64,000 nt of DNA from an uncultured Bacteroidales bacterium (GTDB lineage: Bacteria > Bacteroidota > Bacteroidia > Bacteroidales > UBA932), in the NCBI GenBank assembly GCA_900320185.1, contig ONRD01000010.1:1-64000 (forward strand), read 5' to 3'. Positions 1 to 64,000 of the stretch are shown in pieces (the first letter of the stretch is position 1; each line of letters opens with the position of its first letter). Under the pieces are notes generated by a model that searched no databases, was not told the origin of the DNA, and saw only the letters and a program-made list of their open reading frames with translations. The position numbers were made by a program, and so were the translations under genes.

Positions 1-152
1 CTGACATTCTGGTGAGCCTTCCTTATGACTCCTACCAGGGAGTGGCTGCATACGCCCAGGCCGGGGAGATTATCGAGAAAGGTCGGGAATTGATGTCCGA
101 GGCGTTGGACCGATATGAGCGCGACGAACGTAACCATCCGGAAATCAAATAA
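1..152 (+). CDS. 3' end of an unidentified gene (partial)
   Basis: An open frame enters the window at base 3 and stops with TAA at 150-152, giving the last 49 residues of a protein whose start lies outside the window. The end is hydrophilic and probably helical, with a hydrophobic beta-like start (ILVSLPYDSY) followed by AGEIIEKGRELM. The pattern 'strand, then an EIIxxG helix' resembles the C-terminus of patatin-like phospholipases, but there is too little sequence to assign it. A hairpin lies just downstream. Confidence 0.5.
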   Translation, partial: DILVSLPYDSYQGVAAYAQAGEIIEKGRELMSEALDRYERDERNHPEIK

Positions 153-162
153 CGATAAAAAA

Positions 163-182
163 CCTCCCCCGGGTGGGGGAGG
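163..182 (-). terminator. Hairpin with T-tract, terminator of the minus strand
   Basis: The arms CCTCCCCC and GGGGGAGG enclose a 4-base loop. The A-run at 156-162 becomes a T-run after the hairpin on the minus strand, so this fits rho-independent termination of transcripts from the DIP1984 gene about 200 bases upstream. The 183-384 stretch between the hairpin and that gene shows no coding or structured element I can name. Confidence 0.6.
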
Positions 183-384
183 TGGCCTGGGCAGTCGGCA
201 CGCGGTAGTGCGGAATGCGGGGTGAAATGTGCGCTTGTGCGGGGTGCTGAGCCATACGATGCATTGTCTGTGGGAACGGCTCCGTTTCCCGGATCACCTA
301 ACGTGAGAGTGGACGTTTTTACCTCCCGTCCGGAGGTGTGCCCGCCCTGCCCCGGCTTTTTCTTTCGGGTCCGCCTGCCCGAGG

Positions 385-837
385 TTACCTGAGGTCCGTC
401 GTCCAGTTCGCCTGCTGGAGCCGGGAGTCCAGCTGACGGAGGTCGCGGGAGAGGTCGTCGACCCGCTTCTGGAGGGCGTTCACGTCGACGGTGCGGACGA
501 ACTTGATCTCGTTGCGGGAGTAGCGGTCGCTGCGGACGTTCGCGGCGTCCAGGGCGGAGCGGAGGGTGGCGATGTGCAGGGACAGGGTGTCTTTCTCCGC
601 GATCGTTTCCGTCAATGTCTTCCCTTCCCAGACCGTTTCCTGGTTGGTGCGGTTGATGCTGACTATGAGGTCCTTGAGCTGCTTCAGGGAGTCGTCCAGC
701 TCCTGGAAGAGGTCCTGAGGGTTCTCCGCGGGCTGGTCGCCCTCCTGGACCTTGACGTTGTTGGCGAGTCTTTCGCGCAGTTGGGCGATCCGCTTCTGCA
801 GGTCCGCCCGCTGATTCAATGCTTCTGCCAGTTTCAT
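385..837 (-). CDS. DIP1984 family protein
   Basis: This is a 150-residue, highly charged, helical protein matching the DIP1984 family from its first residues (MKLAEALNQRADLQKRIAQL) to the C-terminal coiled-coil (VNALQKRVDDLSRDLRQL). The family is sometimes called septicolysin-like because of old homology calls; its molecular function is not established. The length equals the usual ~150 residues. There is no signal peptide, so it should be cytosolic. It is monocistronic, has its own TAnnTTTG promoter on the minus strand and points away from the lipoprotein gene that follows. Family assignment is strong; function is unknown. Confidence 0.85.
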   Translation of the reverse strand: MKLAEALNQRADLQKRIAQLRERLANNVKVQEGDQPAENPQDLFQELDDSLKQLKDLIVSINRTNQETVWEGKTLTETIAEKDTLSLHIATLRSALDAANVRSDRYSRNEIKFVRTVDVNALQKRVDDLSRDLRQLDSRLQQANWTTDLR

Positions 838-859
838 AGGGTTGTATCGATAAGTCCTC

Positions 860-867
860 CAAATTTA
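860..867 (-). promoter_or_regulatory. -7 promoter element for the DIP1984 gene
   Basis: On the minus strand this reads TAAATTTG, a perfect match to the Bacteroidota -7 consensus TAnnTTTG. It lies 22 bases before the start codon, in an AT-rich divergent gap shared with the lipoprotein gene. Confidence 0.6.
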
Positions 868-904
868 ACAATAATAAATGATAGGACGAACCAGCCGTTA
901 TTGC

Positions 905-912
905 TATCTTTG
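905..912 (+). promoter_or_regulatory. -7 promoter element for the DUF3298 lipoprotein
   Basis: TATCTTTG matches TAnnTTTG and lies 20 bases before the first ATG at 933. No convincing TTTG -33 element is seen at the usual distance. Confidence 0.55.
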
Positions 913-932
913 AGGTTGCAAACATTTGCGGT

Positions 933-1838
933 ATGCAAGCGATGAAAATGATGAGAAAGATCTTCGCCGTCGGGCTGGCCGTCCTGGCCGCCGCGGCGTG
1001 CCGTCCTTCCGGCGGGAAGGACCTCGTGACCGAGACGTTGAACTACGAGGATTCGACGGCCCACGCGGACCTGTCGATCAAGGTGGAACTGCCGGTGGCC
1101 GGGCAGGGCGCCGCGGCGGACCGCATCCGGGCGTCGCTGGTGGAGGTGATGGACGGGCAGCTGAGCCATATCGGCGCGTACGAGGAGGATCGGCTGTTCC
1201 CGGCCTTCGAGGGCGACGGGAGCAAGACGGAGTCCCTCGTGACCTATTACCGTGACAAGGCGCTGGAGGCCTTTGGCCGGATGTCGCAGGAGGACTATGA
1301 CGAGCGCGTCGCGAGCATCGAGGAGAACGACGGCCTCACGGAGGACCAGCGGAAGGAAACCCTTGAAGAAATGCCCGGCTGGGAGTACGAGTTCAGCCTC
1401 CTGAAAAGCCGCGAGACCCGCAAGTACGTCGTGTTCCTTTCCCAGGATTATGTCTATCTGGCCGGCGCCCACGGCGGCATCACCGGCCGGGGCGGATTGA
1501 CCTTCGACAAGAAGGAAGGCGCCCTGGTGGACAAGATGCTGGATCCGGCCTGCCTGGATGCCATCCAGCCGTTGCTCCGCAAGGGGATCGCGCAGTTTTT
1601 TTCCGAAGGGGGGATGGAGATCTCCCAGGAAGAGCTGGACAACTACCTCTTACTGGAAACCGGTGTCGTCCCTTTCCCGGGGTGGACCCCGTATCCCGGC
1701 GAGGACGGCCTCGTGTTCACCTACCAGCAGTATGAGATCGCGGCCTACGCGGCCGGGATGCCCGAATTCACGGTTCCCTATGCCGACATCCTCCCGTACC
1801 TGACCCCGGAGGCGAAGGCGCTGCTGGACCTGGAATAA
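933..1838 (+). CDS. DUF3298 (RsiV-like) lipoprotein
   Basis: This 301-residue protein begins with a lipoprotein signal peptide ending in a lipobox (LAAAAC, Cys23), so it is probably anchored in a membrane facing the periplasm or surface. The C-terminal half fits the DUF3298/RsiV fold: a GAHGG motif near residue 178, then a FTYQQYEIAAYAAGMPEFTV segment typical of the family's last strands. RsiV is a lysozyme-sensing anti-sigma factor in Bacillus, but in Bacteroidota these proteins are stand-alone lipoproteins of unknown role. ATGs at 933, 942, 948 and 951 all give a workable signal peptide; I kept the first. No sigma factor is nearby. Confidence 0.75.
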   Translation: MQAMKMMRKIFAVGLAVLAAAACRPSGGKDLVTETLNYEDSTAHADLSIKVELPVAGQGAAADRIRASLVEVMDGQLSHIGAYEEDRLFPAFEGDGSKTESLVTYYRDKALEAFGRMSQEDYDERVASIEENDGLTEDQRKETLEEMPGWEYEFSLLKSRETRKYVVFLSQDYVYLAGAHGGITGRGGLTFDKKEGALVDKMLDPACLDAIQPLLRKGIAQFFSEGGMEISQEELDNYLLLETGVVPFPGWTPYPGEDGLVFTYQQYEIAAYAAGMPEFTVPYADILPYLTPEAKALLDLE

Positions 1839-1874
1839 TTCTTTCCTGCCGATGACCCCGATCGATCCCGCATA

Positions 1875-2084
1875 CCTGCGTCCCTGGCCTGCTTCATCGG
1901 CTGTAACCTCGTCATTGACAAACTCGGGAACGTCAGTTCCACCAATTACGTATACTTGAATCCCGTCTTCACGCTCCTCTCCGCCACGCTGTTCCTCGGC
2001 GAGCGGATGACGCCGCTGTCCGCCGTCGGCTGCGCCGCCATCCTCGCCGGCGTTATCTGGGCAGGCTCCGGCAAGACGGACTAA
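1875..2084 (+). pseudogene. 3' remnant of an EamA/DMT-family transporter
   Basis: An open frame ending in TAA at 2082-2084 reads as the last ~65 residues of an EamA (DMT superfamily) permease: LACFIGCNLVIDKLG, then NYVYLNPVFTLLSATLFLGE and a final hydrophobic helix ending AGVIWAGSGKTD. This is the 9th-10th transmembrane region and the classic NPxxT...LGE signature. The family needs ten helices in ~280-300 residues, and nothing upstream supplies the rest: the frame runs back into the 3' end of the lipoprotein gene without a start. It is therefore a truncated relic left by a deletion whose upstream edge lies near 1840-1880. Confidence 0.8.
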
Positions 2085-2095
2085 CATCGACACTT

Positions 2096-2548
2096 ATGCT
2101 TAATATCGGAGACAAGATGCCGTCCTTCGAGGTCGTGGACCAGGACGGGAACGCCGTGAAGTCGGAGGATTTCATCGGCAAGGGTCGCAAGACCATCATT
2201 TATTTCTATCCCAAGGACAATACGTCCGGCTGCAGTTCCGAGGCGTGCTCTTTCCGGGACAATTATGCGGAACTGACGGCCGCGGGGTACAATGTCGTGG
2301 GCGTGAGCAAGGACAGCGCGAAGTCGCACGCCGGTTTCCGGGCGAAGTTCGGGCTCCCGTTCCGGCTTCTAGCCGACACGTCCCTGCAGATGCTGCAGGA
2401 CTTCGGCGCCTGGGGCGAGAAGAAGATGTACGGCAAGACCACGATGGGCACCCTCCGCCGGACCTTCATCTTCGACGAGAACGGCATCCTGGAGCGCATC
2501 ATCGAGAAGGTGGACACCAAGAACGCCGCGGCGCAGATTCTCGGTTAG
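2096..2548 (+). CDS. bcp: Peroxiredoxin, Bcp/PrxQ type
   Basis: Thiol peroxidase that reduces hydrogen peroxide and organic hydroperoxides, normally recycled by thioredoxin. It has 150 residues, the usual Bcp length, with no signal peptide. The peroxidatic motif PxxxTxxC is present as PKDNTSGC, with Cys46 as peroxidatic cysteine, and Cys51 sits five residues later as the resolving cysteine of the atypical 2-Cys class. Most relatives read NTPGCT here; the NTSGCS variant is conservative. The gene starts 11 bases after the EamA relic and may once have been co-transcribed with that transporter. Confidence 0.93.
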   Translation: MLNIGDKMPSFEVVDQDGNAVKSEDFIGKGRKTIIYFYPKDNTSGCSSEACSFRDNYAELTAAGYNVVGVSKDSAKSHAGFRAKFGLPFRLLADTSLQMLQDFGAWGEKKMYGKTTMGTLRRTFIFDENGILERIIEKVDTKNAAAQILG

Positions 2549-2633
2549 GCCCAGGAGGAATAGAGCAAGCCCATGCCATTCCTGTTTGCCCATTCTTCAA
2601 ATTGCACGGCTCAAATCGCATTGGAATTATTGT

Positions 2634-2641
2634 TATATTTG
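2634..2641 (+). promoter_or_regulatory. -7 promoter element for the DUF4832 gene
   Basis: TATATTTG matches TAnnTTTG and ends 21 bases before the ATG at 2663. Its position supports that ATG over the in-frame ATG at 2573, which lies upstream of the promoter. Confidence 0.6.
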
Positions 2642-2662
2642 TACGACTGTAGACGAACACAA

Positions 2663-4096
2663 ATGAAGAAGACACTCGCCATCGTGACCCTTTGCATGCT
2701 CTCCGTGCTGGGAGCCGCAGCCCAGGAAAAGGTAGAGACCATCTCTCCTGTCGACAACGGCAAGGCTCTGGTCAACCCAGGTATGGGCTGGATGCTGTAT
2801 TATTATTCAAATGTCCTGGACAACTACGGATCAAAGCTTTCCGCCGAGGACACGGTGGAGGATTTCCCAGGGGTCGGCACCGTCTTCCTCAGGTTGCCCT
2901 GGGCGTTCCTAGAGCCTGAAAAAGGTAAATTCAATTGGGAGATAATAGACACTCCGGCGCAAAGATGGCTCCAGACGGGCCGGCAGATGGCGTTCTGCAT
3001 CTCGGCCACCGAGAACTGGACCCGCCAGGGTACTCCGCAATGGGTGTTCGACGAGGGCGCCAAATGCTATGAGGTCAACGGCTACCTCGAGCCGGACTAC
3101 GACGATCCCGTGTTCCTGGAGGCCGTGGAGCATCTGGTAAGCGAGATGGCCCGCAGGTATGACGGGGACCCTTCCGTCTCTTTCTTCGCCATAGGGCTCT
3201 ATGGTATGTGGGGGGAAGGACATACCGTCCTCACCACTCCGGTCCATGGCAAGAGCTGGGGCTTCGAGTCCCAGAAAAGGATCATCGACATCTACACCAA
3301 GTATTTCAAGAAGACCCAGCTGTGCATCTCCGATGATTTTGCCGGGCACGACGACAGGAGGGCCCGTTTCGAAATCACCGACTATGCAAAGAGCAAGGGA
3401 GTGACGATCAAGGATGACAGCATCCTCGTCCAGAACAAGCCCAACTCCTGGTTCCATGCCGGCATGGCCCAGCTTTTCTGGCCCGATGTGCCTGTGATCC
3501 TGGAACACGAGCATTACGGCGGAAGCCTCGCCAGGGGCGCCTGGGACAAGGAACTCCTGCTCAAAGCGGTTGAGGACTACCATGCTTCACTCCTCTCGAT
3601 CCACTGGTGGCCGAGGGAGGAACTGGAGGCCAACCGCGACATAATCGACAGGATCAACCGCCGGATCGGTTACAGGATCAACATGGAGAAGGCCGAGTGG
3701 CCCCGCGTCATCCGCAAAGGAGAGCCGTTCCATATCCGCAGTTCATGGAAGAATGTGGGAGTCGCGCCTTGCTATGGCGGAGGCTATCCGTGCTTCACGG
3801 TCAAGAATTCCAAGGGCGGGATAGTCGCCGTCCTGGTCGACACGGGGATGAACGTCAAGGACCTGGCGGTGGCTGCCCCCGGGGAGGCGACAGCTGTCTG
3901 GAGCGACCATGAGTTCACTGTCGCCCAGGCTTTCACCAACAGTTTCGGGACCTTCTCCAGGGCCTGCCAGGCAGGCGATTATGAGATTTTCTTCTCCGTA
4001 GGGACTGCCTACGGGACCCCTGTCCTCGCCCTGCCGTACGGCGGAGATGACGGTCACCGCCGCTACAAGATGGGGAAGATTCGCATAGACAACTGA
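2663..4096 (+). CDS. Secreted DUF4832 protein with GH-like N-terminal domain
   Basis: A 477-residue exported protein with a clear signal peptide (MKKTLAIVTLCMLSVLGAAA, cleavage near AQE). The first ~330 residues resemble a TIM-barrel glycoside hydrolase of the beta-galactosidase-like type: VFLRLPWAFLEPEKGKFNW near residues 70-90 parallels the 'WxxxEPxxGxYxW' entry of GH42-like barrels, and LYGMWGEGH near residue 180 carries a candidate acidic catalytic residue. The C-terminal ~130 residues are a beta-rich DUF4832 domain. The substrate is unknown. The upstream in-frame ATG at 2573 would put 30 non-signal residues in front, so I chose 2663. It stands alone between bcp and argR. Confidence 0.75.
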   Translation: MKKTLAIVTLCMLSVLGAAAQEKVETISPVDNGKALVNPGMGWMLYYYSNVLDNYGSKLSAEDTVEDFPGVGTVFLRLPWAFLEPEKGKFNWEIIDTPAQRWLQTGRQMAFCISATENWTRQGTPQWVFDEGAKCYEVNGYLEPDYDDPVFLEAVEHLVSEMARRYDGDPSVSFFAIGLYGMWGEGHTVLTTPVHGKSWGFESQKRIIDIYTKYFKKTQLCISDDFAGHDDRRARFEITDYAKSKGVTIKDDSILVQNKPNSWFHAGMAQLFWPDVPVILEHEHYGGSLARGAWDKELLLKAVEDYHASLLSIHWWPREELEANRDIIDRINRRIGYRINMEKAEWPRVIRKGEPFHIRSSWKNVGVAPCYGGGYPCFTVKNSKGGIVAVLVDTGMNVKDLAVAAPGEATAVWSDHEFTVAQAFTNSFGTFSRACQAGDYEIFFSVGTAYGTPVLALPYGGDDGHRRYKMGKIRIDN

Positions 4097-4134
4097 TTTT
4101 TATTCACTTTTTATTCGGACGGGTAGTGGATATT

Positions 4135-4148
4135 TGAAAACTTATGCA
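4135..4148 (+). promoter_or_regulatory. Putative ArgR box 1
   Basis: TGAAAACTTATGCA resembles the ARG-box core TGAAT-WWWW-ATTCA. It abuts the upstream edge of the -7 element of argR. This is inference from consensus similarity, not a computed score. Confidence 0.4.
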
Positions 4149-4156
4149 TATATTTG
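4149..4156 (+). promoter_or_regulatory. -7 promoter element for argR and the arginine cluster
   Basis: TATATTTG matches TAnnTTTG exactly and lies 28 bases before the ArgR start at 4185. It is the only good promoter I see before the close-packed run argR to argF'B, so it probably drives that whole run. Confidence 0.65.
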
Positions 4157-4165
4157 CAAAGTTTT

Positions 4166-4179
4166 TGAATATTTATACT
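4166..4179 (+). promoter_or_regulatory. Putative ArgR box 2
   Basis: TGAATATTTATACT has a perfect left half of the ARG box and a weaker right half. It is centred 31 bases, about three helical turns, from box 1 and covers the expected transcription start, so binding here would block initiation. Confidence 0.45.
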
Positions 4180-4184
4180 CGCCG

Positions 4185-4661
4185 ATGAAAGAAAAACAGT
4201 TGAGGCAGCAGGCCATCAAGGATGCTGTCAGGAACAACAAGGTCACCAATCAGGAAGAGCTTTCCTCGCTGCTGGAGCAGCGGGGAATATCCGTTGCGCA
4301 GGCCACCCTGTCCCGTGACATCAGGGAGATGAAGATATCCAAGGTCCACGACGGCGACGGCTATTTCTACAGTCTTCCCGGTTTTTCCGCTCCCGGCCTG
4401 TCCTCCGGAAGGAACCTCATGGAGTCGGAGAGTATCCAGAGCGTCGAATTCTCAGGCAATATGTGCGTCGTGAAGACCCTTCCCGGGCATGCCAACATGG
4501 TCGGGGCGGTAATAGACGGCATGCACCTGAGGGAGGTCGCGGGAACTCTGGCCGGCGATGACACCCTGCTGATGGTGCTTCGCGAAGGGGTCTCCCGCGA
4601 CGGGTTGTCCACCGCCCTTTCAAAGGTATTCAAGGGCATCATGGACAAGACGGTTGACTGA
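4185..4661 (+). CDS. argR: Arginine repressor ArgR
   Basis: Hexameric, arginine-responsive DNA-binding regulator, 158 residues from ATG 4185. The N-terminal winged helix-turn-helix covers residues ~5-70, with the recognition helix in QATLSRDIREMKI. The C-terminal oligomerisation and arginine-binding domain has GHANMVGAVID and the core signature GTLAGDDTLLMV. An in-frame ATG at 4134 would lie upstream of the -7 element and add 17 unconserved residues, so it was rejected. It heads the arginine cluster, and two ARG-box-like sites flank its promoter, so autoregulation and control of the downstream biosynthetic genes are expected. Confidence 0.93.
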   Translation: MKEKQLRQQAIKDAVRNNKVTNQEELSSLLEQRGISVAQATLSRDIREMKISKVHDGDGYFYSLPGFSAPGLSSGRNLMESESIQSVEFSGNMCVVKTLPGHANMVGAVIDGMHLREVAGTLAGDDTLLMVLREGVSRDGLSTALSKVFKGIMDKTVD

Positions 4662-4675
4662 AACACATTGAACAT

Positions 4676-5284
4676 ATGACAAAGGAAGACATCACCGTGG
4701 AGGTTGCCTCCGAAGGGCACCTCCGCTATGTCGGGGAGATTCTCGCCACGATAGAGGACGCCGCCAAGGTGCGGGGGACCGGTATCGCAACCAGGAAGCC
4801 GGAGTACATATCCAGGAAGATCATGGAGGCCAAGGCTGTGATAGCTCTCTACGGAGAGCGGTTCGCCGGTTTCAGCTACATCGAGACATGGGAGCATAAG
4901 AGATATGTCACTACCTCCGGCCTGATAGTCCATCCGGATTTCAGGGGACTCGGCCTTTCGAAGAAGATCAAGGACCTGACTTTCTCCCTGGCGCGTACGA
5001 GGTGGCCGCATGCCAAGATATTCAGCCTCACCAGCGGAGCCGCAGTCATGGCGATGAACACCCAGCTCGGCTACAAGCCGGTGACGTTCGCCGACCTGAC
5101 CTCCGACGAGTCCTTCTGGAAAGGCTGCGAGGGATGCGTGAACGTGGACATACTCAAACGCACCGACCGGAAGTACTGTATCTGTACCGGCATGCTCTTC
5201 GATCCGGAGGAGCATCTCCCGGCGAAGATCCCTCAGGGGGTCCTGGACAGGATAGCCCTGCTGGACGGAAACGAAAATGAATGA
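4676..5284 (+). CDS. GNAT N-acyltransferase of the arginine cluster (candidate acylglutamate synthase)
   Basis: A 202-residue GNAT-fold protein. The acyl-CoA binding signature is in GLIVHPDFRGLGLSKKIKDL (residues ~82-101, R/Q-x-x-G-x-G/A pattern), followed by AVMAMNTQLGYKPV, the typical beta-bulge and C-terminal GNAT strand. It lies 14 bases after argR and overlaps argG by four bases (ATGA). No separate argA or argJ is in the window, and the pathway needs an enzyme to acylate glutamate. By position it is the best candidate for that first step. Whether it uses acetyl- or succinyl-CoA is unknown, and the assignment is inference from context. Confidence 0.75.
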   Translation: MTKEDITVEVASEGHLRYVGEILATIEDAAKVRGTGIATRKPEYISRKIMEAKAVIALYGERFAGFSYIETWEHKRYVTTSGLIVHPDFRGLGLSKKIKDLTFSLARTRWPHAKIFSLTSGAAVMAMNTQLGYKPVTFADLTSDESFWKGCEGCVNVDILKRTDRKYCICTGMLFDPEEHLPAKIPQGVLDRIALLDGNENE

Positions 5285-6522
5285 CAATGATCGATATGGA
5301 AGAGAAAAAGAAAAAAGTGGTGGTCGCCTACAGCGGAGGTCTTGACACTTCGTTCACGGTGATGTACCTGGCAAAGGAAAAAGGCTGTGAGGTCTATGCG
5401 GCATGCGCCGACACCGGCGGGTTCAGTCCCGCGCAGCTCAAGGACAACGAGCAGAGGGCCCTCCAGCTCGGGGCCAAGGAATATGTGACCCTCGACGTCA
5501 CCAAGGAGTACTATGACAAGAGCCTTCGCTACATGGTCTACGGAAACGTCCTGAGGAACGGGACCTACCCTGTCTCGGTGTCCTCGGAAAGGATATTCCA
5601 GGCCATCGCGATAGCCCGCTATGCGAAGCAGATAGGGGCGGATGCCATAGCCCATGGCTCGACCGGAGCCGGCAACGACCAGGTCCGCTTCGACATGACC
5701 TTCCTGGTGATGGCCCCCGGCATCGAGATCATCACCCTGACCCGCGACATGGCCCTGACGCGCCAGTTCGAGGTCGACTATCTCAACGCCCACGGCTTCA
5801 AGGCTGACTTCGCCAAACTGAAATATTCCTACAATGTGGGACTCTGGGGGACTTCCATCTGCGGAGGCGAGATCCTGGATTCCAGGCAGGGCCTGCCGGA
5901 GTCGGCCTACCTTAAGCAGGTGACGGAAAGCGAGCCCCGGACGATCGAGATTGGTTTCGAGAAGGGTGAGATCTGCTCTGTCGACGGCGAGGTCTTCCAT
6001 GACAAGGTGGCTGCCATCCAGAAAGTGGAGTCCATAGCCGCTCCCTACGGGATCGGGCGTGACATGCACGTCGGCGACACCATCATCGGAATCAAGGGGA
6101 GGGTAGGCTTCGAAGCTGCCGCCCCCATGCTCATCATGGCGGCCCACAAGTTCCTCGAGAAGTTCACGCTCAGCAAATGGCAGCAGTACTGGAAGGACCA
6201 GGTGGCCAACTGGTACGGCATGTTCCTGCATGAAAGCCAGTATCTCGAGCCTGTGATGAGGGACATCGAGGCCATGCTGGAGAGCAGCCAGAGGAATGTG
6301 AACGGGAAAGTCACCATGAAGCTGATGCCGCACTGCTTTGAGACTGTCGGCGTGGATTCTCCGGACGACCTCGTGAAGACCAAGTTCGGGGAATACGGCG
6401 AGATGCAGAAAGGGTGGACCAGCGAAGATGCCAAGGGCTTCATAAAAGTGTCCTCGACGGCGATGAGGGTTTACTACGCCGCCCACAAGGAGGAAGGAGA
6501 GAAACTCGAGAAGGAACTGTAG
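5281..6522 (+). CDS. argG: Argininosuccinate synthase
   Basis: Catalyses citrulline + aspartate + ATP to argininosuccinate in the cytosol. It has 413 residues; the N-type ATP pyrophosphatase loop is AYSGGLDTS (residues 16-24), and GNDQVRFD, CGGEILDS and related blocks are intact. Its ATG overlaps the GNAT stop codon (ATGA), and argC starts one base after its TAG, so translation is coupled on both sides. In-frame ATGs follow at 5287 and 5296 (MTMIDMEEKKK); either could be the true start without affecting the domain. Confidence 0.96.
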   Translation: MTMIDMEEKKKKVVVAYSGGLDTSFTVMYLAKEKGCEVYAACADTGGFSPAQLKDNEQRALQLGAKEYVTLDVTKEYYDKSLRYMVYGNVLRNGTYPVSVSSERIFQAIAIARYAKQIGADAIAHGSTGAGNDQVRFDMTFLVMAPGIEIITLTRDMALTRQFEVDYLNAHGFKADFAKLKYSYNVGLWGTSICGGEILDSRQGLPESAYLKQVTESEPRTIEIGFEKGEICSVDGEVFHDKVAAIQKVESIAAPYGIGRDMHVGDTIIGIKGRVGFEAAAPMLIMAAHKFLEKFTLSKWQQYWKDQVANWYGMFLHESQYLEPVMRDIEAMLESSQRNVNGKVTMKLMPHCFETVGVDSPDDLVKTKFGEYGEMQKGWTSEDAKGFIKVSSTAMRVYYAAHKEEGEKLEKEL

Positions 6523-6523
6523 G

Positions 6524-7513
6524 ATGGAATTCGACGGAAAGATAAAGGTCGGCATCGTCGGTGCTGCCGGCTACACCGCCGGGGAACTCCTGAGGATCCT
6601 TGCCGGCCATCCCCTTGCCAGGGTTCTCTGGGCGCAGAGTTCCAGCCATGCCGATGAGCCGGTGTGGTCGGTCCACCAGGACCTTCTGGGGGAGACGGAC
6701 CTGTCCTTCGTGGGGGAAACCTTCCCCGGGGAGGCTCCTTCGCCGGACGTCCTGTTCATCTGCTCGGGACATGGCCGGTCGAAGGATTTCGTCCATTCGC
6801 TCCCGTCTTCATACAAAGGTGCGGTCATAGACTTGAGCAACGACTTCCGGCTCGCGGCTGATGCCGAAGGCTTTGTCTATGGCCTTCCCGAAGCATTCAG
6901 GGACAGGATCGCCGGGTCCGGCCGTGTGGCCAACCCCGGCTGTTTCGCGACCTGCATCCAGCTTGCCCTTCTTCCTGCGGCAAAGGCCGGAGGACTGCCG
7001 GAGGTGCATGTGACGGGCATCACCGGCTCGACCGGAGCCGGCCAGAAGCCTTCCGAAACCACTCATTTCAGCTGGCGGGACAGCAACCTTTCCGTCTACA
7101 AAGCCTTCACGCACCAGCATCTCGGGGAGATAAGGGAAACCCTCCTCTCCCTCGACCCTCAATGGTCCGGGGAGATCAATTTCGTCCCGGTCCGGGGGGA
7201 TTTCACTCGTGGCATACTCTCGTCCGTCTATTTCGACTGGGAATATTCCCAGGAAGATGCCGTCCGTACCTACAAGGTCTTCTACCGGAACGCCCCCTTC
7301 GTCCATGTGCTGGAAACCAATCCCGACATGAAGATGGTCGTGAACACGAACAAGTGTGTCCTGAGTGTCCGCAAATATGGGCGGAAACTCCATGTTGTCA
7401 GCGTGATAGACAATCTTGTAAAAGGTGCTTCCGGGCAGGCCGTCCAGAACATGAACCTCATGTTCGGCATTCCCGAGGACACCGGGCTTCACCTCAAGGG
7501 CTCCAGATTCTGA
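6524..7513 (+). CDS. argC: N-acyl-gamma-glutamyl-phosphate reductase
   Basis: NADPH-dependent reduction of N-acylglutamyl 5-phosphate to the semialdehyde. It has 329 residues, with an N-terminal Rossmann loop GAAGYTAGEL (residues 13-22) and the catalytic cysteine Cys140 in NPGCFATCIQ. The C-terminal domain ends with the usual VKGASGQAVQNMNLMFG block. It starts one base after argG and is followed five bases later by argD. All expected motifs are present. If the pathway uses N-succinyl intermediates, as in Bacteroides fragilis, the substrate here is the succinyl form. Confidence 0.95.
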   Translation: MEFDGKIKVGIVGAAGYTAGELLRILAGHPLARVLWAQSSSHADEPVWSVHQDLLGETDLSFVGETFPGEAPSPDVLFICSGHGRSKDFVHSLPSSYKGAVIDLSNDFRLAADAEGFVYGLPEAFRDRIAGSGRVANPGCFATCIQLALLPAAKAGGLPEVHVTGITGSTGAGQKPSETTHFSWRDSNLSVYKAFTHQHLGEIRETLLSLDPQWSGEINFVPVRGDFTRGILSSVYFDWEYSQEDAVRTYKVFYRNAPFVHVLETNPDMKMVVNTNKCVLSVRKYGRKLHVVSVIDNLVKGASGQAVQNMNLMFGIPEDTGLHLKGSRF

Positions 7514-7518
7514 AAACC

Positions 7519-8640
7519 ATGGATCTTTTCGACGTATATTCACTTTTCGACGTGACCCCGGTAAAGGCCAGGGGCACGCGCCTCTGGGATGACAAGGGAC
7601 AGGAGTACCTCGACCTCTACGGAGGCCATGCCGTGATCTCCGTTGGTCACTGCCACCCCAGGTATGTCGAGGCCGTCTCTGATCAGCTGGGACGCATCGG
7701 CTTCTATTCAAACAGCGTCAGGAACCCGCTCCAGGAGGAACTGGCCGCCCGCATCGGGGAACTCTCCGGCCTTGGCGACTACTCGCTCTTCCTGGTCAAC
7801 TCGGGTGCCGAGGCGAACGAGAACGCGCTGAAACTCGCGTCCTTCCACACCGGCAAGGACAGGATCGTCGCCTTCGAAGGAGCCTTCCATGGCAGGACCT
7901 CCGGGGCCGTAGCAGTCACCGACAACCCTCGGATCCGTTCGCCGTTCAATTCCTGCCACAAGGTAAGTTTCGTCCCTTTGGACGACATCGCCGCCGTCGA
8001 GGCTGAGATAGCGCGGGGCGATGTGGCGGGAGTGATCATCGAAGGCATACAGGGAGTCGGCGGAATCCGGATCCCGGGCGACGGCTTCCTCCGCGAACTG
8101 AGGGACCTTACCCTCCGCACGGGGACGGTGCTGATCCTGGACGAGATCCAGAGCGGCTACGGGAGGACCGGCCGATTCTTCGCCCACCAGTGGGCAGGGA
8201 TCCGCCCCGACCTGGTCACCATGGCCAAGGGGATGGCGAACGGGTTCCCCATCGGCGGGGTGCTTGTCTCGCCCGCCTTCAAGGCCGTCAAGGGAATGCT
8301 GGGCACTACTTTCGGAGGCAATTACCTGGCGATGGCGGCCGCCCTGGCCGTAGCCGGGATCATCACGGATGAAGGCCTTGTCCAAAACGCCGCCGAGGTA
8401 GGGGAATACCTCATGTCCAGGATACCTTCTTCTCCCAGGATAAGGGAAGTCCGGGGCAGGGGACTCATGATCGGCCTGGAATTCAACGAGCCGGTAGCGC
8501 CGTTGCGCAGCTCCCTGCTGTTCGGGAAACACATATTCACGGGGGTCTCCGGCAAGGACATGATCCGCCTCCTGCCGCCTCTGGTGCTTACAAAGGAAGA
8601 CGCGGACATATTCATCGATGCATTGGAGGACCTGTTATGA
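7519..8640 (+). CDS. argD: N-acylornithine aminotransferase
   Basis: PLP-dependent class III aminotransferase converting the N-acylglutamate semialdehyde to N-acylornithine. It has 373 residues from ATG 7519. The motifs are in order: YLDLYGGHAVISVGHCHP, NSGAEANENALKLA, ILDEIQSGYGRTG and the Schiff-base lysine Lys237 in TMAKGMANG. The open frame extends upstream to 7162, but that part lies inside argC in another frame, so it was rejected. The stop codon overlaps the next start (ATGA). It is slightly shorter than the usual ~375-400 residues but complete. Confidence 0.95.
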   Translation: MDLFDVYSLFDVTPVKARGTRLWDDKGQEYLDLYGGHAVISVGHCHPRYVEAVSDQLGRIGFYSNSVRNPLQEELAARIGELSGLGDYSLFLVNSGAEANENALKLASFHTGKDRIVAFEGAFHGRTSGAVAVTDNPRIRSPFNSCHKVSFVPLDDIAAVEAEIARGDVAGVIIEGIQGVGGIRIPGDGFLRELRDLTLRTGTVLILDEIQSGYGRTGRFFAHQWAGIRPDLVTMAKGMANGFPIGGVLVSPAFKAVKGMLGTTFGGNYLAMAAALAVAGIITDEGLVQNAAEVGEYLMSRIPSSPRIREVRGRGLMIGLEFNEPVAPLRSSLLFGKHIFTGVSGKDMIRLLPPLVLTKEDADIFIDALEDLL

Positions 8641-10247
8641 AATCATTTTTCCATGTGGGCGACATAGGCGACCTGGGCAAGGCGCTTGAAGAGGCAAGGC
8701 AGGTCAAGGCGACTCCCTACGCCTGGAAGGACCTTGGCCGGAACAAGACAATCATGCTGATATTCTTCAACAGCAGCCTGCGCACTCGCCTCAGCAGCCA
8801 GAAAGCCGCCCTCAACCTTGGGATGGACCCGATCGTGCTCAACATCGGCGCCGAAAGCTGGAAACTGGAGACGAGGATGGGAGTGGTCATGGATTCGGAC
8901 AAGTCGGAGCATCTCCGCGAGGCTATCCCGGTCATCGGCAGCTACTGCGACATCATCGGGGTGCGTTCCTTCGCCGGGCTCACCGACCGTGACTTCGATT
9001 ATTCCGAGACCATCCTGAACCAGTTCGTCGAATATTCAGGGCGACCGGTGATCTCGCTCGAATCGGCCACGGTGCATCCCTGCCAGGCGTTCGCCGACCT
9101 GATTACCATTGAGGAGTACCGCCGCAAGCCCCGTCCCAAGGTGGTCTTGACATGGGCTCCCCATCCCAAGGCCCTGCCGCAGGCGGTGCCCAACTCCTTC
9201 GCGGAGTGGATGAATGCCGCCGACGTCGATTTCGTGATAACCCACCCGGAGGGCTATGAACTGGATTCCCGCTTCGTCGGGAATGCCAGGGTCGAGTACG
9301 ACCAGATGAAGGCGCTCGAAGGTGCCGACTTCGTCTATGCCAAGAACTGGTCTTCATTGAGCGAATATGGGAAGGTGCTGAGCATGGACAGGTCCTGGAC
9401 GGTCGATGCGGCCCACATGGCCGTCACCGACGACGCCTTCTTCATGCACTGCCTGCCCGTGCGCAGGAACATGATAGTCTCCGACGAGGTGATAGACTCG
9501 CCCCGGAGCATAGTCATTCCGGAAGCCGCCAACCGCATGCAGTTTTCTTCCATACGCGGGCTCAAGATCCTCGTCCACGGAGGCGGGAAGACAGCAACGG
9601 CCCTGGCCTCGAAGCTGGGTGTGGAAACCCGGATGATAGACGGCCGGAGGATCACCAGCGCAGAGATGCTGAAGGTGGTTACCATGGTCTACGGGGGACT
9701 GGTGAACAAGAACCTGGTCGCCCGCCTGCAGGCCCTCGGGGTCAACGCCATCGGCTTGAGCGGAGCGGACATGAACCTGATAATGAGCGTCAAGCGTCCC
9801 GTCGAACTGGTCAATTTCGGCTATGTCGGGGATGTCCGTTACGTCAATGTGAAGGCACTGGTGTCGCTCCTGGAGGCGGGAGCCGTGCCTGTCTTCGCCC
9901 CGCTGACCCATGACAAGGAAGGCTCCATGCTCAACACGAATGCCGACACCATAGCGTCCGCCCTGGCCCAGGCCCTGTCGCCTTCCTACGATGTGACTCT
10001 TACCTATTGCTCGGACATGCCCGGGGTGCTCCGGGATGTCGGGGACCCGTCTTCGGTCATAAAGACAGTGACAAGGGCTGATTTCGACCCTCTGGTTGCC
10101 GACGGCACCATCTCCCGGGGAATGATCCCGAAACTCCAGAATGCTTTCGATGCCATTTCGGCGGGAGTGGGGAGGGTCGTGATCACCTCGGCTGCTTCAC
10201 TGTCAGGAGGGACCACCATAAAGGAGGTGCCCGAGTCCGATGACTGA
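8637..10247 (+). CDS. argF'-argB: Fused N-acylornithine carbamoyltransferase (ArgF') and truncated acylglutamate kinase (ArgB)
   Basis: One uninterrupted 536-codon frame. Residues 1-300 match Bacteroidota ArgF' end to end (NSSLRTR carbamoyl-phosphate site, HCLPVRR near 280), stopping at IPEAANR, after which the B. fragilis enzyme continues for ~16 residues. Residues ~303-536 match ArgB from the end of its first helix (LKILVHGGGKTAT, LKVVTMVYGGLVNKN, LNTNADTIA, GMIPKLQNAF) but lack the first ~28 residues, which hold the first beta-strand with Lys-x-Gly-Gly and the catalytic N-terminal lysine. Both partners are thus trimmed at the junction (9534-9545). From family knowledge the kinase half should be inactive; ArgF' may be impaired because its final helix is missing. 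Residue 90 is Ser where the B. fragilis succinylornithine enzyme has Pro. It may be a true deletion or an assembly error. Confidence 0.9.
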   Translation: MKSFFHVGDIGDLGKALEEARQVKATPYAWKDLGRNKTIMLIFFNSSLRTRLSSQKAALNLGMDPIVLNIGAESWKLETRMGVVMDSDKSEHLREAIPVIGSYCDIIGVRSFAGLTDRDFDYSETILNQFVEYSGRPVISLESATVHPCQAFADLITIEEYRRKPRPKVVLTWAPHPKALPQAVPNSFAEWMNAADVDFVITHPEGYELDSRFVGNARVEYDQMKALEGADFVYAKNWSSLSEYGKVLSMDRSWTVDAAHMAVTDDAFFMHCLPVRRNMIVSDEVIDSPRSIVIPEAANRMQFSSIRGLKILVHGGGKTATALASKLGVETRMIDGRRITSAEMLKVVTMVYGGLVNKNLVARLQALGVNAIGLSGADMNLIMSVKRPVELVNFGYVGDVRYVNVKALVSLLEAGAVPVFAPLTHDKEGSMLNTNADTIASALAQALSPSYDVTLTYCSDMPGVLRDVGDPSSVIKTVTRADFDPLVADGTISRGMIPKLQNAFDAISAGVGRVVITSAASLSGGTTIKEVPESDD

Positions 10248-10348
10248 CCCTCGGCGCCGGCATTCTCTCGGTTCCTGTTGCAAAGACGGATAAAAAGAAC
10301 TAACTTGTGGCAGGCTGCGCCCTGGTGCGCTTCAAAAGACACAACCTT

Positions 10349-12016
10349 ATGAAAAGAGCAATCCCTGTAATCATCTCCTTGCTCCTTCCCCTGGCCATGT
10401 CCGCACAGGGGCAGGCAGCCCAGGATGCCGCCAAGGCGGCTGCCTGGAAGTCGCATGCGGCTGCGATAAGCAAGTATCTTTCCACTGACTATCCCGGCAG
10501 TATCGTGTCGGTCAAGGTCAGTGGGGACAAAGTCTGTATCCGCGGAAGGAAACCTTCCGGGGATAACATGTTCCTTACCGAAATCACTCCCTGGGAAGAG
10601 GTGTACGGACCCGGGATCGAGGACGGGCTGGTGGCCGTGAAAGGACGCCGTTTCAAGGTCAGCCTGCCCAGGATGGTCGAGCGGGACGGGATAGTCTATG
10701 ACCGTGCGCTTTCGCGCTGGGCCCTTGTGGAGAAGACCCCGGAAGGGGTCGCCCTAGCCTCGCATGCCCGTTATGCAGATGTCATCCCCGCGCTCTTCAA
10801 GGCGCCCAGGATGGAACTGAAAGGGAAGAAAGGGCTTGGCGGCTATCGCCTGAACCGTTTCCAGGAGGATCTCGAGTCCCTGGGAATAGGTTCGGTGACC
10901 ATCAACATCCATCTGAACTCTTTGCTTTACGCTTCTGAAAGACCGGATGCCATCCCTTATGAATATGGCGGGATAACCTACTGGTTCGATTCCGCCAGGG
11001 TGGACTACCTTGACAGGGTGCTTTCATATTGTACCGACAGGGGCGTGGTCACCTCGGCGATCACCCTCATCGACCTTCGGAGCGCCGACCCCACCCTTAC
11101 TCCCGTGTTCAGGCATCCTGACTGCGACGGAGGCTTCTATTCGATGCCGAACATGACCACTCCGGCAGGGTTCAACGCCTATGCCGCGGTGCTGGATTTC
11201 CTGGCGGGCAGGTATTCTACCGGAGAGCACGGGCGCATCAACAACTGGATAATCCACAACGAAGTGGACTATGGTTTCGGTTGGACTAACATGGGCCACC
11301 AGTCCTACGAGGCCTACATGGATGCCTACGAGAAGTCGATGAGGCTCAATTACAACATAGCCGTCGCTTATGACCAGAACTGCTGGGTGCTGGGATCGTA
11401 CACCCACAACTGGAACGTTCCCGAGGACGAGAATGGTTTTCCCGTGACGAGGATGCTTGATGACCATCTGCGTTATTCAAGGCTTGAAGGAGACTTCCGC
11501 TGGGGAGTGGCTCAGCATCCGTATCCCCAGGACCTCTTCGCGCCCGAGTTCTGGAAGAACGACACGCGTTCCACCTACGACACCGGTACCGACTACCTGA
11601 CTTTCAAGAACCTGGAGGTCATAGACAAGTGGATCCGGGACAAGGACAGATTCTACCGCGGAAAGACCAAGCGCCTGCTCTTCCTTTCCGAGAACGGGAC
11701 CAATTCTCCAAGTTATTCCGAAACCGACCTTACCAACCAGGCGGCCGGAGCGTGCTGGGCCTGGAAGAAGATCAGCGCCCTGCCCGGGATCGATGCCGTC
11801 CAGTGGCATGCCTGGATTGACGACCGTGGCGAATTCGGTCTCAGGATCGGCCTTCGCCGCTTCCCCGACGACGAGGAAGAACCGGGCGGGGTGAAACCTG
11901 TCTGGAAAGTGTGGGAGGCTGCAGGAACGCCTTCTGAAGATGAAGTGTTCGCTCCTTACCTGAAGGTCATCGGCCTTGGGAGCTGGCAGGAGATTTTCCA
12001 CGAAGTGGGCAAGTGA
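10349..12016 (+). CDS. Secreted DUF5722 protein, glycoside-hydrolase-like
   Basis: A 555-residue exported protein (signal peptide MKRAIPVIISLLLPLAMSAQ) of the DUF5722 family. After a small N-terminal beta domain (~45-150) comes an apparent TIM barrel: NNWIIHNEVDYGFGW (Glu305) resembles the acid/base 'NE' of clan GH-A, and LLFLSENGTNS (Glu448) sits where the nucleophile strand would be. A retaining glycosidase is therefore plausible, but the substrate is unknown. It is placed between argF'B and argE, 101 bases after argB and 15 before argE, an odd site for an extracytoplasmic enzyme. An in-frame start at 10307 lies before the signal peptide and was rejected. Confidence 0.75.
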   Translation: MKRAIPVIISLLLPLAMSAQGQAAQDAAKAAAWKSHAAAISKYLSTDYPGSIVSVKVSGDKVCIRGRKPSGDNMFLTEITPWEEVYGPGIEDGLVAVKGRRFKVSLPRMVERDGIVYDRALSRWALVEKTPEGVALASHARYADVIPALFKAPRMELKGKKGLGGYRLNRFQEDLESLGIGSVTINIHLNSLLYASERPDAIPYEYGGITYWFDSARVDYLDRVLSYCTDRGVVTSAITLIDLRSADPTLTPVFRHPDCDGGFYSMPNMTTPAGFNAYAAVLDFLAGRYSTGEHGRINNWIIHNEVDYGFGWTNMGHQSYEAYMDAYEKSMRLNYNIAVAYDQNCWVLGSYTHNWNVPEDENGFPVTRMLDDHLRYSRLEGDFRWGVAQHPYPQDLFAPEFWKNDTRSTYDTGTDYLTFKNLEVIDKWIRDKDRFYRGKTKRLLFLSENGTNSPSYSETDLTNQAAGACWAWKKISALPGIDAVQWHAWIDDRGEFGLRIGLRRFPDDEEEPGGVKPVWKVWEAAGTPSEDEVFAPYLKVIGLGSWQEIFHEVGK

Positions 12017-12031
12017 CGGGGACTGTTCGCC

Positions 12032-13075
12032 ATGGACATCATCGGACTGCTTGAAGACTTGATCAGGATTCCTTCCTTCAGCAGGGAGGAGGGACCCGCC
12101 TGCGATTTCCTGCAGGCGTGGATGGCGGGACATGGCTTCGGCGCCGTCAGAAGGACCGGCAACAATCTCTGGGTCGAGTCCGAACCTCCTTCCTCAAAGC
12201 CGACCGTCATGATGAACGCCCACCTGGACACTGTCCGTCCTGCTTCCGGATATACCCGGGACCCGTTCACGCCTTCTTTGGAAGATGGCCGGATCTACGG
12301 GCTGGGGAGCAATGACGACGGTGGTTCACTGGTCGCCATGCTGGATGCATATTCCCGCCTCTCGGCGAAGTCTCAGCCTTACAGGCTCGTCTTTTCCGTC
12401 ACGGCGGAGGAGGAAGTGAGCGGCACCGGAGGCATGGACCTGCTCCTCAAGGATACCGGGGACGTGGATTTCGGGGTGATAGGGGAGCCGACCGGGATGG
12501 CGATGGCGGTCGCTGAAAAGGGATTGATGGTGCTGGACTGCACAGCCCGCGGCAAGAGCGGACACGCTGCGCGTGACGAGGGGGTGAACGCCATCTACAA
12601 GGCGCTGGATGACATCCGGTGGTTCCGGACCCACCGCTTTGAAAGGGTCTCCGATTTCCTGGGACCCGTCAAGATGAGCGTCACGATGGTGTCGGCGGGC
12701 ACCCAGCACAATGTCGTCCCGGACTCTTGCTCGTTCGTCGTCGACGTGCGTCCGAACGGGCTTTACACCAATCCCGAACTGCTGGCAATCATCGAAGGGA
12801 GTGTCTCGTGCGAGGTGAAGGCACGTTCCACCAGGCTCGGAAGTTCGAACCTGCCGTTGTCCCACCCGGTTGTCGCCAGGGGACTGTCCCTGGGACTTGA
12901 GCCTTTCGGGTCTCCGACCACCAGCAACCAGGCAGTGTGTCCGTTCCCGACATTGAAGATCGGTCCGGGGCAGTCCAGCCGCTCGCATTCCGCCGACGAG
13001 TTCATATTGCGGGATGAGGTCCTTGCCGGGGCTGAAACCTATTTTTCCCTGCTCGACTCCCTGGAACTAGGGTAA
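12032..13075 (+). CDS. argE: N-acylornithine/N-acylcitrulline deacylase, M20 family
   Basis: Zinc-dependent M20 peptidase-fold amidohydrolase, 347 residues. Metal and catalytic residues are visible: His64 and Asp66 in NAHLDTV, Asp95 in GSNDDGG, the general base pair in TAEEEVSG (126-127) and EPTGMAMAVAEKG after it. The dimerisation domain spans ~165-275, and the C-terminal zinc histidine lies in SRSHSADEF. In the ArgF' pathway carbamoylation precedes deacylation, so the natural substrate is probably N-acylcitrulline. Cluster position supports ArgE over other M20 enzymes. It lacks a signal peptide, consistent with a cytosolic role despite its secreted neighbours. Confidence 0.87.
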   Translation: MDIIGLLEDLIRIPSFSREEGPACDFLQAWMAGHGFGAVRRTGNNLWVESEPPSSKPTVMMNAHLDTVRPASGYTRDPFTPSLEDGRIYGLGSNDDGGSLVAMLDAYSRLSAKSQPYRLVFSVTAEEEVSGTGGMDLLLKDTGDVDFGVIGEPTGMAMAVAEKGLMVLDCTARGKSGHAARDEGVNAIYKALDDIRWFRTHRFERVSDFLGPVKMSVTMVSAGTQHNVVPDSCSFVVDVRPNGLYTNPELLAIIEGSVSCEVKARSTRLGSSNLPLSHPVVARGLSLGLEPFGSPTTSNQAVCPFPTLKIGPGQSSRSHSADEFILRDEVLAGAETYFSLLDSLELG

Positions 13076-13122
13076 TCCCTTGCCTTTCAAGGGCGAAACT
13101 GTAAAATGATTGATCCGACGAT

Positions 13123-14055
13123 ATGAAAAAAGTTCTTTACCTGCTGCTCGCGGCAGCCATAGCGGTGCCGCTGCAGTCTTGCAAGAAGGGGCCGTCTCCA
13201 AAGGCCTCCCATGTGGTCTTCCTCGCACTTGACGGCTGGGCTACCCAGAGCTTCGAGAACGACCTTGACAACATGCCGACCGTGAAGAAACTGATGGAGG
13301 AGGGCTGCTACACTTTCCGCAAGCGCTCCACGATGCCTTCTTCCTCGGCTACGAACTGGGCTACCATATTCATGGGCGTCCCTCCCGAGATGCACGGCTA
13401 CAACGCCTGGGATTCCAAGGTCCCGGCCATAGAGCCGTATGCCGTCGGGAAGAACGGGATGCCGCCGACCGTGTACACCCTTCTGGCGGAGCAGCGTCCC
13501 GAGGCCGTGTCGGCCTGCATCTACAATTGGGATGGCATCGGCTACGTGGTCGACACCGCCGCCGTGGGTTTTCATCTGTACGACCCTGGCTATCACGACC
13601 AGTCGGATTCAACCTATGACGTGCTGTCCTACACCAGGAGACAGGCCGTCAGGTACCTCGAGGAGAACAAACCTGCATTCTTCACCTTCTACATCGGCGA
13701 CGTGGATCTCTGGGGACACGACTGCGGCTGGGAGTCCGAAGAGTACAGGAAGTGCCTGGCGCAGACCGACGAGGCTATCGCCCTTGTCATCCAGACCCTC
13801 AAGGACCAGGGCATGTATGACGACACGGTCATAGTCGTCACTTCCGACCATGGTGGCATGGGAAATGGCCACGGAGGGTTCACCCTCAAGGAGATGGAGA
13901 CTCCTTTCGTGATTGCCGGAAAGAACGTAGCCCGCAAGGGTGAGATCGGCTCGTTCATGATGCAGTACGACGTCGCTGCCACCCTCGCCGAAGCCCTTGG
14001 CCTCCGGATACCTTCGGACTGGAGGGGCCGGAGTGTACCTGTTTTTGAAAAGTAA
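13123..14055 (+). CDS. Alkaline phosphatase superfamily (NPP-like) lipoprotein
   Basis: A 310-residue phosphoesterase of the nucleotide pyrophosphatase/phosphodiesterase type, with a lipoprotein signal ending LQSC (Cys20). The metal-binding pattern is complete: Asp37 in LALDGWA, the nucleophile region PSSSATN, DVDLWGHD, and the SDHGGMGNGHGG block near 245-256. By alignment with its paralogue at 31805-32761 (PSVTLPN, Thr nucleophile) the nucleophile here is Ser75. It probably releases phosphate or nucleotides outside the cytoplasm. It lies between argE and argH, five bases before argH, so it shares their transcript although it has no evident role in arginine synthesis. Confidence 0.82.
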   Translation: MKKVLYLLLAAAIAVPLQSCKKGPSPKASHVVFLALDGWATQSFENDLDNMPTVKKLMEEGCYTFRKRSTMPSSSATNWATIFMGVPPEMHGYNAWDSKVPAIEPYAVGKNGMPPTVYTLLAEQRPEAVSACIYNWDGIGYVVDTAAVGFHLYDPGYHDQSDSTYDVLSYTRRQAVRYLEENKPAFFTFYIGDVDLWGHDCGWESEEYRKCLAQTDEAIALVIQTLKDQGMYDDTVIVVTSDHGGMGNGHGGFTLKEMETPFVIAGKNVARKGEIGSFMMQYDVAATLAEALGLRIPSDWRGRSVPVFEK

Positions 14056-14060
14056 CGGCC

Positions 14061-15401
14061 ATGGCAAACAAACTTTGGGACAAAGGTTATTCGGAAGACG
14101 CAAGGATAGACGCCTTCACCGTCGGAAATGACCGTGAACTCGACCTTGCACTTGCTCCATACGACATCCTGGGCACCATAGCCCACATAACCATGCTCCG
14201 GAGCGTGGGGCTCCTTCAGGAGGAAGACCTGCACTTGCTTGTCCCTGAACTAAGGTCCCTCTACCGGGAGGCGATTGACGGCGGTTTCGTCATCGAGCCT
14301 GACGTGGAGGACGTGCATTCACAGGTCGAACTGGAACTCACCCGCAGGCTCGGGGACATCGGCAAGAAGGTGCACACGGGACGTTCCCGCAACGACCAGG
14401 TCCTGCTCGACCTGAACCTCTATGCCAGGGCCAGGATCGAAAAGACCGTCCTGAAGGCTGCAAGCCTTTTCAGGACCCTCCAGGATGCCAGCGAAAAGTA
14501 CAAGGATGTCCTGATCCCGGGGTACACGCACCTTCAGGTGGCCATGCCCTCCTCCTTCGGGCTGTGGTTCGGAGCCTATGCGGAAAGCCTTGCTTCCGAC
14601 CTCGGTGTCATGAAGGCGGCCTGGGACTTCGTCAACCGCAATCCCCTGGGGTCGGCCGCCGGCTACGGCTCTTCCGCCCCCCTTGACCGGGAGATGACGA
14701 CCCGGCTGCTGGGCTTCGACACCCTTGACTACAACTCAGTCTATGCGCAGATGACCCGCGGCAAGATGGAAAGGATCGTCTCGTTCGCATATTCCTGCAT
14801 AGCCGAGACAGTGGGCAAGCTTGCGTGCGACGGCTGCCTGTTCTCCAGCCAGAACTTCGGTTTCCTGCATCTCCCCGATGCACTCACTACCGGGTCCAGC
14901 ATAATGCCCCACAAGAAGAACCCCGACGTGTTCGAGCTTGTCAGGGCTCATTGCAACAGGATACTGGCTGTCCCCGGCTCGGTGCGCCTCGTCACCGGCA
15001 ACCTTCCGTCAGGCTATTTCCGCGACCTGCAGGTCCTCAAGGAGGTCTTCTTCCCTATCTTCGATGTGATGGACGACTGTCTGGACATCGTCGGATATGC
15101 GGTACGGGGCATGGAAGTCAACACCTGCGTGATGGAAGATCCCAGGTACAAGCTCTCTTTCAGCGTCGAGGAAGTGAACCGGCTAGTCGAATCCGGCGTG
15201 CCTTTCAGGGATGCCTACCGCCAGGTCGCCGCCTCCATCCAGGACGGCTCCTTCGAGTTCCACGGGAAACTGGAACATACCCACGAAGGCTCGATAGGCA
15301 ATCTCTGCAACGACCGTGTGGCCGCCAGGCTGGAAAAGGTGCTGGAGGGCTTCGGCTTCGACAAGGTCCGTTCCGCCATAGCCGGCCTCGCGGGTGAATG
15401 A
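14061..15401 (+). CDS. argH: Argininosuccinate lyase
   Basis: Final step of arginine synthesis, splitting argininosuccinate to arginine and fumarate. It has 446 residues of the fumarase/aspartase superfamily. The conserved blocks VHTGRSRNDQV (~110-120), GYTHLQVAMPSSFG (~154) and the superfamily signature GSSIMPHKKNPD (~279-290, catalytic serine in this loop) are all intact. It begins five bases after the phosphoesterase gene, and its TGA overlaps the ATG of the repeat ORF behind it. It is the last recognisable arginine gene of the cluster. Confidence 0.96.
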   Translation: MANKLWDKGYSEDARIDAFTVGNDRELDLALAPYDILGTIAHITMLRSVGLLQEEDLHLLVPELRSLYREAIDGGFVIEPDVEDVHSQVELELTRRLGDIGKKVHTGRSRNDQVLLDLNLYARARIEKTVLKAASLFRTLQDASEKYKDVLIPGYTHLQVAMPSSFGLWFGAYAESLASDLGVMKAAWDFVNRNPLGSAAGYGSSAPLDREMTTRLLGFDTLDYNSVYAQMTRGKMERIVSFAYSCIAETVGKLACDGCLFSSQNFGFLHLPDALTTGSSIMPHKKNPDVFELVRAHCNRILAVPGSVRLVTGNLPSGYFRDLQVLKEVFFPIFDVMDDCLDIVGYAVRGMEVNTCVMEDPRYKLSFSVEEVNRLVESGVPFRDAYRQVAASIQDGSFEFHGKLEHTHEGSIGNLCNDRVAARLEKVLEGFGFDKVRSAIAGLAGE

Positions 15402-15604
15402 CCGTGCCCGTGCGGGTGCTTCCCTCGGGCGCTCTGTCCCTGCCGGCCTTGACGTCGCGCAGAAGTGCCGCCATGACCGTGCCCTGGCGGGAGCTTCCCT
15501 CAGGCGTCCCGTCCCTGCCGGCCCTGCCGACGCGCAGAGGCATGGTGCTTCCCTCGGGCGTCCCGTCCCTGCCGGCCTTGCCGACGCGCCGGGGCCGGAG
15601 CTAA
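15398..15604 (+). CDS. Small ORF of three in-frame repeats, coupled to argH
   Basis: An open frame of 68 codons whose ATG overlaps the argH stop (ATGA). The peptide consists of three related units, each starting with Met: MTVPVRVLPSGALSLPALTS(RRSAA), MTVPWRELPSGVPSLPALPT(RRG) and MVLPSGVPSLPALPTRRGRS. It is proline-, leucine- and arginine-rich, with no signal peptide or membrane segment. I recognise no family. Unit lengths of 75, 69 and 63 bases are all multiples of three, so the frame and the initial ATG survive each duplication. That favours translation but does not prove it. The alternative is a non-coding GC-rich tandem repeat. Confidence 0.4.
   Translation: MTVPVRVLPSGALSLPALTSRRSAAMTVPWRELPSGVPSLPALPTRRGMVLPSGVPSLPALPTRRGRS
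15398..15604 (+). repeat. Triplicated imperfect tandem repeat
   Basis: Three head-to-tail units at 15398-15472, 15473-15541 and 15542-15604. The shared core is CTTCCCTCGGGCGTCCCGTC followed by CCTGCCGGCCTTGCCGACGCGC, with a few substitutions. Unit 3 lacks the first 6-18 bases of the others. I see no further copy of the core in this window. Confidence 0.85.
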
Positions 15605-15643
15605 AAATCGGTGCCGGCTGTTTCAGATTCTGTGGGAAATACG

Positions 15644-15651
15644 TAAATTTG
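15644..15651 (+). promoter_or_regulatory. -7 promoter element for typA
   Basis: TAAATTTG matches TAnnTTTG, 32 bases before the typA ATG, so typA is probably transcribed apart from the arginine cluster. Confidence 0.6.
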
Positions 15652-15683
15652 CAGGTTATTTCAGTAGTGTAACCTTATAGAAT

Positions 15684-17495
15684 ATGCAGGACATCAGAAA
15701 CATCGCGCTTATCGCACATGTCGACCACGGGAAGACCACACTGGTTGACCGCATGATCTACCAGGCAAACCTGGTGCGGCAGCCGGAGAATCTCGGCCAG
15801 TTGATCCTCGACAACAACGACATCGAGAGGGAAAGGGGCATAACCATCCTTGCAAAGAATGTGTCGGTCACCTACAAAGGGGTCAAGATCAACATCATAG
15901 ACACTCCCGGGCACAGCGATTTCGGCGGTGAGGTCGAGAGGGTCCTGAACATGGCGGACGGTGTCCTGCTCCTCGTGGACGCTTTCGAAGGTTGCATGCC
16001 CCAGACTCGTTTCGTGCTCCAGAAGGCCCTGGAGCTCGGCAAGAAGCCGATAGTCGTGATCAACAAGGTCGACAAGCCGAACTGCCGTCCTGACGAGGTG
16101 CAGGAAGAAGTTTTCGACTTGATGTGCGCCCTCGACGCCAATGACGACCAGCTGGACTTCAAGACGATCTTCGGCAGCGCCAAGCAAGGCTGGATGTCCC
16201 AGGACTGGAAGACTCCTACCTCCGACATCACACCACTGCTGGATGCCATACTCGAGGTGATTCCGGCCCCGAAGGTCGTGGACGGCACCGTCCAGATGCA
16301 GGTCACTTCGCTTGAATATTCACCCTATGTGGGTAGGATCGCGGTCGGCAAGGTCACGCGCGGGGAACTGAAGACCGGCCAGATGGTCAGCCTGTGCAAG
16401 CGCTACGACCAGGTGGAGAAGCATAAGGTCAAGCAGCTGATGGTGTTCGACGGTCTCGGAAAGGCCTCTGTCGATACCGTCCGCTGCGGCGACATCTGCG
16501 CCGTGGTCGGAATCGACGGTTTCGAGATAGGCGACACTATCGCCGACCTTGAGAATCCGGAGGCTCTTCCTCCCATCTCCATAGACGAGCCGACGATGAG
16601 CATGCTCTTCACCATCAACAATTCGCCTTTCTTCGGCCGTGACGGGAAATTCGTGACGTCCAGGCACATAAAGGACCGGCTCGAGAAGGAGCTGGAGAAA
16701 AATCTCGCCCTCAGGGTGAAGCCGGGCCAGAACGCCGACTCGTTCATCGTCTATGGCAGGGGAGTCCTCCACCTGTCGGTCCTGATCGAGGAGATGCGCC
16801 GGGAAGGATTCGAACTGCAGGTCGGCCAGCCTAAGGTCCTGGACAAGACGATCAACGGCCAGAGGTGCGAACCGATCGAAGACCTTTCCATAGAGGTCCC
16901 CGAGCAGTTCGTGGGCGCAGCCATCGACCTGTCGACCCGCAGGAAGGGAGCCCTTATCCACATGGAACCCCGCGGCGACAGGACCCTGCTCCAGTTCGAC
17001 ATACCTACCCGCGGCCTCATGGGCTTGAGGAGCAACCTGCTCACTGCGACCCAGGGCGAGGCTATCATGGCCCACCGCTACAAGGAGTACCAGCCCTACA
17101 AGGGCGAGATCGACAACCGTACGAACGGATCCCTGGTTTCCCTGGAGACCGGCGACGCGATCGCATATTCGATGAACAAGCTCCTGGACAGGGGAAAGTT
17201 CTTCGTCGATCCGGGTGAGGAGATCTACTGCGGCGAGGTCGTGGGCGAGCACACCCGCGAGCGCGACCTCAACATCAACATCTGCAAGACAAAGAAGCTT
17301 ACCAACGTGCGGGCGGCCGGCTCGGACGAGAAGATAGTCCTTCCTCCTCCGGTGAAGATGTCCCTCGAAGAGATGCTCGAGTACATCCGGGAGGATGAGC
17401 TCGTGGAAGTCACGCCACACCATATGCGTATCAGGAAAATCCTTCTCGATCCGATGGACAGGAAGCGTTCCGGCAACGGTGGGGACGATGAATAG
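15684..17495 (+). CDS. typA: Ribosome-associated GTPase TypA/BipA
   Basis: Translational GTPase that binds the 70S ribosome and aids large-subunit assembly and stress adaptation. It has 603 residues, full length. G motifs: AHVDHGKTT (11-19), the switch I region RERGITI (~49-55), DTPGH (~73) and NKVD (~127). EF-G-like domains III and V and the BipA-specific C-terminal domain (from ~480, HTRERDLNINICK) follow. The first Met at 15684 fits the family start (MQDIRNIALIAHVDHGKTT). It has its own promoter. Confidence 0.96.
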   Translation: MQDIRNIALIAHVDHGKTTLVDRMIYQANLVRQPENLGQLILDNNDIERERGITILAKNVSVTYKGVKINIIDTPGHSDFGGEVERVLNMADGVLLLVDAFEGCMPQTRFVLQKALELGKKPIVVINKVDKPNCRPDEVQEEVFDLMCALDANDDQLDFKTIFGSAKQGWMSQDWKTPTSDITPLLDAILEVIPAPKVVDGTVQMQVTSLEYSPYVGRIAVGKVTRGELKTGQMVSLCKRYDQVEKHKVKQLMVFDGLGKASVDTVRCGDICAVVGIDGFEIGDTIADLENPEALPPISIDEPTMSMLFTINNSPFFGRDGKFVTSRHIKDRLEKELEKNLALRVKPGQNADSFIVYGRGVLHLSVLIEEMRREGFELQVGQPKVLDKTINGQRCEPIEDLSIEVPEQFVGAAIDLSTRRKGALIHMEPRGDRTLLQFDIPTRGLMGLRSNLLTATQGEAIMAHRYKEYQPYKGEIDNRTNGSLVSLETGDAIAYSMNKLLDRGKFFVDPGEEIYCGEVVGEHTRERDLNINICKTKKLTNVRAAGSDEKIVLPPPVKMSLEEMLEYIREDELVEVTPHHMRIRKILLDPMDRKRSGNGGDDE

Positions 17496-17517
17496 AAAAA
17501 AAGTATTGCGGAAAGAT

Positions 17518-17547
17518 TTTGATTAAGGAAAATTTTTTATACCTTTG
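17518..17547 (+). promoter_or_regulatory. Promoter of the yceD-rpmF operon
   Basis: A -33 TTTG at 17518-17521 and a -7 TACCTTTG at 17540-17547 are separated by 18 bases, close to the textbook Bacteroidota arrangement. Confidence 0.7.
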
Positions 17548-17573
17548 CAACCCTTAATCTGTTTGGCGAAGCC

Positions 17574-18110
17574 ATGAAAGATGATTTTATAGTTCCTCTG
17601 AATGGATTGACGCAGGAGCGGAAGGCATTCCGCAGCAGCGTAGGGAAAGAGTTCTTTGCAAGTTTTGGGAATTCAGAGATCCTAGACGCAGACCTGACGG
17701 TCGAGGTCGAGGACTGGAAATCCGCCGGAAGCATCTTCGTCGACTGCAGTATATCCGGAAAAGCCACGGTGACCTGCGACAGGTGCGGCGACCCCCTTGT
17801 CCTTCCTGTAGAGACAGGATTCGCACTGGAGGTCAGGTTCGGGGACGAAGGTCCGGAGCGCGGAATCCAGGAGGATAATGGCAGGGAGGTGGTCTTCCTG
17901 CCGGAGTCCGAAACCTCTTTCGACCTTTCCCAGGCAGTCTATGACTATGCGTGTCTTTCGCTGCCTGTGCACAAGGTCCACGAAGACGGAGGCTGCAACC
18001 CTGAGGCTGTGAAGTATCTGAGTTCCGGAGATGGGGAGAAGGATTCTGACAAGGATCAGGCCCTGAACCCTTTTGCAGGTCTCAAGGAAATGTTGGACGG
18101 TAAGAAATAA
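17574..18110 (+). CDS. yceD: YceD family protein (DUF177)
   Basis: A 178-residue protein linked to 23S rRNA accumulation and large-subunit assembly in other organisms. The DUF177 signature is the metal-binding-like CDRCGDPLVLPVE block (~67-79), with a later conserved cysteine (CNPEAV near residue 142) and the C-terminal LNPFAGLKEML motif (~165-175) that typically ends this family. It is placed 19 bases upstream of rpmF, the widely conserved yceD-rpmF pair. Confidence 0.88.
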   Translation: MKDDFIVPLNGLTQERKAFRSSVGKEFFASFGNSEILDADLTVEVEDWKSAGSIFVDCSISGKATVTCDRCGDPLVLPVETGFALEVRFGDEGPERGIQEDNGREVVFLPESETSFDLSQAVYDYACLSLPVHKVHEDGGCNPEAVKYLSSGDGEKDSDKDQALNPFAGLKEMLDGKK

Positions 18111-18129
18111 TTAAAAAAGAGAATATAAT

Positions 18130-18312
18130 ATGGCACATCCGAAACACAAAGTCTCCAAGCAGAGGAGAGACAAGAGAAGAACGCACGACTTTGCTGCGGT
18201 TCCCACTCTTGCGACATGCCCTAACTGCGGCGCGACCGTGATGTATCATCACGTCTGCCCCGAGTGCGGCTACTACAGAGGTCGTCAGATCATTGAGAAG
18301 AGCGTTGACTAG
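18130..18312 (+). CDS. rpmF: Large ribosomal subunit protein bL32
   Basis: A 60-residue basic protein beginning MAHPKHKVSKQRRDKRRTH, typical of bL32. The zinc ribbon is present as CPNC (30-33) and CPEC (43-46), so this is the zinc-binding (C+) form, not a zinc-free paralogue. It is followed 20 bases later by a tRNA gene. Confidence 0.96.
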   Translation: MAHPKHKVSKQRRDKRRTHDFAAVPTLATCPNCGATVMYHHVCPECGYYRGRQIIEKSVD

Positions 18313-18332
18313 TTCTTCGGACAGGAATTGAT

Positions 18333-18404
18333 GGTCCCATAGTTCAACGGATAGAACGGAGGTTTCCTAAACCTTAAATATAGGTTCGATTCCTATTGGG
18401 ACTA
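18333..18404 (+). tRNA. tRNA-Arg (anticodon CCU)
   Basis: The cloverleaf folds by eye. The acceptor GGTCCCA pairs with TGGGACT (one G-U at the end), D-arm stem GTTC/GAAC, anticodon stem GAGGT/ACCTT around the loop TTCCTAA (anticodon CCT), a 4-base variable loop, and T-arm ATAGG-TTCGATT-CCTAT. The discriminator is A, and CCA is not encoded. It reads AGG, a codon used heavily in this window. Confidence 0.93.
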
Positions 18405-18405
18405 C

Positions 18406-18449
18406 AAGGAGGGTGACTGAGTCGAAAGACTGCCGGTCACCTTCTTTTT
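18406..18449 (+). terminator. Rho-independent terminator after tRNA-Arg
   Basis: The outer stem GAGGGTGAC/GTCACCTTC and inner AGTC-GAAA-GACT are followed by TTTTT at 18444-18449. It ends the rpmF-tRNA transcript and separates it from the convergent histidine kinase gene. Confidence 0.8.
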
Positions 18450-18503
18450 ATATCTTGAAGCCCAAGGCTTTCTATCCCGGCATCCTCAGTTCCCGGCCGT
18501 CTT

Positions 18504-21500
18504 TCAGGCTTGCTGGCGCGGGAACCTGACCGTGAAGCAGGCTCCCTTCAACGAGAAGGACTTGCTGTAGAAGATCTCTCCGTTGCATTTCTCCACCACG
18601 TTGCGGCAGATCGACAGTCCGAGCCCGGTGCCGTTGTTCTTTGTCGTGAAGTTGGGGGTGAACAGCTTGGCGCGGTTCTCGTCGCTCACGCCGGGACCGT
18701 TGTCCTCGAAGACAATGTCGTAGAATCCGTCTTTGGTCGAGAGCCTGAGCGAGACCAGGATACGCCCCATCGCAGGTTCCCTCCCTTCTTCGAGCGCGAG
18801 CTCCCTTTCCGACTCGATCGCCTGGATCGAGTTGTTGATGAGGTTGGTGAACACGCGTGTAAGCTGGGGCTTAGGGCCGGTTACCTTTGCGTTGTCAAGG
18901 CCCATGTAGGAGAATTCGATGTTGTCCCTGCTGTCGAAGAGGCTGATCTCTTCCTTCAGCAGCTTGTCAAGGTCGATTTCCACCGGCTCCTCAGTGTAGA
19001 GCTTGGCGAAGGTTGAAAACTCGTTCGCTGTGTCAGCCAGCAGGTCTATCTGTCCGAGCACTTCCCTGGAGACTTCGTCGAACCTGTCCGCCCATGCCGG
19101 GTCACCCTTGCTCTTCATGCGGATGAGCCTTTGGATCTGAAGCTTGATCGGAGTCAGCGGATTCTTGATCTCGTGGGCGACCTGCCTTGCCATCGTAGCC
19201 CATGCCTTGTCCCTTTCCGCCTGTGTAAGCTGCCTGGTGGAGTCGTACAGGTCGTGGACCATCAGGTTGTAGGCCCTCACTAGGCTGGACACCTCGTCTT
19301 CCCGCTCGTAGATTATGTATTCAAGATTGTTGATGTCCGCTTCGTTCATCTTCTGGCCGATTTCCGACAGTGGCTTGAACATCTTGTCTACGGCCCTTTC
19401 GGTTACGAATAGAGCCAGGAGAAGGAGGATCATGAACACGGTGATGACCGTGACGGAGTGCAGCACGGCCTCGGCCTTGAAGTCGTAGTTGTCGTCGGTG
19501 TAGGGCGAACTCATGATGGCGATCGTCCTGCCCTGGGCGTTGAACAGCGGGGCGTACAGCGAGTAGACCTTCTTCCCGGCGATGCGCTCCCTTCCGATGT
19601 AGTACCTCCTGCTGCGGTAGGTGATGTTCTCGAACGCCCTCTGGTTCATCCTGTAGCCCAGCATCATCGATTCGAACACTTCCGGAGACGTGGTCTTGAA
19701 TTCCTTCCCGCCCGTAGTGTAGAGGGTCAAGTCGGATTTCATCGTGTTGCTGATGTCTTCCAGGATGTTCGTGAATTCCTGGGTGTTGAATTCGGTGTAG
19801 TCGTTGAAGAAACGGCACCTGGCCTGTATGAGGGTCTGCAGCGAGTTGATCTTGTCGATCATGGCCGACCTCATGTTCGCATTGTTCCTCTTGTTGACGA
19901 ACAGCACGCTGACGGTGGCCAGCGAGATCATGGTCATGACAAGGGCGATGAGCATCGCGGCGTTGATCCGGGACTTGTAGTAGTTGCTCTCGCCGGACTT
20001 CCTGCGTTTCTTGACGAGTGTCAGGGTGGAGAGGAGGAGGTAGAACGAGAGGGTCAGGAACAGGAAGGCGACGAAATAGTTGAAGCCTTCGTTCCGGGGA
20101 CGCGACACGAGGATGATTTCGTCGTCCGCGACGTTGTTGACGAAGTGGGTGTAGCCGTTCATCCTGAAAACACCGTCCGGCGCCCCCTGGAGCTCGGCCT
20201 TGAGGTCTGGACTGACTATGGTCGGGTAGGCGTAGCTGCCTTTGAATGAGATCAGGTTGTCGGAAAGGTACTTGGCATAGGAATATCTGGACGGAAGGAC
20301 CACCGAGCCAGGGGAGGAGACGCCCAGGATGCTGGCGTAGCCTTTGTCCTCACGGTTGGATTTCGGGGCTACGGTCATCATCATCAAGGTGACGCCGCTG
20401 CCCTGGTTGTAGTAGGAGAAGATTCCCGTGTACATGTTGTGTCCGCTCTGGTCCCTCCGGTAGCTGAATCGCGAACCTTCGGCGACCGGCACCCCGCTGG
20501 AGGCGACTCCGGTCAGGTAGGCTACTTCATGTTCATCCATGTTCTCCCTTGAGAACATTTCCACCATTATGTCGTAGTCCTGTGCGAACCCATAGAAATA
20601 GGTCTCGGCTATCCTGTTGAGGATAAGGTAATTGCTGTTCTGTATCCTGGAGAAGGAAGCGATGAATCCGTCCGCTGCGATCTTGTCCTCCATCTGGCGC
20701 AGGTTAAGTTCCAGCCCGATGTCCCGGTCCATAGAGAGCCTGTTGGCCAGCACATCCATCTTGTCCCTTTCTTTCCTGAAGCCAAGCATCCCGGCCGTCA
20801 GGACCAGATAGGCGGCGAACAGTATCGCCGTCGCCGCCCTGCTCTTTGCGGAGAAGACCTCGAACTTGATCCCGAACAGCGACTTCAGCGCCGGCATCAG
20901 CATCTGGACCAGCAGCGGGATGGTCATCAGGAGCGCCGTGAGCATCAGGTAGACTATGAGGCTGAACTGGTTGAGGTCGTTGAGCCTGTAGAGTTCCAGG
21001 CATATGTCGGAGTTCCGGATTATGCTCTTGAGCACGAGGTGGACATACAGCACTATCCCGGCCATGAGAAGCAAGATGAAGGCTGCATGCCGGGCCAGGC
21101 CTGCCTTCGGATCCTTCATGCCGAGTATCCGCTTGTAGAAAGCGTTGCGGGTGAAGAACATGCAGCATATTCCCAGGAATATCAGGAGGGAGGTCACCAT
21201 CACCGCACCCAGCGAGTTGAAGAACTGCCCGTCGGCATAGGTGGACGGCGAGAACAGGTTGGCCCTGTCGTCCATCCTGTCGCCCCACAGGTACACGGCT
21301 GCCAGGACTGCCGTGAGCCCTGCCAGGACGATCCACAGGCTCTTGAGATCCCTGCGGCCTCTCAGGAACAGGAGTGCGGACAGTATGAAGCATGCCAGTG
21401 CCAGCCAGATGAAGGTGGCCGAGCCCCTGAAAGAGGACAGGCCCGTGGCCGCGTTGCCAATGACCTTGAACACGGGTTTCCCGTCCAGGAGCACCGGGGA

Positions 21501-22073
21501 GCCAAGGCTTTCCGACAGGGGCACCACCGTGCAGGAGGAACGGAGCTTGAGATTCTTGTTGACTCCATTCGGACTGTCATCGTCCAGGTCATCCTTGATT
21601 TCAAGGCCGGCTATAACCTTCCGTGAACCGAGGGTGGCACTCTTTACGAGGTACCATTTGCTCCCGTAGTTGACGAAATCGGCCTCCTCCTTGACTTCGG
21701 CGAGCGGGGAGGAGACTCCGCTTGACGGTCTTGTAAGCCTTTGGAAAAGCACCTTGGTGCCGATGTCGTCGTTGCTCACCGGAAACTGGTTGTACCAGAA
21801 CTGGAGAGAGTCTTCGATGTAGCGGTACACCACCATGTCGTCCGGGAGCTCGAACTGGGTCATCCAGGTCTTCTTGTCGGCGCTCAGGGCGCTGGACATG
21901 TATCTGTCCAGCTCGGACATCCTCCTGCTTACCGTGTTTTCGATGCGGGAGGCTTCCCGCACCTCGTTGCGGGGAGTGTCCCCGGATGACATCGACGCAG
22001 CGAACAGGATCACTGCGGCCAGCAGCAATCCTATGCAGAACCAGTCCCGTATGCCAAGTTTCTTTCCTTTCAT
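18504..22073 (-). CDS. Large membrane sensor histidine kinase, NtrY-like
   Basis: A 1189-residue polytopic sensor kinase. TM1 is at ~9-27, followed by an extracytoplasmic domain to ~220, a block of six or seven helices (~220-430), a second extracytoplasmic region (~430-670), further helices (~675-740), a third short sensor region, and a last helix (~885-903). A HAMP-like segment leads to the HisKA phospho-acceptor His967 in VAHEIKNPLTPIKL, the NtrY-type H-box. The HATPase has the N-box NLINNSIQAI, DNGPGV and NGTGLGLSI. Kinase residues look intact. The stimulus is unknown and no response regulator is adjacent. The ATG overlaps the rlmH stop (ATGA), so the two are co-transcribed. Confidence 0.88.
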   Translation of the reverse strand: MKGKKLGIRDWFCIGLLLAAVILFAASMSSGDTPRNEVREASRIENTVSRRMSELDRYMSSALSADKKTWMTQFELPDDMVVYRYIEDSLQFWYNQFPVSNDDIGTKVLFQRLTRPSSGVSSPLAEVKEEADFVNYGSKWYLVKSATLGSRKVIAGLEIKDDLDDDSPNGVNKNLKLRSSCTVVPLSESLGSPVLLDGKPVFKVIGNAATGLSSFRGSATFIWLALACFILSALLFLRGRRDLKSLWIVLAGLTAVLAAVYLWGDRMDDRANLFSPSTYADGQFFNSLGAVMVTSLLIFLGICCMFFTRNAFYKRILGMKDPKAGLARHAAFILLLMAGIVLYVHLVLKSIIRNSDICLELYRLNDLNQFSLIVYLMLTALLMTIPLLVQMLMPALKSLFGIKFEVFSAKSRAATAILFAAYLVLTAGMLGFRKERDKMDVLANRLSMDRDIGLELNLRQMEDKIAADGFIASFSRIQNSNYLILNRIAETYFYGFAQDYDIMVEMFSRENMDEHEVAYLTGVASSGVPVAEGSRFSYRRDQSGHNMYTGIFSYYNQGSGVTLMMMTVAPKSNREDKGYASILGVSSPGSVVLPSRYSYAKYLSDNLISFKGSYAYPTIVSPDLKAELQGAPDGVFRMNGYTHFVNNVADDEIILVSRPRNEGFNYFVAFLFLTLSFYLLLSTLTLVKKRRKSGESNYYKSRINAAMLIALVMTMISLATVSVLFVNKRNNANMRSAMIDKINSLQTLIQARCRFFNDYTEFNTQEFTNILEDISNTMKSDLTLYTTGGKEFKTTSPEVFESMMLGYRMNQRAFENITYRSRRYYIGRERIAGKKVYSLYAPLFNAQGRTIAIMSSPYTDDNYDFKAEAVLHSVTVITVFMILLLLALFVTERAVDKMFKPLSEIGQKMNEADINNLEYIIYEREDEVSSLVRAYNLMVHDLYDSTRQLTQAERDKAWATMARQVAHEIKNPLTPIKLQIQRLIRMKSKGDPAWADRFDEVSREVLGQIDLLADTANEFSTFAKLYTEEPVEIDLDKLLKEEISLFDSRDNIEFSYMGLDNAKVTGPKPQLTRVFTNLINNSIQAIESERELALEEGREPAMGRILVSLRLSTKDGFYDIVFEDNGPGVSDENRAKLFTPNFTTKNNGTGLGLSICRNVVEKCNGEIFYSKSFSLKGACFTVRFPRQQA

Positions 22074-22543
22074 TCGTGGTGGTATGGTTCTCCCTTCATG
22101 ATGGTGAATGCCCTGTAGAGCTGTTCGGCGAACACGACCCTGACCATCTGGTGGGGAAAGGTCATTCTCGAGAGGGACAGCTTGCCGTCACATCGGCGGT
22201 AAACATCTTCTGAGAATCCGTACGGTCCGCCGGTGACGAAAACAATATCCTTGCCACCTTGCGCCATCATCGACTCCAGTTCCCTCGCAAAGCCTTCGGA
22301 AGTGAACTCCTTCCCGTGCTCGTCCAGGAGGATGACCCTGTCGGATGGCTTGATGTTCTTCAGGATCAGGACTCCTTCCTTCTCCTTGACCTGCGCCCTG
22401 GTGAGCGAGGAAGCGTTCTTCAATGCAGGTATCTCTGTCAGGGAGAAAGGGACATAACGTCCAAGCCTGGAAATGTAGGTTTCCAGGCCCTCCCGGACCC
22501 ATCCGGCATCCGTCCTGCCGACGGTCAGAAAGCTGATCTTCAT
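22070..22543 (-). CDS. rlmH: 23S rRNA (pseudouridine1915-N3)-methyltransferase
   Basis: SPOUT-class methyltransferase that acts on helix 69 of the 70S ribosome. It has 157 residues from ATG 22543. It shows the family start MKISFLTVGRT, then LDEHGKEFTSEGFA, the SAM-binding knot loop VTGGPYGF (~105-112) and the C-terminal SLSRMTFPHQMVRVVFAEQLYRA block with the conserved His-Gln-...-Tyr-Arg pattern. A TTG three codons upstream was rejected because it overlaps the -7 element. It is the first gene of a two-gene operon with the histidine kinase. Confidence 0.95.
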   Translation of the reverse strand: MKISFLTVGRTDAGWVREGLETYISRLGRYVPFSLTEIPALKNASSLTRAQVKEKEGVLILKNIKPSDRVILLDEHGKEFTSEGFARELESMMAQGGKDIVFVTGGPYGFSEDVYRRCDGKLSLSRMTFPHQMVRVVFAEQLYRAFTIMKGEPYHHE

Positions 22544-22549
22544 CAATTG

Positions 22550-22557
22550 CAAAAATA
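22550..22557 (-). promoter_or_regulatory. -7 promoter element for rlmH and the histidine kinase
   Basis: It reads TATTTTTG on the minus strand and ends only 6 bases before the rlmH ATG, implying an extremely short or absent 5' leader. Confidence 0.55.
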
Positions 22558-22594
22558 AGAAAGTGGCTCGGTATTTGCAACAAATTGAGGTGCT

Positions 22595-22999
22595 ATGAGC
22601 TCCAGGCTTAAGACATTCTTGGCAGGATTCGCGCTCCTCTTCTGTGTCACGGCGTTCTCCGCCCGCGACGGTTATGACGTATTCGTCCCGATAGCCAAAT
22701 ACATCGGACAGGGGGACGCGGACAAACTCTCGGCCTGGTTCGCCGACAATCTGGAAATAACGGTGATGTCAATGACCAGTGATTCCAGCAGGAACCAGGC
22801 GAAGCAGATACTCAAGAACTTCTTCGACAATCACACTCCGCGTTCCTTCGAAATCATCCACATGGCATCCAGGTCCAATTCGAAGTATGCCCTGGGGCAG
22901 CTGAACGCAGGGGGTGAAGTCTTCATAGTCACCATTTTCGTCAGCAGCAGCAAGGATAGTTTCAAGATTCAGCAGCTGAAGATCGAAAGAATGCGGTGA
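22595..22999 (+). CDS. DUF4783 family secreted protein
   Basis: A 134-residue protein with an N-terminal signal peptide (hydrophobic ~6-21, ending FSA). The mature part matches DUF4783, a small Bacteroidota family with an SnoaL/NTF2-like fold. The pattern GDADKLSAWFADNLEITV, then QAKQILKNFFDNH and a late KIQQLKIER strand is characteristic. Function is unknown; it probably binds a ligand in the periplasm. Its TGA overlaps a GTG of the next frame, and the DUF5686 gene starts three bases later, so they form an operon. Confidence 0.82.
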   Translation: MSSRLKTFLAGFALLFCVTAFSARDGYDVFVPIAKYIGQGDADKLSAWFADNLEITVMSMTSDSSRNQAKQILKNFFDNHTPRSFEIIHMASRSNSKYALGQLNAGGEVFIVTIFVSSSKDSFKIQQLKIERMR

Positions 23000-23001
23000 C
23001 A

Positions 23002-25530
23002 ATGTTTTTCCAAAAGATCGCCATTGCCGTCGCGTCCTTGTTCGCGGTGGCCGTTACCGGGGCCCTGGCTCAGACGACCAGGGTCAGGGGGCGTGTCACC
23101 GATGCGCAGACCGGCGAGGGCGTCTCTTTCGCCGGGGTGTATTTCGAGGGATCCACAGTCGGAGTCTCCGCAGACCTGGACGGATATTTCCAGCTTGAGA
23201 CGAGGGATCATTCCCTTACCCGCCTTTCGGCCTCGATACTCGGCTACGAAAGCGATTCCAAGGAAATCCAGCCGGGGAAGTTCAATGAAGTCAAGTTCCG
23301 GCTCAGGGCAGTGGATTCGCACCTGGATGCGGCCGTCGTAAAGCCTGACGACAGCTATGTGCGGTCCATACTGCGCAAGGTCGTACAGGCAAAGCCGAAG
23401 AACGACCCCGAGCGGAAGGGCGGCTACACCTGCGACACCTACAGCAAGAACGAAGTGGACCTGTCCAATCCTGACACCTTCATAGTCAGGGATTTCATTC
23501 CCAAGGACTTCATGTTCGTCTACGACTACATGGACACCTCGCTCTTCACGGGATTGCCCTACCTTCCGGTGATGATCTCGGAGGCGACTTCGCGCTACTA
23601 CCACGGCAGTTCACCCGGGCAGGACAAGGAGGTCATCCTCTCGAGCCGGGTCTCGGGGATACAGGACCAGGAGACCGTCGCCCAGTTTACGGGCAGCATG
23701 CATGTGAAGACCAATTTCTACGACAATTTCCTCAACATACTCAACGTGGAGATCCCTTCTCCGATCGCCTCGGACGGGACCGCGTACTACAACTACTACC
23801 TCGTGGACAGCCTTTACATGGAGGGCAGGAAGACCTACAGGATCCGTTTCCATCCTTCCAGACGGACTTCCGTCCCTGCCTTCGACGGCGAGATGGGCAT
23901 CGACGGGGGCGATTATGCCTTGAGGGACATCCACGCGAAGCTCAAGCCGGGTACGAATGTCAACTGGGTGCGGGGGCTTGAACTCGACGTCGAGCACCAG
24001 AGGGTCGGGGATTCCACCTGGTTCTACAGCCAGGACAGGATAATGGCCGATTTTTCGGTGACCATGAGGGATTCCTCCAGGATGGTCGCCGTGATCGCCA
24101 GCCGCCAGATCAACTACAGCAATCCCAGGTTCGGGAAGCCGGATCCCTCCGAGATGAAGGTCTTTGCAAAGGCGGAGTCCGTCCAGTTGAAGTCCGGAGT
24201 CCTGAGGAATGACGAGGAGTATTGGGAGGAGGTCCGTCCGTATCCGCTCTCGGACAGGGAGAAGGGAATCTACGAGATGGTGGATTCGGTGCGCAACGCC
24301 CCCTTGTTCGAACGGGCGAACACGCTGGCCAACATGCTGGTCAGCGGTTTCTACAACTTCAACTATCTCGGCATCGGTCCTTACTATTCTTTCTACAGTT
24401 TCAACGACATCGAAGGGAGCAGGTTCCAGTTCGGGACGAGGACCACGAAGAATTTCAGCCGGAAGGTCCGGCTGATGGTGTACGGGGCCTATGGGACCCT
24501 TGACAGGGAGGTCAAGGGCGGCGGTGTGGCGGAATTCATGTTCAACAACAACCCTACCCGGATGCTTACAGTCCTCTTCCAGCATGACATGATGCAGCTG
24601 GGCTCCGGCTCCAGCGCTTTCGGAAGCGGCAACATCATGACTTCCGTCCTTTCCAAGTCCGGCGGACGGAAGATGAGCATGGTCAATGACTATTCCGTTT
24701 CGTACCAGCATGAATGGTCGCAGGACGTGAACATGACCCTTGCACTGGAGAGCCGGCGGATATTCTCCAACGGGAACGTTCCGATGGTTCGGACCGACGG
24801 TACTTCTTTCAGCTCGGTCGCCTACAACCAGGCAAGGGCCCGGCTGCGTTTCTCCAAGGACGAGATAGTCACCCGCGGGGTTTTCGAAAAAGGATACTTC
24901 TACACTCGTTATCCTGTCGTCACGGTGGATCTCAGCGGCTCGGTCAAGGGGCTTGGAAGGAATGATTATTCATTCATCCGCCCCGAAGTCAGCGTGCGCT
25001 ACAACTGGCTGCTGCCTCCTTTCGGGCAATCCAGGATACGCTTCAACGCAGGCGCCGTCCTGGGACAGGTTCCCTATCCCATGCTCTACCTTTTCGAGGG
25101 GAACGGGACATATTCCTACCACAGGAACGCCTTCGCCTGCATGGACCATTATGAATTCGCCGCCGACAGGTGGGCCACTCTCCTATGGGAACACAATTTC
25201 AAGGGTTTCTTCCTGGGAAGGATTCCGCTGCTGAGGCAGCTCCAGTGGAGGGAGGTCCTCTCCCTCAAGGCGGGCTACGGGACACTTCGCGACGAGAACA
25301 ACGGCATCGCCGGAAGTCCTCGCTTCGGGGCCGTGATGCTTTTCCCCGAAGGGATGAAGACCCTCGAGAAGCCGTATGTGGAGATGGGTGTGGGCATCAC
25401 GAACATATTCAAGGTGCTCAGGATCGATGCCTACTGGAGGATGACCCACCGCGATGATGTGAAAAACGGAGTGAAAGTGCCGCATGATAACAGATTTGTG
25501 ATTAACTTTGGCTTCGAATTCAAATTATAG
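23002..25530 (+). CDS. DUF5686 outer-membrane-type protein with carboxypeptidase-regulatory-like domain
   Basis: An 842-residue exported protein: signal peptide, then a CarboxypepD_reg-like beta-sandwich (~22-105; RGRVTDAQTGEGVSFAGVYF, ADLDGYFQL), then DUF5686, whose long C-terminal part alternates amphipathic beta-strands and ends in a phenylalanine-bearing strand (FVINFGFEFKL), the pattern of an outer-membrane barrel. Its function is unknown, and it is widespread in Bacteroidota. I chose ATG 23002 over the overlapping GTG at 22996. It is co-transcribed with DUF4783; lnt follows two bases after its stop. Confidence 0.82.
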   Translation: MFFQKIAIAVASLFAVAVTGALAQTTRVRGRVTDAQTGEGVSFAGVYFEGSTVGVSADLDGYFQLETRDHSLTRLSASILGYESDSKEIQPGKFNEVKFRLRAVDSHLDAAVVKPDDSYVRSILRKVVQAKPKNDPERKGGYTCDTYSKNEVDLSNPDTFIVRDFIPKDFMFVYDYMDTSLFTGLPYLPVMISEATSRYYHGSSPGQDKEVILSSRVSGIQDQETVAQFTGSMHVKTNFYDNFLNILNVEIPSPIASDGTAYYNYYLVDSLYMEGRKTYRIRFHPSRRTSVPAFDGEMGIDGGDYALRDIHAKLKPGTNVNWVRGLELDVEHQRVGDSTWFYSQDRIMADFSVTMRDSSRMVAVIASRQINYSNPRFGKPDPSEMKVFAKAESVQLKSGVLRNDEEYWEEVRPYPLSDREKGIYEMVDSVRNAPLFERANTLANMLVSGFYNFNYLGIGPYYSFYSFNDIEGSRFQFGTRTTKNFSRKVRLMVYGAYGTLDREVKGGGVAEFMFNNNPTRMLTVLFQHDMMQLGSGSSAFGSGNIMTSVLSKSGGRKMSMVNDYSVSYQHEWSQDVNMTLALESRRIFSNGNVPMVRTDGTSFSSVAYNQARARLRFSKDEIVTRGVFEKGYFYTRYPVVTVDLSGSVKGLGRNDYSFIRPEVSVRYNWLLPPFGQSRIRFNAGAVLGQVPYPMLYLFEGNGTYSYHRNAFACMDHYEFAADRWATLLWEHNFKGFFLGRIPLLRQLQWREVLSLKAGYGTLRDENNGIAGSPRFGAVMLFPEGMKTLEKPYVEMGVGITNIFKVLRIDAYWRMTHRDDVKNGVKVPHDNRFVINFGFEFKL

Positions 25531-25532
25531 CC

Positions 25533-27155
25533 ATGAACAGGAATACTACGATAACCCTTCTATGCCTTCTCTCGGCAGTCCTTCTCAGCCTTCCGTTCCT
25601 CGTGCCCGGAACCGGTTTCCTCATGCTTGTAGCCTTCATCCCCTTGCTCTATGCGGAGGAGGTGGCTTCCAGTACCGGGAAGCGCCGTTTCTTCTGGTGG
25701 TACTACGGAACCTTCGTGCTGTGGAATGCCCTGACTGTGTCCTGGATCTGCAACGCTACCGTCGGCGGTGGCCTGTTCGCTGTCTTCGCCAATGCATTGT
25801 GGATGGCTGGAATATTCGCCCTGTTCAGTTGGAGCCGCAAGCGCATGAAGGGGTCGTTGCCCTACCTCTTCCTCGCCTTCGCGTGGATAGCCTGGGAGTT
25901 CTTCTACCTCCACTGGTCCCAGATAGAGTTCCCCTGGCTTGTGCTCGGCAACGCTTTCGCCACGACCACTTCATGGATCCAGTGGTATGAATTCACCGGA
26001 ACCCTCGGTGGTTCGCTCTGGGTCTGGGCGGCCAACCTCGCCATCTTCGGAATCCTTGTCTCCGTGGGGAAGGGTTCATGGAAGGGGCTCAACGGCAAGG
26101 CGCGCGTGGCTGCGGTCGCAGGGACCGTGCTCCTTTTCCTTGCGCCTCCCGCTTGCTCCCTCTTCCTCAGGCCCGCTCCCGACAAGGGGAAGCTTCCCGT
26201 AATGATCGCCCAGCCGAACATAGATCCTTACAACAAGTTCGGCGGGATGAGCCAGGACGAGCAGAACATCATGCTCCTGAGCCAGTTTACCGATGCTCCC
26301 AAGGACAGCGCCGTCCTCCTGATAGCTCCCGAGACCTTTACCAACGACATATTCACCAACGACTACTCCTACAGTTCCACGATGACCCAGTTCAACCTTT
26401 TCCTGGGCCGCCACATGGGAGCCAACTTCCTTTTCGGTGCTTCGACGAAGACATTCATCCAGGGCAAGGACAGGCCGTCCCGGACTGCAAGGCAGGTCTC
26501 CGAAGGGGTGTGGACCGAGTCGCACAATTCGGCCGTGATGACCTCCTTCTACGGCAGGAGCAGCCTCTACAACAAGAGCAAGCTGGTCGTCGGGGTGGAG
26601 AAGATGCCCTATCCGAGGATATTCGCTCCGATAGACGACAAGCTTGGGAACGTCATGGGGCGCTGCATCGGCCAGAAGGAAGTGTCCAACCTGATGTTCA
26701 CCCAGTGTGATTCCCTCACCCAGGAGGTTACCCTCCGCTACCCTGTGGGCTGCGCCATCTGCTATGAGTCCATCTTCGGGGAGCACTGCGCTGAATATGT
26801 GAAGAAAGGTGCCTATCTCCTTACCGTCATCACCAACGATGCCTGGTGGGGGAACACTCCCGGCTACAGGCAGCATGCTGCATATTCGTCCCTCCGTGCA
26901 ATCGAGACCCGCCGCTGGGTGGCCCGTTGCGCCAACACCGGCATATCCTGCATCATCGACCCCACGGGGAAGATGGTTTCCAGGACCGGCTGGTGGAAGC
27001 AGGAAGTGCTCAGGGGAGAAGTCGGGCTGAATGACAATCTGACATTCTATGTCAGGTACGGAGACTATATCGGCAGGATTTCAATGCTGATGTTCGTCCT
27101 TCTGCTGGCCATGGCACTGGTCCGGAAACTCACCGGAAAGACGGTTGAAAACTAA
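25533..27155 (+). CDS. lnt: Apolipoprotein N-acyltransferase
   Basis: Integral inner-membrane enzyme that adds the third acyl chain to lipoproteins. It has 540 residues: N-terminal transmembrane helices over ~8-205, a periplasmic nitrilase-fold domain (~222-500) and a final helix near 515-532. The catalytic triad is visible: Glu267 in LIAPETF, Lys348 in LYNKSKLV and Cys410 in CAICYES. It starts two bases after the DUF5686 gene. Several proteins in this window carry lipoboxes and would be its substrates. Confidence 0.94.
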   Translation: MNRNTTITLLCLLSAVLLSLPFLVPGTGFLMLVAFIPLLYAEEVASSTGKRRFFWWYYGTFVLWNALTVSWICNATVGGGLFAVFANALWMAGIFALFSWSRKRMKGSLPYLFLAFAWIAWEFFYLHWSQIEFPWLVLGNAFATTTSWIQWYEFTGTLGGSLWVWAANLAIFGILVSVGKGSWKGLNGKARVAAVAGTVLLFLAPPACSLFLRPAPDKGKLPVMIAQPNIDPYNKFGGMSQDEQNIMLLSQFTDAPKDSAVLLIAPETFTNDIFTNDYSYSSTMTQFNLFLGRHMGANFLFGASTKTFIQGKDRPSRTARQVSEGVWTESHNSAVMTSFYGRSSLYNKSKLVVGVEKMPYPRIFAPIDDKLGNVMGRCIGQKEVSNLMFTQCDSLTQEVTLRYPVGCAICYESIFGEHCAEYVKKGAYLLTVITNDAWWGNTPGYRQHAAYSSLRAIETRRWVARCANTGISCIIDPTGKMVSRTGWWKQEVLRGEVGLNDNLTFYVRYGDYIGRISMLMFVLLLAMALVRKLTGKTVEN

Positions 27156-27180
27156 TTTATTTCTTTTGCCCAAAAAAGAC

Positions 27181-27188
27181 TAAATTTG
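27181..27188 (+). promoter_or_regulatory. -7 promoter element for fba
   Basis: TAAATTTG matches TAnnTTTG. A 66-base leader follows with an imperfect hairpin (CGGC-TTTTG ... CAAAG-GCCG, around 27191-27219) before the fba ATG. Confidence 0.6.
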
Positions 27189-27254
27189 CACGGCTTTTGA
27201 TGAATCCAAAGGCCGTTGAACGGATTATGACAAATTTCTAATCATTATAGAATT

Positions 27255-28253
27255 ATGGTTTCATTCAAAGAACTGGGTCTTGTGAACACCAGGGAAATGT
27301 TCGCGAAGGCCGTAAAGGGTGGATATGCCATCCCTGCATTCAATTTCAACAACATGGAGCAGCTGCAGGCCATCATCCAGGCTTGCGCCGAGAAGAGGTC
27401 CCCTGTCATCCTCCAGGTTTCGAAGGGTGCCCGCAACTATGCCAACCAGACCCTCCTCCGCTATATGGCACAGGGTGCCGTCGAGTATGCCAAGGAACTC
27501 GGATGGGAGAATCCCCAGATCTGTCTCCATCTTGACCATGGCGATTCGTTCGAGCTCTGCAAGAGTTGCGTCGACTTCGGCTTCTCTTCAGTGATGATCG
27601 ATGCGAGCGCCCTGCCGTTCGAGGAGAATATCGCCCTTACCAAGAAGGTCGTTGAATATGCACATGCCTATGACGTGACCGTCGAGGCTGAGCTTGGTGT
27701 CCTTGCAGGTGTCGAGGACGAGGTCTCCGCAGAGGAGTCCCATTACACCAAGCCCGAGGAGGTCATCGAGTTCGCCACCCGTTCGGGCTGCGATTCCCTC
27801 GCCATCTCCATCGGTACTTCCCACGGTGCCTACAAGTTCAAGCCGGAGCAGTGCAAGAGGGATCCCCAGACCGGTCGTCTTGTCCCTCCGCCCCTTGCAT
27901 TCAACGTCCTCCACGAGGTGGAGAAGAAGCTTCCCGGATTCCCGATCGTCCTTCATGGTTCGTCTTCAGTTCCCCAGGAATATGTGGACATCATCAACGA
28001 GTACGGCGGCAAGCTTCCTGACGCTGTCGGTATCCCTGAGGACCAGCTCCGCGAGGCTGCAAAGAGCGCTGTCTGCAAGATCAACATCGACTCCGATTCC
28101 CGTCTCGCCATGACAGCCGCAGTCCGCAAGGTGCTTGCCACCAAGCCCGGCGAATTCGATCCCAGGAAGTACCTCGGACCTGCCCGCGACGAGATGAAGA
28201 AGCTCTATGAGCACAAGATCGTCGATGTCCTCGGTTCCGACGGAAAAGCCTGA
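27255..28253 (+). CDS. fba: Fructose-bisphosphate aldolase, class II
   Basis: Zinc-dependent glycolytic aldolase splitting fructose 1,6-bisphosphate. It has 332 residues. The zinc-site block is CLHLDHGDSFELCK (~91-104), SVMIDASALPFEENIA follows, and the second metal histidines lie in SIGTSHGAYKF (~194-204) and VLHGSSSVP (~232-240). INIDSDSRLA near 273 binds phosphate. It is monocistronic, with a promoter and terminator of its own. Codon usage is strongly biased to C-ending codons, as expected for a highly expressed gene. Confidence 0.95.
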   Translation: MVSFKELGLVNTREMFAKAVKGGYAIPAFNFNNMEQLQAIIQACAEKRSPVILQVSKGARNYANQTLLRYMAQGAVEYAKELGWENPQICLHLDHGDSFELCKSCVDFGFSSVMIDASALPFEENIALTKKVVEYAHAYDVTVEAELGVLAGVEDEVSAEESHYTKPEEVIEFATRSGCDSLAISIGTSHGAYKFKPEQCKRDPQTGRLVPPPLAFNVLHEVEKKLPGFPIVLHGSSSVPQEYVDIINEYGGKLPDAVGIPEDQLREAAKSAVCKINIDSDSRLAMTAAVRKVLATKPGEFDPRKYLGPARDEMKKLYEHKIVDVLGSDGKA

Positions 28254-28281
28254 CACCTGCCCTTCGGCAAATGAAAATGGA

Positions 28282-28314
28282 AGAGAGGTCGACTTGAAAG
28301 GTCGGCCTCTCTTT
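28282..28314 (+). terminator. Rho-independent terminator of fba
   Basis: AGAGAGGTCGAC pairs with GTCGGCCTCTCT (one bulged G) around the loop TTGAAAG, followed by TTTATATT. It lies 28 bases after the fba stop. Confidence 0.85.
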
Positions 28315-28385
28315 ATATTATCCGAAGCCGGGGACCATCCACCGCCGGAGGGCTGGGGAATATGCGGAGGCGTTAATGCTTTTTT

Positions 28386-29282
28386 TCATGGTGCACAGTG
28401 GCCGGAGAGATCGGCATCATAAGCGTCAATCAAGTCACTTGATAAAAAATAAACAGGGAACTCACATTTGACAGCCTTTCCCCTATGAATGGCAGGAGTC
28501 AGCCGTGCAGTACATAAGACTTCACAAGCCTCCATTATCAAAGAGTCGATATCCTGATTGCCGCTACTACGAATGAATCTCCCTACTGAAGCGCTCCCAT
28601 GCTCATCCACGATCAATGATGCGACAGCCAAAACTCTGTCCATATTCTCCAAAACGTCTCTGTCAATCCTGGCATTTTCCCGGAAATACTGTTTGATCAA
28701 TTCCCTGTAGCCATTGATCCCGCCAGGGAAGGCAGGCGGACTGTCAACCATTTCCATATTGGTGAATATGTGATTGCCCGCCCATTCCTCATCATGGGAT
28801 ACAACTTCGTGCTCCTTGAATAAAGACAAGAATGGATCGACTGATTTCTGTTGCGTATTCCATGATACTAAGTATGGATTCACTTTCCCATCCAGAAAAA
28901 AAGGAATGGTAAGGATTGGATAATCGTCAATGTAATCAAATGGAGAAGATCCTGTCCTGCTAACAACCGAGTACTTTTTCCGTTTTCCCGATTTGTACTT
29001 GAAGAAGATATTGTCATTCCCCTGAAACGCAACTCTACAAACTCCGAAACTGAAACGTGTTTTCGGTGCAATTATTTTGGGAATATATGAAATGTACAGT
29101 GTCGTCCCATTGTTAGAAGTCACGTAGTCCATCAATACGGTGCCTTTGCATCCTTCGCCAATGCAAGTTTCCTTGCAGAACAGGGCGAGGGTTTCTTCCC
29201 CAATGGTCGACAATTGATACTTGACCGGGGAAAACAAAATCGCCAAGGCGATTGACACAGGAATCAGCAGGCTCATGTTCAT
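28386..29282 (-). CDS. TonB C-terminal domain protein, AT-rich
   Basis: A 298-residue protein with a single N-terminal hydrophobic segment (~3-19) and a C-terminal TonB_C-like domain: SPPAFPGGINGYRELIKQYF (~188-207), then VASLIVDEHGSASVGRFIRS and ARLTPAIHRGKAVKCEFPVYF. The middle ~165 residues match nothing I recognise. It lacks the Pro/Lys-rich spacer and cytoplasmic start of a classic TonB, so it may be a periplasmic relative rather than an energy transducer. The gene is visibly AT-richer than everything around it and uses codons such as AAT, ATA and TTG more freely, which suggests recent acquisition. No partner receptor or ExbBD is adjacent. Confidence 0.65.
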   Translation of the reverse strand: MNMSLLIPVSIALAILFSPVKYQLSTIGEETLALFCKETCIGEGCKGTVLMDYVTSNNGTTLYISYIPKIIAPKTRFSFGVCRVAFQGNDNIFFKYKSGKRKKYSVVSRTGSSPFDYIDDYPILTIPFFLDGKVNPYLVSWNTQQKSVDPFLSLFKEHEVVSHDEEWAGNHIFTNMEMVDSPPAFPGGINGYRELIKQYFRENARIDRDVLENMDRVLAVASLIVDEHGSASVGRFIRSSGNQDIDSLIMEACEVLCTARLTPAIHRGKAVKCEFPVYFLSSDLIDAYDADLSGHCAP

Positions 29283-29377
29283 TAATGTTTACGTCAATTA
29301 AAAAAAAATGCAACTCAGGAGAATCTGTTCATATTGAAAGTGGTTTTTGGTTTGGCGCTTTGCAGTATGCAGTACAG

Positions 29378-29430
29378 GCGCCTCCGGCCTGATCGTTTAT
29401 CCGGGGAGGCGCGAGGCTTTCGCCTCCCGG
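29378..29430. repeat. Three-arm inverted repeat (competing hairpins)
   Basis: Arm A GCGCCTCC (29378-29385), arm B GGAGGCGC (29405-29412) and arm C CGCCTCCC (29421-29428). B can pair with A (19-base loop) or with C (9-base loop, GGGAGGCG/CGCCTCCC), so the two hairpins exclude each other. It is GC-rich in an AT-rich gap. The rest of 29283-29523 holds no convincing gene. Confidence 0.7.
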
Positions 29431-29523
29431 GCAAAAAGCATATAAATATACGAAAAAACCGGACCTTCATGCAAGACGGCCCGATTATTATCCGGATGAG
29501 GCTCAACTACGCGGTCTAATCGT

Positions 29524-29531
29524 TATCTTTG
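29524..29531 (+). promoter_or_regulatory. -7 promoter element for the GH51 gene
   Basis: TATCTTTG matches TAnnTTTG, 44 bases before the ATG at 29576. The inverted repeats lie upstream of it and so are outside the transcript unless another promoter is used. Confidence 0.55.
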
Positions 29532-29575
29532 CCCTGGACAATATCCGACCGGTCTGCACCAACACAAGCTTCATC

Positions 29576-31747
29576 ATGGGAACCAAATCATTTCTGCTGG
29601 CATTGATCTTTGCCGCTTCAGCCTCGCTTCCGGGCAATGTCCGGGCACAGGACACCTACAAGGTGACCACGGATGAATATTCATCCGGCCCGCTGAGCCC
29701 GCTGCTTTACGGGAACTTCATCGAACTCGGCTACGGACTTCAGGTCGAGGCCATGTACGGAGAGATGTTCTTCAACAGGAGCTTCGAGCATTTCCTCCCG
29801 TACAGGGACATCAACAAGTTGTGGTACGACCTTTTCTACGATGAGAAGGATCTCGGGAAGGGCTACGAGAGGGACTGGAGCAAGTTCGACTGGTATCACA
29901 GCGGGTATGAACACAACAGCTGGTATGCCGCTCCCGGGAATCCGGGAAGCGGGAGCTGCATATGGGACGAGAATTCTTTCTTCGTGGAGGAAACCCCGCT
30001 GAGGAAGGTTGTTGTCACGCCCCGCGAGGGTGGTTCGGGTCACGGGAAGCAGTGCCTCCTGGTCCGTAACGACGAGTCTTCGAGGTGGGGCGCGCTTGCC
30101 CAGGACGGCAAATTCCTGGTGAAGGGCAAGTCCTATGCTTTCAGCGGGATGATCCGGTCCGAGGGGGCGCCGCTTGATGCGGAGGTCCGTTTCTACCCCC
30201 AGGGGAACTGGGATGAACCGATCGCGGTATTCCCCTTGAAGGATATTTCAGGTTCTTTCTCCCGCAGGGAGTTCGTGTTCGACAATACGACCTTCGACGG
30301 GTATGCCACCTTCAGCCTCTGGATCCCTGCCGGTACCGCTGTCACCGTGGACGATTTCTCGTTGAAACGGACTGACAATTACTATGGCTGGCGTCCTGAA
30401 GTAGTGGAAGTCTTCAAGCAGGTCGCGCCACGGGTCGTCCGGTTCCCCGGCGGCTGCTTCGCATCGTTCTATGACTGGCGCGAGGGTGTCGGCCCGCTTT
30501 CCGAACGTGTCCCCACGGATTCATATTTCTGGGGAGGACAGAACTACAACGACGTCGGCACCGCGGAGTTCGCGATGCTCTGCAAGGCGGCGGGAGCCGA
30601 GATGATGATGTGCGTGAATGTTTACCATCCTTCCAAGCGTCAGTACGACGTGGATTTCCCTGACTGGCAGAATCGTCTGGACTACAGTTTCCCGAAGTTC
30701 ATGAGCCTGACGGAAGGAGCCCGGTCCGCAGCCGACTGGGTGGCCTACTGCAACCTTCCCGCCGGCACCCATCCTATGTCCGACCTGCGTGCCAGCCACG
30801 GGTTCCCCGAACCCTTCGGCGTCAAGTTCTGGGAGCTCGACAACGAGGTCTACCGTTGGTTCGAGGCGGAAGACTATGCCTGGGCCGCGGTAGTGTACTC
30901 GAAGGCGATGAAGGCAGTCGACCCGACCATCAGCATAGGGCTTTCATCTTACGGCGGCCGTCCGGGCAGGCCGGGATACCATTCGTCGCTGGAAAAAATG
31001 CTGGAGATCGCAGGACCTTACGTCGACTTCATAGCTGACCGGGGCGACGCGGCAGCAGAGACCCGGAACATGATAGCGAAGGTCCGCCGTTACAACGAGG
31101 AACATGGGACTTGCATCAAGTATTGCGACACCGAATGGCTTGCCTACAACACCGAGCACAAGCGTGACGCCTACAATATGGCCCAGAGGGGAGAAGTCAC
31201 CAAGAGCTTCGCCTTCAGCAAGTGGATGTATGCCCTCAATCTCCTCAAGAACTTCATGGGTTTCCAGCGCATGGGCGACGAGATGCTGTTCGTGAATTTC
31301 AACAACCTGGCGAACACCCACAGCCAGTGCGTGATGGACACTCCGAAGGAAGGGGCCTACCTGACCGCCTCCGGCAGGGCCATGGAGCTTCTTTCCGCTT
31401 CGCCGGCATCGCACATATTGAAGATCGAAGGTTATGACCCGCCCATGGACGAGGATTTCCAGGTCCAGGCCGCATGGGACGAGGGACGGGAAAAACTGGT
31501 GCTCTATGTGTGCAACCGGACCGGAACGCCGCGGAAAGCCTCTTTCGACCTGTCGGCGCTTGGGCGCTCTTTCAGTACCTGCGACCGCAGGATGCTGGTT
31601 GCCGACGGCCCTGCGGTGATGAATACCCTTGCCGACCCTGATGCCATAAGGAGGGTCTCTTCCCGGTCGAAGGCAAAGGTCCGCAAAGGGATCTACGCAG
31701 TCGAAGTCCCCGCATGGTCCTTCACGGAGTTCGTCCTCGGGCAGTAA
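29576..31747 (+). CDS. Alpha-L-arabinofuranosidase, GH51-like, secreted
   Basis: A 723-residue exported enzyme (signal peptide to ~AQD) predicted to remove arabinofuranosyl side chains from plant polysaccharides. It has an N-terminal strand that begins the fold (SPLLYGNFIELGYGLQ, ~41-56), a carbohydrate-binding-like insert (~60-265), then the barrel with RFPGGCFASFYDWREGVGP (~289-307), acid/base Glu424 in WELDNEVY, and candidate nucleophile Glu520 in CDTEWLAYN. A C-terminal beta-sandwich typical of the arabinofuranosidase C-domain follows. Family knowledge supports GH51; the exact substrate cannot be read. It is not accompanied by SusCD genes. Confidence 0.85.
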   Translation: MGTKSFLLALIFAASASLPGNVRAQDTYKVTTDEYSSGPLSPLLYGNFIELGYGLQVEAMYGEMFFNRSFEHFLPYRDINKLWYDLFYDEKDLGKGYERDWSKFDWYHSGYEHNSWYAAPGNPGSGSCIWDENSFFVEETPLRKVVVTPREGGSGHGKQCLLVRNDESSRWGALAQDGKFLVKGKSYAFSGMIRSEGAPLDAEVRFYPQGNWDEPIAVFPLKDISGSFSRREFVFDNTTFDGYATFSLWIPAGTAVTVDDFSLKRTDNYYGWRPEVVEVFKQVAPRVVRFPGGCFASFYDWREGVGPLSERVPTDSYFWGGQNYNDVGTAEFAMLCKAAGAEMMMCVNVYHPSKRQYDVDFPDWQNRLDYSFPKFMSLTEGARSAADWVAYCNLPAGTHPMSDLRASHGFPEPFGVKFWELDNEVYRWFEAEDYAWAAVVYSKAMKAVDPTISIGLSSYGGRPGRPGYHSSLEKMLEIAGPYVDFIADRGDAAAETRNMIAKVRRYNEEHGTCIKYCDTEWLAYNTEHKRDAYNMAQRGEVTKSFAFSKWMYALNLLKNFMGFQRMGDEMLFVNFNNLANTHSQCVMDTPKEGAYLTASGRAMELLSASPASHILKIEGYDPPMDEDFQVQAAWDEGREKLVLYVCNRTGTPRKASFDLSALGRSFSTCDRRMLVADGPAVMNTLADPDAIRRVSSRSKAKVRKGIYAVEVPAWSFTEFVLGQ

Positions 31748-31804
31748 AGGTCCGGGGCTGTTCCTTGCCCGGGAAGGAGGATGCCCTTCCTGCCGGCAAT
31801 GGGG

Positions 31805-32761
31805 CTATCTGAATATGGATTCGGGGACCTCTCCGGTCCATGACAAGGGCTGCTCGACTCCGAACAGCCTCAGTACGGTCGAAGCGGTGTTGACAGTGTT
31901 GTTCGGTTCGTCGATGGTGAATCCTTCCTTGATGCCGGGGCCTTCGATGATCCATGGGACTATCATTTCTTCGGGACTTATCCCTCCGTGGCCGTTCCCG
32001 ATCCCTCCATGGTCGGAAATGAACATCAGGTGCGTCTCGTCATAGAGTCCCTCTTCCTTCAGGAAGTCTGTCAGGCGTCCTACCTGGACGTCGCCTTCTT
32101 CAATCGAGCGGATGTATTCAGGCGACATCCACTGGTACTTGTGCCCGGCATGGTCGGTGTGGACCGAGTAGAGGAACATGAACAGGGGCTCGTCGCGGTG
32201 TTCCCCGATGTATTCCATGGCCCTGTCGTACAAAGGGACGAAGGCGTTTTTCTCGGCGTACATCGAATCGTCGAACCACCTGGGGTTGTGGGGGTTGACG
32301 AGCGGCTTCCAGTTCCAGTAGAAAGCGGTCCTGATGCCTTTTACGTTTTGCTTCAGGACTTTGAACACCGAAGGGAAGTAACCTTCCTCGTCAGTTTCGA
32401 CCGCGGCCAGCTTGAAGTTGTCTTTCTTCCAGTCATTCGCGGTGACGCCGTGGACTTCCGGACCGGCTCCGTAGAGGTGGCTCGTGTAGTTCGGCAGGGT
32501 GACCGAAGGCATGACATCCCTGGTAGACATGGATGCGGACCCGGTCCTGACCAGCATGTCGATGTTCGGTGTCCTGGCCTGCGCCAGGCCGTCCACCCTG
32601 ATCCCGTCGAAAGTGATGATGATCACCCGTTTGGCAATCCGGCCTTTGCTTCTTTTCCGGGAACGTGCGAAGGCTTCCCCTCCCAAAGGGGAAAGCAGCG
32701 CTCCGGCTGCCAGTCCGGCGGCAAGCCCTTTCTTGCAGAAATCTCGTCTTGTAACAGTCAT
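31805..32761 (-). CDS. Tat-exported alkaline phosphatase superfamily (NPP-like) protein
   Basis: A 318-residue phosphoesterase with a twin-arginine signal (TRRDFCKKGLAAGLAAGALL), so it is exported folded, probably after loading metals. Metal and catalytic motifs: TFDGIRVDG, nucleophile Thr88 in PSVTLPN, HTDHAGH, and SDHGGIGNGHGG near 255-266. It is a paralogue of the lipoprotein phosphoesterase inside the arginine cluster, which has Ser at the nucleophile position. I chose ATG 32761 because it places the Arg-Arg pair near the N-terminus; an ATG at 32797 would add 12 residues. It is the last gene of the minus-strand run from lon, directly after nhaC. Confidence 0.82.
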   Translation of the reverse strand: MTVTRRDFCKKGLAAGLAAGALLSPLGGEAFARSRKRSKGRIAKRVIIITFDGIRVDGLAQARTPNIDMLVRTGSASMSTRDVMPSVTLPNYTSHLYGAGPEVHGVTANDWKKDNFKLAAVETDEEGYFPSVFKVLKQNVKGIRTAFYWNWKPLVNPHNPRWFDDSMYAEKNAFVPLYDRAMEYIGEHRDEPLFMFLYSVHTDHAGHKYQWMSPEYIRSIEEGDVQVGRLTDFLKEEGLYDETHLMFISDHGGIGNGHGGISPEEMIVPWIIEGPGIKEGFTIDEPNNTVNTASTVLRLFGVEQPLSWTGEVPESIFR

Positions 32762-32803
32762 TGTCTTAGTATCTTGTTCATTATGTGTGCTTTCCATACG
32801 TGG

Positions 32804-34291
32804 TCAGACTGCCGCTCCGCCGCTTCCTTGTCCGGCGGTCTCCCCTTGATGGTTTACCGGCGGGATCTTCCATCCGATCAGGGCGACCAGGATGGACATC
32901 AGGGGGGATATTATGTTGAAAAGGCAGAATGGTGCGTACGCCAGGGTAGGGACTGAAAGGATCGTGGCCTGGGTCATCCCGCAGCTGGACCAAGGGAAGA
33001 GCGGGGAAGTCACCGTGGCGGAATCCTCCACGCTGCGGCTCAGCAGCCTCGGATCGTAGCCTCCCTCCTTGAATGGTTCCCGGAAAATGTTGGAGGTGAG
33101 CAGTATGGCAAGGTACTGGTCGGACACCATTCCGTTCATCGCAGTGCCGGTTACGACCGTCGAGGCTACAAGCGAGGTCCTGCTCCTTGTGACAGGGGTG
33201 AGCATCCGGGCGATGTCGGCGATCATCCCTCCTGCCCGCATGCATGCCCCGAAGCACATTGCGCAGAGTATCAGGAACACGGTGTTGAGCATGCCGACCA
33301 TGCCTCTGGTGGCGACCAGAGGGTTGACGAGTTCGTTGCCGGTGTCAATGGAAAGGGTGTTGTAGATGGATTCAACCGTTCCGGTGAACAGGACCTTCGC
33401 GGTACTGCCGGAGGTCACGGATTCTCCTATCCCGCTTACGATGCCGCTTTGGAGCAGCAGCGCCGCAACCGCCGCTGCAAGCACCGAGACGGCGAGGACG
33501 ACTGTGGCGGGAATCCTTTTCCAGATCAGGGCGATGGTTATCGCAGGAACGGCAAGGACCCATGGGGTTATCCGGAACTTCTCCGAAAGGACGCTGGTAT
33601 AGAGGTCCATGGTGCCGCTCTGGGTTCCCCCGTGGGTGAGCCCGAGGACGAGGAATATCACCAGGGTGACCACGATCGAGGGGAGGGTGGTGTAGAGCAT
33701 GAAGCGGATGTGGTCGAACAGCCTTACACCGTTGACCGAAGAGGCCATGACGGTGGTGTCGGAGAGGGGGGAGACCTTGTCCCCGAAATATGCCCCGGAG
33801 ATGATGGCTCCTGCGGTCATCGCGTCGCTGAATCCCTCCGCCCGGCCTATGCCGAGAAGGGCGACCCCCACCGTGGCGATGGTAGTCCAGGACGACCCGG
33901 TCATCACCGACACTATCGCGCAGAGCAGGCACGCCGTGAAAAGGAATATCCTTGGACTTATTATCTTGATTCCGTAGCAGATGAATGTCGGAACGATTCC
34001 GCTGACCGTCCATGTCCCGGAGATGGCTCCGATCAGAAGGAGTATCAGTGTTGCGCCGGCGATGTCGCCTACATTGCTTTTCAGGGCTTCTTCAAACGCC
34101 TTCCAGGGCGTCTTCCTGAGCCACCTTGAAAGCAGGACGCATGTCAGGGCGGCCGCCAGCAGGGCTACTTGCGAGGCTCCTACGATGGAATCGGCTCCGT
34201 AGATGGAGATGTTCAGGGACAGGGTCGCTACAAGGACGACGACCGGTGTCAGTGCTGCCAGGATCCTGGGGAAAGATGGTCTGGTGTTCAT
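32804..34291 (-). CDS. nhaC: Na+/H+ antiporter, NhaC family
   Basis: A 495-residue polytopic membrane protein with ~11-12 hydrophobic segments. Motifs typical of NhaC: SVMTGSSWTTIATVGVALLGIG (~134-155), AGAIISGAYFGDKVSPLSDTTVM (~164-186) and, near the C-terminus, MNGMVSDQYLAILLTSNIFRE and FPWSSCGMTQA. It exports sodium in exchange for protons. It lies 27 bases after the DUF5106 gene and 42 before the Tat phosphoesterase start, in a same-strand run. No regulator is nearby. Confidence 0.92.
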   Translation of the reverse strand: MNTRPSFPRILAALTPVVVLVATLSLNISIYGADSIVGASQVALLAAALTCVLLSRWLRKTPWKAFEEALKSNVGDIAGATLILLLIGAISGTWTVSGIVPTFICYGIKIISPRIFLFTACLLCAIVSVMTGSSWTTIATVGVALLGIGRAEGFSDAMTAGAIISGAYFGDKVSPLSDTTVMASSVNGVRLFDHIRFMLYTTLPSIVVTLVIFLVLGLTHGGTQSGTMDLYTSVLSEKFRITPWVLAVPAITIALIWKRIPATVVLAVSVLAAAVAALLLQSGIVSGIGESVTSGSTAKVLFTGTVESIYNTLSIDTGNELVNPLVATRGMVGMLNTVFLILCAMCFGACMRAGGMIADIARMLTPVTRSRTSLVASTVVTGTAMNGMVSDQYLAILLTSNIFREPFKEGGYDPRLLSRSVEDSATVTSPLFPWSSCGMTQATILSVPTLAYAPFCLFNIISPLMSILVALIGWKIPPVNHQGETAGQGSGGAAV

Positions 34292-34318
34292 TCTGGTGGG
34301 GAAAGGTTGGCTTGTCGG

Positions 34319-35767
34319 CTATTGCTCCGAGGGTTGCAGGAACGAAAGATACCGTCGTTTCACGATTCCTTTCGGGGCGACCTCCATGATCATGGGAAGG
34401 GTCGAGAGGTCGAAAGTCGACAGGAGTTTTTCCGCTACGCGCGGTTTCTTTTCCGTAAGTTCGTCAAGGTCGACGGAGAGGTACCTGATGCCGAGGGAGT
34501 CCATGGCGGCCTCTTCCCGGGCGCAGACCGGGCAGCCTTCGGTATGGAATATGACATGTCCGCCTTTCCTGCGGAGCTTGCTCCAGCCCTTCAGGCCGCA
34601 GATCTTCGGAATCCTGGAACCGACAGGGGACAGCGAGAGGATGCCGGCTTCCATCGATGCCATCCCTATGACCTTGAGGCTGTCGTCGGGAGTGTCCCAG
34701 ATGTCCGGGCGGGACAGGATATATTCATTGACAAAGGGGAGCGTAGCCTCTTTCGAAGCCTCGTCCTTCCTGGGAACCAGGTAGTAGAGCAGGTCGCCGA
34801 CCGCGTGTTTGTAGAGGAGGGTGTCTTCCTTGGCAAGTGCGCCCTCCGCAAGCATCCGTGCCGTCTGCAGTATGTTCTCCTTGGAAAGGTCGTTGCCGAA
34901 CGGAGCGAGCAGTGAGTCGAAGAAGGAGTTCATCGCGTCACTGCCGTAGGAGTAGTCCTCCCTTGACAGGAGTATTTCCACAAGCTGCCCGAGGGCCTCC
35001 GTGTCCATCCCGCGGCCGACTATGGTCCCTCTTGGGTTCACCAGGAACATCCTGGGAGTCTGCAGGACCCCGTATTTCCTCTGGTAGTCGGAGGAGACCG
35101 AGGGATCCCAGAGATTGAAAACCCTGGTGTCAGGGGCGTCGATGTCGAACCTGCCGGCAATCCACCTCTGCCATGCTTCCCTGTCCTGCCCGGTGTTGAC
35201 GGCGTACAGGTCGACGGGGTAGTCCTTGTCCCTGAGTAGACTCTTCAGGAATATTGTCTCCGCCCTGCACCTTGAGCAGTCGGTGTCGTAGAACAGGAGG
35301 ATGCGGTAGCGCTCGGAGCGGCCTCCGAAGTGGACGGAGACGCTGTCGGGGTCGAAGAGGTCCAGCCCGGGAGCCTGCATCCCCAGGAGCGACTCGCGGT
35401 TGAATTCGGCGTAGACCAGGGCATCGGTAAGGGCTGTCTCGCTTCCCATGGCGACCTTTCCGGGAGCGAACCAGGTGTCTGTCATGTGGATGGCGACGGC
35501 CTCGTCCCCCATCACCGGGGAGTTCAGGTAATGCTCGTAGACATGCAAGGCTATGTGCTGCCTCAGAGCCGGATCCTTGGCAGCTTCAATGAGCTTGTCG
35601 CATTCTTCGTTCTTTACTTCGACCTTCTCCCTCTCGAGGGTGCGGTAATAATCCTCCAGCTTCGAGTCGAGTTCCTTGAAACGGGACGTGTCCACCTGCG
35701 CCGCGCAGTGGAACGCAGCGGAGAGGGTCACCGTAAAGGCGACGAGAGTCAGGACAAGGCGTTTCAT
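34319..35767 (-). CDS. DUF5106 protein with two thioredoxin-like domains
   Basis: A 482-residue exported protein (signal peptide to ~CAAQ). The N-terminal ~130 residues are helical DUF5106. A first thioredoxin/TlpA-like domain follows, with the redox motif CSRC in FYDTDCSRCRAE (~164-167) and a cis-proline-type segment GVLQTPRMFLV (~235). A second, shorter thioredoxin-like domain near the C-terminus carries CPVC in HTEGCPVCAREE (~413-416) and a second cis-proline-like STLPMIM (~457). Two distinct CxxC centres suggest a periplasmic thiol-disulfide relay. Its ATG overlaps the coaD stop (ATGA). Confidence 0.75.
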   Translation of the reverse strand: MKRLVLTLVAFTVTLSAAFHCAAQVDTSRFKELDSKLEDYYRTLEREKVEVKNEECDKLIEAAKDPALRQHIALHVYEHYLNSPVMGDEAVAIHMTDTWFAPGKVAMGSETALTDALVYAEFNRESLLGMQAPGLDLFDPDSVSVHFGGRSERYRILLFYDTDCSRCRAETIFLKSLLRDKDYPVDLYAVNTGQDREAWQRWIAGRFDIDAPDTRVFNLWDPSVSSDYQRKYGVLQTPRMFLVNPRGTIVGRGMDTEALGQLVEILLSREDYSYGSDAMNSFFDSLLAPFGNDLSKENILQTARMLAEGALAKEDTLLYKHAVGDLLYYLVPRKDEASKEATLPFVNEYILSRPDIWDTPDDSLKVIGMASMEAGILSLSPVGSRIPKICGLKGWSKLRRKGGHVIFHTEGCPVCAREEAAMDSLGIRYLSVDLDELTEKKPRVAEKLLSTFDLSTLPMIMEVAPKGIVKRRYLSFLQPSEQ

Positions 35768-36234
35768 TTCACTTCCGGCAGGACGACGCCCTCGGGGATG
35801 AACATGGAAGTGTCGCCGCGGTGCCGGACGACGTCCCTGACGGCGGAGGAAGAGATGTGGGAGAATTCCTGGGCGGTCGGGATGATGATAGTGTCGACTT
35901 CGGGAGCCAGGTGGCGGTTCGCGTCGCAGATGGCCTGCTCGTTGTCAAAGTCGGTCATGTTCCTGACGCCCCTTACGATATGCCTTATCCCCATCTCCCG
36001 GCAGAGGTCGACGGTAAGTCCGTCATAATGGGTTATTTCCACGCCGTCCATGCCTGAGGTGGCCTGCCGGATGATGTCTTCACGCTGCTCCATGGAGAAG
36101 AACCCCCTCTTGTCCTGGTTGACGCCTACCGCCACGACCACCTTGTCGAAGATGGTCAGGGCCCTCTTGAGTATGTTCAGGTGCCCTGAAGTGAATGGAT
36201 CGAAGGATCCCGGGAATAGTGCTGTCTTGCTCAT
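35764..36234 (-). CDS. coaD: Phosphopantetheine adenylyltransferase
   Basis: Fourth step of coenzyme A synthesis: transfer of AMP from ATP to 4'-phosphopantetheine. It has 156 residues from ATG 36234, the family's usual length. It starts KTALFPGSFDPFTSGHLNIL with the nucleotidyltransferase (T/H)xGH motif, followed by VGVNQDKRGFF, RGVRNMTDF and the ISSSAVRDV (ISST/S) motif. The frame extends 42 codons upstream, but that part overlaps ung and has no homology. It lies one base after ung and overlaps the DUF5106 gene. Confidence 0.95.
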   Translation of the reverse strand: MSKTALFPGSFDPFTSGHLNILKRALTIFDKVVVAVGVNQDKRGFFSMEQREDIIRQATSGMDGVEITHYDGLTVDLCREMGIRHIVRGVRNMTDFDNEQAICDANRHLAPEVDTIIIPTAQEFSHISSSAVRDVVRHRGDTSMFIPEGVVLPEVK

Positions 36235-36235
36235 G

Positions 36236-36904
36236 TTATAGTTGCCAGTCGATAGGAGCCTTGCCCTCCGAGACAAGGATCCCGTTAGTCTTTGAAAAAT
36301 GCCTGCATCCGAAGAACCCGCCCCTTGCGAGAGGGGAGGGATGGGGTGCCTCGAGGACATGGTGGCGGGAAATGTCTATCAGCTCTTTCTTGCTCCTGGC
36401 AAAACTGCCCCACAGAAGGAAGACTATGCCTTCCCGCTTGTCAGAGAGGCACTTTATCACGGCATCCGTGAACCGTTCCCAGCCGATCTTGCTGTGGGAG
36501 GCCGCCATGCCTGACTCCACGGTGAGTATGGAGTTGAGGAGGAGGACACCCTGCCTTGCCCAGCTTTCCAGGTTGGGCCGGCCGCTCATCTTTATCCCGA
36601 GGTCGTCCTCGATTTCCTTGAATATGTTCTTCAGGGATGGCGGAGCCGGAACGCCGTCGGGTACGGAGAAACTAAGGCCCATCGCCTGTCCGTAGCCATG
36701 GTAAGGGTCCTGGCCCAGGATGACGGCCTTCACATTGTCGAAGGGGGTCAGGTCGAAAGCCTTGAAGATGTCCTTGCCGGGCGGGTAAATCGTCTTTCCG
36801 GCCGCCTTCTCCTGGTGGAGGAAACGTGCCAGGCTGGCGAAGTAAGGCTTTTCGAATTCGTCCGCAAGTGCCTTTTTCCAACTCTGTTCGATACGTACGT
36901 CCAT
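36236..36904 (-). CDS. ung: Uracil-DNA glycosylase
   Basis: Removes uracil from DNA in base-excision repair. It has 222 residues: the catalytic water-activating motif GQDPYHG (Asp66), the uracil-binding block LLLNSILTVE (~120-130) and the leucine-loop motif HPSPLA (~190) are intact. I chose the ATG at 36904 because the protein start DVRIEQSWKKAL fits the family; the frame runs open into lon's 3' region as non-coding shadow. It has a promoter between lon and itself and is followed one base later by coaD. Confidence 0.94.
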   Translation of the reverse strand: MDVRIEQSWKKALADEFEKPYFASLARFLHQEKAAGKTIYPPGKDIFKAFDLTPFDNVKAVILGQDPYHGYGQAMGLSFSVPDGVPAPPSLKNIFKEIEDDLGIKMSGRPNLESWARQGVLLLNSILTVESGMAASHSKIGWERFTDAVIKCLSDKREGIVFLLWGSFARSKKELIDISRHHVLEAPHPSPLARGGFFGCRHFSKTNGILVSEGKAPIDWQL

Positions 36905-36913
36905 AAAAACATT

Positions 36914-36937
36914 CAGCCACCCGTGACCGGGCGGCTG
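36914..36937 (-). promoter_or_regulatory. Hairpin in the ung 5' leader
   Basis: On the minus strand, CAGCCGCCCG pairs with CGGGTGGCTG (one G-T) around GTCA, 9 bases before the ung ATG, followed by AATGTTTTT. It may terminate lon read-through, attenuate ung or simply be a leader stem; sequence alone does not decide. Confidence 0.45.
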
Positions 36938-36971
36938 ATGCAGTCTCACGTGCCGGGCCGGACGGCCAGCA

Positions 36972-36979
36972 CAAAAATA
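36972..36979 (-). promoter_or_regulatory. -7 promoter element for ung-coaD
   Basis: It reads TATTTTTG on the minus strand, between the lon stop and ung, so the ung-coaD-DUF5106 run probably has its own promoter. Confidence 0.55.
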
Positions 36980-36984
36980 CGAAA

Positions 36985-39390
36985 TTATTGGAAAATAAAG
37001 GCTATCACTTCGTCGATTGTCTTTACATAGTGGAATTCCAATCCTTCGATGTAGACAGGCTTGATGTCCTCGATGTCCTTGCGGTTGTCCTCCGACAGGA
37101 TTATCGTCTTGACCCCGGAACGTTTGGCAGCCAGGATCTTCTCCTTTATCCCGCCGACGGGCAGCACCCTTCCGCGGAGGGTCATCTCCCCGGTCATGGC
37201 TATCCCCGACTTCACGGGAGTGCCCCTGAAGGCGGAAACCATGGAACTGACCATCGTGATTCCGGCAGACGGTCCGTCCTTGGGAACCGCACCTTCCGGA
37301 ACGTGGACGTGGATGTCCTTCTTCGCGAAATCCTCCGAGGAGATCTTGGCGAGCCAGGGGTGTGCCTTGATGTACTGATAGGCTATCGTGGCCGATTCCT
37401 TCATCACGTCCCCGAGGTTGCCGGTCATGCTCATCACTCCCTTCCCGTCGCTGACCGAACTCTCGACGAAGAGAATCTCCCCGCCCATCTGGGTCCATGC
37501 CAGGCCGGTCACCACTCCCGGGGCCTCGTTGCCCTTCTGGATGTCGTGGAAGTTGGTCGGCAGGCCGAGGTATTCCTTGAGGTGCTCTTTCTTGATCACC
37601 TTCGGGTATTCTTCCTCCAGGGCGATCTTCTTTGCCGTGACGCGTGCGATCTTCGCGATCTGCTTCTCGAGGCCGCGGACGCCCGATTCATGGGTGTAGC
37701 TGTCTATTATCCCTGCCAGGGCGGACTTGTCTATCCTCAGCCCCCTGCGGTCGATGCCGTGTTCCTCCAGCTGCTTGGGCACCAGATAGTGCCGGGCGAT
37801 CTCCATTTTCTCCTCCGCGAGGTAACCTGACACGTTGATCAGCTCCATCCTGTCGAGCAGGGCGGACTGGATGGTGGAGATGTTGTTGGCCGTGGTGATG
37901 AACAGCACGTGCGAGAGGTCGTAGTCGATGTCCAGGTAGTTGTCGTGGAACGCCACGTTCTGCTCAGGGTCAAGCACTTCCAGCAGGGCCGACGACGGGT
38001 CGCCCTTGTAGTCGTTGCCGACCTTGTCGATCTCGTCGAGCACCACTACCGGATTGGAAGTCCCGGCCTTGTCGATGCCGTTGAGTATCCGTCCGGGAAG
38101 GGCTCCGATGTAGGTCTTCCTGTGTCCGCGAAGCTCTGCCTCGTCGTGCATGCCGCCGAGGGCTATCCTCACATATTTCCTTCCGAGGGCCTTCGCTATC
38201 GACTTCCCAAGGCTGGTCTTGCCGACTCCGGGGGGGCCGTACAGGCAGAGGATTGGGGATTTCATGTTGCCTTTCAGCTTCAGGACGGCGAGATATTCGA
38301 TGATCCTGTCCTTGACGGAGTCAAGTCCGTAGTGGTCGCTGTCCAGGACCTTCCTGGCGTGGGCAAGGTCGAGGTTGTCCTTCGACATCTCGCCCCAGGG
38401 AAGGTCGAGCATGAACTCGATGTAGTTGTACTGGATGCTGTAGTCCGGGGAAGAAGGGTTGTACTTCTCCAGTTTCGAGAGTTCCTTCTCGAACTGAGCT
38501 GCGACCTCCTTGGGCCATTTCTTGTCCTTGGCCTTCTGGCGGAACATCTCGAATTCCTCCTCCTCGTCCATCCCGAGCTCCTCCTGGATGGTCTTGAGCT
38601 GGTTGTTGAGGTAGTATTCCCTCTGCTGCTGGTCGATGTCGCTCTTCACCTTCTGGTTGATCTCCTGCTTGATTTTCAGGAGCTGGACCTGGGTGTCCAG
38701 GACGGAAAGGAGCTTCATCGCCCTGACCTTGACGTCCTCGTAGCGGAGCAGGTCAACCTTGTCGGAGAAAGTGTCCACTTCAATGGTGGTGGCAATGAAG
38801 TTCACGAGGAACTCGAAGTTGTCGATCGACTTGAGGGCCCCGACCGCCTCTTTGGGGGCGAATGAGGAAGACTTGATGATGGAGGAAGCCTTCTCCTTCA
38901 GGGATTCGGCTATCATCTTGGTGCTGTTGTCCTCTTCGGGGACGATGTCTCCGACGTAGTCGACCGTGGCGGTGATGAAGGGGTCGTATGAGATGACGTT
39001 CCTTACCTTCATCCTCCTGACTCCCTGCAGGATCGCGGTGATTGTGCCGTCCGGCATCTCGAGGACCTTCATGATCCTGGCGGCCGTCCCGTATTCGAAA
39101 AGGTCCTTCTCGAGAGGGTCTTCCACGGTCACGTCGTTCTGGGGTACGGCTCCTATGAAGGAATCGCGCCTTTCCGCCGACCTGATCAGGTTGACTGACT
39201 TCTCGCGGCCTATGGTGACAGGGTAGACCATGCCCGGGAAGAGCACGGCATTCCTCAGGGCGAGGATCGGGAGGGATTCGGGCAGCTGGCCGGGATCGAC
39301 CTTCACCGGTTCGTTTCCCTGCATTACAGGGATGATGTTGACTTCCGCGCCGTTGGGGAAGAAAAAGTCTTTATTGAAGTCTGTATCCAT
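36985..39390 (-). CDS. lon: ATP-dependent protease Lon
   Basis: Cytosolic AAA+ serine protease for misfolded and regulatory proteins. It has 801 residues from ATG 39390: LON substrate-binding domain (~35-235), coiled-coil region, AAA+ module with Walker [10 protein letters not shown] (~390) and Walker [11 protein letters not shown], and the protease domain with catalytic Ser in [11 protein letters not shown] and Lys in [14 protein letters not shown]. An in-frame ATG at 39480 would add 30 residues (including KASFSANLSEEVACQPA) lacking Lon similarity, so I use 39390. It is divergent from hup across ~220 bases. Confidence 0.95.
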
Positions 39391-39519
39391 AATGTCTCTG
39401 GCTGGTTGGCATGCCACCTCTTCTGACAAATTGGCAGAAAAGGAGGCCTTGCAAGTGTGAATTCCACTATGGTCAATCACCGTGCCATAAAAAACTCAGA
39501 ATAATTTTATCGTTATGAT

Positions 39520-39550
39520 TTTGAATATTAGAAAAATAAAGCTAATTTTG
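39520..39550 (+). promoter_or_regulatory. Promoter of hup
   Basis: TTTG at 39520-39523 and TAATTTTG at 39543-39550, 19 bases apart: a textbook Bacteroidota promoter. The flanking DNA is very AT-rich. Confidence 0.75.
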
Positions 39551-39611
39551 CATCCCCGAAACAGAACCGGGGACAAAGAAAGCAAGTTTTGATTCTTAAT
39601 AGTATAGTATT

Positions 39612-39890
39612 ATGACAAAAGCAGAAATCGTTAATGAGGTTGCCAAGTCAACCGGAATCGAGAAGATCGCAGTTCAGAGTGTCATTGAGGCTTTCATGCA
39701 GACCGTAAAGGACTCAATCATCAGGAAGGAACCTGTTTATCTCCGTGGATTCGGCAGCTTCATCGTAAAGCACAGGGCTACCAAGGCAGCGCGCAACATC
39801 ACCAAGAAGGTCACCATGACAATCCCGGCACATGACATTCCCGCTTTCAAGCCGGCAAAGGTATTCGTCAACGCTGTGAAGGAGGCCTAA
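39612..39890 (+). CDS. hup: HU-family nucleoid protein
   Basis: A 92-residue DNA-bending protein: MTKAEIVNEVAKSTGI start, the dimer core with RGFGSFIVKHRA (~47-58), and the beta-arm region NITKKVTMTIPAHDIPAFKPA with the conserved IPAxxxPxFKP tail. Many Bacteroidota HU proteins have a Thr- or Ser-containing arm in place of the RNP tip seen in E. coli, as here. It is strongly expressed to judge by its promoter. The small COX24-like gene follows 23 bases later on the same strand. Confidence 0.94.
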   Translation: MTKAEIVNEVAKSTGIEKIAVQSVIEAFMQTVKDSIIRKEPVYLRGFGSFIVKHRATKAARNITKKVTMTIPAHDIPAFKPAKVFVNAVKEA

Positions 39891-39913
39891 TAACCATCTA
39901 AATCAATTCACCC

Positions 39914-40003
39914 ATGCCAAGCGGAAAGAAGAGAAAAAGACATAAGATGTCTACGCACAAGCGTAAAAAACGCTTGCGCAAGAACAGGCACAAGAAGAAG
40001 TAA
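39914..40003 (+). CDS. 29-residue COX24/AURKAIP1 (mS38)-like basic peptide
   Basis: A very short gene encoding a 29-residue, extremely basic peptide that begins MPSGKKRKRHKMSTHKRKKR and ends LRKNRHKKK. The KRKKRLRKNRHKKK tail is the COX24/DUF1713 motif of mitochondrial ribosomal protein mS38 (AURKAIP1). Bacteroidota genomes carry near-identical peptides, and a ribosomal role is likely: composition and length resemble other ribosome-tail peptides. It lies between hup and a terminator and appears to be co-transcribed with hup. Such genes are routinely missed by annotation because of their length. Confidence 0.85.
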   Translation: MPSGKKRKRHKMSTHKRKKRLRKNRHKKK

Positions 40004-40044
40004 GTCCTCTGTGTCTGTGATTTTAGCAGAATGCTGAAAGAAAG

Positions 40045-40076
40045 AGGCTGACCGGGGGATCCGGGCAGCCTTTTTT
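40045..40076 (+). terminator. Rho-independent terminator after hup and the COX24-like gene
   Basis: AGGCTG-A-CCGG pairs with CCGG-G-CAGCCT and is followed by TTTTTT, just before rng. Confidence 0.85.
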
Positions 40077-40099
40077 CGATAAAGTCACTGAAATTACGT

Positions 40100-41671
40100 A
40101 TGGAGTCTGAAAAATCCGAAAAAGACTTGATTGTCGATGTGAAGTCGACAGAGGTTCAGATCGCCCTGATGGAGAATCACCGGCTGGTCGAACTGAACAA
40201 GGAGTCCAGCAAAGGGCACGGTTTTTCGGTAGGCGATGTCTATCTGGGAAAGGTCAAGAAGATCCTTCCCGCGCTCAATGCTGCCTTTGTCGATATCGGG
40301 GACAAGAAAGAGGCTTTCGTACATTATCTGGACCTGGGATTGTATTTCAATTCGTTCGACGAGTTCGTCCGTAAGAGCAACCCCAACGCCGACTTGGGAG
40401 CTTTGTTCTCCAAGATCAAGGTCGGGCCTGTCCTGGAAAAGGAAGGCCGGATCGAGAATGTGCTCAAGCCGGGCCAGATGCTGATCGTCCAGATCGTCAA
40501 GGAGCCGATTTCGACAAAGGGATCCCGACTGACTGCGGAAATTTCATTGGCAGGACGGAACATTGTACTGATGCCCTTCGCGGAGAAGGTAAGTGTTTCA
40601 CAGAAAATTTCCTCGAAGGAGGAAAAGAAGAGGCTTGAGACCCTTGTCAAGAGCATCCTCCCCAAGAATTACGGGGCCATCATCCGCACTGCTGCGGAGG
40701 GCAAGAACGCCGCCGTTCTGGTGGCGGAACTCAAATCCCTGATCCAGAAATGGGAGGCGTCATGGCAGAAGGTCGCCAAGTCGAAAGGAATCCAGCTGCT
40801 CTTCACCGAGTACAGCAAGACCACCACAATCCTCAGGGATCTCCTGAACGACTCTTTCTCGAACGTCCATGTAAACGACGAGACTGTCTGCGAGGAGACG
40901 AAGAAGTATATTTCCCTGATCTCTCCGGGTCAGGAAAAGATCGTGAAGCTGTACGAAGGAAAGGAAGACATTTTCGACCATTTCGAGGTCACCCGGCAGA
41001 TCAAGAGCTCCTTCGGCAAGGTGGTGCCGATGAAGCAGGGAGCTTATCTGGTCATCGAATCCACCGAGGCGATGAATGTGATCGATGTCAACAGCGGCAT
41101 CCGCTCGAAGACGGACGACCAGGAGGAGAACACCTTCGGCGTCAACAAGATCGCAGCTGAAGAGATTGCCCGCCAGCTCAGGCTGAGGGACATGGGAGGC
41201 ATAGTCATAGTGGATTTCATCGACATGGAATCCGGCGAGCACCGCAATGAGCTCCACAAGTACATGCAGGAACTCATGGCGGACGACCGCGCGAAACACA
41301 ATGTCCTCCCGCTCACCAAGTTCGGCCTCATGCAGATTACCCGCCAGAGGATACGTCCGGCGACCGAGATAAACACCGAGGAGGTGTGCCCGGTCTGCCA
41401 CGGGACAGGCAAGATCTCCTCCAGTGTGGTGATCGACGAGCAGATCGAGCGGAACATAGCCTACCAGGTCGAGCATGGCAAGACCATTATGACCCTGAAG
41501 GTCAGCCCTATCCTGGGAGCTTACCTCAAGCGTGGCCAGTCTGTCCTTTCAGACAAGTCCTTCCTCGGGAAATGGAGGAAGAAGTACAAATGCAAGCTGG
41601 AACTGGTGGAAGTCACCGATTTCAGCGTCCTGCAGAATGAATTGTTCGATGAGAAGGGGGACAGGCTGTGA
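40100..41671 (+). CDS. rng: Ribonuclease G/E
   Basis: Endoribonuclease for rRNA processing and mRNA decay, 523 residues (RNase G size, lacking the RNase E scaffold tail). It has an S1-like domain at ~38-125 (VYLGKVKKILPALNAAFVDIG), a 5'-sensor region, DNase I-like catalytic domain with metal residues in NVIDVNSG and VIVDFIDMESGEHR, and the zinc-link cysteines CPVC (~430-433). The small C-terminal domain follows. No promoter is evident in the 23 bases after the upstream terminator, so expression may depend on read-through. Its own terminator overlaps its last codons. Confidence 0.94.
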   Translation: MESEKSEKDLIVDVKSTEVQIALMENHRLVELNKESSKGHGFSVGDVYLGKVKKILPALNAAFVDIGDKKEAFVHYLDLGLYFNSFDEFVRKSNPNADLGALFSKIKVGPVLEKEGRIENVLKPGQMLIVQIVKEPISTKGSRLTAEISLAGRNIVLMPFAEKVSVSQKISSKEEKKRLETLVKSILPKNYGAIIRTAAEGKNAAVLVAELKSLIQKWEASWQKVAKSKGIQLLFTEYSKTTTILRDLLNDSFSNVHVNDETVCEETKKYISLISPGQEKIVKLYEGKEDIFDHFEVTRQIKSSFGKVVPMKQGAYLVIESTEAMNVIDVNSGIRSKTDDQEENTFGVNKIAAEEIARQLRLRDMGGIVIVDFIDMESGEHRNELHKYMQELMADDRAKHNVLPLTKFGLMQITRQRIRPATEINTEEVCPVCHGTGKISSSVVIDEQIERNIAYQVEHGKTIMTLKVSPILGAYLKRGQSVLSDKSFLGKWRKKYKCKLELVEVTDFSVLQNELFDEKGDRL

Positions 41672-41687
41672 GCCGTCCCCCTTTTTT
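41656..41687 (+). terminator. Terminator overlapping the end of rng
   Basis: GGGGGAC (41656-41662) pairs with GTCCCCC (41675-41681), followed by TTTTTT. The rng stop codon at 41669-41671 lies in the loop, so the 5' arm is coding. Confidence 0.85.
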
Positions 41688-41734
41688 CATGCCCGCCCCG
41701 CCCCGGCCGGGTTTCGGGTTTGGAAAATAAAGCA

Positions 41735-41742
41735 TATATTTG
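41735..41742 (+). promoter_or_regulatory. -7 promoter element for pnuC
   Basis: TATATTTG matches TAnnTTTG and ends 6 bases before the pnuC ATG, so the leader must be very short. No THI-box or other riboswitch precedes it. Confidence 0.6.
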
Positions 41743-41748
41743 TAAATC

Positions 41749-42345
41749 ATGACCATCATAAAGATAATAGAAATAATCGCCCTGGTGGCCGGGGTTCCCT
41801 ACATGGTCCTGGAGGTCCTCCAGAAGAACGGCATGTGGTATTTCGGAATATTCACCAGCACTGCCTGTGCGATACAGTTCGGCCTGGAGCACAACTGGGC
41901 GAACATGGGACTCAACATCTACTACGTCGCCATGGCTTTCTGGGGCCTCTACAAATGGGGGCAGGATTCCAGGAAGATGAAGAAAGAAGCGACCGCAGGG
42001 GGCAAGGTTATCCACCTCAGGCACCTGGGACTCCGGAAGGGGCTCCTGAGCCTTCTTCTCTTCGCGGTCGGAGGTACCGCCCTGTTCCTTGTCCTCAAGG
42101 CCACCGGAGCCCAGAATCCATTCTTCGATGCCTTCTCCACGGCCTTGTGCGTGGTGGCGATGATCTGGCTCGCCGAATCCGTCCCCTACCACTGGGTGCT
42201 GTGGATAATCGGGGACATATTCCTTGTCATCATGTGCTATATGGAGCAGAAGTACCTGATGACCGCACTCTACGCAACTTATGTCGCAGCTTCCTCATAT
42301 GGCCTTTTCCATTGGTTCAGGAGCGGACAGTACATAGATGACTGA
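41749..42345 (+). CDS. pnuC: PnuC-family vitamin transporter
   Basis: A 198-residue membrane protein with about seven hydrophobic segments, of the PnuC family that imports nicotinamide riboside or, in PnuT variants, thiamine. The family features are aromatic-rich: NGMWYFGIFTSTACAIQF (~27-44) and NIYYVAMAFWGLYKWG (~56-71, parallel to the YxxxxxxGWYxW motif), then VLWIIGDIFLVIMCYMEQ. In Bacteroides, thiamine-type members sit beside thiamine pyrophosphokinase with a THI-box; neither is present, so nicotinamide riboside is the likelier substrate. The SGNH hydrolase gene follows after six bases. Confidence 0.82.
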   Translation: MTIIKIIEIIALVAGVPYMVLEVLQKNGMWYFGIFTSTACAIQFGLEHNWANMGLNIYYVAMAFWGLYKWGQDSRKMKKEATAGGKVIHLRHLGLRKGLLSLLLFAVGGTALFLVLKATGAQNPFFDAFSTALCVVAMIWLAESVPYHWVLWIIGDIFLVIMCYMEQKYLMTALYATYVAASSYGLFHWFRSGQYIDD

Positions 42346-42351
42346 CAACCC

Positions 42352-43461
42352 ATGAAACATCAAGCATTCTACGCGCTGGCGGTGGCGGTCCTTTTCCCGT
42401 TCGCCGCGCTTGCGGACGGCGGTCCGGTTTTCACCGATGCCTCCGCCTTCCCTGTCTTCGGCAAATGCATCGAAGAGACTTCTGCCCGCTACGAGCGGCT
42501 TCCGTCAAGCCTGAAGGGAGTCACCCGCGATCCGGTCTGGGACCTTGGACGGAATTCTTCCGGCCTGTACATCCGGTTCAGGACGAACTCCACTGCGATC
42601 CATGTGCGCTGGAAGTCCACCGATCCGCTCCATCACATGCCGCACATGACGGACGCCGGGGACAACGGACTGGACCTTTACCTTCTCACCGGCGAGGGCT
42701 GGCGTTTCGCCGGTAGCGCGTTCCAGTGGGCCAGGCCAGGGGAGGACGGAGTCCGCGAGAAAAGGCTGATCGCCAACATGGAGCCCGAGATGCGCGAGTG
42801 CATGCTCTATCTCTCGCTCTACGACGGCATCGACCGTCTTGAGATAGGGGTGGATGAAGGAGCTGTCCTCGAGGGACCTGCCGTGGACAGTCCCAGGGCC
42901 GGCAGGCCGGTGGTGATGTACGGCTCGTCGATTATGCAGGGCTGCAGCGCATCGCGTCCGGGGATGGCGTTCACGGCGATCATAGGCCGCCGCCTGGACT
43001 GCGAGGTGGTGAACCTCGGCTTCAGCGGCAACGGCCAGCTCGACCTTGAGATCGCCCGCTACATGGCTTCGGTGAAGGACCCGGCGGTCTTCGTCCTGGA
43101 CCATGTCCCCAATTCCACTCCTGCCCAGATCGAGGAGAGGGGGGAGAAGTTCTTCAACATCCTTCGGGAGGCTCATCCGGGAGTCCCGGTGATTTTCGTC
43201 GAGGACCCTACCTTCCCCCATACCAGGTGGGACCTTAAGGTCCGCTCTGAAGTGGAAGGCAAGAACGCTGCCCAGAGGGCGCTTTTCGAGAAATTGAAGA
43301 AGGCTGGCGTCAAAGACATCTACTACGTGCCTACAGACAGGCTGATCGGTACCGATGGCGAGGCCACGGTGGACGGAACCCATTTCACCGACATCGGGAT
43401 GATCCGCTATTCAGACGTCCTGACCCCGGTGATAAAGAAGGCCGTCAGGAAGTCCAGGTAG
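42352..43461 (+). CDS. Secreted SGNH/GDSL hydrolase, two-domain
   Basis: A 369-residue exported protein (signal peptide to ~LADG). An N-terminal beta-sandwich (~25-180) is followed by an SGNH esterase domain: block I YGSSIMQGC with candidate Ser193, block II LGFSGNGQ (Gly/Asn oxyanion residues, ~222-229), block III around HVPNSTP, and block V DGTHFTDIG with the Asp-x-x-His dyad (~339-342). The arrangement resembles Bacteroidota carbohydrate esterases that deacetylate plant polysaccharides, but the substrate is inferred. It is followed 79 bases later by a GH3 enzyme, consistent with shared glycan degradation. Confidence 0.8.
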   Translation: MKHQAFYALAVAVLFPFAALADGGPVFTDASAFPVFGKCIEETSARYERLPSSLKGVTRDPVWDLGRNSSGLYIRFRTNSTAIHVRWKSTDPLHHMPHMTDAGDNGLDLYLLTGEGWRFAGSAFQWARPGEDGVREKRLIANMEPEMRECMLYLSLYDGIDRLEIGVDEGAVLEGPAVDSPRAGRPVVMYGSSIMQGCSASRPGMAFTAIIGRRLDCEVVNLGFSGNGQLDLEIARYMASVKDPAVFVLDHVPNSTPAQIEERGEKFFNILREAHPGVPVIFVEDPTFPHTRWDLKVRSEVEGKNAAQRALFEKLKKAGVKDIYYVPTDRLIGTDGEATVDGTHFTDIGMIRYSDVLTPVIKKAVRKSR

Positions 43462-43540
43462 GGCATGCCTGCTATTCCTCCGGGGCTCTGCATGGCCGCC
43501 GGGGACAGATTCCATAGAGAACCACAGATAAACAGAACAG

Positions 43541-45682
43541 ATGATGAAAGCTCGCTGCAGATTGTACATGGCGCTCCTGGCGTTCTTCCCGGTTGCGCTC
43601 GGAGCGCAGCCCCTCCCTTACCAGGACAGGACCCTTCCCGCCGAGGAAAGGGCTGCGGACCTTGTCGGAAGGCTGACCCTTGAAGAGAAGGCCGCCTTGA
43701 TGCGATACGATTCCCCGGCTGTCGAAAGACTGGGGATCCCGGCCTACAACTGGTGGAACGAGGCTCTTCACGGGGTGGCCAGGAACGGTGCCGCGACGGT
43801 TTATCCCATGCCGATAGGGATGGCTGCGTCCTTCGACGTCCGTCTCCTGGAGGAAGTCTTCACGTCGGTGAGCGACGAAGCCAGGGTAAAGTACCGCCTT
43901 GCACGTACGGTCGAAAATCCGGAGAACTATTGGTACAAGGGGCTCACTTTCTGGACCCCGAACATCAATATCTTCCGTGATCCCAGGTGGGGCCGCGGGA
44001 TGGAGACCTACGGTGAGGACCCTTATCTGACCGGCCAGCTGGGCATGGCCGTGGTGAGAGGCCTCCAGGGAGACAGGAGCGACGGCTCCATGAAGGCCCA
44101 GGCGTGTGCGAAGCACTTCGCGGTCCATTCCGGCCCCGAACCGGCACGCCACTCTTTCGATGCCGTAGTCTCTGAAAGGGACTTGCGCGAGACCTACCTG
44201 CCTGCTTTCAAGGACCTTGTCACAAAGGCCGGGGTGGATGAGGTCATGTTTGCCTACAACCGTTTCGAGGGAGTGCCCTGCGGTGCCAGCGAGCGCCTGC
44301 TCCGGGACATCCTGAGGAATGAATACGGGTTCAAGGGAATCATAGTCAGCGACTGCTGGGCCGTCTCCGATTTCGTCTCGGGACACAAGTGGTCGAAGGA
44401 CGGCACGTCCGCAGTCGCAGCCGCGATCAACGCCGGCATGGACCTGGAATGCGGGCAGCTGACTCCGCTCGCCCCAAAGGCGGTGGAACTCGGCCTCCTG
44501 GATGAAAGCACCATCGACGAGAGGGTGACGAGGCTCCTGACGGTAAGGTTCCGGCTCGGCGAGATCGACTTCGATTCTCCCTGGGATGCCGTACCGGAGT
44601 CGGACCTGTGTTCCGAGGCCCACGCCGCCCAGGCTCTCCGGATGGCCCGGGAGGGGGTGGTGCTGCTCAAGAACGACGGCATACTGCCATTGAAGAAGGG
44701 TGTCAAGGTCGCCCTCGTCGGGCCCAACGCCGCGGACTCCGTCATGATGTGGGGGAACTACAACGGGTTCCCGTCAAGGACGGTGACCCTGCTGGACGCG
44801 CTCAGGCAGCACTGTGACGTGAAGTTCGTGGAAGGATGCCCATATGTGGACGGTCTTGACCCGGGGGCGAAGACAGTCTCGTCGCTAGTAAAGGAAATAG
44901 GAGATTCGAAGATAGTCATCTTCGCCGGGGGAATATCCCCGAGGCTGGAAGGGGAGGAACTGAAGATGGACCTGGAAGGGTTCTACGGAGGAGACAGGAC
45001 TTCGATAGAGCTTCCCGCGGTCCAGAGGAACCTGGTGCGTTCCCTCGTCCGGAAAGGCAAGAAAGTGATATTCGTCAATTTTTCCGGCAGCGCGGTCGCG
45101 TTGAGCCCGGAGGCGGAAGTGTGTGATGCCATCCTCCAGGCCTGGTATCCGGGACAGGAGGGCGGGACTGCCCTTGCTGAAGTGCTGTTCGGTGACTGCA
45201 ATCCTTCAGGCAAGCTTCCGGTGACTTTCTATGCCGGCGATTCCCAGCTTCCGCCATTTGAAGACTATTCGATGGAGGGGAGGACGTACCGTTATTTCAA
45301 AGGGAAACCCCTCTTCCCCTTCGGCCATGGACTGAGCTACACGGTTTTTGAATATTCGTCACCCGTGGTTTCGCCGGACGGGAAATCCCTTGCTGTGGAA
45401 GTCGCCAACACCGGTTCCATGGACGGCGACGAGGTAGTCCAGCTTTATCTCTCCAGGGAGGACGACCCCGAAGGTCCGGTCAAGGCGCTTCGCGGGTTCA
45501 GGAGGGTTTCAGTCCCTGCCGGCTCTACGGCCAGGGTGGAATTCCCTCTCGACGCCTCGCTCTTCACATGGTGGAATCCCTCGACAAGCAAAATGGAGTA
45601 CATGACCGGTGGCTATGTACTCCATGTCGGCGGTTCTTCCGCAGATGCTTCCCTGCGGTCCCTCAGGATCAGGGTCAGGTGA
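43541..45682 (+). CDS. Secreted glycoside hydrolase family 3 enzyme
   Basis: A 713-residue exported beta-glycosidase, probably beta-xylosidase or beta-glucosidase. Signal peptide to ~GAQ. The GH3 N-terminal barrel spans ~35-340, with KHFAVHSGPE (~191-200) and the catalytic Asp271 in GIIVSDCWA. The C-terminal alpha/beta sandwich (~375-590, VVLLKNDGILPL, WYPGQEGG, FGHGLSYT) and a fibronectin III-like domain (~610-710) follow. NWWNEALHGVAR is typical of the xylosidase-type subgroup. No PA14 insert is present. ATG 43544 is an equal alternative start. It converges with rhaM three bases away. Confidence 0.88.
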   Translation: MMKARCRLYMALLAFFPVALGAQPLPYQDRTLPAEERAADLVGRLTLEEKAALMRYDSPAVERLGIPAYNWWNEALHGVARNGAATVYPMPIGMAASFDVRLLEEVFTSVSDEARVKYRLARTVENPENYWYKGLTFWTPNINIFRDPRWGRGMETYGEDPYLTGQLGMAVVRGLQGDRSDGSMKAQACAKHFAVHSGPEPARHSFDAVVSERDLRETYLPAFKDLVTKAGVDEVMFAYNRFEGVPCGASERLLRDILRNEYGFKGIIVSDCWAVSDFVSGHKWSKDGTSAVAAAINAGMDLECGQLTPLAPKAVELGLLDESTIDERVTRLLTVRFRLGEIDFDSPWDAVPESDLCSEAHAAQALRMAREGVVLLKNDGILPLKKGVKVALVGPNAADSVMMWGNYNGFPSRTVTLLDALRQHCDVKFVEGCPYVDGLDPGAKTVSSLVKEIGDSKIVIFAGGISPRLEGEELKMDLEGFYGGDRTSIELPAVQRNLVRSLVRKGKKVIFVNFSGSAVALSPEAEVCDAILQAWYPGQEGGTALAEVLFGDCNPSGKLPVTFYAGDSQLPPFEDYSMEGRTYRYFKGKPLFPFGHGLSYTVFEYSSPVVSPDGKSLAVEVANTGSMDGDEVVQLYLSREDDPEGPVKALRGFRRVSVPAGSTARVEFPLDASLFTWWNPSTSKMEYMTGGYVLHVGGSSADASLRSLRIRVR

Positions 45683-45685
45683 TGG

Positions 45686-46015
45686 CTATTCCAGGAAGAA
45701 AAGCTGCTCCAGCGGGATCGAGACGGGCGAGTTGTCGGGGTTGACTTCCATGACGTCGCACATGTAGTCCCACCACTTGCGGACGATCTCCTCGTTCCCG
45801 AGGTCCTGGGAACCGCTGTCCCCGGTGACTTCCTGGTAGGCGAACAGGATGTTCGTCTCTTCGTCGAGGAAGATTGAATAGTTGCCTACTCCGCTGTCTT
45901 TCAGCATCTTCTTCATCTCGGGCCAGAGGGCTGCATGCCTCTTCCTGTACTCTTCCTTGAATCCTGGATTGAGCTTCATCTTGAAGGCCAATCTCTTAAC
46001 TTCTTTTTCTGCCAT
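45686..46015 (-). CDS. rhaM: L-rhamnose mutarotase
   Basis: Interconverts alpha and beta anomers of L-rhamnose. It has 109 residues from ATG 46015, the family's length. The dimeric alpha/beta-barrel signature is present: RLAFKMKLNPGFKEEYRKRH (catalytic His near residue 28, AALWPEM after it), YSIFLDEETNILFAYQE and KWWDYMCDVM with the paired tryptophans. An upstream ATG at 46054 overlaps the promoter and was rejected. No other rhamnose genes are in view, so it acts as an isolated accessory. Confidence 0.92.
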   Translation of the reverse strand: MAEKEVKRLAFKMKLNPGFKEEYRKRHAALWPEMKKMLKDSGVGNYSIFLDEETNILFAYQEVTGDSGSQDLGNEEIVRKWWDYMCDVMEVNPDNSPVSIPLEQLFFLE

Positions 46016-46051
46016 GTTGTCAGGTTTTGTGCCATTAATTCGTTGGTGAAA

Positions 46052-46059
46052 CAAATTTA
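46052..46059 (-). promoter_or_regulatory. -7 promoter element for rhaM
   Basis: It reads TAAATTTG on the minus strand, 36 bases before the rhaM ATG. It is divergent from the kinase promoter 20 bases away. Confidence 0.6.
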
Positions 46060-46079
46060 GCGATTATATTCAAAAGTAG

Positions 46080-46087
46080 TATCTTTG
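46080..46087 (+). promoter_or_regulatory. -7 promoter element for the MurK-like kinase operon
   Basis: TATCTTTG matches TAnnTTTG, 22 bases before the ATG at 46110. Confidence 0.6.
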
Positions 46088-46109
46088 TGCAACTTAAAAA
46101 AGAAGAGAA

Positions 46110-46994
46110 ATGATCGTAATAGTGGAGAGCGGGGCTACCAAGTGCGACTGGTGTGCTGTGTCCCCGGGTGGTGATGCCCTGAACGTAAGGACCGAAGGGA
46201 TGAACCTCGCCACGATGACAGTCCCTGCAGTGGAAGAAGTGGTCCATGAGGCCGTCACCTCTTTCGAAAGGCTTTCCCGGCGGGAGGGGTTCCGCGGGGA
46301 AGTGACGGAGGTCCATTTCTACGCAGCCGGCCTGATCGTTCCGGAAGACGGGGCCGTCACCCCGCTTGCGGCTGGCCTGGACGGTGTCCTCAGGGGAATA
46401 TTCCCCGGCGCCTCCATTGAATATGCCTCCGACCTGCTGGCGGCGGCACGTTCCGTCTGCGGACATCGCAGCGGGATCGCCGCGATACTCGGGACCGGTT
46501 CGAACAGCTGTCTCTTCGACGGGGAGAAGATAGTCAGGAACGTCCGTTCCGCCGGCTTCATCCTCGGCGACGAAGGAGGAGGAGCCACTTTGGGGAAGAT
46601 GTTCATGGCCGATTTCCTCAAGGGACTCGTCCCCGAGCCCATCGCCTCCGAGTTTGCATCCTCTTTCGAGGTGGACTACATGACCGTGGTGAGGAAGGTA
46701 TACAGGGAGGAGGCTCCCTCGAAATACCTCGGAAGCTTCGCCCCGTGGATCCTCGCCCGTTATGAACCCGGGTCTTACATAGCCGGTCTCGTCGAGCTCA
46801 ATTTCAGGAATTTTATCGAAAGGGCGCTTCTCCAGTACGACATCGCGTCGTACAGTGTCGGTGTCGTAGGCGGATTCGGCCATGCCCATCAGGAGATACT
46901 CAGGAAGGTCGCCGAGCCCTATGGGATTCGTTTTTCTTCAATAATCGCCGCCCCGATCGAGGGACTCGTGGCGTACCATCTTGGAAACAACTGA
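46110..46994 (+). CDS. Amino-sugar kinase, BadF/BcrA ATPase family (MurK-like)
   Basis: A 294-residue ASKHA-fold kinase. The phosphate-1 loop is ESGATKCDWC (~6-15), the phosphate-2 region ILGTGSNSCLFDG (~128-140), then GFILGDEGGGATLGK (~149-163), the GlcNAc-kinase signature, and the adenosine loop VVGGFGHAHQE. It lies directly upstream of murQ (13-base gap), which uses MurNAc 6-phosphate, so phosphorylation of N-acetylmuramic acid (MurK activity, known in this family to accept MurNAc and GlcNAc) is the likely role. Plain GlcNAc kinase remains possible. Confidence 0.83.
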   Translation: MIVIVESGATKCDWCAVSPGGDALNVRTEGMNLATMTVPAVEEVVHEAVTSFERLSRREGFRGEVTEVHFYAAGLIVPEDGAVTPLAAGLDGVLRGIFPGASIEYASDLLAAARSVCGHRSGIAAILGTGSNSCLFDGEKIVRNVRSAGFILGDEGGGATLGKMFMADFLKGLVPEPIASEFASSFEVDYMTVVRKVYREEAPSKYLGSFAPWILARYEPGSYIAGLVELNFRNFIERALLQYDIASYSVGVVGGFGHAHQEILRKVAEPYGIRFSSIIAAPIEGLVAYHLGNN

Positions 46995-47007
46995 CAACCA
47001 CGTATAT

Positions 47008-47832
47008 ATGGATAACAGGACCACAGAGCAGTCGTCAAGGTACGACAACCTGGACAAGATGTCCACCTCGGAGATACTCCTCGCGATGAACGCCGAGGAC
47101 AGGACTGTCCCGGTTGCGGTCTCCGGTGCGATTCCGCAGATACAGAAACTGGTGGACGGGATAGTGAGCCGAATCCCCCTCGGCGGCAGGGTGTTCTACC
47201 TTGGTGCCGGGACTTCCGGAAGGCTCGGCATAGTGGATGCTTCCGAGATTCCTCCCACCTATGGGGTGCATGATGTCTTCATCGGCATGATGGCCGGTGG
47301 GGACAAGGCGATCCGGGACGCAGTCGAGGGAGCCGAGGATTCCCTGACCGGAGGCTGGGAAGACCTTCAGAGGTTCGCTCCTACGGTCAATGACACCGTG
47401 GTGGGTATCGCCGCTTCCGGGACCACCCCTTATGTGATCGGGGCCCTGGAGGAGGCCCGGAGCCATGGGCTCCTTACAGGGTGCATCACGTGCAACCAGG
47501 GTTCCCCGGTCGCCAAGGCATGCGAGATCCCCATCGAGGTGGTGGTCGGGCCGGAATTCGTCACCGGGAGTACGCGCATGAAGGCCGGGACGGCCCAGAA
47601 ACTTGTCCTGAACATGATTTCCACGGCTTCGATGATCAGGCTCGGGCATGTCAAGGGCAGCAAGATGGTCGACATGCAGCTGACCAACCATAAGCTCGTC
47701 GACCGGGGAACGAGGATGATAATGGAAGAGACCGGCATAGAGGACTATGGCTACGCGAGGTCGCTTCTCCTTACCTACGGCCAGGTCAGGGCCGCTGTCA
47801 CTGCGTACCAGGCAAAGACCCACAAGGCATGA
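47008..47832 (+). CDS. murQ: N-acetylmuramic acid 6-phosphate etherase
   Basis: Cleaves the lactyl ether of MurNAc 6-phosphate to GlcNAc 6-phosphate in cell-wall recycling. It has 274 residues from ATG 47008. The SIS-domain motifs are GAGTSGRLGIVDASEIPPT (~67-85), the catalytic acid region EGAEDS, GIAASGTTPYVIGAL, and GSTRMKAGTAQKL (~187-199). It is a little shorter than the E. coli enzyme at the C-terminus, as usual in Bacteroidota. A TTG at 46981 would overlap the kinase and was rejected. The stop overlaps recR's ATG (ATGA). Confidence 0.94.
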   Translation: MDNRTTEQSSRYDNLDKMSTSEILLAMNAEDRTVPVAVSGAIPQIQKLVDGIVSRIPLGGRVFYLGAGTSGRLGIVDASEIPPTYGVHDVFIGMMAGGDKAIRDAVEGAEDSLTGGWEDLQRFAPTVNDTVVGIAASGTTPYVIGALEEARSHGLLTGCITCNQGSPVAKACEIPIEVVVGPEFVTGSTRMKAGTAQKLVLNMISTASMIRLGHVKGSKMVDMQLTNHKLVDRGTRMIMEETGIEDYGYARSLLLTYGQVRAAVTAYQAKTHKA

Positions 47833-48470
47833 CGGTACCGGAGAAATACCCTTCCCGGCTTCTTGAGGATGCCGTGGGTTCCATCGGCTCGCTTCCGGGA
47901 ATAGGCAAGCGCAGCGCCCTGCGTCTTGCCCTGCACCTTCTGAGGCAGCCCCAGGAGAATGTCCGTCATCTTGCCGCGTCCCTTGTAAGGCTCAGGGAGG
48001 AGGCCAGGTATTGCAGGGAATGCCTCATGATTTCGGACGAAGAACTCTGCCCCATATGTTCGGACCGGTCCCGTGACCACAGGACCATCTGTGTCGTCGA
48101 GAATGTCAGGGACGTGATGAGCATCGAGAACACGGGCCAGTACCATGGGGTGTACCATGTGCTCGGCGGCATCATATCCCCTATAGACGGGGTGGGACCG
48201 TCGGACATCGCCATCGAACCCCTGGTCTCGAGGGTCGGCCGTCTGGTCTCCGGTGAAGGCGGCGCTCCCGCCGATGCCGAGGTCATACTTGCCCTGAGCG
48301 GCGACGTGGAAGGGGAGACCACCGCATTCTACATCTACAGGAAGATCGCCTCCTTCAACGTGAAGGTCTCCGCCCTTGCGAGGGGGCTTGGTTTCGGCGA
48401 CGACCTTGAATATGCCGACGAACTGACCCTGGGCCGTTCGATCGTGAACAGGCAGGCTTTCAAGCCGTGA
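47829..48470 (+). CDS. recR: Recombination mediator RecR
   Basis: With RecO, loads RecA at gaps. It has 213 residues: helix-hairpin-helix GSIGSLPGIGKRSALRLALH (~17-36), a Cys4 zinc finger (CRECLMISDEELCPIC, ~62-77), and a Toprim domain with VVENVRDVMSIE and LALSGDVEGETTAFYI. A C-terminal Walker-B-like segment with ARGL follows. It is about 10-15 residues longer than in E. coli. Coupled to murQ, although the functions are unrelated, and followed 19 bases later by mntP. Confidence 0.95.
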   Translation: MTVPEKYPSRLLEDAVGSIGSLPGIGKRSALRLALHLLRQPQENVRHLAASLVRLREEARYCRECLMISDEELCPICSDRSRDHRTICVVENVRDVMSIENTGQYHGVYHVLGGIISPIDGVGPSDIAIEPLVSRVGRLVSGEGGAPADAEVILALSGDVEGETTAFYIYRKIASFNVKVSALARGLGFGDDLEYADELTLGRSIVNRQAFKP

Positions 48471-48489
48471 CCACCGTCGACATGATGCC

Positions 48490-49047
48490 ATGTGGATCGT
48501 CCGTGCCATAATCCTGGCTTTTTCGCTCTGCGCCGACTGCTTTGCCGTCACGGCGTGTTCGGCCGTCACCATGAAGGCGCTGAAGCCCGGGAGGATCCTT
48601 TTCCTTGCCTTCGTTTTCGGGTGCGTACAGACACTCCTGATGCTTCTCGGATGGCTGTTCGGGGACATGTTCGTCGGTCACATCCATGGCGTCGCACGCG
48701 TCCTTGGTTTCCTGCTCCTGGCCTATGTCGGAGGTTCCATGATCCTGCAGGCGGTCAAGGGTGACGGGGAGTCCGTGGACCTTGAAGGATTCAGGAACGT
48801 GTCCATCGCGGCGCTGGCGACTTCCATCGACGCTTTCACCGTAGGGGCCGGCCTTTCGCTCGGCAGCGAGCCTTTCAAACAGGTAGCTGCCGACCTTTCA
48901 GCCCTCTTCGTGGTGACCATGCTGTCTGTCGCCGTGGGATTGTGCGGAGGTTCCAGGATCGGTCGCAGATTCGGCGGACCTTCAGAAATCGCAGGTGGCA
49001 TCGTGCTGATTCTCATAGGACTGAACATGCTGTTGGGTATTGTGTAG
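48490..49047 (+). CDS. mntP: Manganese efflux pump MntP
   Basis: A 185-residue inner-membrane exporter with six helices. The two family repeats each carry a key Asp: LCADCFAVTACSA in helix 1 (~13-25) and LATSIDAFTVGAGLSL (~109-124), the DA(F/x)(A/T)V motifs needed for Mn2+ transport. GGxxLIxxGLNML ends the protein. There is no yybP-ykoY manganese riboswitch upstream: the 19-base gap after recR is too short. It is therefore probably read from the recR transcript. Confidence 0.92.
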   Translation: MWIVRAIILAFSLCADCFAVTACSAVTMKALKPGRILFLAFVFGCVQTLLMLLGWLFGDMFVGHIHGVARVLGFLLLAYVGGSMILQAVKGDGESVDLEGFRNVSIAALATSIDAFTVGAGLSLGSEPFKQVAADLSALFVVTMLSVAVGLCGGSRIGRRFGGPSEIAGGIVLILIGLNMLLGIV

Positions 49048-49090
49048 TCTATTTTTCTTTCAATTCGTCACACTTTTACGAAATTATTCC

Positions 49091-49098
49091 TACTTTTG
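49091..49098 (+). promoter_or_regulatory. -7 promoter element for corA
   Basis: TACTTTTG matches TAnnTTTG and precedes a 77-base leader. Confidence 0.6.
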
Positions 49099-49105
49099 CA
49101 GACTG

Positions 49106-49175
49106 ACTTCTCCGTGGTGTCAGCGGCATAAAGTGAAACCCTTCCGACGAACGGGCCGGGAAAAACAGGAAGAGT
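49106..49175 (+). promoter_or_regulatory. Possible structured leader of corA
   Basis: ACTTCTCC (49106-49113) can pair with GGAAGAGT (49168-49175), the bases immediately before the ATG, closing a ~70-base leader that holds smaller GC stems (CCC...GGG around 49138-49156). The closing stem would occlude the translation start. It does not match an M-box or other riboswitch that I can recognise. Confidence 0.3.
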
Positions 49176-50123
49176 ATGATTGCGATTTTCTACAGGCTGA
49201 ACGGCAACCTCATAGTATCCCAGTCTGAAACGGAGCTCTCCAGGCTGAAAATGGACGATGTCCTCTGGATTGACATCCTCTCTCCTTCGGGAGATGAAAA
49301 ACACACTGTAGACGAATTCCTTGGCGTTGAGATCCAGAGCCGTGCGAAGGCCGAGGAGATCGAAAGTTCCTCCCGTTTCTCGGAGACGGACAAGGCCATA
49401 TTCGCAAACACAAACTTCCTGATGCCCGGACCGGAGGATTATTCCATGGAGGCTGTTTCCTTCACTTTCGTAGGCGGTTGCCTGGCAACCCTAAGGGACG
49501 TGCCTCTCCGTTCTTTCACGGAGCTCCAGAGGAGGATAGTCGCAATGCCGCAGCAGTTCCGCAACGGCTATTCGGTCTTCGCCAGCATCATGGACCAGAG
49601 GGTCGACCTGGACGCCGACATGATCGAGCTGATGACCAAGGAGATCTCCCAGTACAGCAAGAGGATCAACCAGCAGGAGGACATCAACGAGGACTTCCTT
49701 CTCGACATCAACCAGTTGCAGGAAAACACCATGCTGGTCCGCGAGAACATAGTCGACAAGCAGCGCCTCATCTCAAACCTGATGAAGAGCGACAAGTACC
49801 CCCAGGAACTGCAGGCCAGGTTCGCCGTCATCCTGCAGGACATCACTTCGCTCATCAACCATGCCAATTTCGGATTTGAAAGGCTGGAGTACCTGCAGGA
49901 TACCGTAGTCGGTCTTATCAACCTGGACCAGAACAAGATAATGAAGATTTTCACCCTGGTCTCGGTCCTGCTCATGCCACCTACCCTCGTGGCCAGTTTC
50001 TACGGGATGAACGTACCGCTTCCGTTCATGGACAAGTGGTGGGCGTGGATGGCCCTTCTCGGCCTGATGCTCCTGACCGTGGCAGCCGTACTGTTCATTT
50101 TCAGGAAGAAGAAAATGCTGTGA
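49176..50123 (+). CDS. corA: CorA-like divalent metal transporter
   Basis: A 315-residue protein: cytoplasmic alpha/beta domain (~1-150), long stalk helix with heptads (~150-250), and two C-terminal transmembrane helices (~255-275 and ~288-308). The selectivity signature YGMN is present as FYGMNVPLP between the helices; the third position of the usual GMNxPE loop is Leu-Pro here. It is expected to form a pentamer importing Mg2+ (or Co2+/Ni2+). It has its own promoter and a possible regulatory leader, and a terminator follows. Confidence 0.92.
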   Translation: MIAIFYRLNGNLIVSQSETELSRLKMDDVLWIDILSPSGDEKHTVDEFLGVEIQSRAKAEEIESSSRFSETDKAIFANTNFLMPGPEDYSMEAVSFTFVGGCLATLRDVPLRSFTELQRRIVAMPQQFRNGYSVFASIMDQRVDLDADMIELMTKEISQYSKRINQQEDINEDFLLDINQLQENTMLVRENIVDKQRLISNLMKSDKYPQELQARFAVILQDITSLINHANFGFERLEYLQDTVVGLINLDQNKIMKIFTLVSVLLMPPTLVASFYGMNVPLPFMDKWWAWMALLGLMLLTVAAVLFIFRKKKML

Positions 50124-50128
50124 TGCGG

Positions 50129-50160
50129 CGTCCTTCGGGGCGGGACGGCTTCTTTTTTTT
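50129..50160 (+). terminator. Rho-independent terminator of corA
   Basis: CGTCC pairs with GGGACG (bulged G) around TTCGGGGC, followed by a T-rich tract at 50150-50160. Confidence 0.75.
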
Positions 50161-50181
50161 CTGAAAACAAAGCCTTTATCC

Positions 50182-50212
50182 TTTGTAAATCTGAGTTTTT
50201 TGTCTATTTTTG
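50182..50212 (+). promoter_or_regulatory. Promoter of rpsA
   Basis: TTTG at 50182-50185 and TATTTTTG at 50205-50212, 19 bases apart. The 86-base leader contains an ACCGG/CCGGT stem followed by an AU-rich stretch up to the ATG. Confidence 0.75.
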
Positions 50213-50298
50213 CGAGCCTTTTGACCGGGTTTGCTCCGAAAGGTGTGCCGGTAGGGCGTTAAAATATTGTTAAACAACTAGTTATTTTTTTATCCATT

Positions 50299-52158
50299 AT
50301 GGCAGAAGAAATTAATGCAAACGTTGCCCAGGATCCCCAGGAAGTTGTTCCTGCAGAGGAGCCCAAGGCAGAGAAGAAAGAAGTGAAGAAGTCATCTCTC
50401 AATGCGTCCGTCGCACCCGATGATTTTGACTGGGACGCCTTCGAAGGCGGATCCGACATCTACGGCAAGGCAGACAGGAAAGAGATTGAGGCAGCTTACG
50501 ACCAGACCCTCTCGAAGGTTGTCGAGAACGAGGTGGTCGAGGGTACTGTCACAGCCATCTCCAAGAGGGAGGTGATCGTCAACATAGGTTACAAGAGCGA
50601 GGGTGTCATCCAGGCTCCTGAGTTCCGCTACAATCCTGACCTGAAGGTCGGTGACAAGGTAGAAGTCTATGTGGAGTCGGCCGAGGACAGGAAGGGTCAG
50701 CTGATCCTTTCCCACAAGAAGGCACGCGCCCTCAAGTCCTGGGACCGCGTCAACGAGGCTTTCGAGAAGGACGAGATCGTCAAGGGATTCGTCAAGACCC
50801 GTACCAAGGGCGGCATGATCGTCGATGTCTTCGGTATCGAGGCCTTCCTGCCCGGTTCCCAGATCGACATCAAGCCCATCCGCGACTACGATGCCTACGT
50901 CAACCAGACCATGGATTTCAAGATCGTCAAGATCAACCAGGAGTTCCGCAACGTCGTCGTATCCCACAAGGCTCTCCTCGAGGCAGAGCAGGAGCAGCGC
51001 AGGGCAGAACTCATCAGCAAGCTTGAGAAGGGCCAGATCCTCGAGGGTACCGTCAAGAACATCACCAACTACGGCGTGTTCGTCGACCTCGGCGGTGTCG
51101 ACGGTCTCATCCACATCACCGACCTTTCCTGGGGAAGGATCGACAATCCCGAAGAGGTTGTCTCCCTCGACCAGAAGATCAAGGTGGTCGTCAAGGAGTT
51201 CGACCCTCAGCAGAAGAGGATCGCCCTCGGCTACAAGCAGCTTACTCCCCATCCTTGGGACAACCTCGACGCCAACCTCAAGGTCGGTGACACCGTCAAG
51301 GGCAAGGTGGTCCTTATCGCCGACTACGGTGCATTCGTGGAGATCGAGCCCGGTGTCGAAGGCCTCATCCATGTTTCCGAGATGTCCTGGTCTCCCAGGC
51401 TCCACAGCGCCCAGGAATTCCTCAAGGTCGGTCAGGAAGTCGAGGCTCAGGTCCTTTCCATCGACCGCGAGAACAGGAAGATGTCACTCGGCCTGAAGCA
51501 GCTCACCCCCAACCCTTGGGAGAGCATCCGCGAAAAGTATCCCGTCGGTTCGGTCCACAAGGCGGTCGTCCGCAACATCACCAACTTCGGTGTCTTCGCA
51601 GAGCCTGAGGACGGTGTCGAAGGACTCATCCACATCAGCGACCTCTCCTGGAACAAGATCAAGCATCCTTCAGAGCTCGTCGCTCCCGGTGATGTCATCG
51701 ATGTCGTGATCCTCGACTTCGACGAGGCCAACCACAAGCTCAGCCTCGGACACAAGCAGCTGACCCCCAACCCTTGGGATGCCATCGAGCAGAAGTATCC
51801 TGTCGGCTCCATCGTCGAGGGAACCATCGCTTCCCTTACCGACAAGGGCGCCAACATCAAGCTCTCGGGCGAGGATGAAGGATTCGCCTTCAGCCGTGAC
51901 CTCATCAAGGAAGACGGCAAGCAGGCAGTCGCCGGCGAGACCCTTCCTTTCAAGGTAGTCGAGCTCAGGAGAAGCACCCGCAGGATCCTCCTTTCCCACC
52001 TCAGGACCTACGCCGAGGCAAGGGCCGAGAAGGTTGCCGCCGAGGCTGACAGCACCAAGAGGGTAGTCAAGAAGATCAACTCCAACCTTGAGAAGACCAC
52101 CTTGGGAGACATCAGCGAACTCGCAGCCCTCAAGGACAAGCTCGAGAAGGGTGAATAA
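50299..52158 (+). CDS. rpsA: Small ribosomal subunit protein bS1
   Basis: RNA-binding ribosomal protein that delivers mRNA to the 30S subunit. It has 619 residues: an acidic N-terminal extension (~1-70), six S1 OB-fold repeats (roughly 75-145, 160-230, 245-318, 332-405, 417-492, 505-575; typical TxxGVFVDLGGVDGLIHITDLSW in repeat 3) and a charged tail. In Bacteroidota, whose mRNAs seldom have Shine-Dalgarno sequences, S1 is expected to matter greatly for initiation. Codons are strongly biased, as in other highly expressed genes. It has a long leader that may be autoregulatory. Confidence 0.96.
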   Translation: MAEEINANVAQDPQEVVPAEEPKAEKKEVKKSSLNASVAPDDFDWDAFEGGSDIYGKADRKEIEAAYDQTLSKVVENEVVEGTVTAISKREVIVNIGYKSEGVIQAPEFRYNPDLKVGDKVEVYVESAEDRKGQLILSHKKARALKSWDRVNEAFEKDEIVKGFVKTRTKGGMIVDVFGIEAFLPGSQIDIKPIRDYDAYVNQTMDFKIVKINQEFRNVVVSHKALLEAEQEQRRAELISKLEKGQILEGTVKNITNYGVFVDLGGVDGLIHITDLSWGRIDNPEEVVSLDQKIKVVVKEFDPQQKRIALGYKQLTPHPWDNLDANLKVGDTVKGKVVLIADYGAFVEIEPGVEGLIHVSEMSWSPRLHSAQEFLKVGQEVEAQVLSIDRENRKMSLGLKQLTPNPWESIREKYPVGSVHKAVVRNITNFGVFAEPEDGVEGLIHISDLSWNKIKHPSELVAPGDVIDVVILDFDEANHKLSLGHKQLTPNPWDAIEQKYPVGSIVEGTIASLTDKGANIKLSGEDEGFAFSRDLIKEDGKQAVAGETLPFKVVELRRSTRRILLSHLRTYAEARAEKVAAEADSTKRVVKKINSNLEKTTLGDISELAALKDKLEKGE

Positions 52159-52162
52159 TCAG

Positions 52163-53104
52163 ATGGATTTCAAATTGACGGTCCTGGGCACGGCTTCAGC
52201 CAAGCCCGTGACCGGAAGATTCCAGAGCGCTCAGGTACTTTCGGTACGTGGGCGCTCATTCTTGATTGACTGCGGAGAGGGGGTCCAGACAAGGCTGGAG
52301 GACTGCCACATCTCCCATGCTTCGATCGAGTCGATATTCATTTCCCACATCCACGGCGACCATCTTTTCGGGCTTTTCGGGCTGCTTTCCACCATGGGGA
52401 TGCTCGCCCGTCCCAAGCCATTGTGCATCTACGCCCCCGCCTCCTTCGGCCCTCTGCTAAGGTTCTTCCTTTCCTACTACGGGGAAGGGATTGCCTTTGA
52501 GATCCGCCATGTCCCACTGACAATGAAGGCACCGGAGACGGTCTATGAAACAAAGTCCCTTGAGGTCAAGGCCTTTCCCCTGAATCACGGGATCGAGACC
52601 TTCGGTTTCCTTTTCCGCGAGAAAGAACCGCAGTTCAACGTGAGGAAGTGGAAGATAGAGGAATACTCCCTGAGCCTTGCTGAGATTGGTGCCGTGAAGA
52701 AAGGAGAGGACGTGGTCCGGCAGCTTCCCGACGGGTCCTCGAAAAGGATTCCCTTCGAGGAACTTGGCTACAAGCCTTTCGTTCCCCGTTCCTACGCCTA
52801 CTGCTCGGACACTGCCCCCTTCCCGGAACTGTCATCGTGGGTGAAAGGAGTCGACCTGCTCTACCATGAGGCGACCTACACTGCTGAATATGAAAGCACT
52901 GCACTGGCGCGTCACCATTCCACCACCATCCAGGCGGCAAGCTGCGCCAGGGATGCCGGGGCCGGCAGGCTGGTGATAGGCCACTATTCTTCAAGGTTCA
53001 AGGACATCTCCCTCCTCCAGGAAGAATGCAGGTCCGTTTTCCAGGAGACCTATGCTGCGGATGATGGCGATGTTTTCAGCGTGCCTCTGGTAAAACTCGA
53101 CTGA
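52163..53104 (+). CDS. rnz: Ribonuclease Z
   Basis: tRNA 3'-end endonuclease of the metallo-beta-lactamase fold, 313 residues from ATG 52163. Zinc ligands are in SHIHGDHLFG (His62, His64, Asp66, His67), NHGIETFGF and the C-terminal HHS and GHYSSR blocks. The exosite-like insertion (~155-200) is present. The tRNA gene in this window lacks an encoded CCA, consistent with need for this enzyme. The frame extends 25 codons upstream into rpsA; that part was rejected. It follows rpsA by four bases. Confidence 0.94.
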   Translation: MDFKLTVLGTASAKPVTGRFQSAQVLSVRGRSFLIDCGEGVQTRLEDCHISHASIESIFISHIHGDHLFGLFGLLSTMGMLARPKPLCIYAPASFGPLLRFFLSYYGEGIAFEIRHVPLTMKAPETVYETKSLEVKAFPLNHGIETFGFLFREKEPQFNVRKWKIEEYSLSLAEIGAVKKGEDVVRQLPDGSSKRIPFEELGYKPFVPRSYAYCSDTAPFPELSSWVKGVDLLYHEATYTAEYESTALARHHSTTIQAASCARDAGAGRLVIGHYSSRFKDISLLQEECRSVFQETYAADDGDVFSVPLVKLD

Positions 53105-53121
53105 TTTTCGTATATTTCGGC

Positions 53122-54216
53122 GTGAAACAACTGTTGTCGGTCATTGCAATCATGATGACGGGCGTCTGCTTACATGCCCAGACGCCTGAGGCCTATGTCG
53201 CGACCTGGGCCCCCGTCGCCGTGGAGGAAATGTACCGGAGCGGTGTGCCTGCCAGCATCACCCTGGCCCAAGGCATACTCGAGTCCCGGTGCGGCCTGTC
53301 TTCTCTCGCTGCCGAAGGCAACAACCATTTCGGGATCAAATGCCACAAGGACTGGAAAGGCAGGAAGCAGTACCACGACGACGATGCCAAGGGTGAGTGT
53401 TTCAGGGTGTACGACAGCCCTGAGGAATCGTTCAGCGACCATTCGGACTTCCTCCGCTACTCGGACCGCTACAAGTTCCTGTTCGAGCTTAAGACCACCG
53501 ATTACAAGGGCTGGGCCTACGGGCTGAAGAAAGCCGGCTATGCGACGGATCCCGGGTACCCTGACAAGCTGATCAGGTACATCGAGGAGAACAAGCTTTA
53601 TGAATATGACAGGATGACCCCCGGGCAGGCTGAAGAGTCGGTGGCCGGCAAAGCCGTCACCAAGCCTTCCGGGAAGGACTCGGGCAAGGTGAAGTCCGTA
53701 AAGAAGAAGTCCGGGAAGGCCTCCAGGAGCGGCAGGAAGTCCCGGAAATCTTCGAAGGCCGCCCCCAAGGCCGAGGCCATTCCGGAGTCCCCGCTGTCGC
53801 TGGAGGCTCCAAGGACGGTGGACAGGAGCAGTCTGGAGAAATTCAAATTCTCCCTTTCGCGTCCTGTCTACACCCGCAACGGAGTGCCTTACGTCCTGTC
53901 CATTGAAGGGGAGACATATTCAAGCATTGCAAAATCCTACGACCTCTTCCTGAAGGAGATACTCAAGTTCAACGACCTTGTCTCGGAAGAGCCCCTCGCT
54001 CCCGGCACCATAGTCTACATCCAGGCGAAGAAGAAACAGTCGGAGAAGGGACTGGACATGCATATCGTCGACGAAGACTCGGGATCGCTCCGTGACATAT
54101 GCCAGAGATTCGGTGTGAGGATGGAAAGCGTGAGGAAACTCAACGGTCTTTCCCGCGACTATGAACCTCGCGAAGGGGACACGATCCTCCTGAGGGGAAG
54201 GAAGAAAAAGGTATAG
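53122..54216 (+). CDS. Glucosaminidase-type peptidoglycan hydrolase with LysM-like repeats
   Basis: A 364-residue exported protein starting with GTG at 53122 (signal peptide to ~LHAQ). The N-terminal domain (~20-165) is GH73-like: GVPASITLAQGILESRCG carries the catalytic Glu (~54), then GNNHFGIKCH and YDSPEESFSDHSDFLR. A Lys/Ser-rich linker (~180-225) leads to two LysM-like segments (YVLSIEGETYSSIAKSYDLF... and MHIVDEDSGSLRDICQRFGV...) that would bind peptidoglycan. It is followed six bases later by mltG, suggesting joint cell-wall remodelling. Confidence 0.88.
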   Translation: MKQLLSVIAIMMTGVCLHAQTPEAYVATWAPVAVEEMYRSGVPASITLAQGILESRCGLSSLAAEGNNHFGIKCHKDWKGRKQYHDDDAKGECFRVYDSPEESFSDHSDFLRYSDRYKFLFELKTTDYKGWAYGLKKAGYATDPGYPDKLIRYIEENKLYEYDRMTPGQAEESVAGKAVTKPSGKDSGKVKSVKKKSGKASRSGRKSRKSSKAAPKAEAIPESPLSLEAPRTVDRSSLEKFKFSLSRPVYTRNGVPYVLSIEGETYSSIAKSYDLFLKEILKFNDLVSEEPLAPGTIVYIQAKKKQSEKGLDMHIVDEDSGSLRDICQRFGVRMESVRKLNGLSRDYEPREGDTILLRGRKKKV

Positions 54217-54222
54217 CTGCAG

Positions 54223-55251
54223 ATGAAGAAATGGAAGATAGTCCTGCTGGCGGCCGCGCTGGCCACGGCAGTGGTGGCGGGAGCAGTCGGAGGCAGGTGG
54301 TATGGCGCCAACCGCAAGCCTAATTTCTCCGGCAGCGCCGACTTGTACATCAGGCCCGGCTGCACCGTGGAAGAAGTGCTGGGCATGATTCCTGACAGCA
54401 TAGTGCTCCGTAAAGGCAACCTTCGCTCCGTGGTCCGCAAGAACCTTGCGGATTCCATGCTGAAGCCGGGGCATTATGTCGTGGAGAAGGGCAAGCCGAG
54501 CATCTATGTGGCGCGCATGCTCAAGGGCGGCTGGCAGACGCCGGTAAATCTTGTCCTCTCCGGGACAATGAGGCAGAAGGGACAGATTGCCAGGAAGATC
54601 GGCAACCAGTTGATGATCGATTCAGCCCAGGTGCGCGAAGCCTTGGATGACAGCGTCCTGCTCTCCGGCTACGGGTTCACCCCGAAGGATGTTTTCTCCC
54701 TGTTCATGCCTGACACTTACCAGATGTACTGGACTGCGGAAATGACAGATGTCCTGGACAGGCAGAAAGCTGCCTGGGATGCTTTCTGGACTCCCGAGAA
54801 CGAAGCCAAGGCCAAAGCCCAGGGCCTCACTCCCAAGGAGGTGTCCATCCTTGCCTCGATAGTCAAGGCCGAGTCCAACCATGTCCCTGAATATCCGTCC
54901 ATCGCCGGAGTCTATCTCAACCGCCTCCACAACGGGATGCGTCTCCAGGCCGACCCTACGGTGGCCTTCATCCATGGATATTCAATCAACCGTGTGCTGC
55001 TGCGGCATCTCCAGGTCGATTCGCCTTACAATACTTACCTCCATGAGGGACTTCCTCCGGGACCGATCTGCGTTCCAAGCAAGGAGTGTCTCGAAGCAGT
55101 GCTCAACCCGGACAGGCATGGTTACCTGTTTTTCTGCGCGAGCCCCGAGATGGACGGGACCCACAGGTTCGCGGTCACCCTGTCCGAGCACAACCGCAAC
55201 GCACGTGAGTTCCAGCGGGCCCTTGACGCCCGTCAGGCCGGAAAGTCATAG
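54223..55251 (+). CDS. mltG: Endolytic murein transglycosylase MltG
   Basis: A membrane-anchored lytic transglycosylase thought to end glycan strand growth. It has 342 residues: one N-terminal transmembrane helix (~5-23), a LysM-like region, then the YceG catalytic domain with Glu217 in SIVKAESNHVPEYPSIAGVYLNRL, followed by LQADPTVAF and SPYNTY. These are all hallmark MltG blocks. It lies between the glucosaminidase gene and the rel gene, 18 bases upstream of the latter's ATG. Confidence 0.94.
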   Translation: MKKWKIVLLAAALATAVVAGAVGGRWYGANRKPNFSGSADLYIRPGCTVEEVLGMIPDSIVLRKGNLRSVVRKNLADSMLKPGHYVVEKGKPSIYVARMLKGGWQTPVNLVLSGTMRQKGQIARKIGNQLMIDSAQVREALDDSVLLSGYGFTPKDVFSLFMPDTYQMYWTAEMTDVLDRQKAAWDAFWTPENEAKAKAQGLTPKEVSILASIVKAESNHVPEYPSIAGVYLNRLHNGMRLQADPTVAFIHGYSINRVLLRHLQVDSPYNTYLHEGLPPGPICVPSKECLEAVLNPDRHGYLFFCASPEMDGTHRFAVTLSEHNRNAREFQRALDARQAGKS

Positions 55252-55269
55252 ATTTTGCCCTGTCGTGCC

Positions 55270-57441
55270 ATGATAGACGTAAGACAGAGATTCCCTCAGT
55301 TCGACGAGGCGGGCCAGGACATGATACGGCGCGCCCTGGACATCGCTGCGTCCGCCCTCGATGGCCAGGTACGCGGGAACGGCCGCCCTTTCCTCGAGCA
55401 TCCGGTGAACGTTGCCCTCATAGCATCGGACGAAATCGGCCTTCCGGCGGACTGCGTCGCAGCAGTGTTCCTGCATGAGGCCGACCGTATGGGAAACCAG
55501 GGCCCGGACGGCCTGGCTTCCATCCAGGAAAGGTTCCCTGGATTCCCCAAGGATGTCTACACCATGGTCGACGGCCTTGGGAAGATATCCACCATAAAAC
55601 CCAAGGACACCCGTCTCGAGGCCGAGAACTACAAGAAACTCATAGTCCAGTATTCGACGGATCCCCGTGTCGCCGTACTCAAGATCGCCGACCGGCTCGA
55701 GGTGATGCGGAACCTGGACCTGTTCCCCCGGACCTCCAGGGAGAACAAGATACTGGAGACCCTGCTGCTGTACATCCCCATAGCTCACCAGCTTGGGCTG
55801 TACAATATCAAGCGTGAGATGGAGGACATCTACCTCAAGTTCACCGAACCCGAGCAGTACAGGGCGATCACCAACAAGCTCAAGGCCGGGGAGAGGGACC
55901 GTGAGCGGCTGATGATGGAGTTCATCCAGCCTCTCAAGCAGGAGCTTTCGGAAGCCGGGATACGCTACCGGCTCAAGATAAGGACCAAGGCCGCCTACTC
56001 GATCTGGTGCAAGATGCAGAAGCAGAAGGTGCCTTTCGAAGGGGTCTACGACGTGTTCGCCATCCGTTTCATCATCGACTGCGAGCCCGATCCGAAAGTC
56101 GAGAAAGACCTTTGCTGGAAGGTTTTCTCCTATGTGACCAAAGAATATGAGCAGGACACGCGGCGTCTTCGGGACTGGATCACCAATCCGAAGCCGAACG
56201 GCTACGAATCCCTCCATATCACCGTCAAGAACAAGCGCGGAGCCTACATCGAGGTCCAGATCCGTACCGCAAGGATGGACGATGAGGCGGAGAACGGGCA
56301 GGCTTCCCATTGGTCCTACAAGGGAATCAAGCACGAAGAACACCTTGACCGGTGGCTGAAGAGCGTGCGGTTCGCCCTTGAGCATCCCCAGGAAGCCGAT
56401 CCCGAGGATCTTCCCACTCCTCCGTCCAAGGAAATATTCGTCTTTACACCCACCGGCGAACTGAGGACCCTTACCGCGGGCGCAACCGTACTTGACTTTG
56501 CTTTCAGCATCCATTCCGGTCTCGGGATCAAGTGCACCGGCGGCAAGGTGAACGGAAAGGCCGTGCCCATCCGGGAGCGGCTGAAGACCGGGGACGTGGT
56601 CGAGATCATGTCGGGGAAGAACCAGAAGCCTTCTCCGGACTGGCTTAACTTCGTGGTTTCGTCAAAAGCGCGCAGCAGGATAAAGAGGGAACTGGACGCA
56701 GAGGAATTCAAGAAGGCATCGAGGGGAAAGGAGCTTCTCGGAAGGCGCCTGAAGAACTGGAAACTCGAACTCCCCGACGACATGCTCTCCGAGTACCTCA
56801 AGAAGCATAAGATAGGGACCATCAACTCTTTCTTCGCAAGGGTCGCGGACGGTGCCATCGACGTAAATGAAATCAAGTCCTACATCCTGGAAGGTAGCAG
56901 GGGCCCATCTTCCCCGGCAGAATCCCAAAGGCAACCGGAGCCCGGGAAGGGTGCCGCGTCCTGGGATGAAGGCAAAGTCTCGACCGATGACATACTGGTC
57001 ATAGGAGCCAAGGACCTCAAGGGACTGGAATACAAGATGGCGAAATGCTGCCATCCGGTCTTCGGGGATGACGTCTTCGGGTTCGTGACCCGCACCGAAG
57101 GAATCAAGATCCACAGGATCTCGTGTCCCAATGCTTCCAGGCTCATCGGCGCCTACCCCTACCGGATCCAGAAGGTCAGATGGGCCGACACCCCGTCGGG
57201 AGGGACTTTCCAGGGGTCGCTCCGGATCGTTTCCTCCACGGAGTCCAGCATAATAGGCCAGATCACCCAGATCGTCGGTTCCTTCAAGGCATCCCTCCGT
57301 TCCTTCAACGTCGTCGAGAACTCCAGGAACGGAACCTATGAGATATCCATGAAGGTTTCGGTACCCTCGAACATGGAACTGGACAAGGTCATCTCCCAGA
57401 TAAAGCTACTGAAGGGGGTCCAGAAGGTGGTTCGCTCCTGA
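55270..57441 (+). CDS. RelA/SpoT-family (p)ppGpp synthetase with degenerate hydrolase domain
   Basis: A 723-residue RSH protein: HD-like domain (~25-180), synthetase (~225-345), TGS (~390-450), helical region, zinc-finger-like CC motif ([10 protein letters not shown]) and C-terminal ACT (~650-723). Synthetase residues are intact: RTKAAYSIW, the Asp in [15 protein letters not shown] and EVQIRT. The hydrolase site is not: the usual HDxxED reads HEADRM, and the ADRLxNMR motif reads ADRLEVMR (Asn to Val). The protein should therefore make but not degrade (p)ppGpp. A second RSH elsewhere would be needed for hydrolysis. I chose ATG 55270 over the upstream frame start at 55255. Confidence 0.9.
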
Positions 57442-57470
57442 GGGAGGTGCCTCTCAAACATCAGAGTGAA

Positions 57471-59651
57471 ATGAAGTTCAAGATAGAATCCACATACAGC
57501 CCTGCCGGTGACCAGCCGGAAGCAATCGACCAGTTGTGCCAAGCCTTGGAGCAAGGCGTGGACGATGTGACCCTGCTGGGAGTCACGGGCTCCGGGAAGA
57601 CCTTCACCATGGCCAATGTCATAGAAAGGCTCCAGCGGCCGGCCCTGGTCCTGAGCCACAACAAGACACTGGCCGCCCAGCTCTACGGAGAGTTCAAGGG
57701 TTTCTTCCCCAGGAACGCGGTGGAGTATTTCGTTTCCTATTACGACTACTACCAGCCGGAAGCATATCTTCCTACAACGGACACCTACATCGAGAAGGAC
57801 CTCTCCATCAACGACCAGATCGACAAGCTCAGGCTCAGCGCGGCTTCAGCCTTGATGTCAGGACGCCGGGACGTGATAGTCGTGTCGAGCGTCTCATGCC
57901 TTTACGGAATAGGGAACCCGGAGGATTTCCATGCCCAGTCCATCCTTCTGCGGAAGGGGGAGGAACGTTCCCTTACACGTCTCCTGTACCACCTGGTGGA
58001 CGCAAACTACAGCCGTACCGACGTGGATTTCAAGAGGGGTACATTCAGGGTCCGGGGTGACACGGTCGACGTGTTCCTTGGCGGGTCCGACGAGGCCGTG
58101 CGGGTAGAATTCTTCGGAGACGAGATCGAATCCCTTTCCCTTATCGATCCGGTGACCGGTGCCCACATCGAGGACCTGGACGAGGTCCCGGTGTTTCCGG
58201 CTACCAACTTCGTGACTACCAGGGAAAGGAGCCTCAAGGCGGTAAGCCTCATCCAACAGGACCTGGAGGCTCAGGTGAAGTATTTCGAGGATATAGGCAA
58301 GCCGCTGGAAGCCAAGAGGTTGAAGCAGAGGGTGGAGAATGACATAGAGATGATCCGGGAGATGGGCTACTGCCCCGGGATCGAGAATTATTCGAGATAC
58401 CTGGACGGCCGGCAGCCCGGCCAGCGGCCGTTCTGCCTGATAGACTATTTCCCGAAGGACTTCATCACATTCATTGACGAGAGCCATGTCACCATACCTC
58501 AGATCAGGGCGATGTACGGCGGCGACCATTCCAGGAAATCCGTCCTTGTCGAATATGGGTTCCGGCTTCCGGCGGCCTCTGACAACAGGCCGCTGACGTT
58601 CGACGAGTTCAATGCAATCACCGCCCAGAAAGTGTACATCAGCGCCACTCCGGCCGACTATGAGCTCGAGCGGTCGCAGGGTCTTGTCGTCGAGCAGCTG
58701 GTGCGGCCTACCGGCCTTCTCGACCCTCCGGTAGAGGTACGTCCCACCAAGAACCAGGTAGACGACCTTGTCGAGGAGATAAGGAAGAGGTCGGAAGTCG
58801 ACGAAAAAGTCCTTGTGACGACACTTACCAAACGCATGGCGGAGGAACTGTCCGACTACCTGGACAAGATCGGAGTGCGGGTGCGGTACATCCACTCCGA
58901 CGTGGACACCGCCGAGCGGGTGGAGATCATCGAGGATTTCAAGAACGGCCTGTTCGACGTTCTGGTCGGAGTCAACCTGCTCAGGGAGGGACTGGACATC
59001 CCTTCGGTTTCCCTTGTAGCCATACTTGATGCGGACAAGGAAGGTTTCCTGCGTTCCGGCAGGTCCCTTACCCAGACGGCGGGAAGGGCGGCCAGGAACG
59101 TGAACGGGCTGGTGATCATGTATGCCGACAAGGTGACTGAATCGATGGAGGAGACGATAAGGGAGACGAACCGCAGGAGGACTCGCCAGATCGAGTACAA
59201 CAAGGTCCATGGCATTACCCCCAGGCAGATCGAAGTGCGGCCCAACGCCCTCGTGGCCCAGCTGTACGGAGATTCCTCAAAGACGGTCAATCCGAGGGTC
59301 ATGAACGGGCCGAGCGGCAGGGTCAGTGCGGCGGATTCGGTCTCGGATCCCCGTTACATCCCCAATCCCGGAGAACTGGGACGCGGAACTGTCACAGTCG
59401 GACTGGGCCACGATTCCAGGAGGGAGGGCAACACCGCCTACGTGGACGGCTTCGTCAAGGCCGACCTCGCCGCCGTGCTTCAGGATCCGGTCATCAGGGC
59501 CATGTCCCGTGAGCAGGTGGAGAAGACGATCGCCGAGGACCGCAGGCGCATGGAGCATTCGGCTGCCGAACTGGACTTCAGCCAGGCCGCCAAATACCGC
59601 GACGAGATGTGGGCCCTTCAGGAATACCTGAAGGTCTGGAAGGATAAATGA
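57471..59651 (+). CDS. uvrB: UvrABC excinuclease subunit B
   Basis: DNA-damage verification helicase of nucleotide excision repair. It has 726 residues from ATG 57471: Walker [10 protein letters not shown] (~37-45), the beta-hairpin [12 protein letters not shown] (~92-103), [16 protein letters not shown], and motif [11 protein letters not shown]. The C-terminal UVR domain for UvrC contact is at ~678-715 ([16 protein letters not shown]...AKYRDEM). The linker before UVR (~590-677) is longer than in common homologues (~670-680 residues in total) and is Gly/Ser/Arg-rich. It starts 29 bases after the rel gene. Confidence 0.95.
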
Positions 59652-59664
59652 TGGGGAATTTAGC

Positions 59665-59672
59665 TATATTTG
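59665..59672 (+). promoter_or_regulatory. -7 promoter element for aguA-aguB
   Basis: TATATTTG matches TAnnTTTG, 22 bases before the aguA ATG. Confidence 0.6.
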
Positions 59673-59694
59673 CATCCACTAACGATCGACACAG

Positions 59695-60717
59695 ATGAGA
59701 CTTCCTGCAGAATGGGAAAAGCAGAGCGGAGTCATGCTTACTTGGCCTGACGAAACCACTCCATGGTACGCACTCGACCAGGTCCAGGAGTGCTATGCCC
59801 GGATCATCCGGGCCATCCTCAAGTACGAGAAGGTCATGCTCGTAACCGCCGACGCAAACGCTGCAGGAGCGATCCTCCTGAACCTCGGAGTCGACACCGC
59901 CGCCATCCAGTTCATCGAATGCCCGGTCAACGACACATGGGCCCGAGACCATGGGGGAATCGCCGTGCACGGCCCCTCGGGGGAGAAGTATCTCTACGAT
60001 TTCATATTCAACGGATGGGGGCTGAAGTTCCCTTCGAACCTCGACAACAAGATCACCAAGAACATCTTCTTCGGGCGCGCCTTCTCCGACGACGTGATGT
60101 GCGTGGACATGCGTCCGTTCGTCCTGGAAGGGGGCAGCATCGACTGTGACGGCGCCGGTACCCTGATGGCTACTTCGGAATGCCTGTGCAGCGACAACAG
60201 GAACGAGTACCTCACCCGTGACGAGATAGAGGGAGAACTCAAGCACGCCTTCGGCCTGAAAAGGGTTCTCTGGCTTGAATACGGCACCGTCGCAGGGGAC
60301 GACACTGATTCCCATGTCGACATCCTGGCGCGTTTCTGCGGTCCGGATACCATAGCCTACATGCAATGTACCGACCCGGAGGATCCCGATTATGCATCCC
60401 TGAAGAGCATGGAAGGCCAGCTTGCGACCTTCCGGACCCTCAAGGGAAAGCCTTACAACCTCGTGCCGCTGCCTAAGCCGGACCAACTCTACCTGGATGG
60501 ATATCCACTCCCGGCATCATATGTCAACTTCTTGATAATCAACGGGGCTGTCTTGGTGCCCGGGACTCTGTCGGAGAAGGACGACATCGTGAAGGCAAGG
60601 TTGAAGAAAGTCTTCCCTGACCGGGATGTGGTCCTGCTCGACTGCAGGCCGCTCCTCTCGGGGCATGGGGGGCTCCACTGTGTCACCATGCAGTTCCCTG
60701 AAGGCTGGATGAGGTGA
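59695..60717 (+). CDS. aguA: Agmatine deiminase
   Basis: Hydrolyses agmatine to N-carbamoylputrescine and ammonia. It has 340 residues of the peptidylarginine-deiminase fold. Substrate and catalytic motifs: MLTWPDETTPW (~15-25), NDTWARDHGG (~79-88), VLEGGSIDCDG with catalytic Glu/Asp, DSHVDILARF (His) and the nucleophile Cys329 in GGLHCVTMQ. It forms an operon with aguB 28 bases downstream. No arginine decarboxylase is in view, so agmatine is either imported or made by a distant gene. Confidence 0.95.
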   Translation: MRLPAEWEKQSGVMLTWPDETTPWYALDQVQECYARIIRAILKYEKVMLVTADANAAGAILLNLGVDTAAIQFIECPVNDTWARDHGGIAVHGPSGEKYLYDFIFNGWGLKFPSNLDNKITKNIFFGRAFSDDVMCVDMRPFVLEGGSIDCDGAGTLMATSECLCSDNRNEYLTRDEIEGELKHAFGLKRVLWLEYGTVAGDDTDSHVDILARFCGPDTIAYMQCTDPEDPDYASLKSMEGQLATFRTLKGKPYNLVPLPKPDQLYLDGYPLPASYVNFLIINGAVLVPGTLSEKDDIVKARLKKVFPDRDVVLLDCRPLLSGHGGLHCVTMQFPEGWMR

Positions 60718-60745
60718 CGGTCGAAATGAACAAACAAAAGGAAAG

Positions 60746-61645
60746 ATGGAAAGGATAAAAGTCGGAATGGTGCAGCAGAGCTGCGGGAACGACATTCAAA
60801 GGAACATCGCCAGGCTTGCGGAAGGGATTTCCGCATGCGCCTCTTCCGGCGCCCAGCTCGTGGTCCTGCAGGAACTGCACAACTCAGTGTATTTCTGCCA
60901 GACCGAGGATGCCTCTCTCTACGGCCTTGCAGAGACGATCCCTGGACCTTCTACCGAGTATTTCGGGGCGCTTGCCAGGAAACTGGGGGTCGTGCTCGTG
61001 CTTTCCCTCTTCGAGAAGAGGGCACCGGGTCTGTGCCACAACACTGCAGTCGTCATCGAGAAAGACGGCACGATAGCGGGGAAATACCGCAAGATGCATA
61101 TTCCCGACGACCCCGGCTACTATGAGAAGTTCTACTTCACCCCGGGGGACTTGGGCTTCCGTCCGATACAGACGTCCCTGGGCCCTTTGGGAGTCCTGGT
61201 CTGCTGGGACCAGTGGTATCCGGAGGCCGCGCGGCTCATGGCCATGAACGGAGCACGCATCCTCATCTATCCTACCGCCATCGGCGGGGTCGGCACAGAT
61301 CCGGCCGAAGAGCAGCTGGTCCAGAGGCAGGCCTGGCAGCTTGTCCAGCGGGGACATGCCGTGGCCAACGGTCTTCCGGTGGTGACCGTCAACAGGACCG
61401 GACATGAGGACGATCCTTCCGGGAACACGTCCGGGATTGATTTCTGGGGCACCTCGTTCGCTGCCGGGCCGCAGGGTGAGATCCTTGCGGAGTTCCTTCC
61501 GGACGAAGAAGGGACCAAGGTAGTCGAGATAGACCTTGCCAGGACTGAATATGTACGTAGGGGCTGGCCGTTCTTCCGCGACCGCAGGCGTGATGCCTAT
61601 GGCGACATCCTGAAAGTCTTCGGCGACCAGGAACCAGCCATGTAG
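60746..61645 (+). CDS. aguB: N-carbamoylputrescine amidase
   Basis: Nitrilase-fold enzyme converting N-carbamoylputrescine to putrescine, CO2 and ammonia. It has 299 residues, with the catalytic triad Glu43 in LQELHN, Lys116 in YRKMHIPDD and Cys153 in VLVCWDQWYPEA, the last being the AguB signature. It completes the two-step agmatine-to-putrescine path begun by aguA. Putrescine feeds spermidine/carboxyspermidine synthesis in Bacteroidota. It converges with the HAD gene. Confidence 0.95.
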   Translation: MERIKVGMVQQSCGNDIQRNIARLAEGISACASSGAQLVVLQELHNSVYFCQTEDASLYGLAETIPGPSTEYFGALARKLGVVLVLSLFEKRAPGLCHNTAVVIEKDGTIAGKYRKMHIPDDPGYYEKFYFTPGDLGFRPIQTSLGPLGVLVCWDQWYPEAARLMAMNGARILIYPTAIGGVGTDPAEEQLVQRQAWQLVQRGHAVANGLPVVTVNRTGHEDDPSGNTSGIDFWGTSFAAGPQGEILAEFLPDEEGTKVVEIDLARTEYVRRGWPFFRDRRRDAYGDILKVFGDQEPAM

Positions 61646-61711
61646 CCGTGCCTTGGCGGCGGCATCGAGGTGCTGCGCCCGCTCCTTCACCGCCGCTTCA
61701 TGCCGTGGACG

Positions 61712-62548
61712 TCAGCCTTTGGCGAGCAGGCCCAGTTCGTGGTCTGCCTTTATCTTGTCGATGATCGAGCAGACGATCTTGAAAGTCTTGCTGTCACGGG
61801 TGTAGACGGCCGGGGTTATGAAACTTGCGCGGCCTTGCCTGCGGAGTTTCCTGGCGAAAGCCTTCTTCCCGGGCTTGCCCGGATCGAAGACCGCCACGGT
61901 GTGGCCCCCGAACATGCTCACTATCTTCATGCAAGGGATGTCGGTCTCGCCGTCGCCGAAATAGATCATGTGAGGGTAGGGAATCCTCTTCTTGTCTTCC
62001 GCGACGCTTTCGTTGACCTTCTTGTTGTCGTGTGCCGAGAAGATCCCTTTGCTGATCTTGAAGATGAACTGGGTCTTCGCCGTGTAGTCCACCGCGATTC
62101 CGGGCCATTCCGCCTCACCCTGTGCGTTGTAGATGTAGGTGCAGGCGAATATGTGCTTGAACTCCCTGGCGATCGGGGAACCTTCGATGATCTCTTTCAG
62201 GCCTGAGGAGTTGATGTAATGCTCAACCTTCACCCCATGGGCCTCGCCGTACTCGTTCACCATGCCGAACCACTCCTTCACTCCGTCGAAAAGTTCTATG
62301 TGCTTTCCGAACCGCTTGAAATCCGAGCGTCTCAGGGTTATCCCGTTCTTCCTCGCTTCGTCGAACATGAGTTTCATGTAGGACAGGACGTTGCTGGCAT
62401 CCTGGCCTTCAGCGAGGCCGTCGCTCATGGTCCAGAATTCCTCGGGGGTCTTTCCGACTGCCTGGATGAATCCGAACTCCTGCATGTTGCCGGGGGACAG
62501 GGTGCCGTCGAAGTCATAGATGATTGCGACGATAGGTTTCCTTTTCAT
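61712..62548 (-). CDS. HAD-superfamily phosphatase
   Basis: A 278-residue haloacid dehalogenase-type hydrolase: motif I YDFDGTLSPGN (nucleophile Asp12, Asp14), a helical cap (~40-120), motif II INSSG (Ser ~107), and motif IV FGDGETDIPCM (~205-215). The PSP-like motifs suggest phosphomonoester hydrolysis in the cytosol, substrate unknown. Conserved relatives occur widely in Bacteroidota and are named only as HAD hydrolases. I chose ATG 62548; a GTG at 62608 overlaps the -7 element and is excluded. It is divergent from the acyl-CoA ligase gene. Confidence 0.82.
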   Translation of the reverse strand: MKRKPIVAIIYDFDGTLSPGNMQEFGFIQAVGKTPEEFWTMSDGLAEGQDASNVLSYMKLMFDEARKNGITLRRSDFKRFGKHIELFDGVKEWFGMVNEYGEAHGVKVEHYINSSGLKEIIEGSPIAREFKHIFACTYIYNAQGEAEWPGIAVDYTAKTQFIFKISKGIFSAHDNKKVNESVAEDKKRIPYPHMIYFGDGETDIPCMKIVSMFGGHTVAVFDPGKPGKKAFARKLRRQGRASFITPAVYTRDSKTFKIVCSIIDKIKADHELGLLAKG

Positions 62549-62607
62549 GGTATGGGACGATTTCACCCCAAATAGGGCGGTTTTACTAAAAAAGCTTCTA
62601 CGAGCCA

Positions 62608-62615
62608 CAAAGATA
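62608..62615 (-). promoter_or_regulatory. -7 promoter element for the HAD gene
   Basis: It reads TATCTTTG on the minus strand, 59 bases before the chosen ATG. Confidence 0.55.
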
Positions 62616-62626
62616 GTATTTATTCA

Positions 62627-62657
62627 TTTGATTCTTGGGCGGACTTGATTATTTTTG
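62627..62657 (+). promoter_or_regulatory. Promoter of the acyl-CoA ligase gene
   Basis: TTTG at 62627-62630 and TATTTTTG at 62650-62657, 19 bases apart, 27 bases before the ATG. Confidence 0.7.
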
Positions 62658-62684
62658 CAGTAAGGCAAAACTTAGAATCGACTT

Positions 62685-64000
62685 ATGGAACACTATCTTG
62701 CATTACTTCAGGAAGCGACCCGCAAGTTCTGGGACAAGTCCGCCCTGAACACCGTCGGCGGGGAATCATTCACATATTCGCAGATGGCTGTCCTCATCGA
62801 GAAGTTCCACATCTTCTTCGATGAGGCCGGTCTGGGGAAGGATGCCCACGTCGCCCTCTGGGCCAGGAACAGCGCACGCTGGGGAATGTCTTACCTTTCC
62901 ATCAACACCTATGAGGCGGTCGTGGTCCCTATCCTTGCGGACTTCACTCCGGAGAACGTCGAGTTCCTGATCGGCCATTCCGACAGCGTCGCCCTCCTGA
63001 CCAATGCGGACAAGTTCTCCAAGCTGGACATGGCGAAGTGCCCCGGGATCAGGTTCGCCATGGACGTGGACAACCTCGAGGTCCTCTACTCGACGGATCC
63101 GAAGATCGAGCAGGCCTGGAAAAGCATCGATTCCCTCTTCGCCGCCCGCCATCCCCAGGGCTTCGGCCCCGGCGACGTCTCTTACCCGACGGACAACATG
63201 GATGAACTTGCCGTCATCAACTATACTTCAGGTTCTACCGGGAACCCGAAGGGAGTGATGCTGACTTACAGGAACTTCTCCGCGACCATCGATTTCAGCC
63301 AGAGGAACAGGCCGACATCCGCCGGGAACAGGATGATATCCATGCTTCCGATGGCCCACATGTACGGTCTTGTCACGGAGTTCATCTATCCCCTGTGCTT
63401 CGGGACTTCGATCTATTGGCTGGGCAAGGCGCCTACCCCCAGTACCTTGATGAAGGCTTTCCAGGAAGTCAGGCCCTACCAGCTGATAACCGTTCCGCTC
63501 GTGATGGAGAAGATCTTCAAGTCAAAGGTGAAGCCGATGCTGGACAAGCCCGCACTCAAATTCCTCTGCGCCATTCCGGGAGTCCGCAACCTGGTTTTCA
63601 GGAAGGTCCGGCAGGGGCTGATCGATGCTTTCGGAGGAGAAGCCTCCGAGTTCATACTCGGCGGTGCTCCTGTCAGCCCCGAAGTGGAGAAGTGGTTCAA
63701 GAAGATAAAGTTCCCTTATACCGTCGGCTACGGGATGACTGAAGCTACGCCTCTCCTTGCCTACGCGAGCTGTGCCACCTATGTAGCGGGCTCCTGCGGG
63801 AGACCGGTGGACTGCTGCACCGTGAGGATCGATTCGGAGGATCCCGAGCATATTGCGGGCGAGATCCAGGCGAAGGGTGACAACATCTGCATCGGCTACT
63901 ACAAGAATCCCGAAGCATCGGCGAACGCCTTCACGGATGACGGTTTCCTCAAGACCGGTGACCTGGGGATAATGGACAAGGACGGGAACGTGTTCATCAA
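62685..64000 (+). CDS. AMP-forming long-chain acyl-CoA synthetase-like protein (partial, runs off the window)
   Basis: An open frame from ATG 62685 to the window end (438 codons, 3' end missing). It encodes an adenylate-forming enzyme of the ANL superfamily. P-loop-like motif YTSGSTGNPKGVMLTY (~182-197), MLPMAHMYGLVTE (~224), GGAPVSPEVEKWF, the A5 core GYGMTEATPL, and TGDLGIMDKDG at the end of the visible part. It probably activates fatty acids as acyl-AMP and acyl-CoA, or acyl chains for lipid remodelling. The start MEHYLALLQEATRKFWDKSA is family-like. Confidence 0.88.
   Translation, partial: MEHYLALLQEATRKFWDKSALNTVGGESFTYSQMAVLIEKFHIFFDEAGLGKDAHVALWARNSARWGMSYLSINTYEAVVVPILADFTPENVEFLIGHSDSVALLTNADKFSKLDMAKCPGIRFAMDVDNLEVLYSTDPKIEQAWKSIDSLFAARHPQGFGPGDVSYPTDNMDELAVINYTSGSTGNPKGVMLTYRNFSATIDFSQRNRPTSAGNRMISMLPMAHMYGLVTEFIYPLCFGTSIYWLGKAPTPSTLMKAFQEVRPYQLITVPLVMEKIFKSKVKPMLDKPALKFLCAIPGVRNLVFRKVRQGLIDAFGGEASEFILGGAPVSPEVEKWFKKIKFPYTVGYGMTEATPLLAYASCATYVAGSCGRPVDCCTVRIDSEDPEHIAGEIQAKGDNICIGYYKNPEASANAFTDDGFLKTGDLGIMDKDGNVFI

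Follow-up and report, generated by a model that had tools for sequence, protein, structure and literature searches.

The window, as the whole 64,000-nt stretch of DNA that was analysed is called here, comprises bases 1 to 64000 of a 65,680-base contig from the draft genome of an uncultured Bacteroidales bacterium (2.28 Mb in 49 contigs, 92.8% complete). An arginine biosynthesis cluster was found on its forward strand. The cluster is headed by an ORF (4676..5284, +) that is conserved there in relatives and had no Pfam match; we take it to be acyltransferase-like, and it is possibly the first-step enzyme. Three genes follow on the same strand, which we take to be argG (5281..6522), argC (6524..7513) and argD (7519..8640). 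The first is full length and 89% identical to three relatives without gaps, the second is full length and 73 to 75% identical to genomes G033 and G665 along all 329 residues, and the third encodes a class III aminotransferase and overlaps argF' by 4 nt. After the argF' and argB sequences come a DUF5722 gene (10349..12016, +), a full-length gene for an argE-like enzyme of the M20 peptidase family (12032..13075, +; assessed by comparison with relatives), which is perhaps a desuccinylase, and a full-length argH (14061..15401, +; 303.8 bits against a cut-off of 279.5). The DUF5722 gene had no match in the other loci compared, whose flanks mostly covered 1.5 to 6 kb. In 22 of the 23 ArgB-clade loci, the start of argE lies −5 to 34 nt from the end of argB (the value for locus L105 being discounted), and the DUF5722 gene is a second change next to argB in the window. 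A type I phosphodiesterase/sulfatase-like gene at 13123-14055, between argE and argH, was seen in the same place only in G033 among the stretches compared, with a weaker match elsewhere in G665.

The argF' and argB sequences occupy a single frame of 536 codons (8637-10247, +). The initial annotation had described a switch within this frame from acylornithine carbamoyltransferase to acylglutamate kinase after IPEAANR (residue 300), and this was confirmed by the frame itself and by Pfam and NCBIfam matches. Residues 1 to 300 (8637..9536, +) form a carbamoyltransferase of the N-succinylornithine type that is without its final helix, with homology ending at IPEAANR. The joint lies at 9536..9537 (+), and residues 301 to 536 plus the stop codon (9537..10247, +) form an ArgB kinase remnant without the first strand or the K-x-G-G motif; this remnant keeps the columns that are invariant in the alignment. 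Homology to ArgB restarts at an internal ATG (MQFSS in the fusion, MSFSS in relatives). Pfam matched OTCace_N at residues 12-160, OTCace at 184-302 and AA_kinase at 296-518, and the AA_kinase match did not start until profile position 21. The NCBIfam argB profile TIGR00761 matched residues 297-516 with 181.6 bits, passing the cut-off of 151.3, and was entered at position 18 of 231. The N-acetylornithine carbamoyltransferase profile matched residues 10-302 with 285.2 bits, slightly below its cut-off of 288, and was left at position 323 of 336. The frame does not correspond to a natural fusion of two complete domains, as 16 and 26 residues are absent at the joint. A search of an open-access library listed no such argF'-argB fusion by title or abstract opening.

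The locus was compared with those of relatives, mostly uncultured Bacteroidales and Bacteroidia and including some Candidatus Cryptobacteroides. A total of 144 relative loci were entered, 13 were dropped because a neighbour was missing, distant or incomplete, and 131 were kept (113 distinct). Alignment of sister loci, a check proposed with the initial annotation, detected an argF' with its own stop codon and an argB with K-x-G-G within its first 40 residues in all 131 adjacent pairs, and none of these was fused. The commonest arrangement was an ATGA overlap of the two genes (52 of 113 distinct pairs). The only fused loci were L001 and L114, and both are copies of the window locus. Three separate pairs from the same genus (L078, L144 and L003) share the gene order of the window, with ArgF' and ArgB 82 to 86% and 76 to 82% identical to the fusion, respectively, but differ in having two ORFs, an ATGA overlap, 125 nt more and an argE that starts 2 nt after argB. 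Congeners with open frames of 505 to 692 codons at the ArgF' match, among the matches listed from 400 genomes, were treated as suspects. Each of the 20 examined had a stop after the final helix and a K-x-G-G motif, three of them being the same DNA as loci already counted. Four more suspects, in which the match ran past the joint or contained a stop (G173, G419, G374 and G215), were likewise unfused. A natural fusion spread across the genus has so far been rejected on these counts (0 of 131 adjacent pairs and 0 of 24 suspects). A search for the junction pattern in the set viral_contigs gave no matches, which carries little weight for a bacterial gene.

A separate observation concerned the evenness of divergence within the genus. 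ArgF' proteins that are 82 to 86% identical to that of the window adjoin ArgB proteins with identities that range from ∼45 to 63% up to 73 to 82% (L116 versus L117, and other congeners). This suggests that argB has been replaced in place, or has been changing very unevenly, within the genus.

The size of the missing stretch was determined against the 22 closest relatives, defined by an ArgB more than 70% identical to that of the window (L105, likewise above 70%, was excluded). The net loss was 125 nt relative to 18 of these relatives, 127 nt relative to three and 122 nt relative to one. In residues, the last 16 of ArgF' after IPEAANR are absent (15 in comparison with three relatives), as had been proposed, together with the first 26 of ArgB rather than the ∼28 originally estimated. 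The argF' and argB genes of the closest relatives overlap (ATGA) in different frames, so that a loss of 2 mod 3 is needed to join them, and 125 is 2 mod 3. The earlier proposal of a single deletion over the argF'-argB boundary that trimmed both partners was upheld, but not its description as an in-frame loss of 130 to 150 bases, since the change is of 125 nt and switches frame.

These breakpoints bear on whether the joint is an assembly or consensus error, in which case there would in reality be two normal overlapping genes and ∼125 nt would have been dropped from the contig. At most 1 nt is common to both breakpoints, and the longest word shared by their 60-nt neighbourhoods is 8 nt, as measured in the DNA of the 22 relatives, whose argB and argF' are at most ∼76% and 79% identical to the window, respectively. 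With no longer word present, a k-mer collapse is not expected, and the breakpoints show no repeats of a kind that could account for a short-read collapse, although these statements derive from the sequence of relatives. Such an error would also have had to preserve the frame, which happens by chance in one case in three. A deletion scan was performed on 36 window ORFs that were picked by a script (argC was dropped because of overlap, and a few may be nongenes), each being compared with stretches from at most four relatives. Among the 36, no other ORF was clearly cut by a deletion, and an intact alternative piece was absent from the bin. The larger gaps were of 22 residues in 53122-54216 (59% identity) and 12 residues in 55255-57441; a 16-residue gap in 34319-35767 was seen against G663 only. 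Compared with G663, G665 and G033, the ArgD protein is missing a stretch of 39 to 46 residues, whereas its alignment to G347 shows no gap of this kind. On the other side, the genome is a draft in 49 contigs, and none of the other loci examined showed the fusion. The other pathway genes are whole, the ArgB remnant looks broadly constrained, and it would be odd for argB to be lost while argG, argC, argD, argE and argH stay. An intact pathway with a seemingly constrained remnant fits an artefact as well as it fits a recent mutation. We regard an assembly error as a possibility to be taken seriously, while holding that it falls short of being probable.

A search for a second argB, a check proposed with the initial annotation, found none in the genome, which is 92.8% complete. 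The fused protein as a query matched only the fusion and a chance-level hit (E value of 0.1), and a TIGR00761 profile search returned the fusion only. Four genes carry PF00696, namely, the fusion, an aspartokinase, a UMP kinase and an aspartokinase-homoserine dehydrogenase; the three other than the fusion look like two aspartokinases and a UMP kinase. An intact ArgB start was also absent, as the first 60 ArgB residues of a relative matched only the fusion, and only from query residue 26 onward. As the assembly may be without about 7% of the genome, these searches do not prove that another argB is absent. The aspartokinase-homoserine dehydrogenase (L208:2640-4781; G000:C4) was itself of unusual length. 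It has 713 amino acids, ∼105 fewer than the 821- to 827-codon frames of three congeners, and a shortened kinase domain. Truncation of this gene (thrA) was considered and rejected in favour of a short, divergent form that has a start of its own.

Another route or enzyme could have taken over the kinase step, making argB dispensable without auxotrophy, as was suggested when the fusion was first described. The retention of the other arginine steps is consistent with replacement, as is the situation in five congeners for which a strong ArgF' match was the sole one among the matches listed: G029, G083, G102 and G321 gave no TIGR00761 hit, and G001 gave a weak one. In G029 (92% complete), argF' lies in the middle of a contig and argH lies elsewhere; that argH is at a contig start, however, and argB may lie in a gap. 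The congener genomes are drafts that are 58 to 92% complete in this set (G321, 67%), and G083 and G102 are likewise without an argH above the cut-off. No candidate enzyme was found, nor any positive evidence that the cell has replaced the step, and we consider replacement very unlikely. One stretch of G029 (C18; L174 and L175) holds the head ORF, argG, argC, argD and argF' together, with no argB, argE or argH match on the part examined.

The kinase half was then compared with ArgB proteins (TIGR00761; PDB 1gs5 and 2jj4). It shares with them the GGG, GRR, NxNAD and MIPK motifs, the roles of which in ArgB we take from general knowledge, and the remaining chain. It differs in lacking the first 26 residues, which include the first strand and K-x-G-G, and it has no separate start ahead of these residues. 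The K-x-G-G lysine is presumably K8 of E. coli NAGK. In PMC2851564, K8 and D162 are given as key catalytic residues of the E. coli enzyme. The GapMind report (PMC7311316) lists the B. fragilis ArgB as an N-succinylglutamate kinase and states that succinylated intermediates seem to be used by most Bacteroidetes.

A bolder reading is that of a working chimera with two arginine steps on one polypeptide, in which the end of the knotted carbamoyltransferase, or a trimer neighbour, would supply the strand and loop. AlphaFold prediction of the fusion on 28 alignment rows gave a mean pLDDT of 87.8 and a pTM of 0.60; a control run on the intact L078 ArgB, with 29 rows, gave values of 94.0 and 0.91. Strands at 5-11 and 35-40 and a helix at 19-30 were present in the control model. 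The fusion model had pLDDT values below 50 at residues 296-301 and a beta-2 strand reduced to residues 312-313. No strand was predicted between 294 and 311 in place of the lost beta-1, which goes against the earlier idea that the fused enzyme forms this strand in some other way. A Foldseek search with the fusion model detected NAGK chains and, as a fold match, SOTCase (69% identity), which is a trimer with a trefoil knot. The model retains most of both folds, the frame is preserved, homology restarts at a clean codon, the remnant looks broadly constrained and the TIGR00761 cut-off is passed, all of which would suit a working enzyme. The alignment rows were intact proteins, however, and a good score elsewhere in the model is no proof of folding. 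The K-x-G-G loop is physically absent, whereas all 131 adjacent relatives keep it, and a kinase that works without this motif is improbable; we hold a working chimera to be very unlikely.

The carbamoyltransferase half was similar to the B. fragilis SOTCase (2fg6/1js1), with 69% identity over residues 1 to 300. Like SOTCase, it has E142, H176, K236 and a Ser at position 90. The carbamoyl-phosphate motifs given for SOTCase in PMC4581275 are SxRT, HPxQ and HxLP, and all are present, as SLRT at S47-T50, HPCQ at 147-150 and HCLP at 271-274. According to PMC7311316, a preference for the succinyl substrate is marked by Ser, Pro, Ala or Val at position 90, and Ser90 of the fusion fits such a preference. 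The succinyl anchors of the B. fragilis enzyme are H176, R178 and R278 (PMC4581275); the fusion keeps H176, has Lys at 178 and has R276-R277, where the numbering is perhaps off by one. Unlike SOTCase, the fusion has this Lys, is without the last helix and carries a 236-residue kinase remnant on the end that would have to thread the knot. The final helix after NR is absent, and 14 to 25 residues follow NR in all 131 relatives. We infer that the missing helix is helix 12 of the SOTCase literature, across which helix 1 runs according to PMC4581275. That paper also describes a knot in which the 70 C-terminal residues thread a proline-rich loop. The fusion would need to thread a larger tail through this knot, minus the last helix. 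Experiments described in PMC2912335 indicate that large chains attached at the termini do not impede knotting, and the knot is therefore by itself no proof of misfolding.

Constraint on the remnant was examined as an indication of the age of the event. In a set of 24 rows, the ArgB remnant was altered at 5 of 118 otherwise invariant columns, as were L147 (5/118) and L124 (5/118), while L105 was altered at 15 of 128; the ArgF' of the window was altered at 2 of 190. A remnant that looks so broadly constrained indicates that the event is young or artefactual or that function persists, and the small number of altered columns, as in L147 and L124, fits a young event. The pN values for ArgB were 0.157 in pairs that include the window and 0.113 in other pairs, and those for ArgF' were 0.105 and 0.084, with synonymous sites near saturation. 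In trees, the end branch of the window was 0.26 for ArgB and 0.097 for ArgF', a ratio of 2.7; this ratio was lower elsewhere (L147, 1.3; L124, 1.8; L105, 1.9; L148, 2.0; L064, 2.2). The branch ratio is a hint of faster ArgB change on the window branch, fitting an older event. It was given little weight, because the position of the window differs between the two trees and its ratio of mean pairwise distances (1.48) resembles those of L105 (1.48), L064 (1.54) and L124 (1.56). Long relaxed selection on the remnant was not clearly supported and was set aside.

Counted in favour of a real deletion were the joint without a repeat, the unfused relatives, the lack of a second argB, the lack of a predicted strand, the few altered columns, the key catalytic role given to K8 of E. 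coli NAGK and the finding of no other clear cut among the 36 ORFs. Counted against it were the single assembly, the wholeness of the other arg genes, the branch ratio and the possibility that an argB lies in the missing 7%. On balance, we judge a recent loss-of-function deletion in this genome, with a dead kinase and perhaps arginine auxotrophy, to have slightly better than an even chance of being correct. A deletion of ∼125 nt would have cut the argF'-argB boundary recently, in the lineage or the strain, and, being 2 mod 3, would have brought both genes into one frame. Against this, a random deletion would join the frames in just one case of three, and a simple knockout does not require it. 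The product would be a 536-residue chimera that is probably unable to phosphorylate N-succinyl(acetyl)glutamate, as it is missing both the first strand and the loop, K-x-G-G, that holds the catalytic lysine. The carbamoyltransferase half, without its last helix and with a partly folded tail, may also be impaired. Arginine or a late precursor would then have to be taken up from outside, the remaining pathway not yet having decayed.

Passage of the fused ArgB above the TIGR00761 cut-off despite the loss of K-x-G-G is a warning for profile searches. If the joint is an artefact, it calls for caution in reading gene fusions from draft genomes. If the deletion is real, the pathway has been caught at the moment of loss, with one step destroyed and the rest whole, and the way in which auxotrophy begins in such gut Bacteroidota becomes testable.
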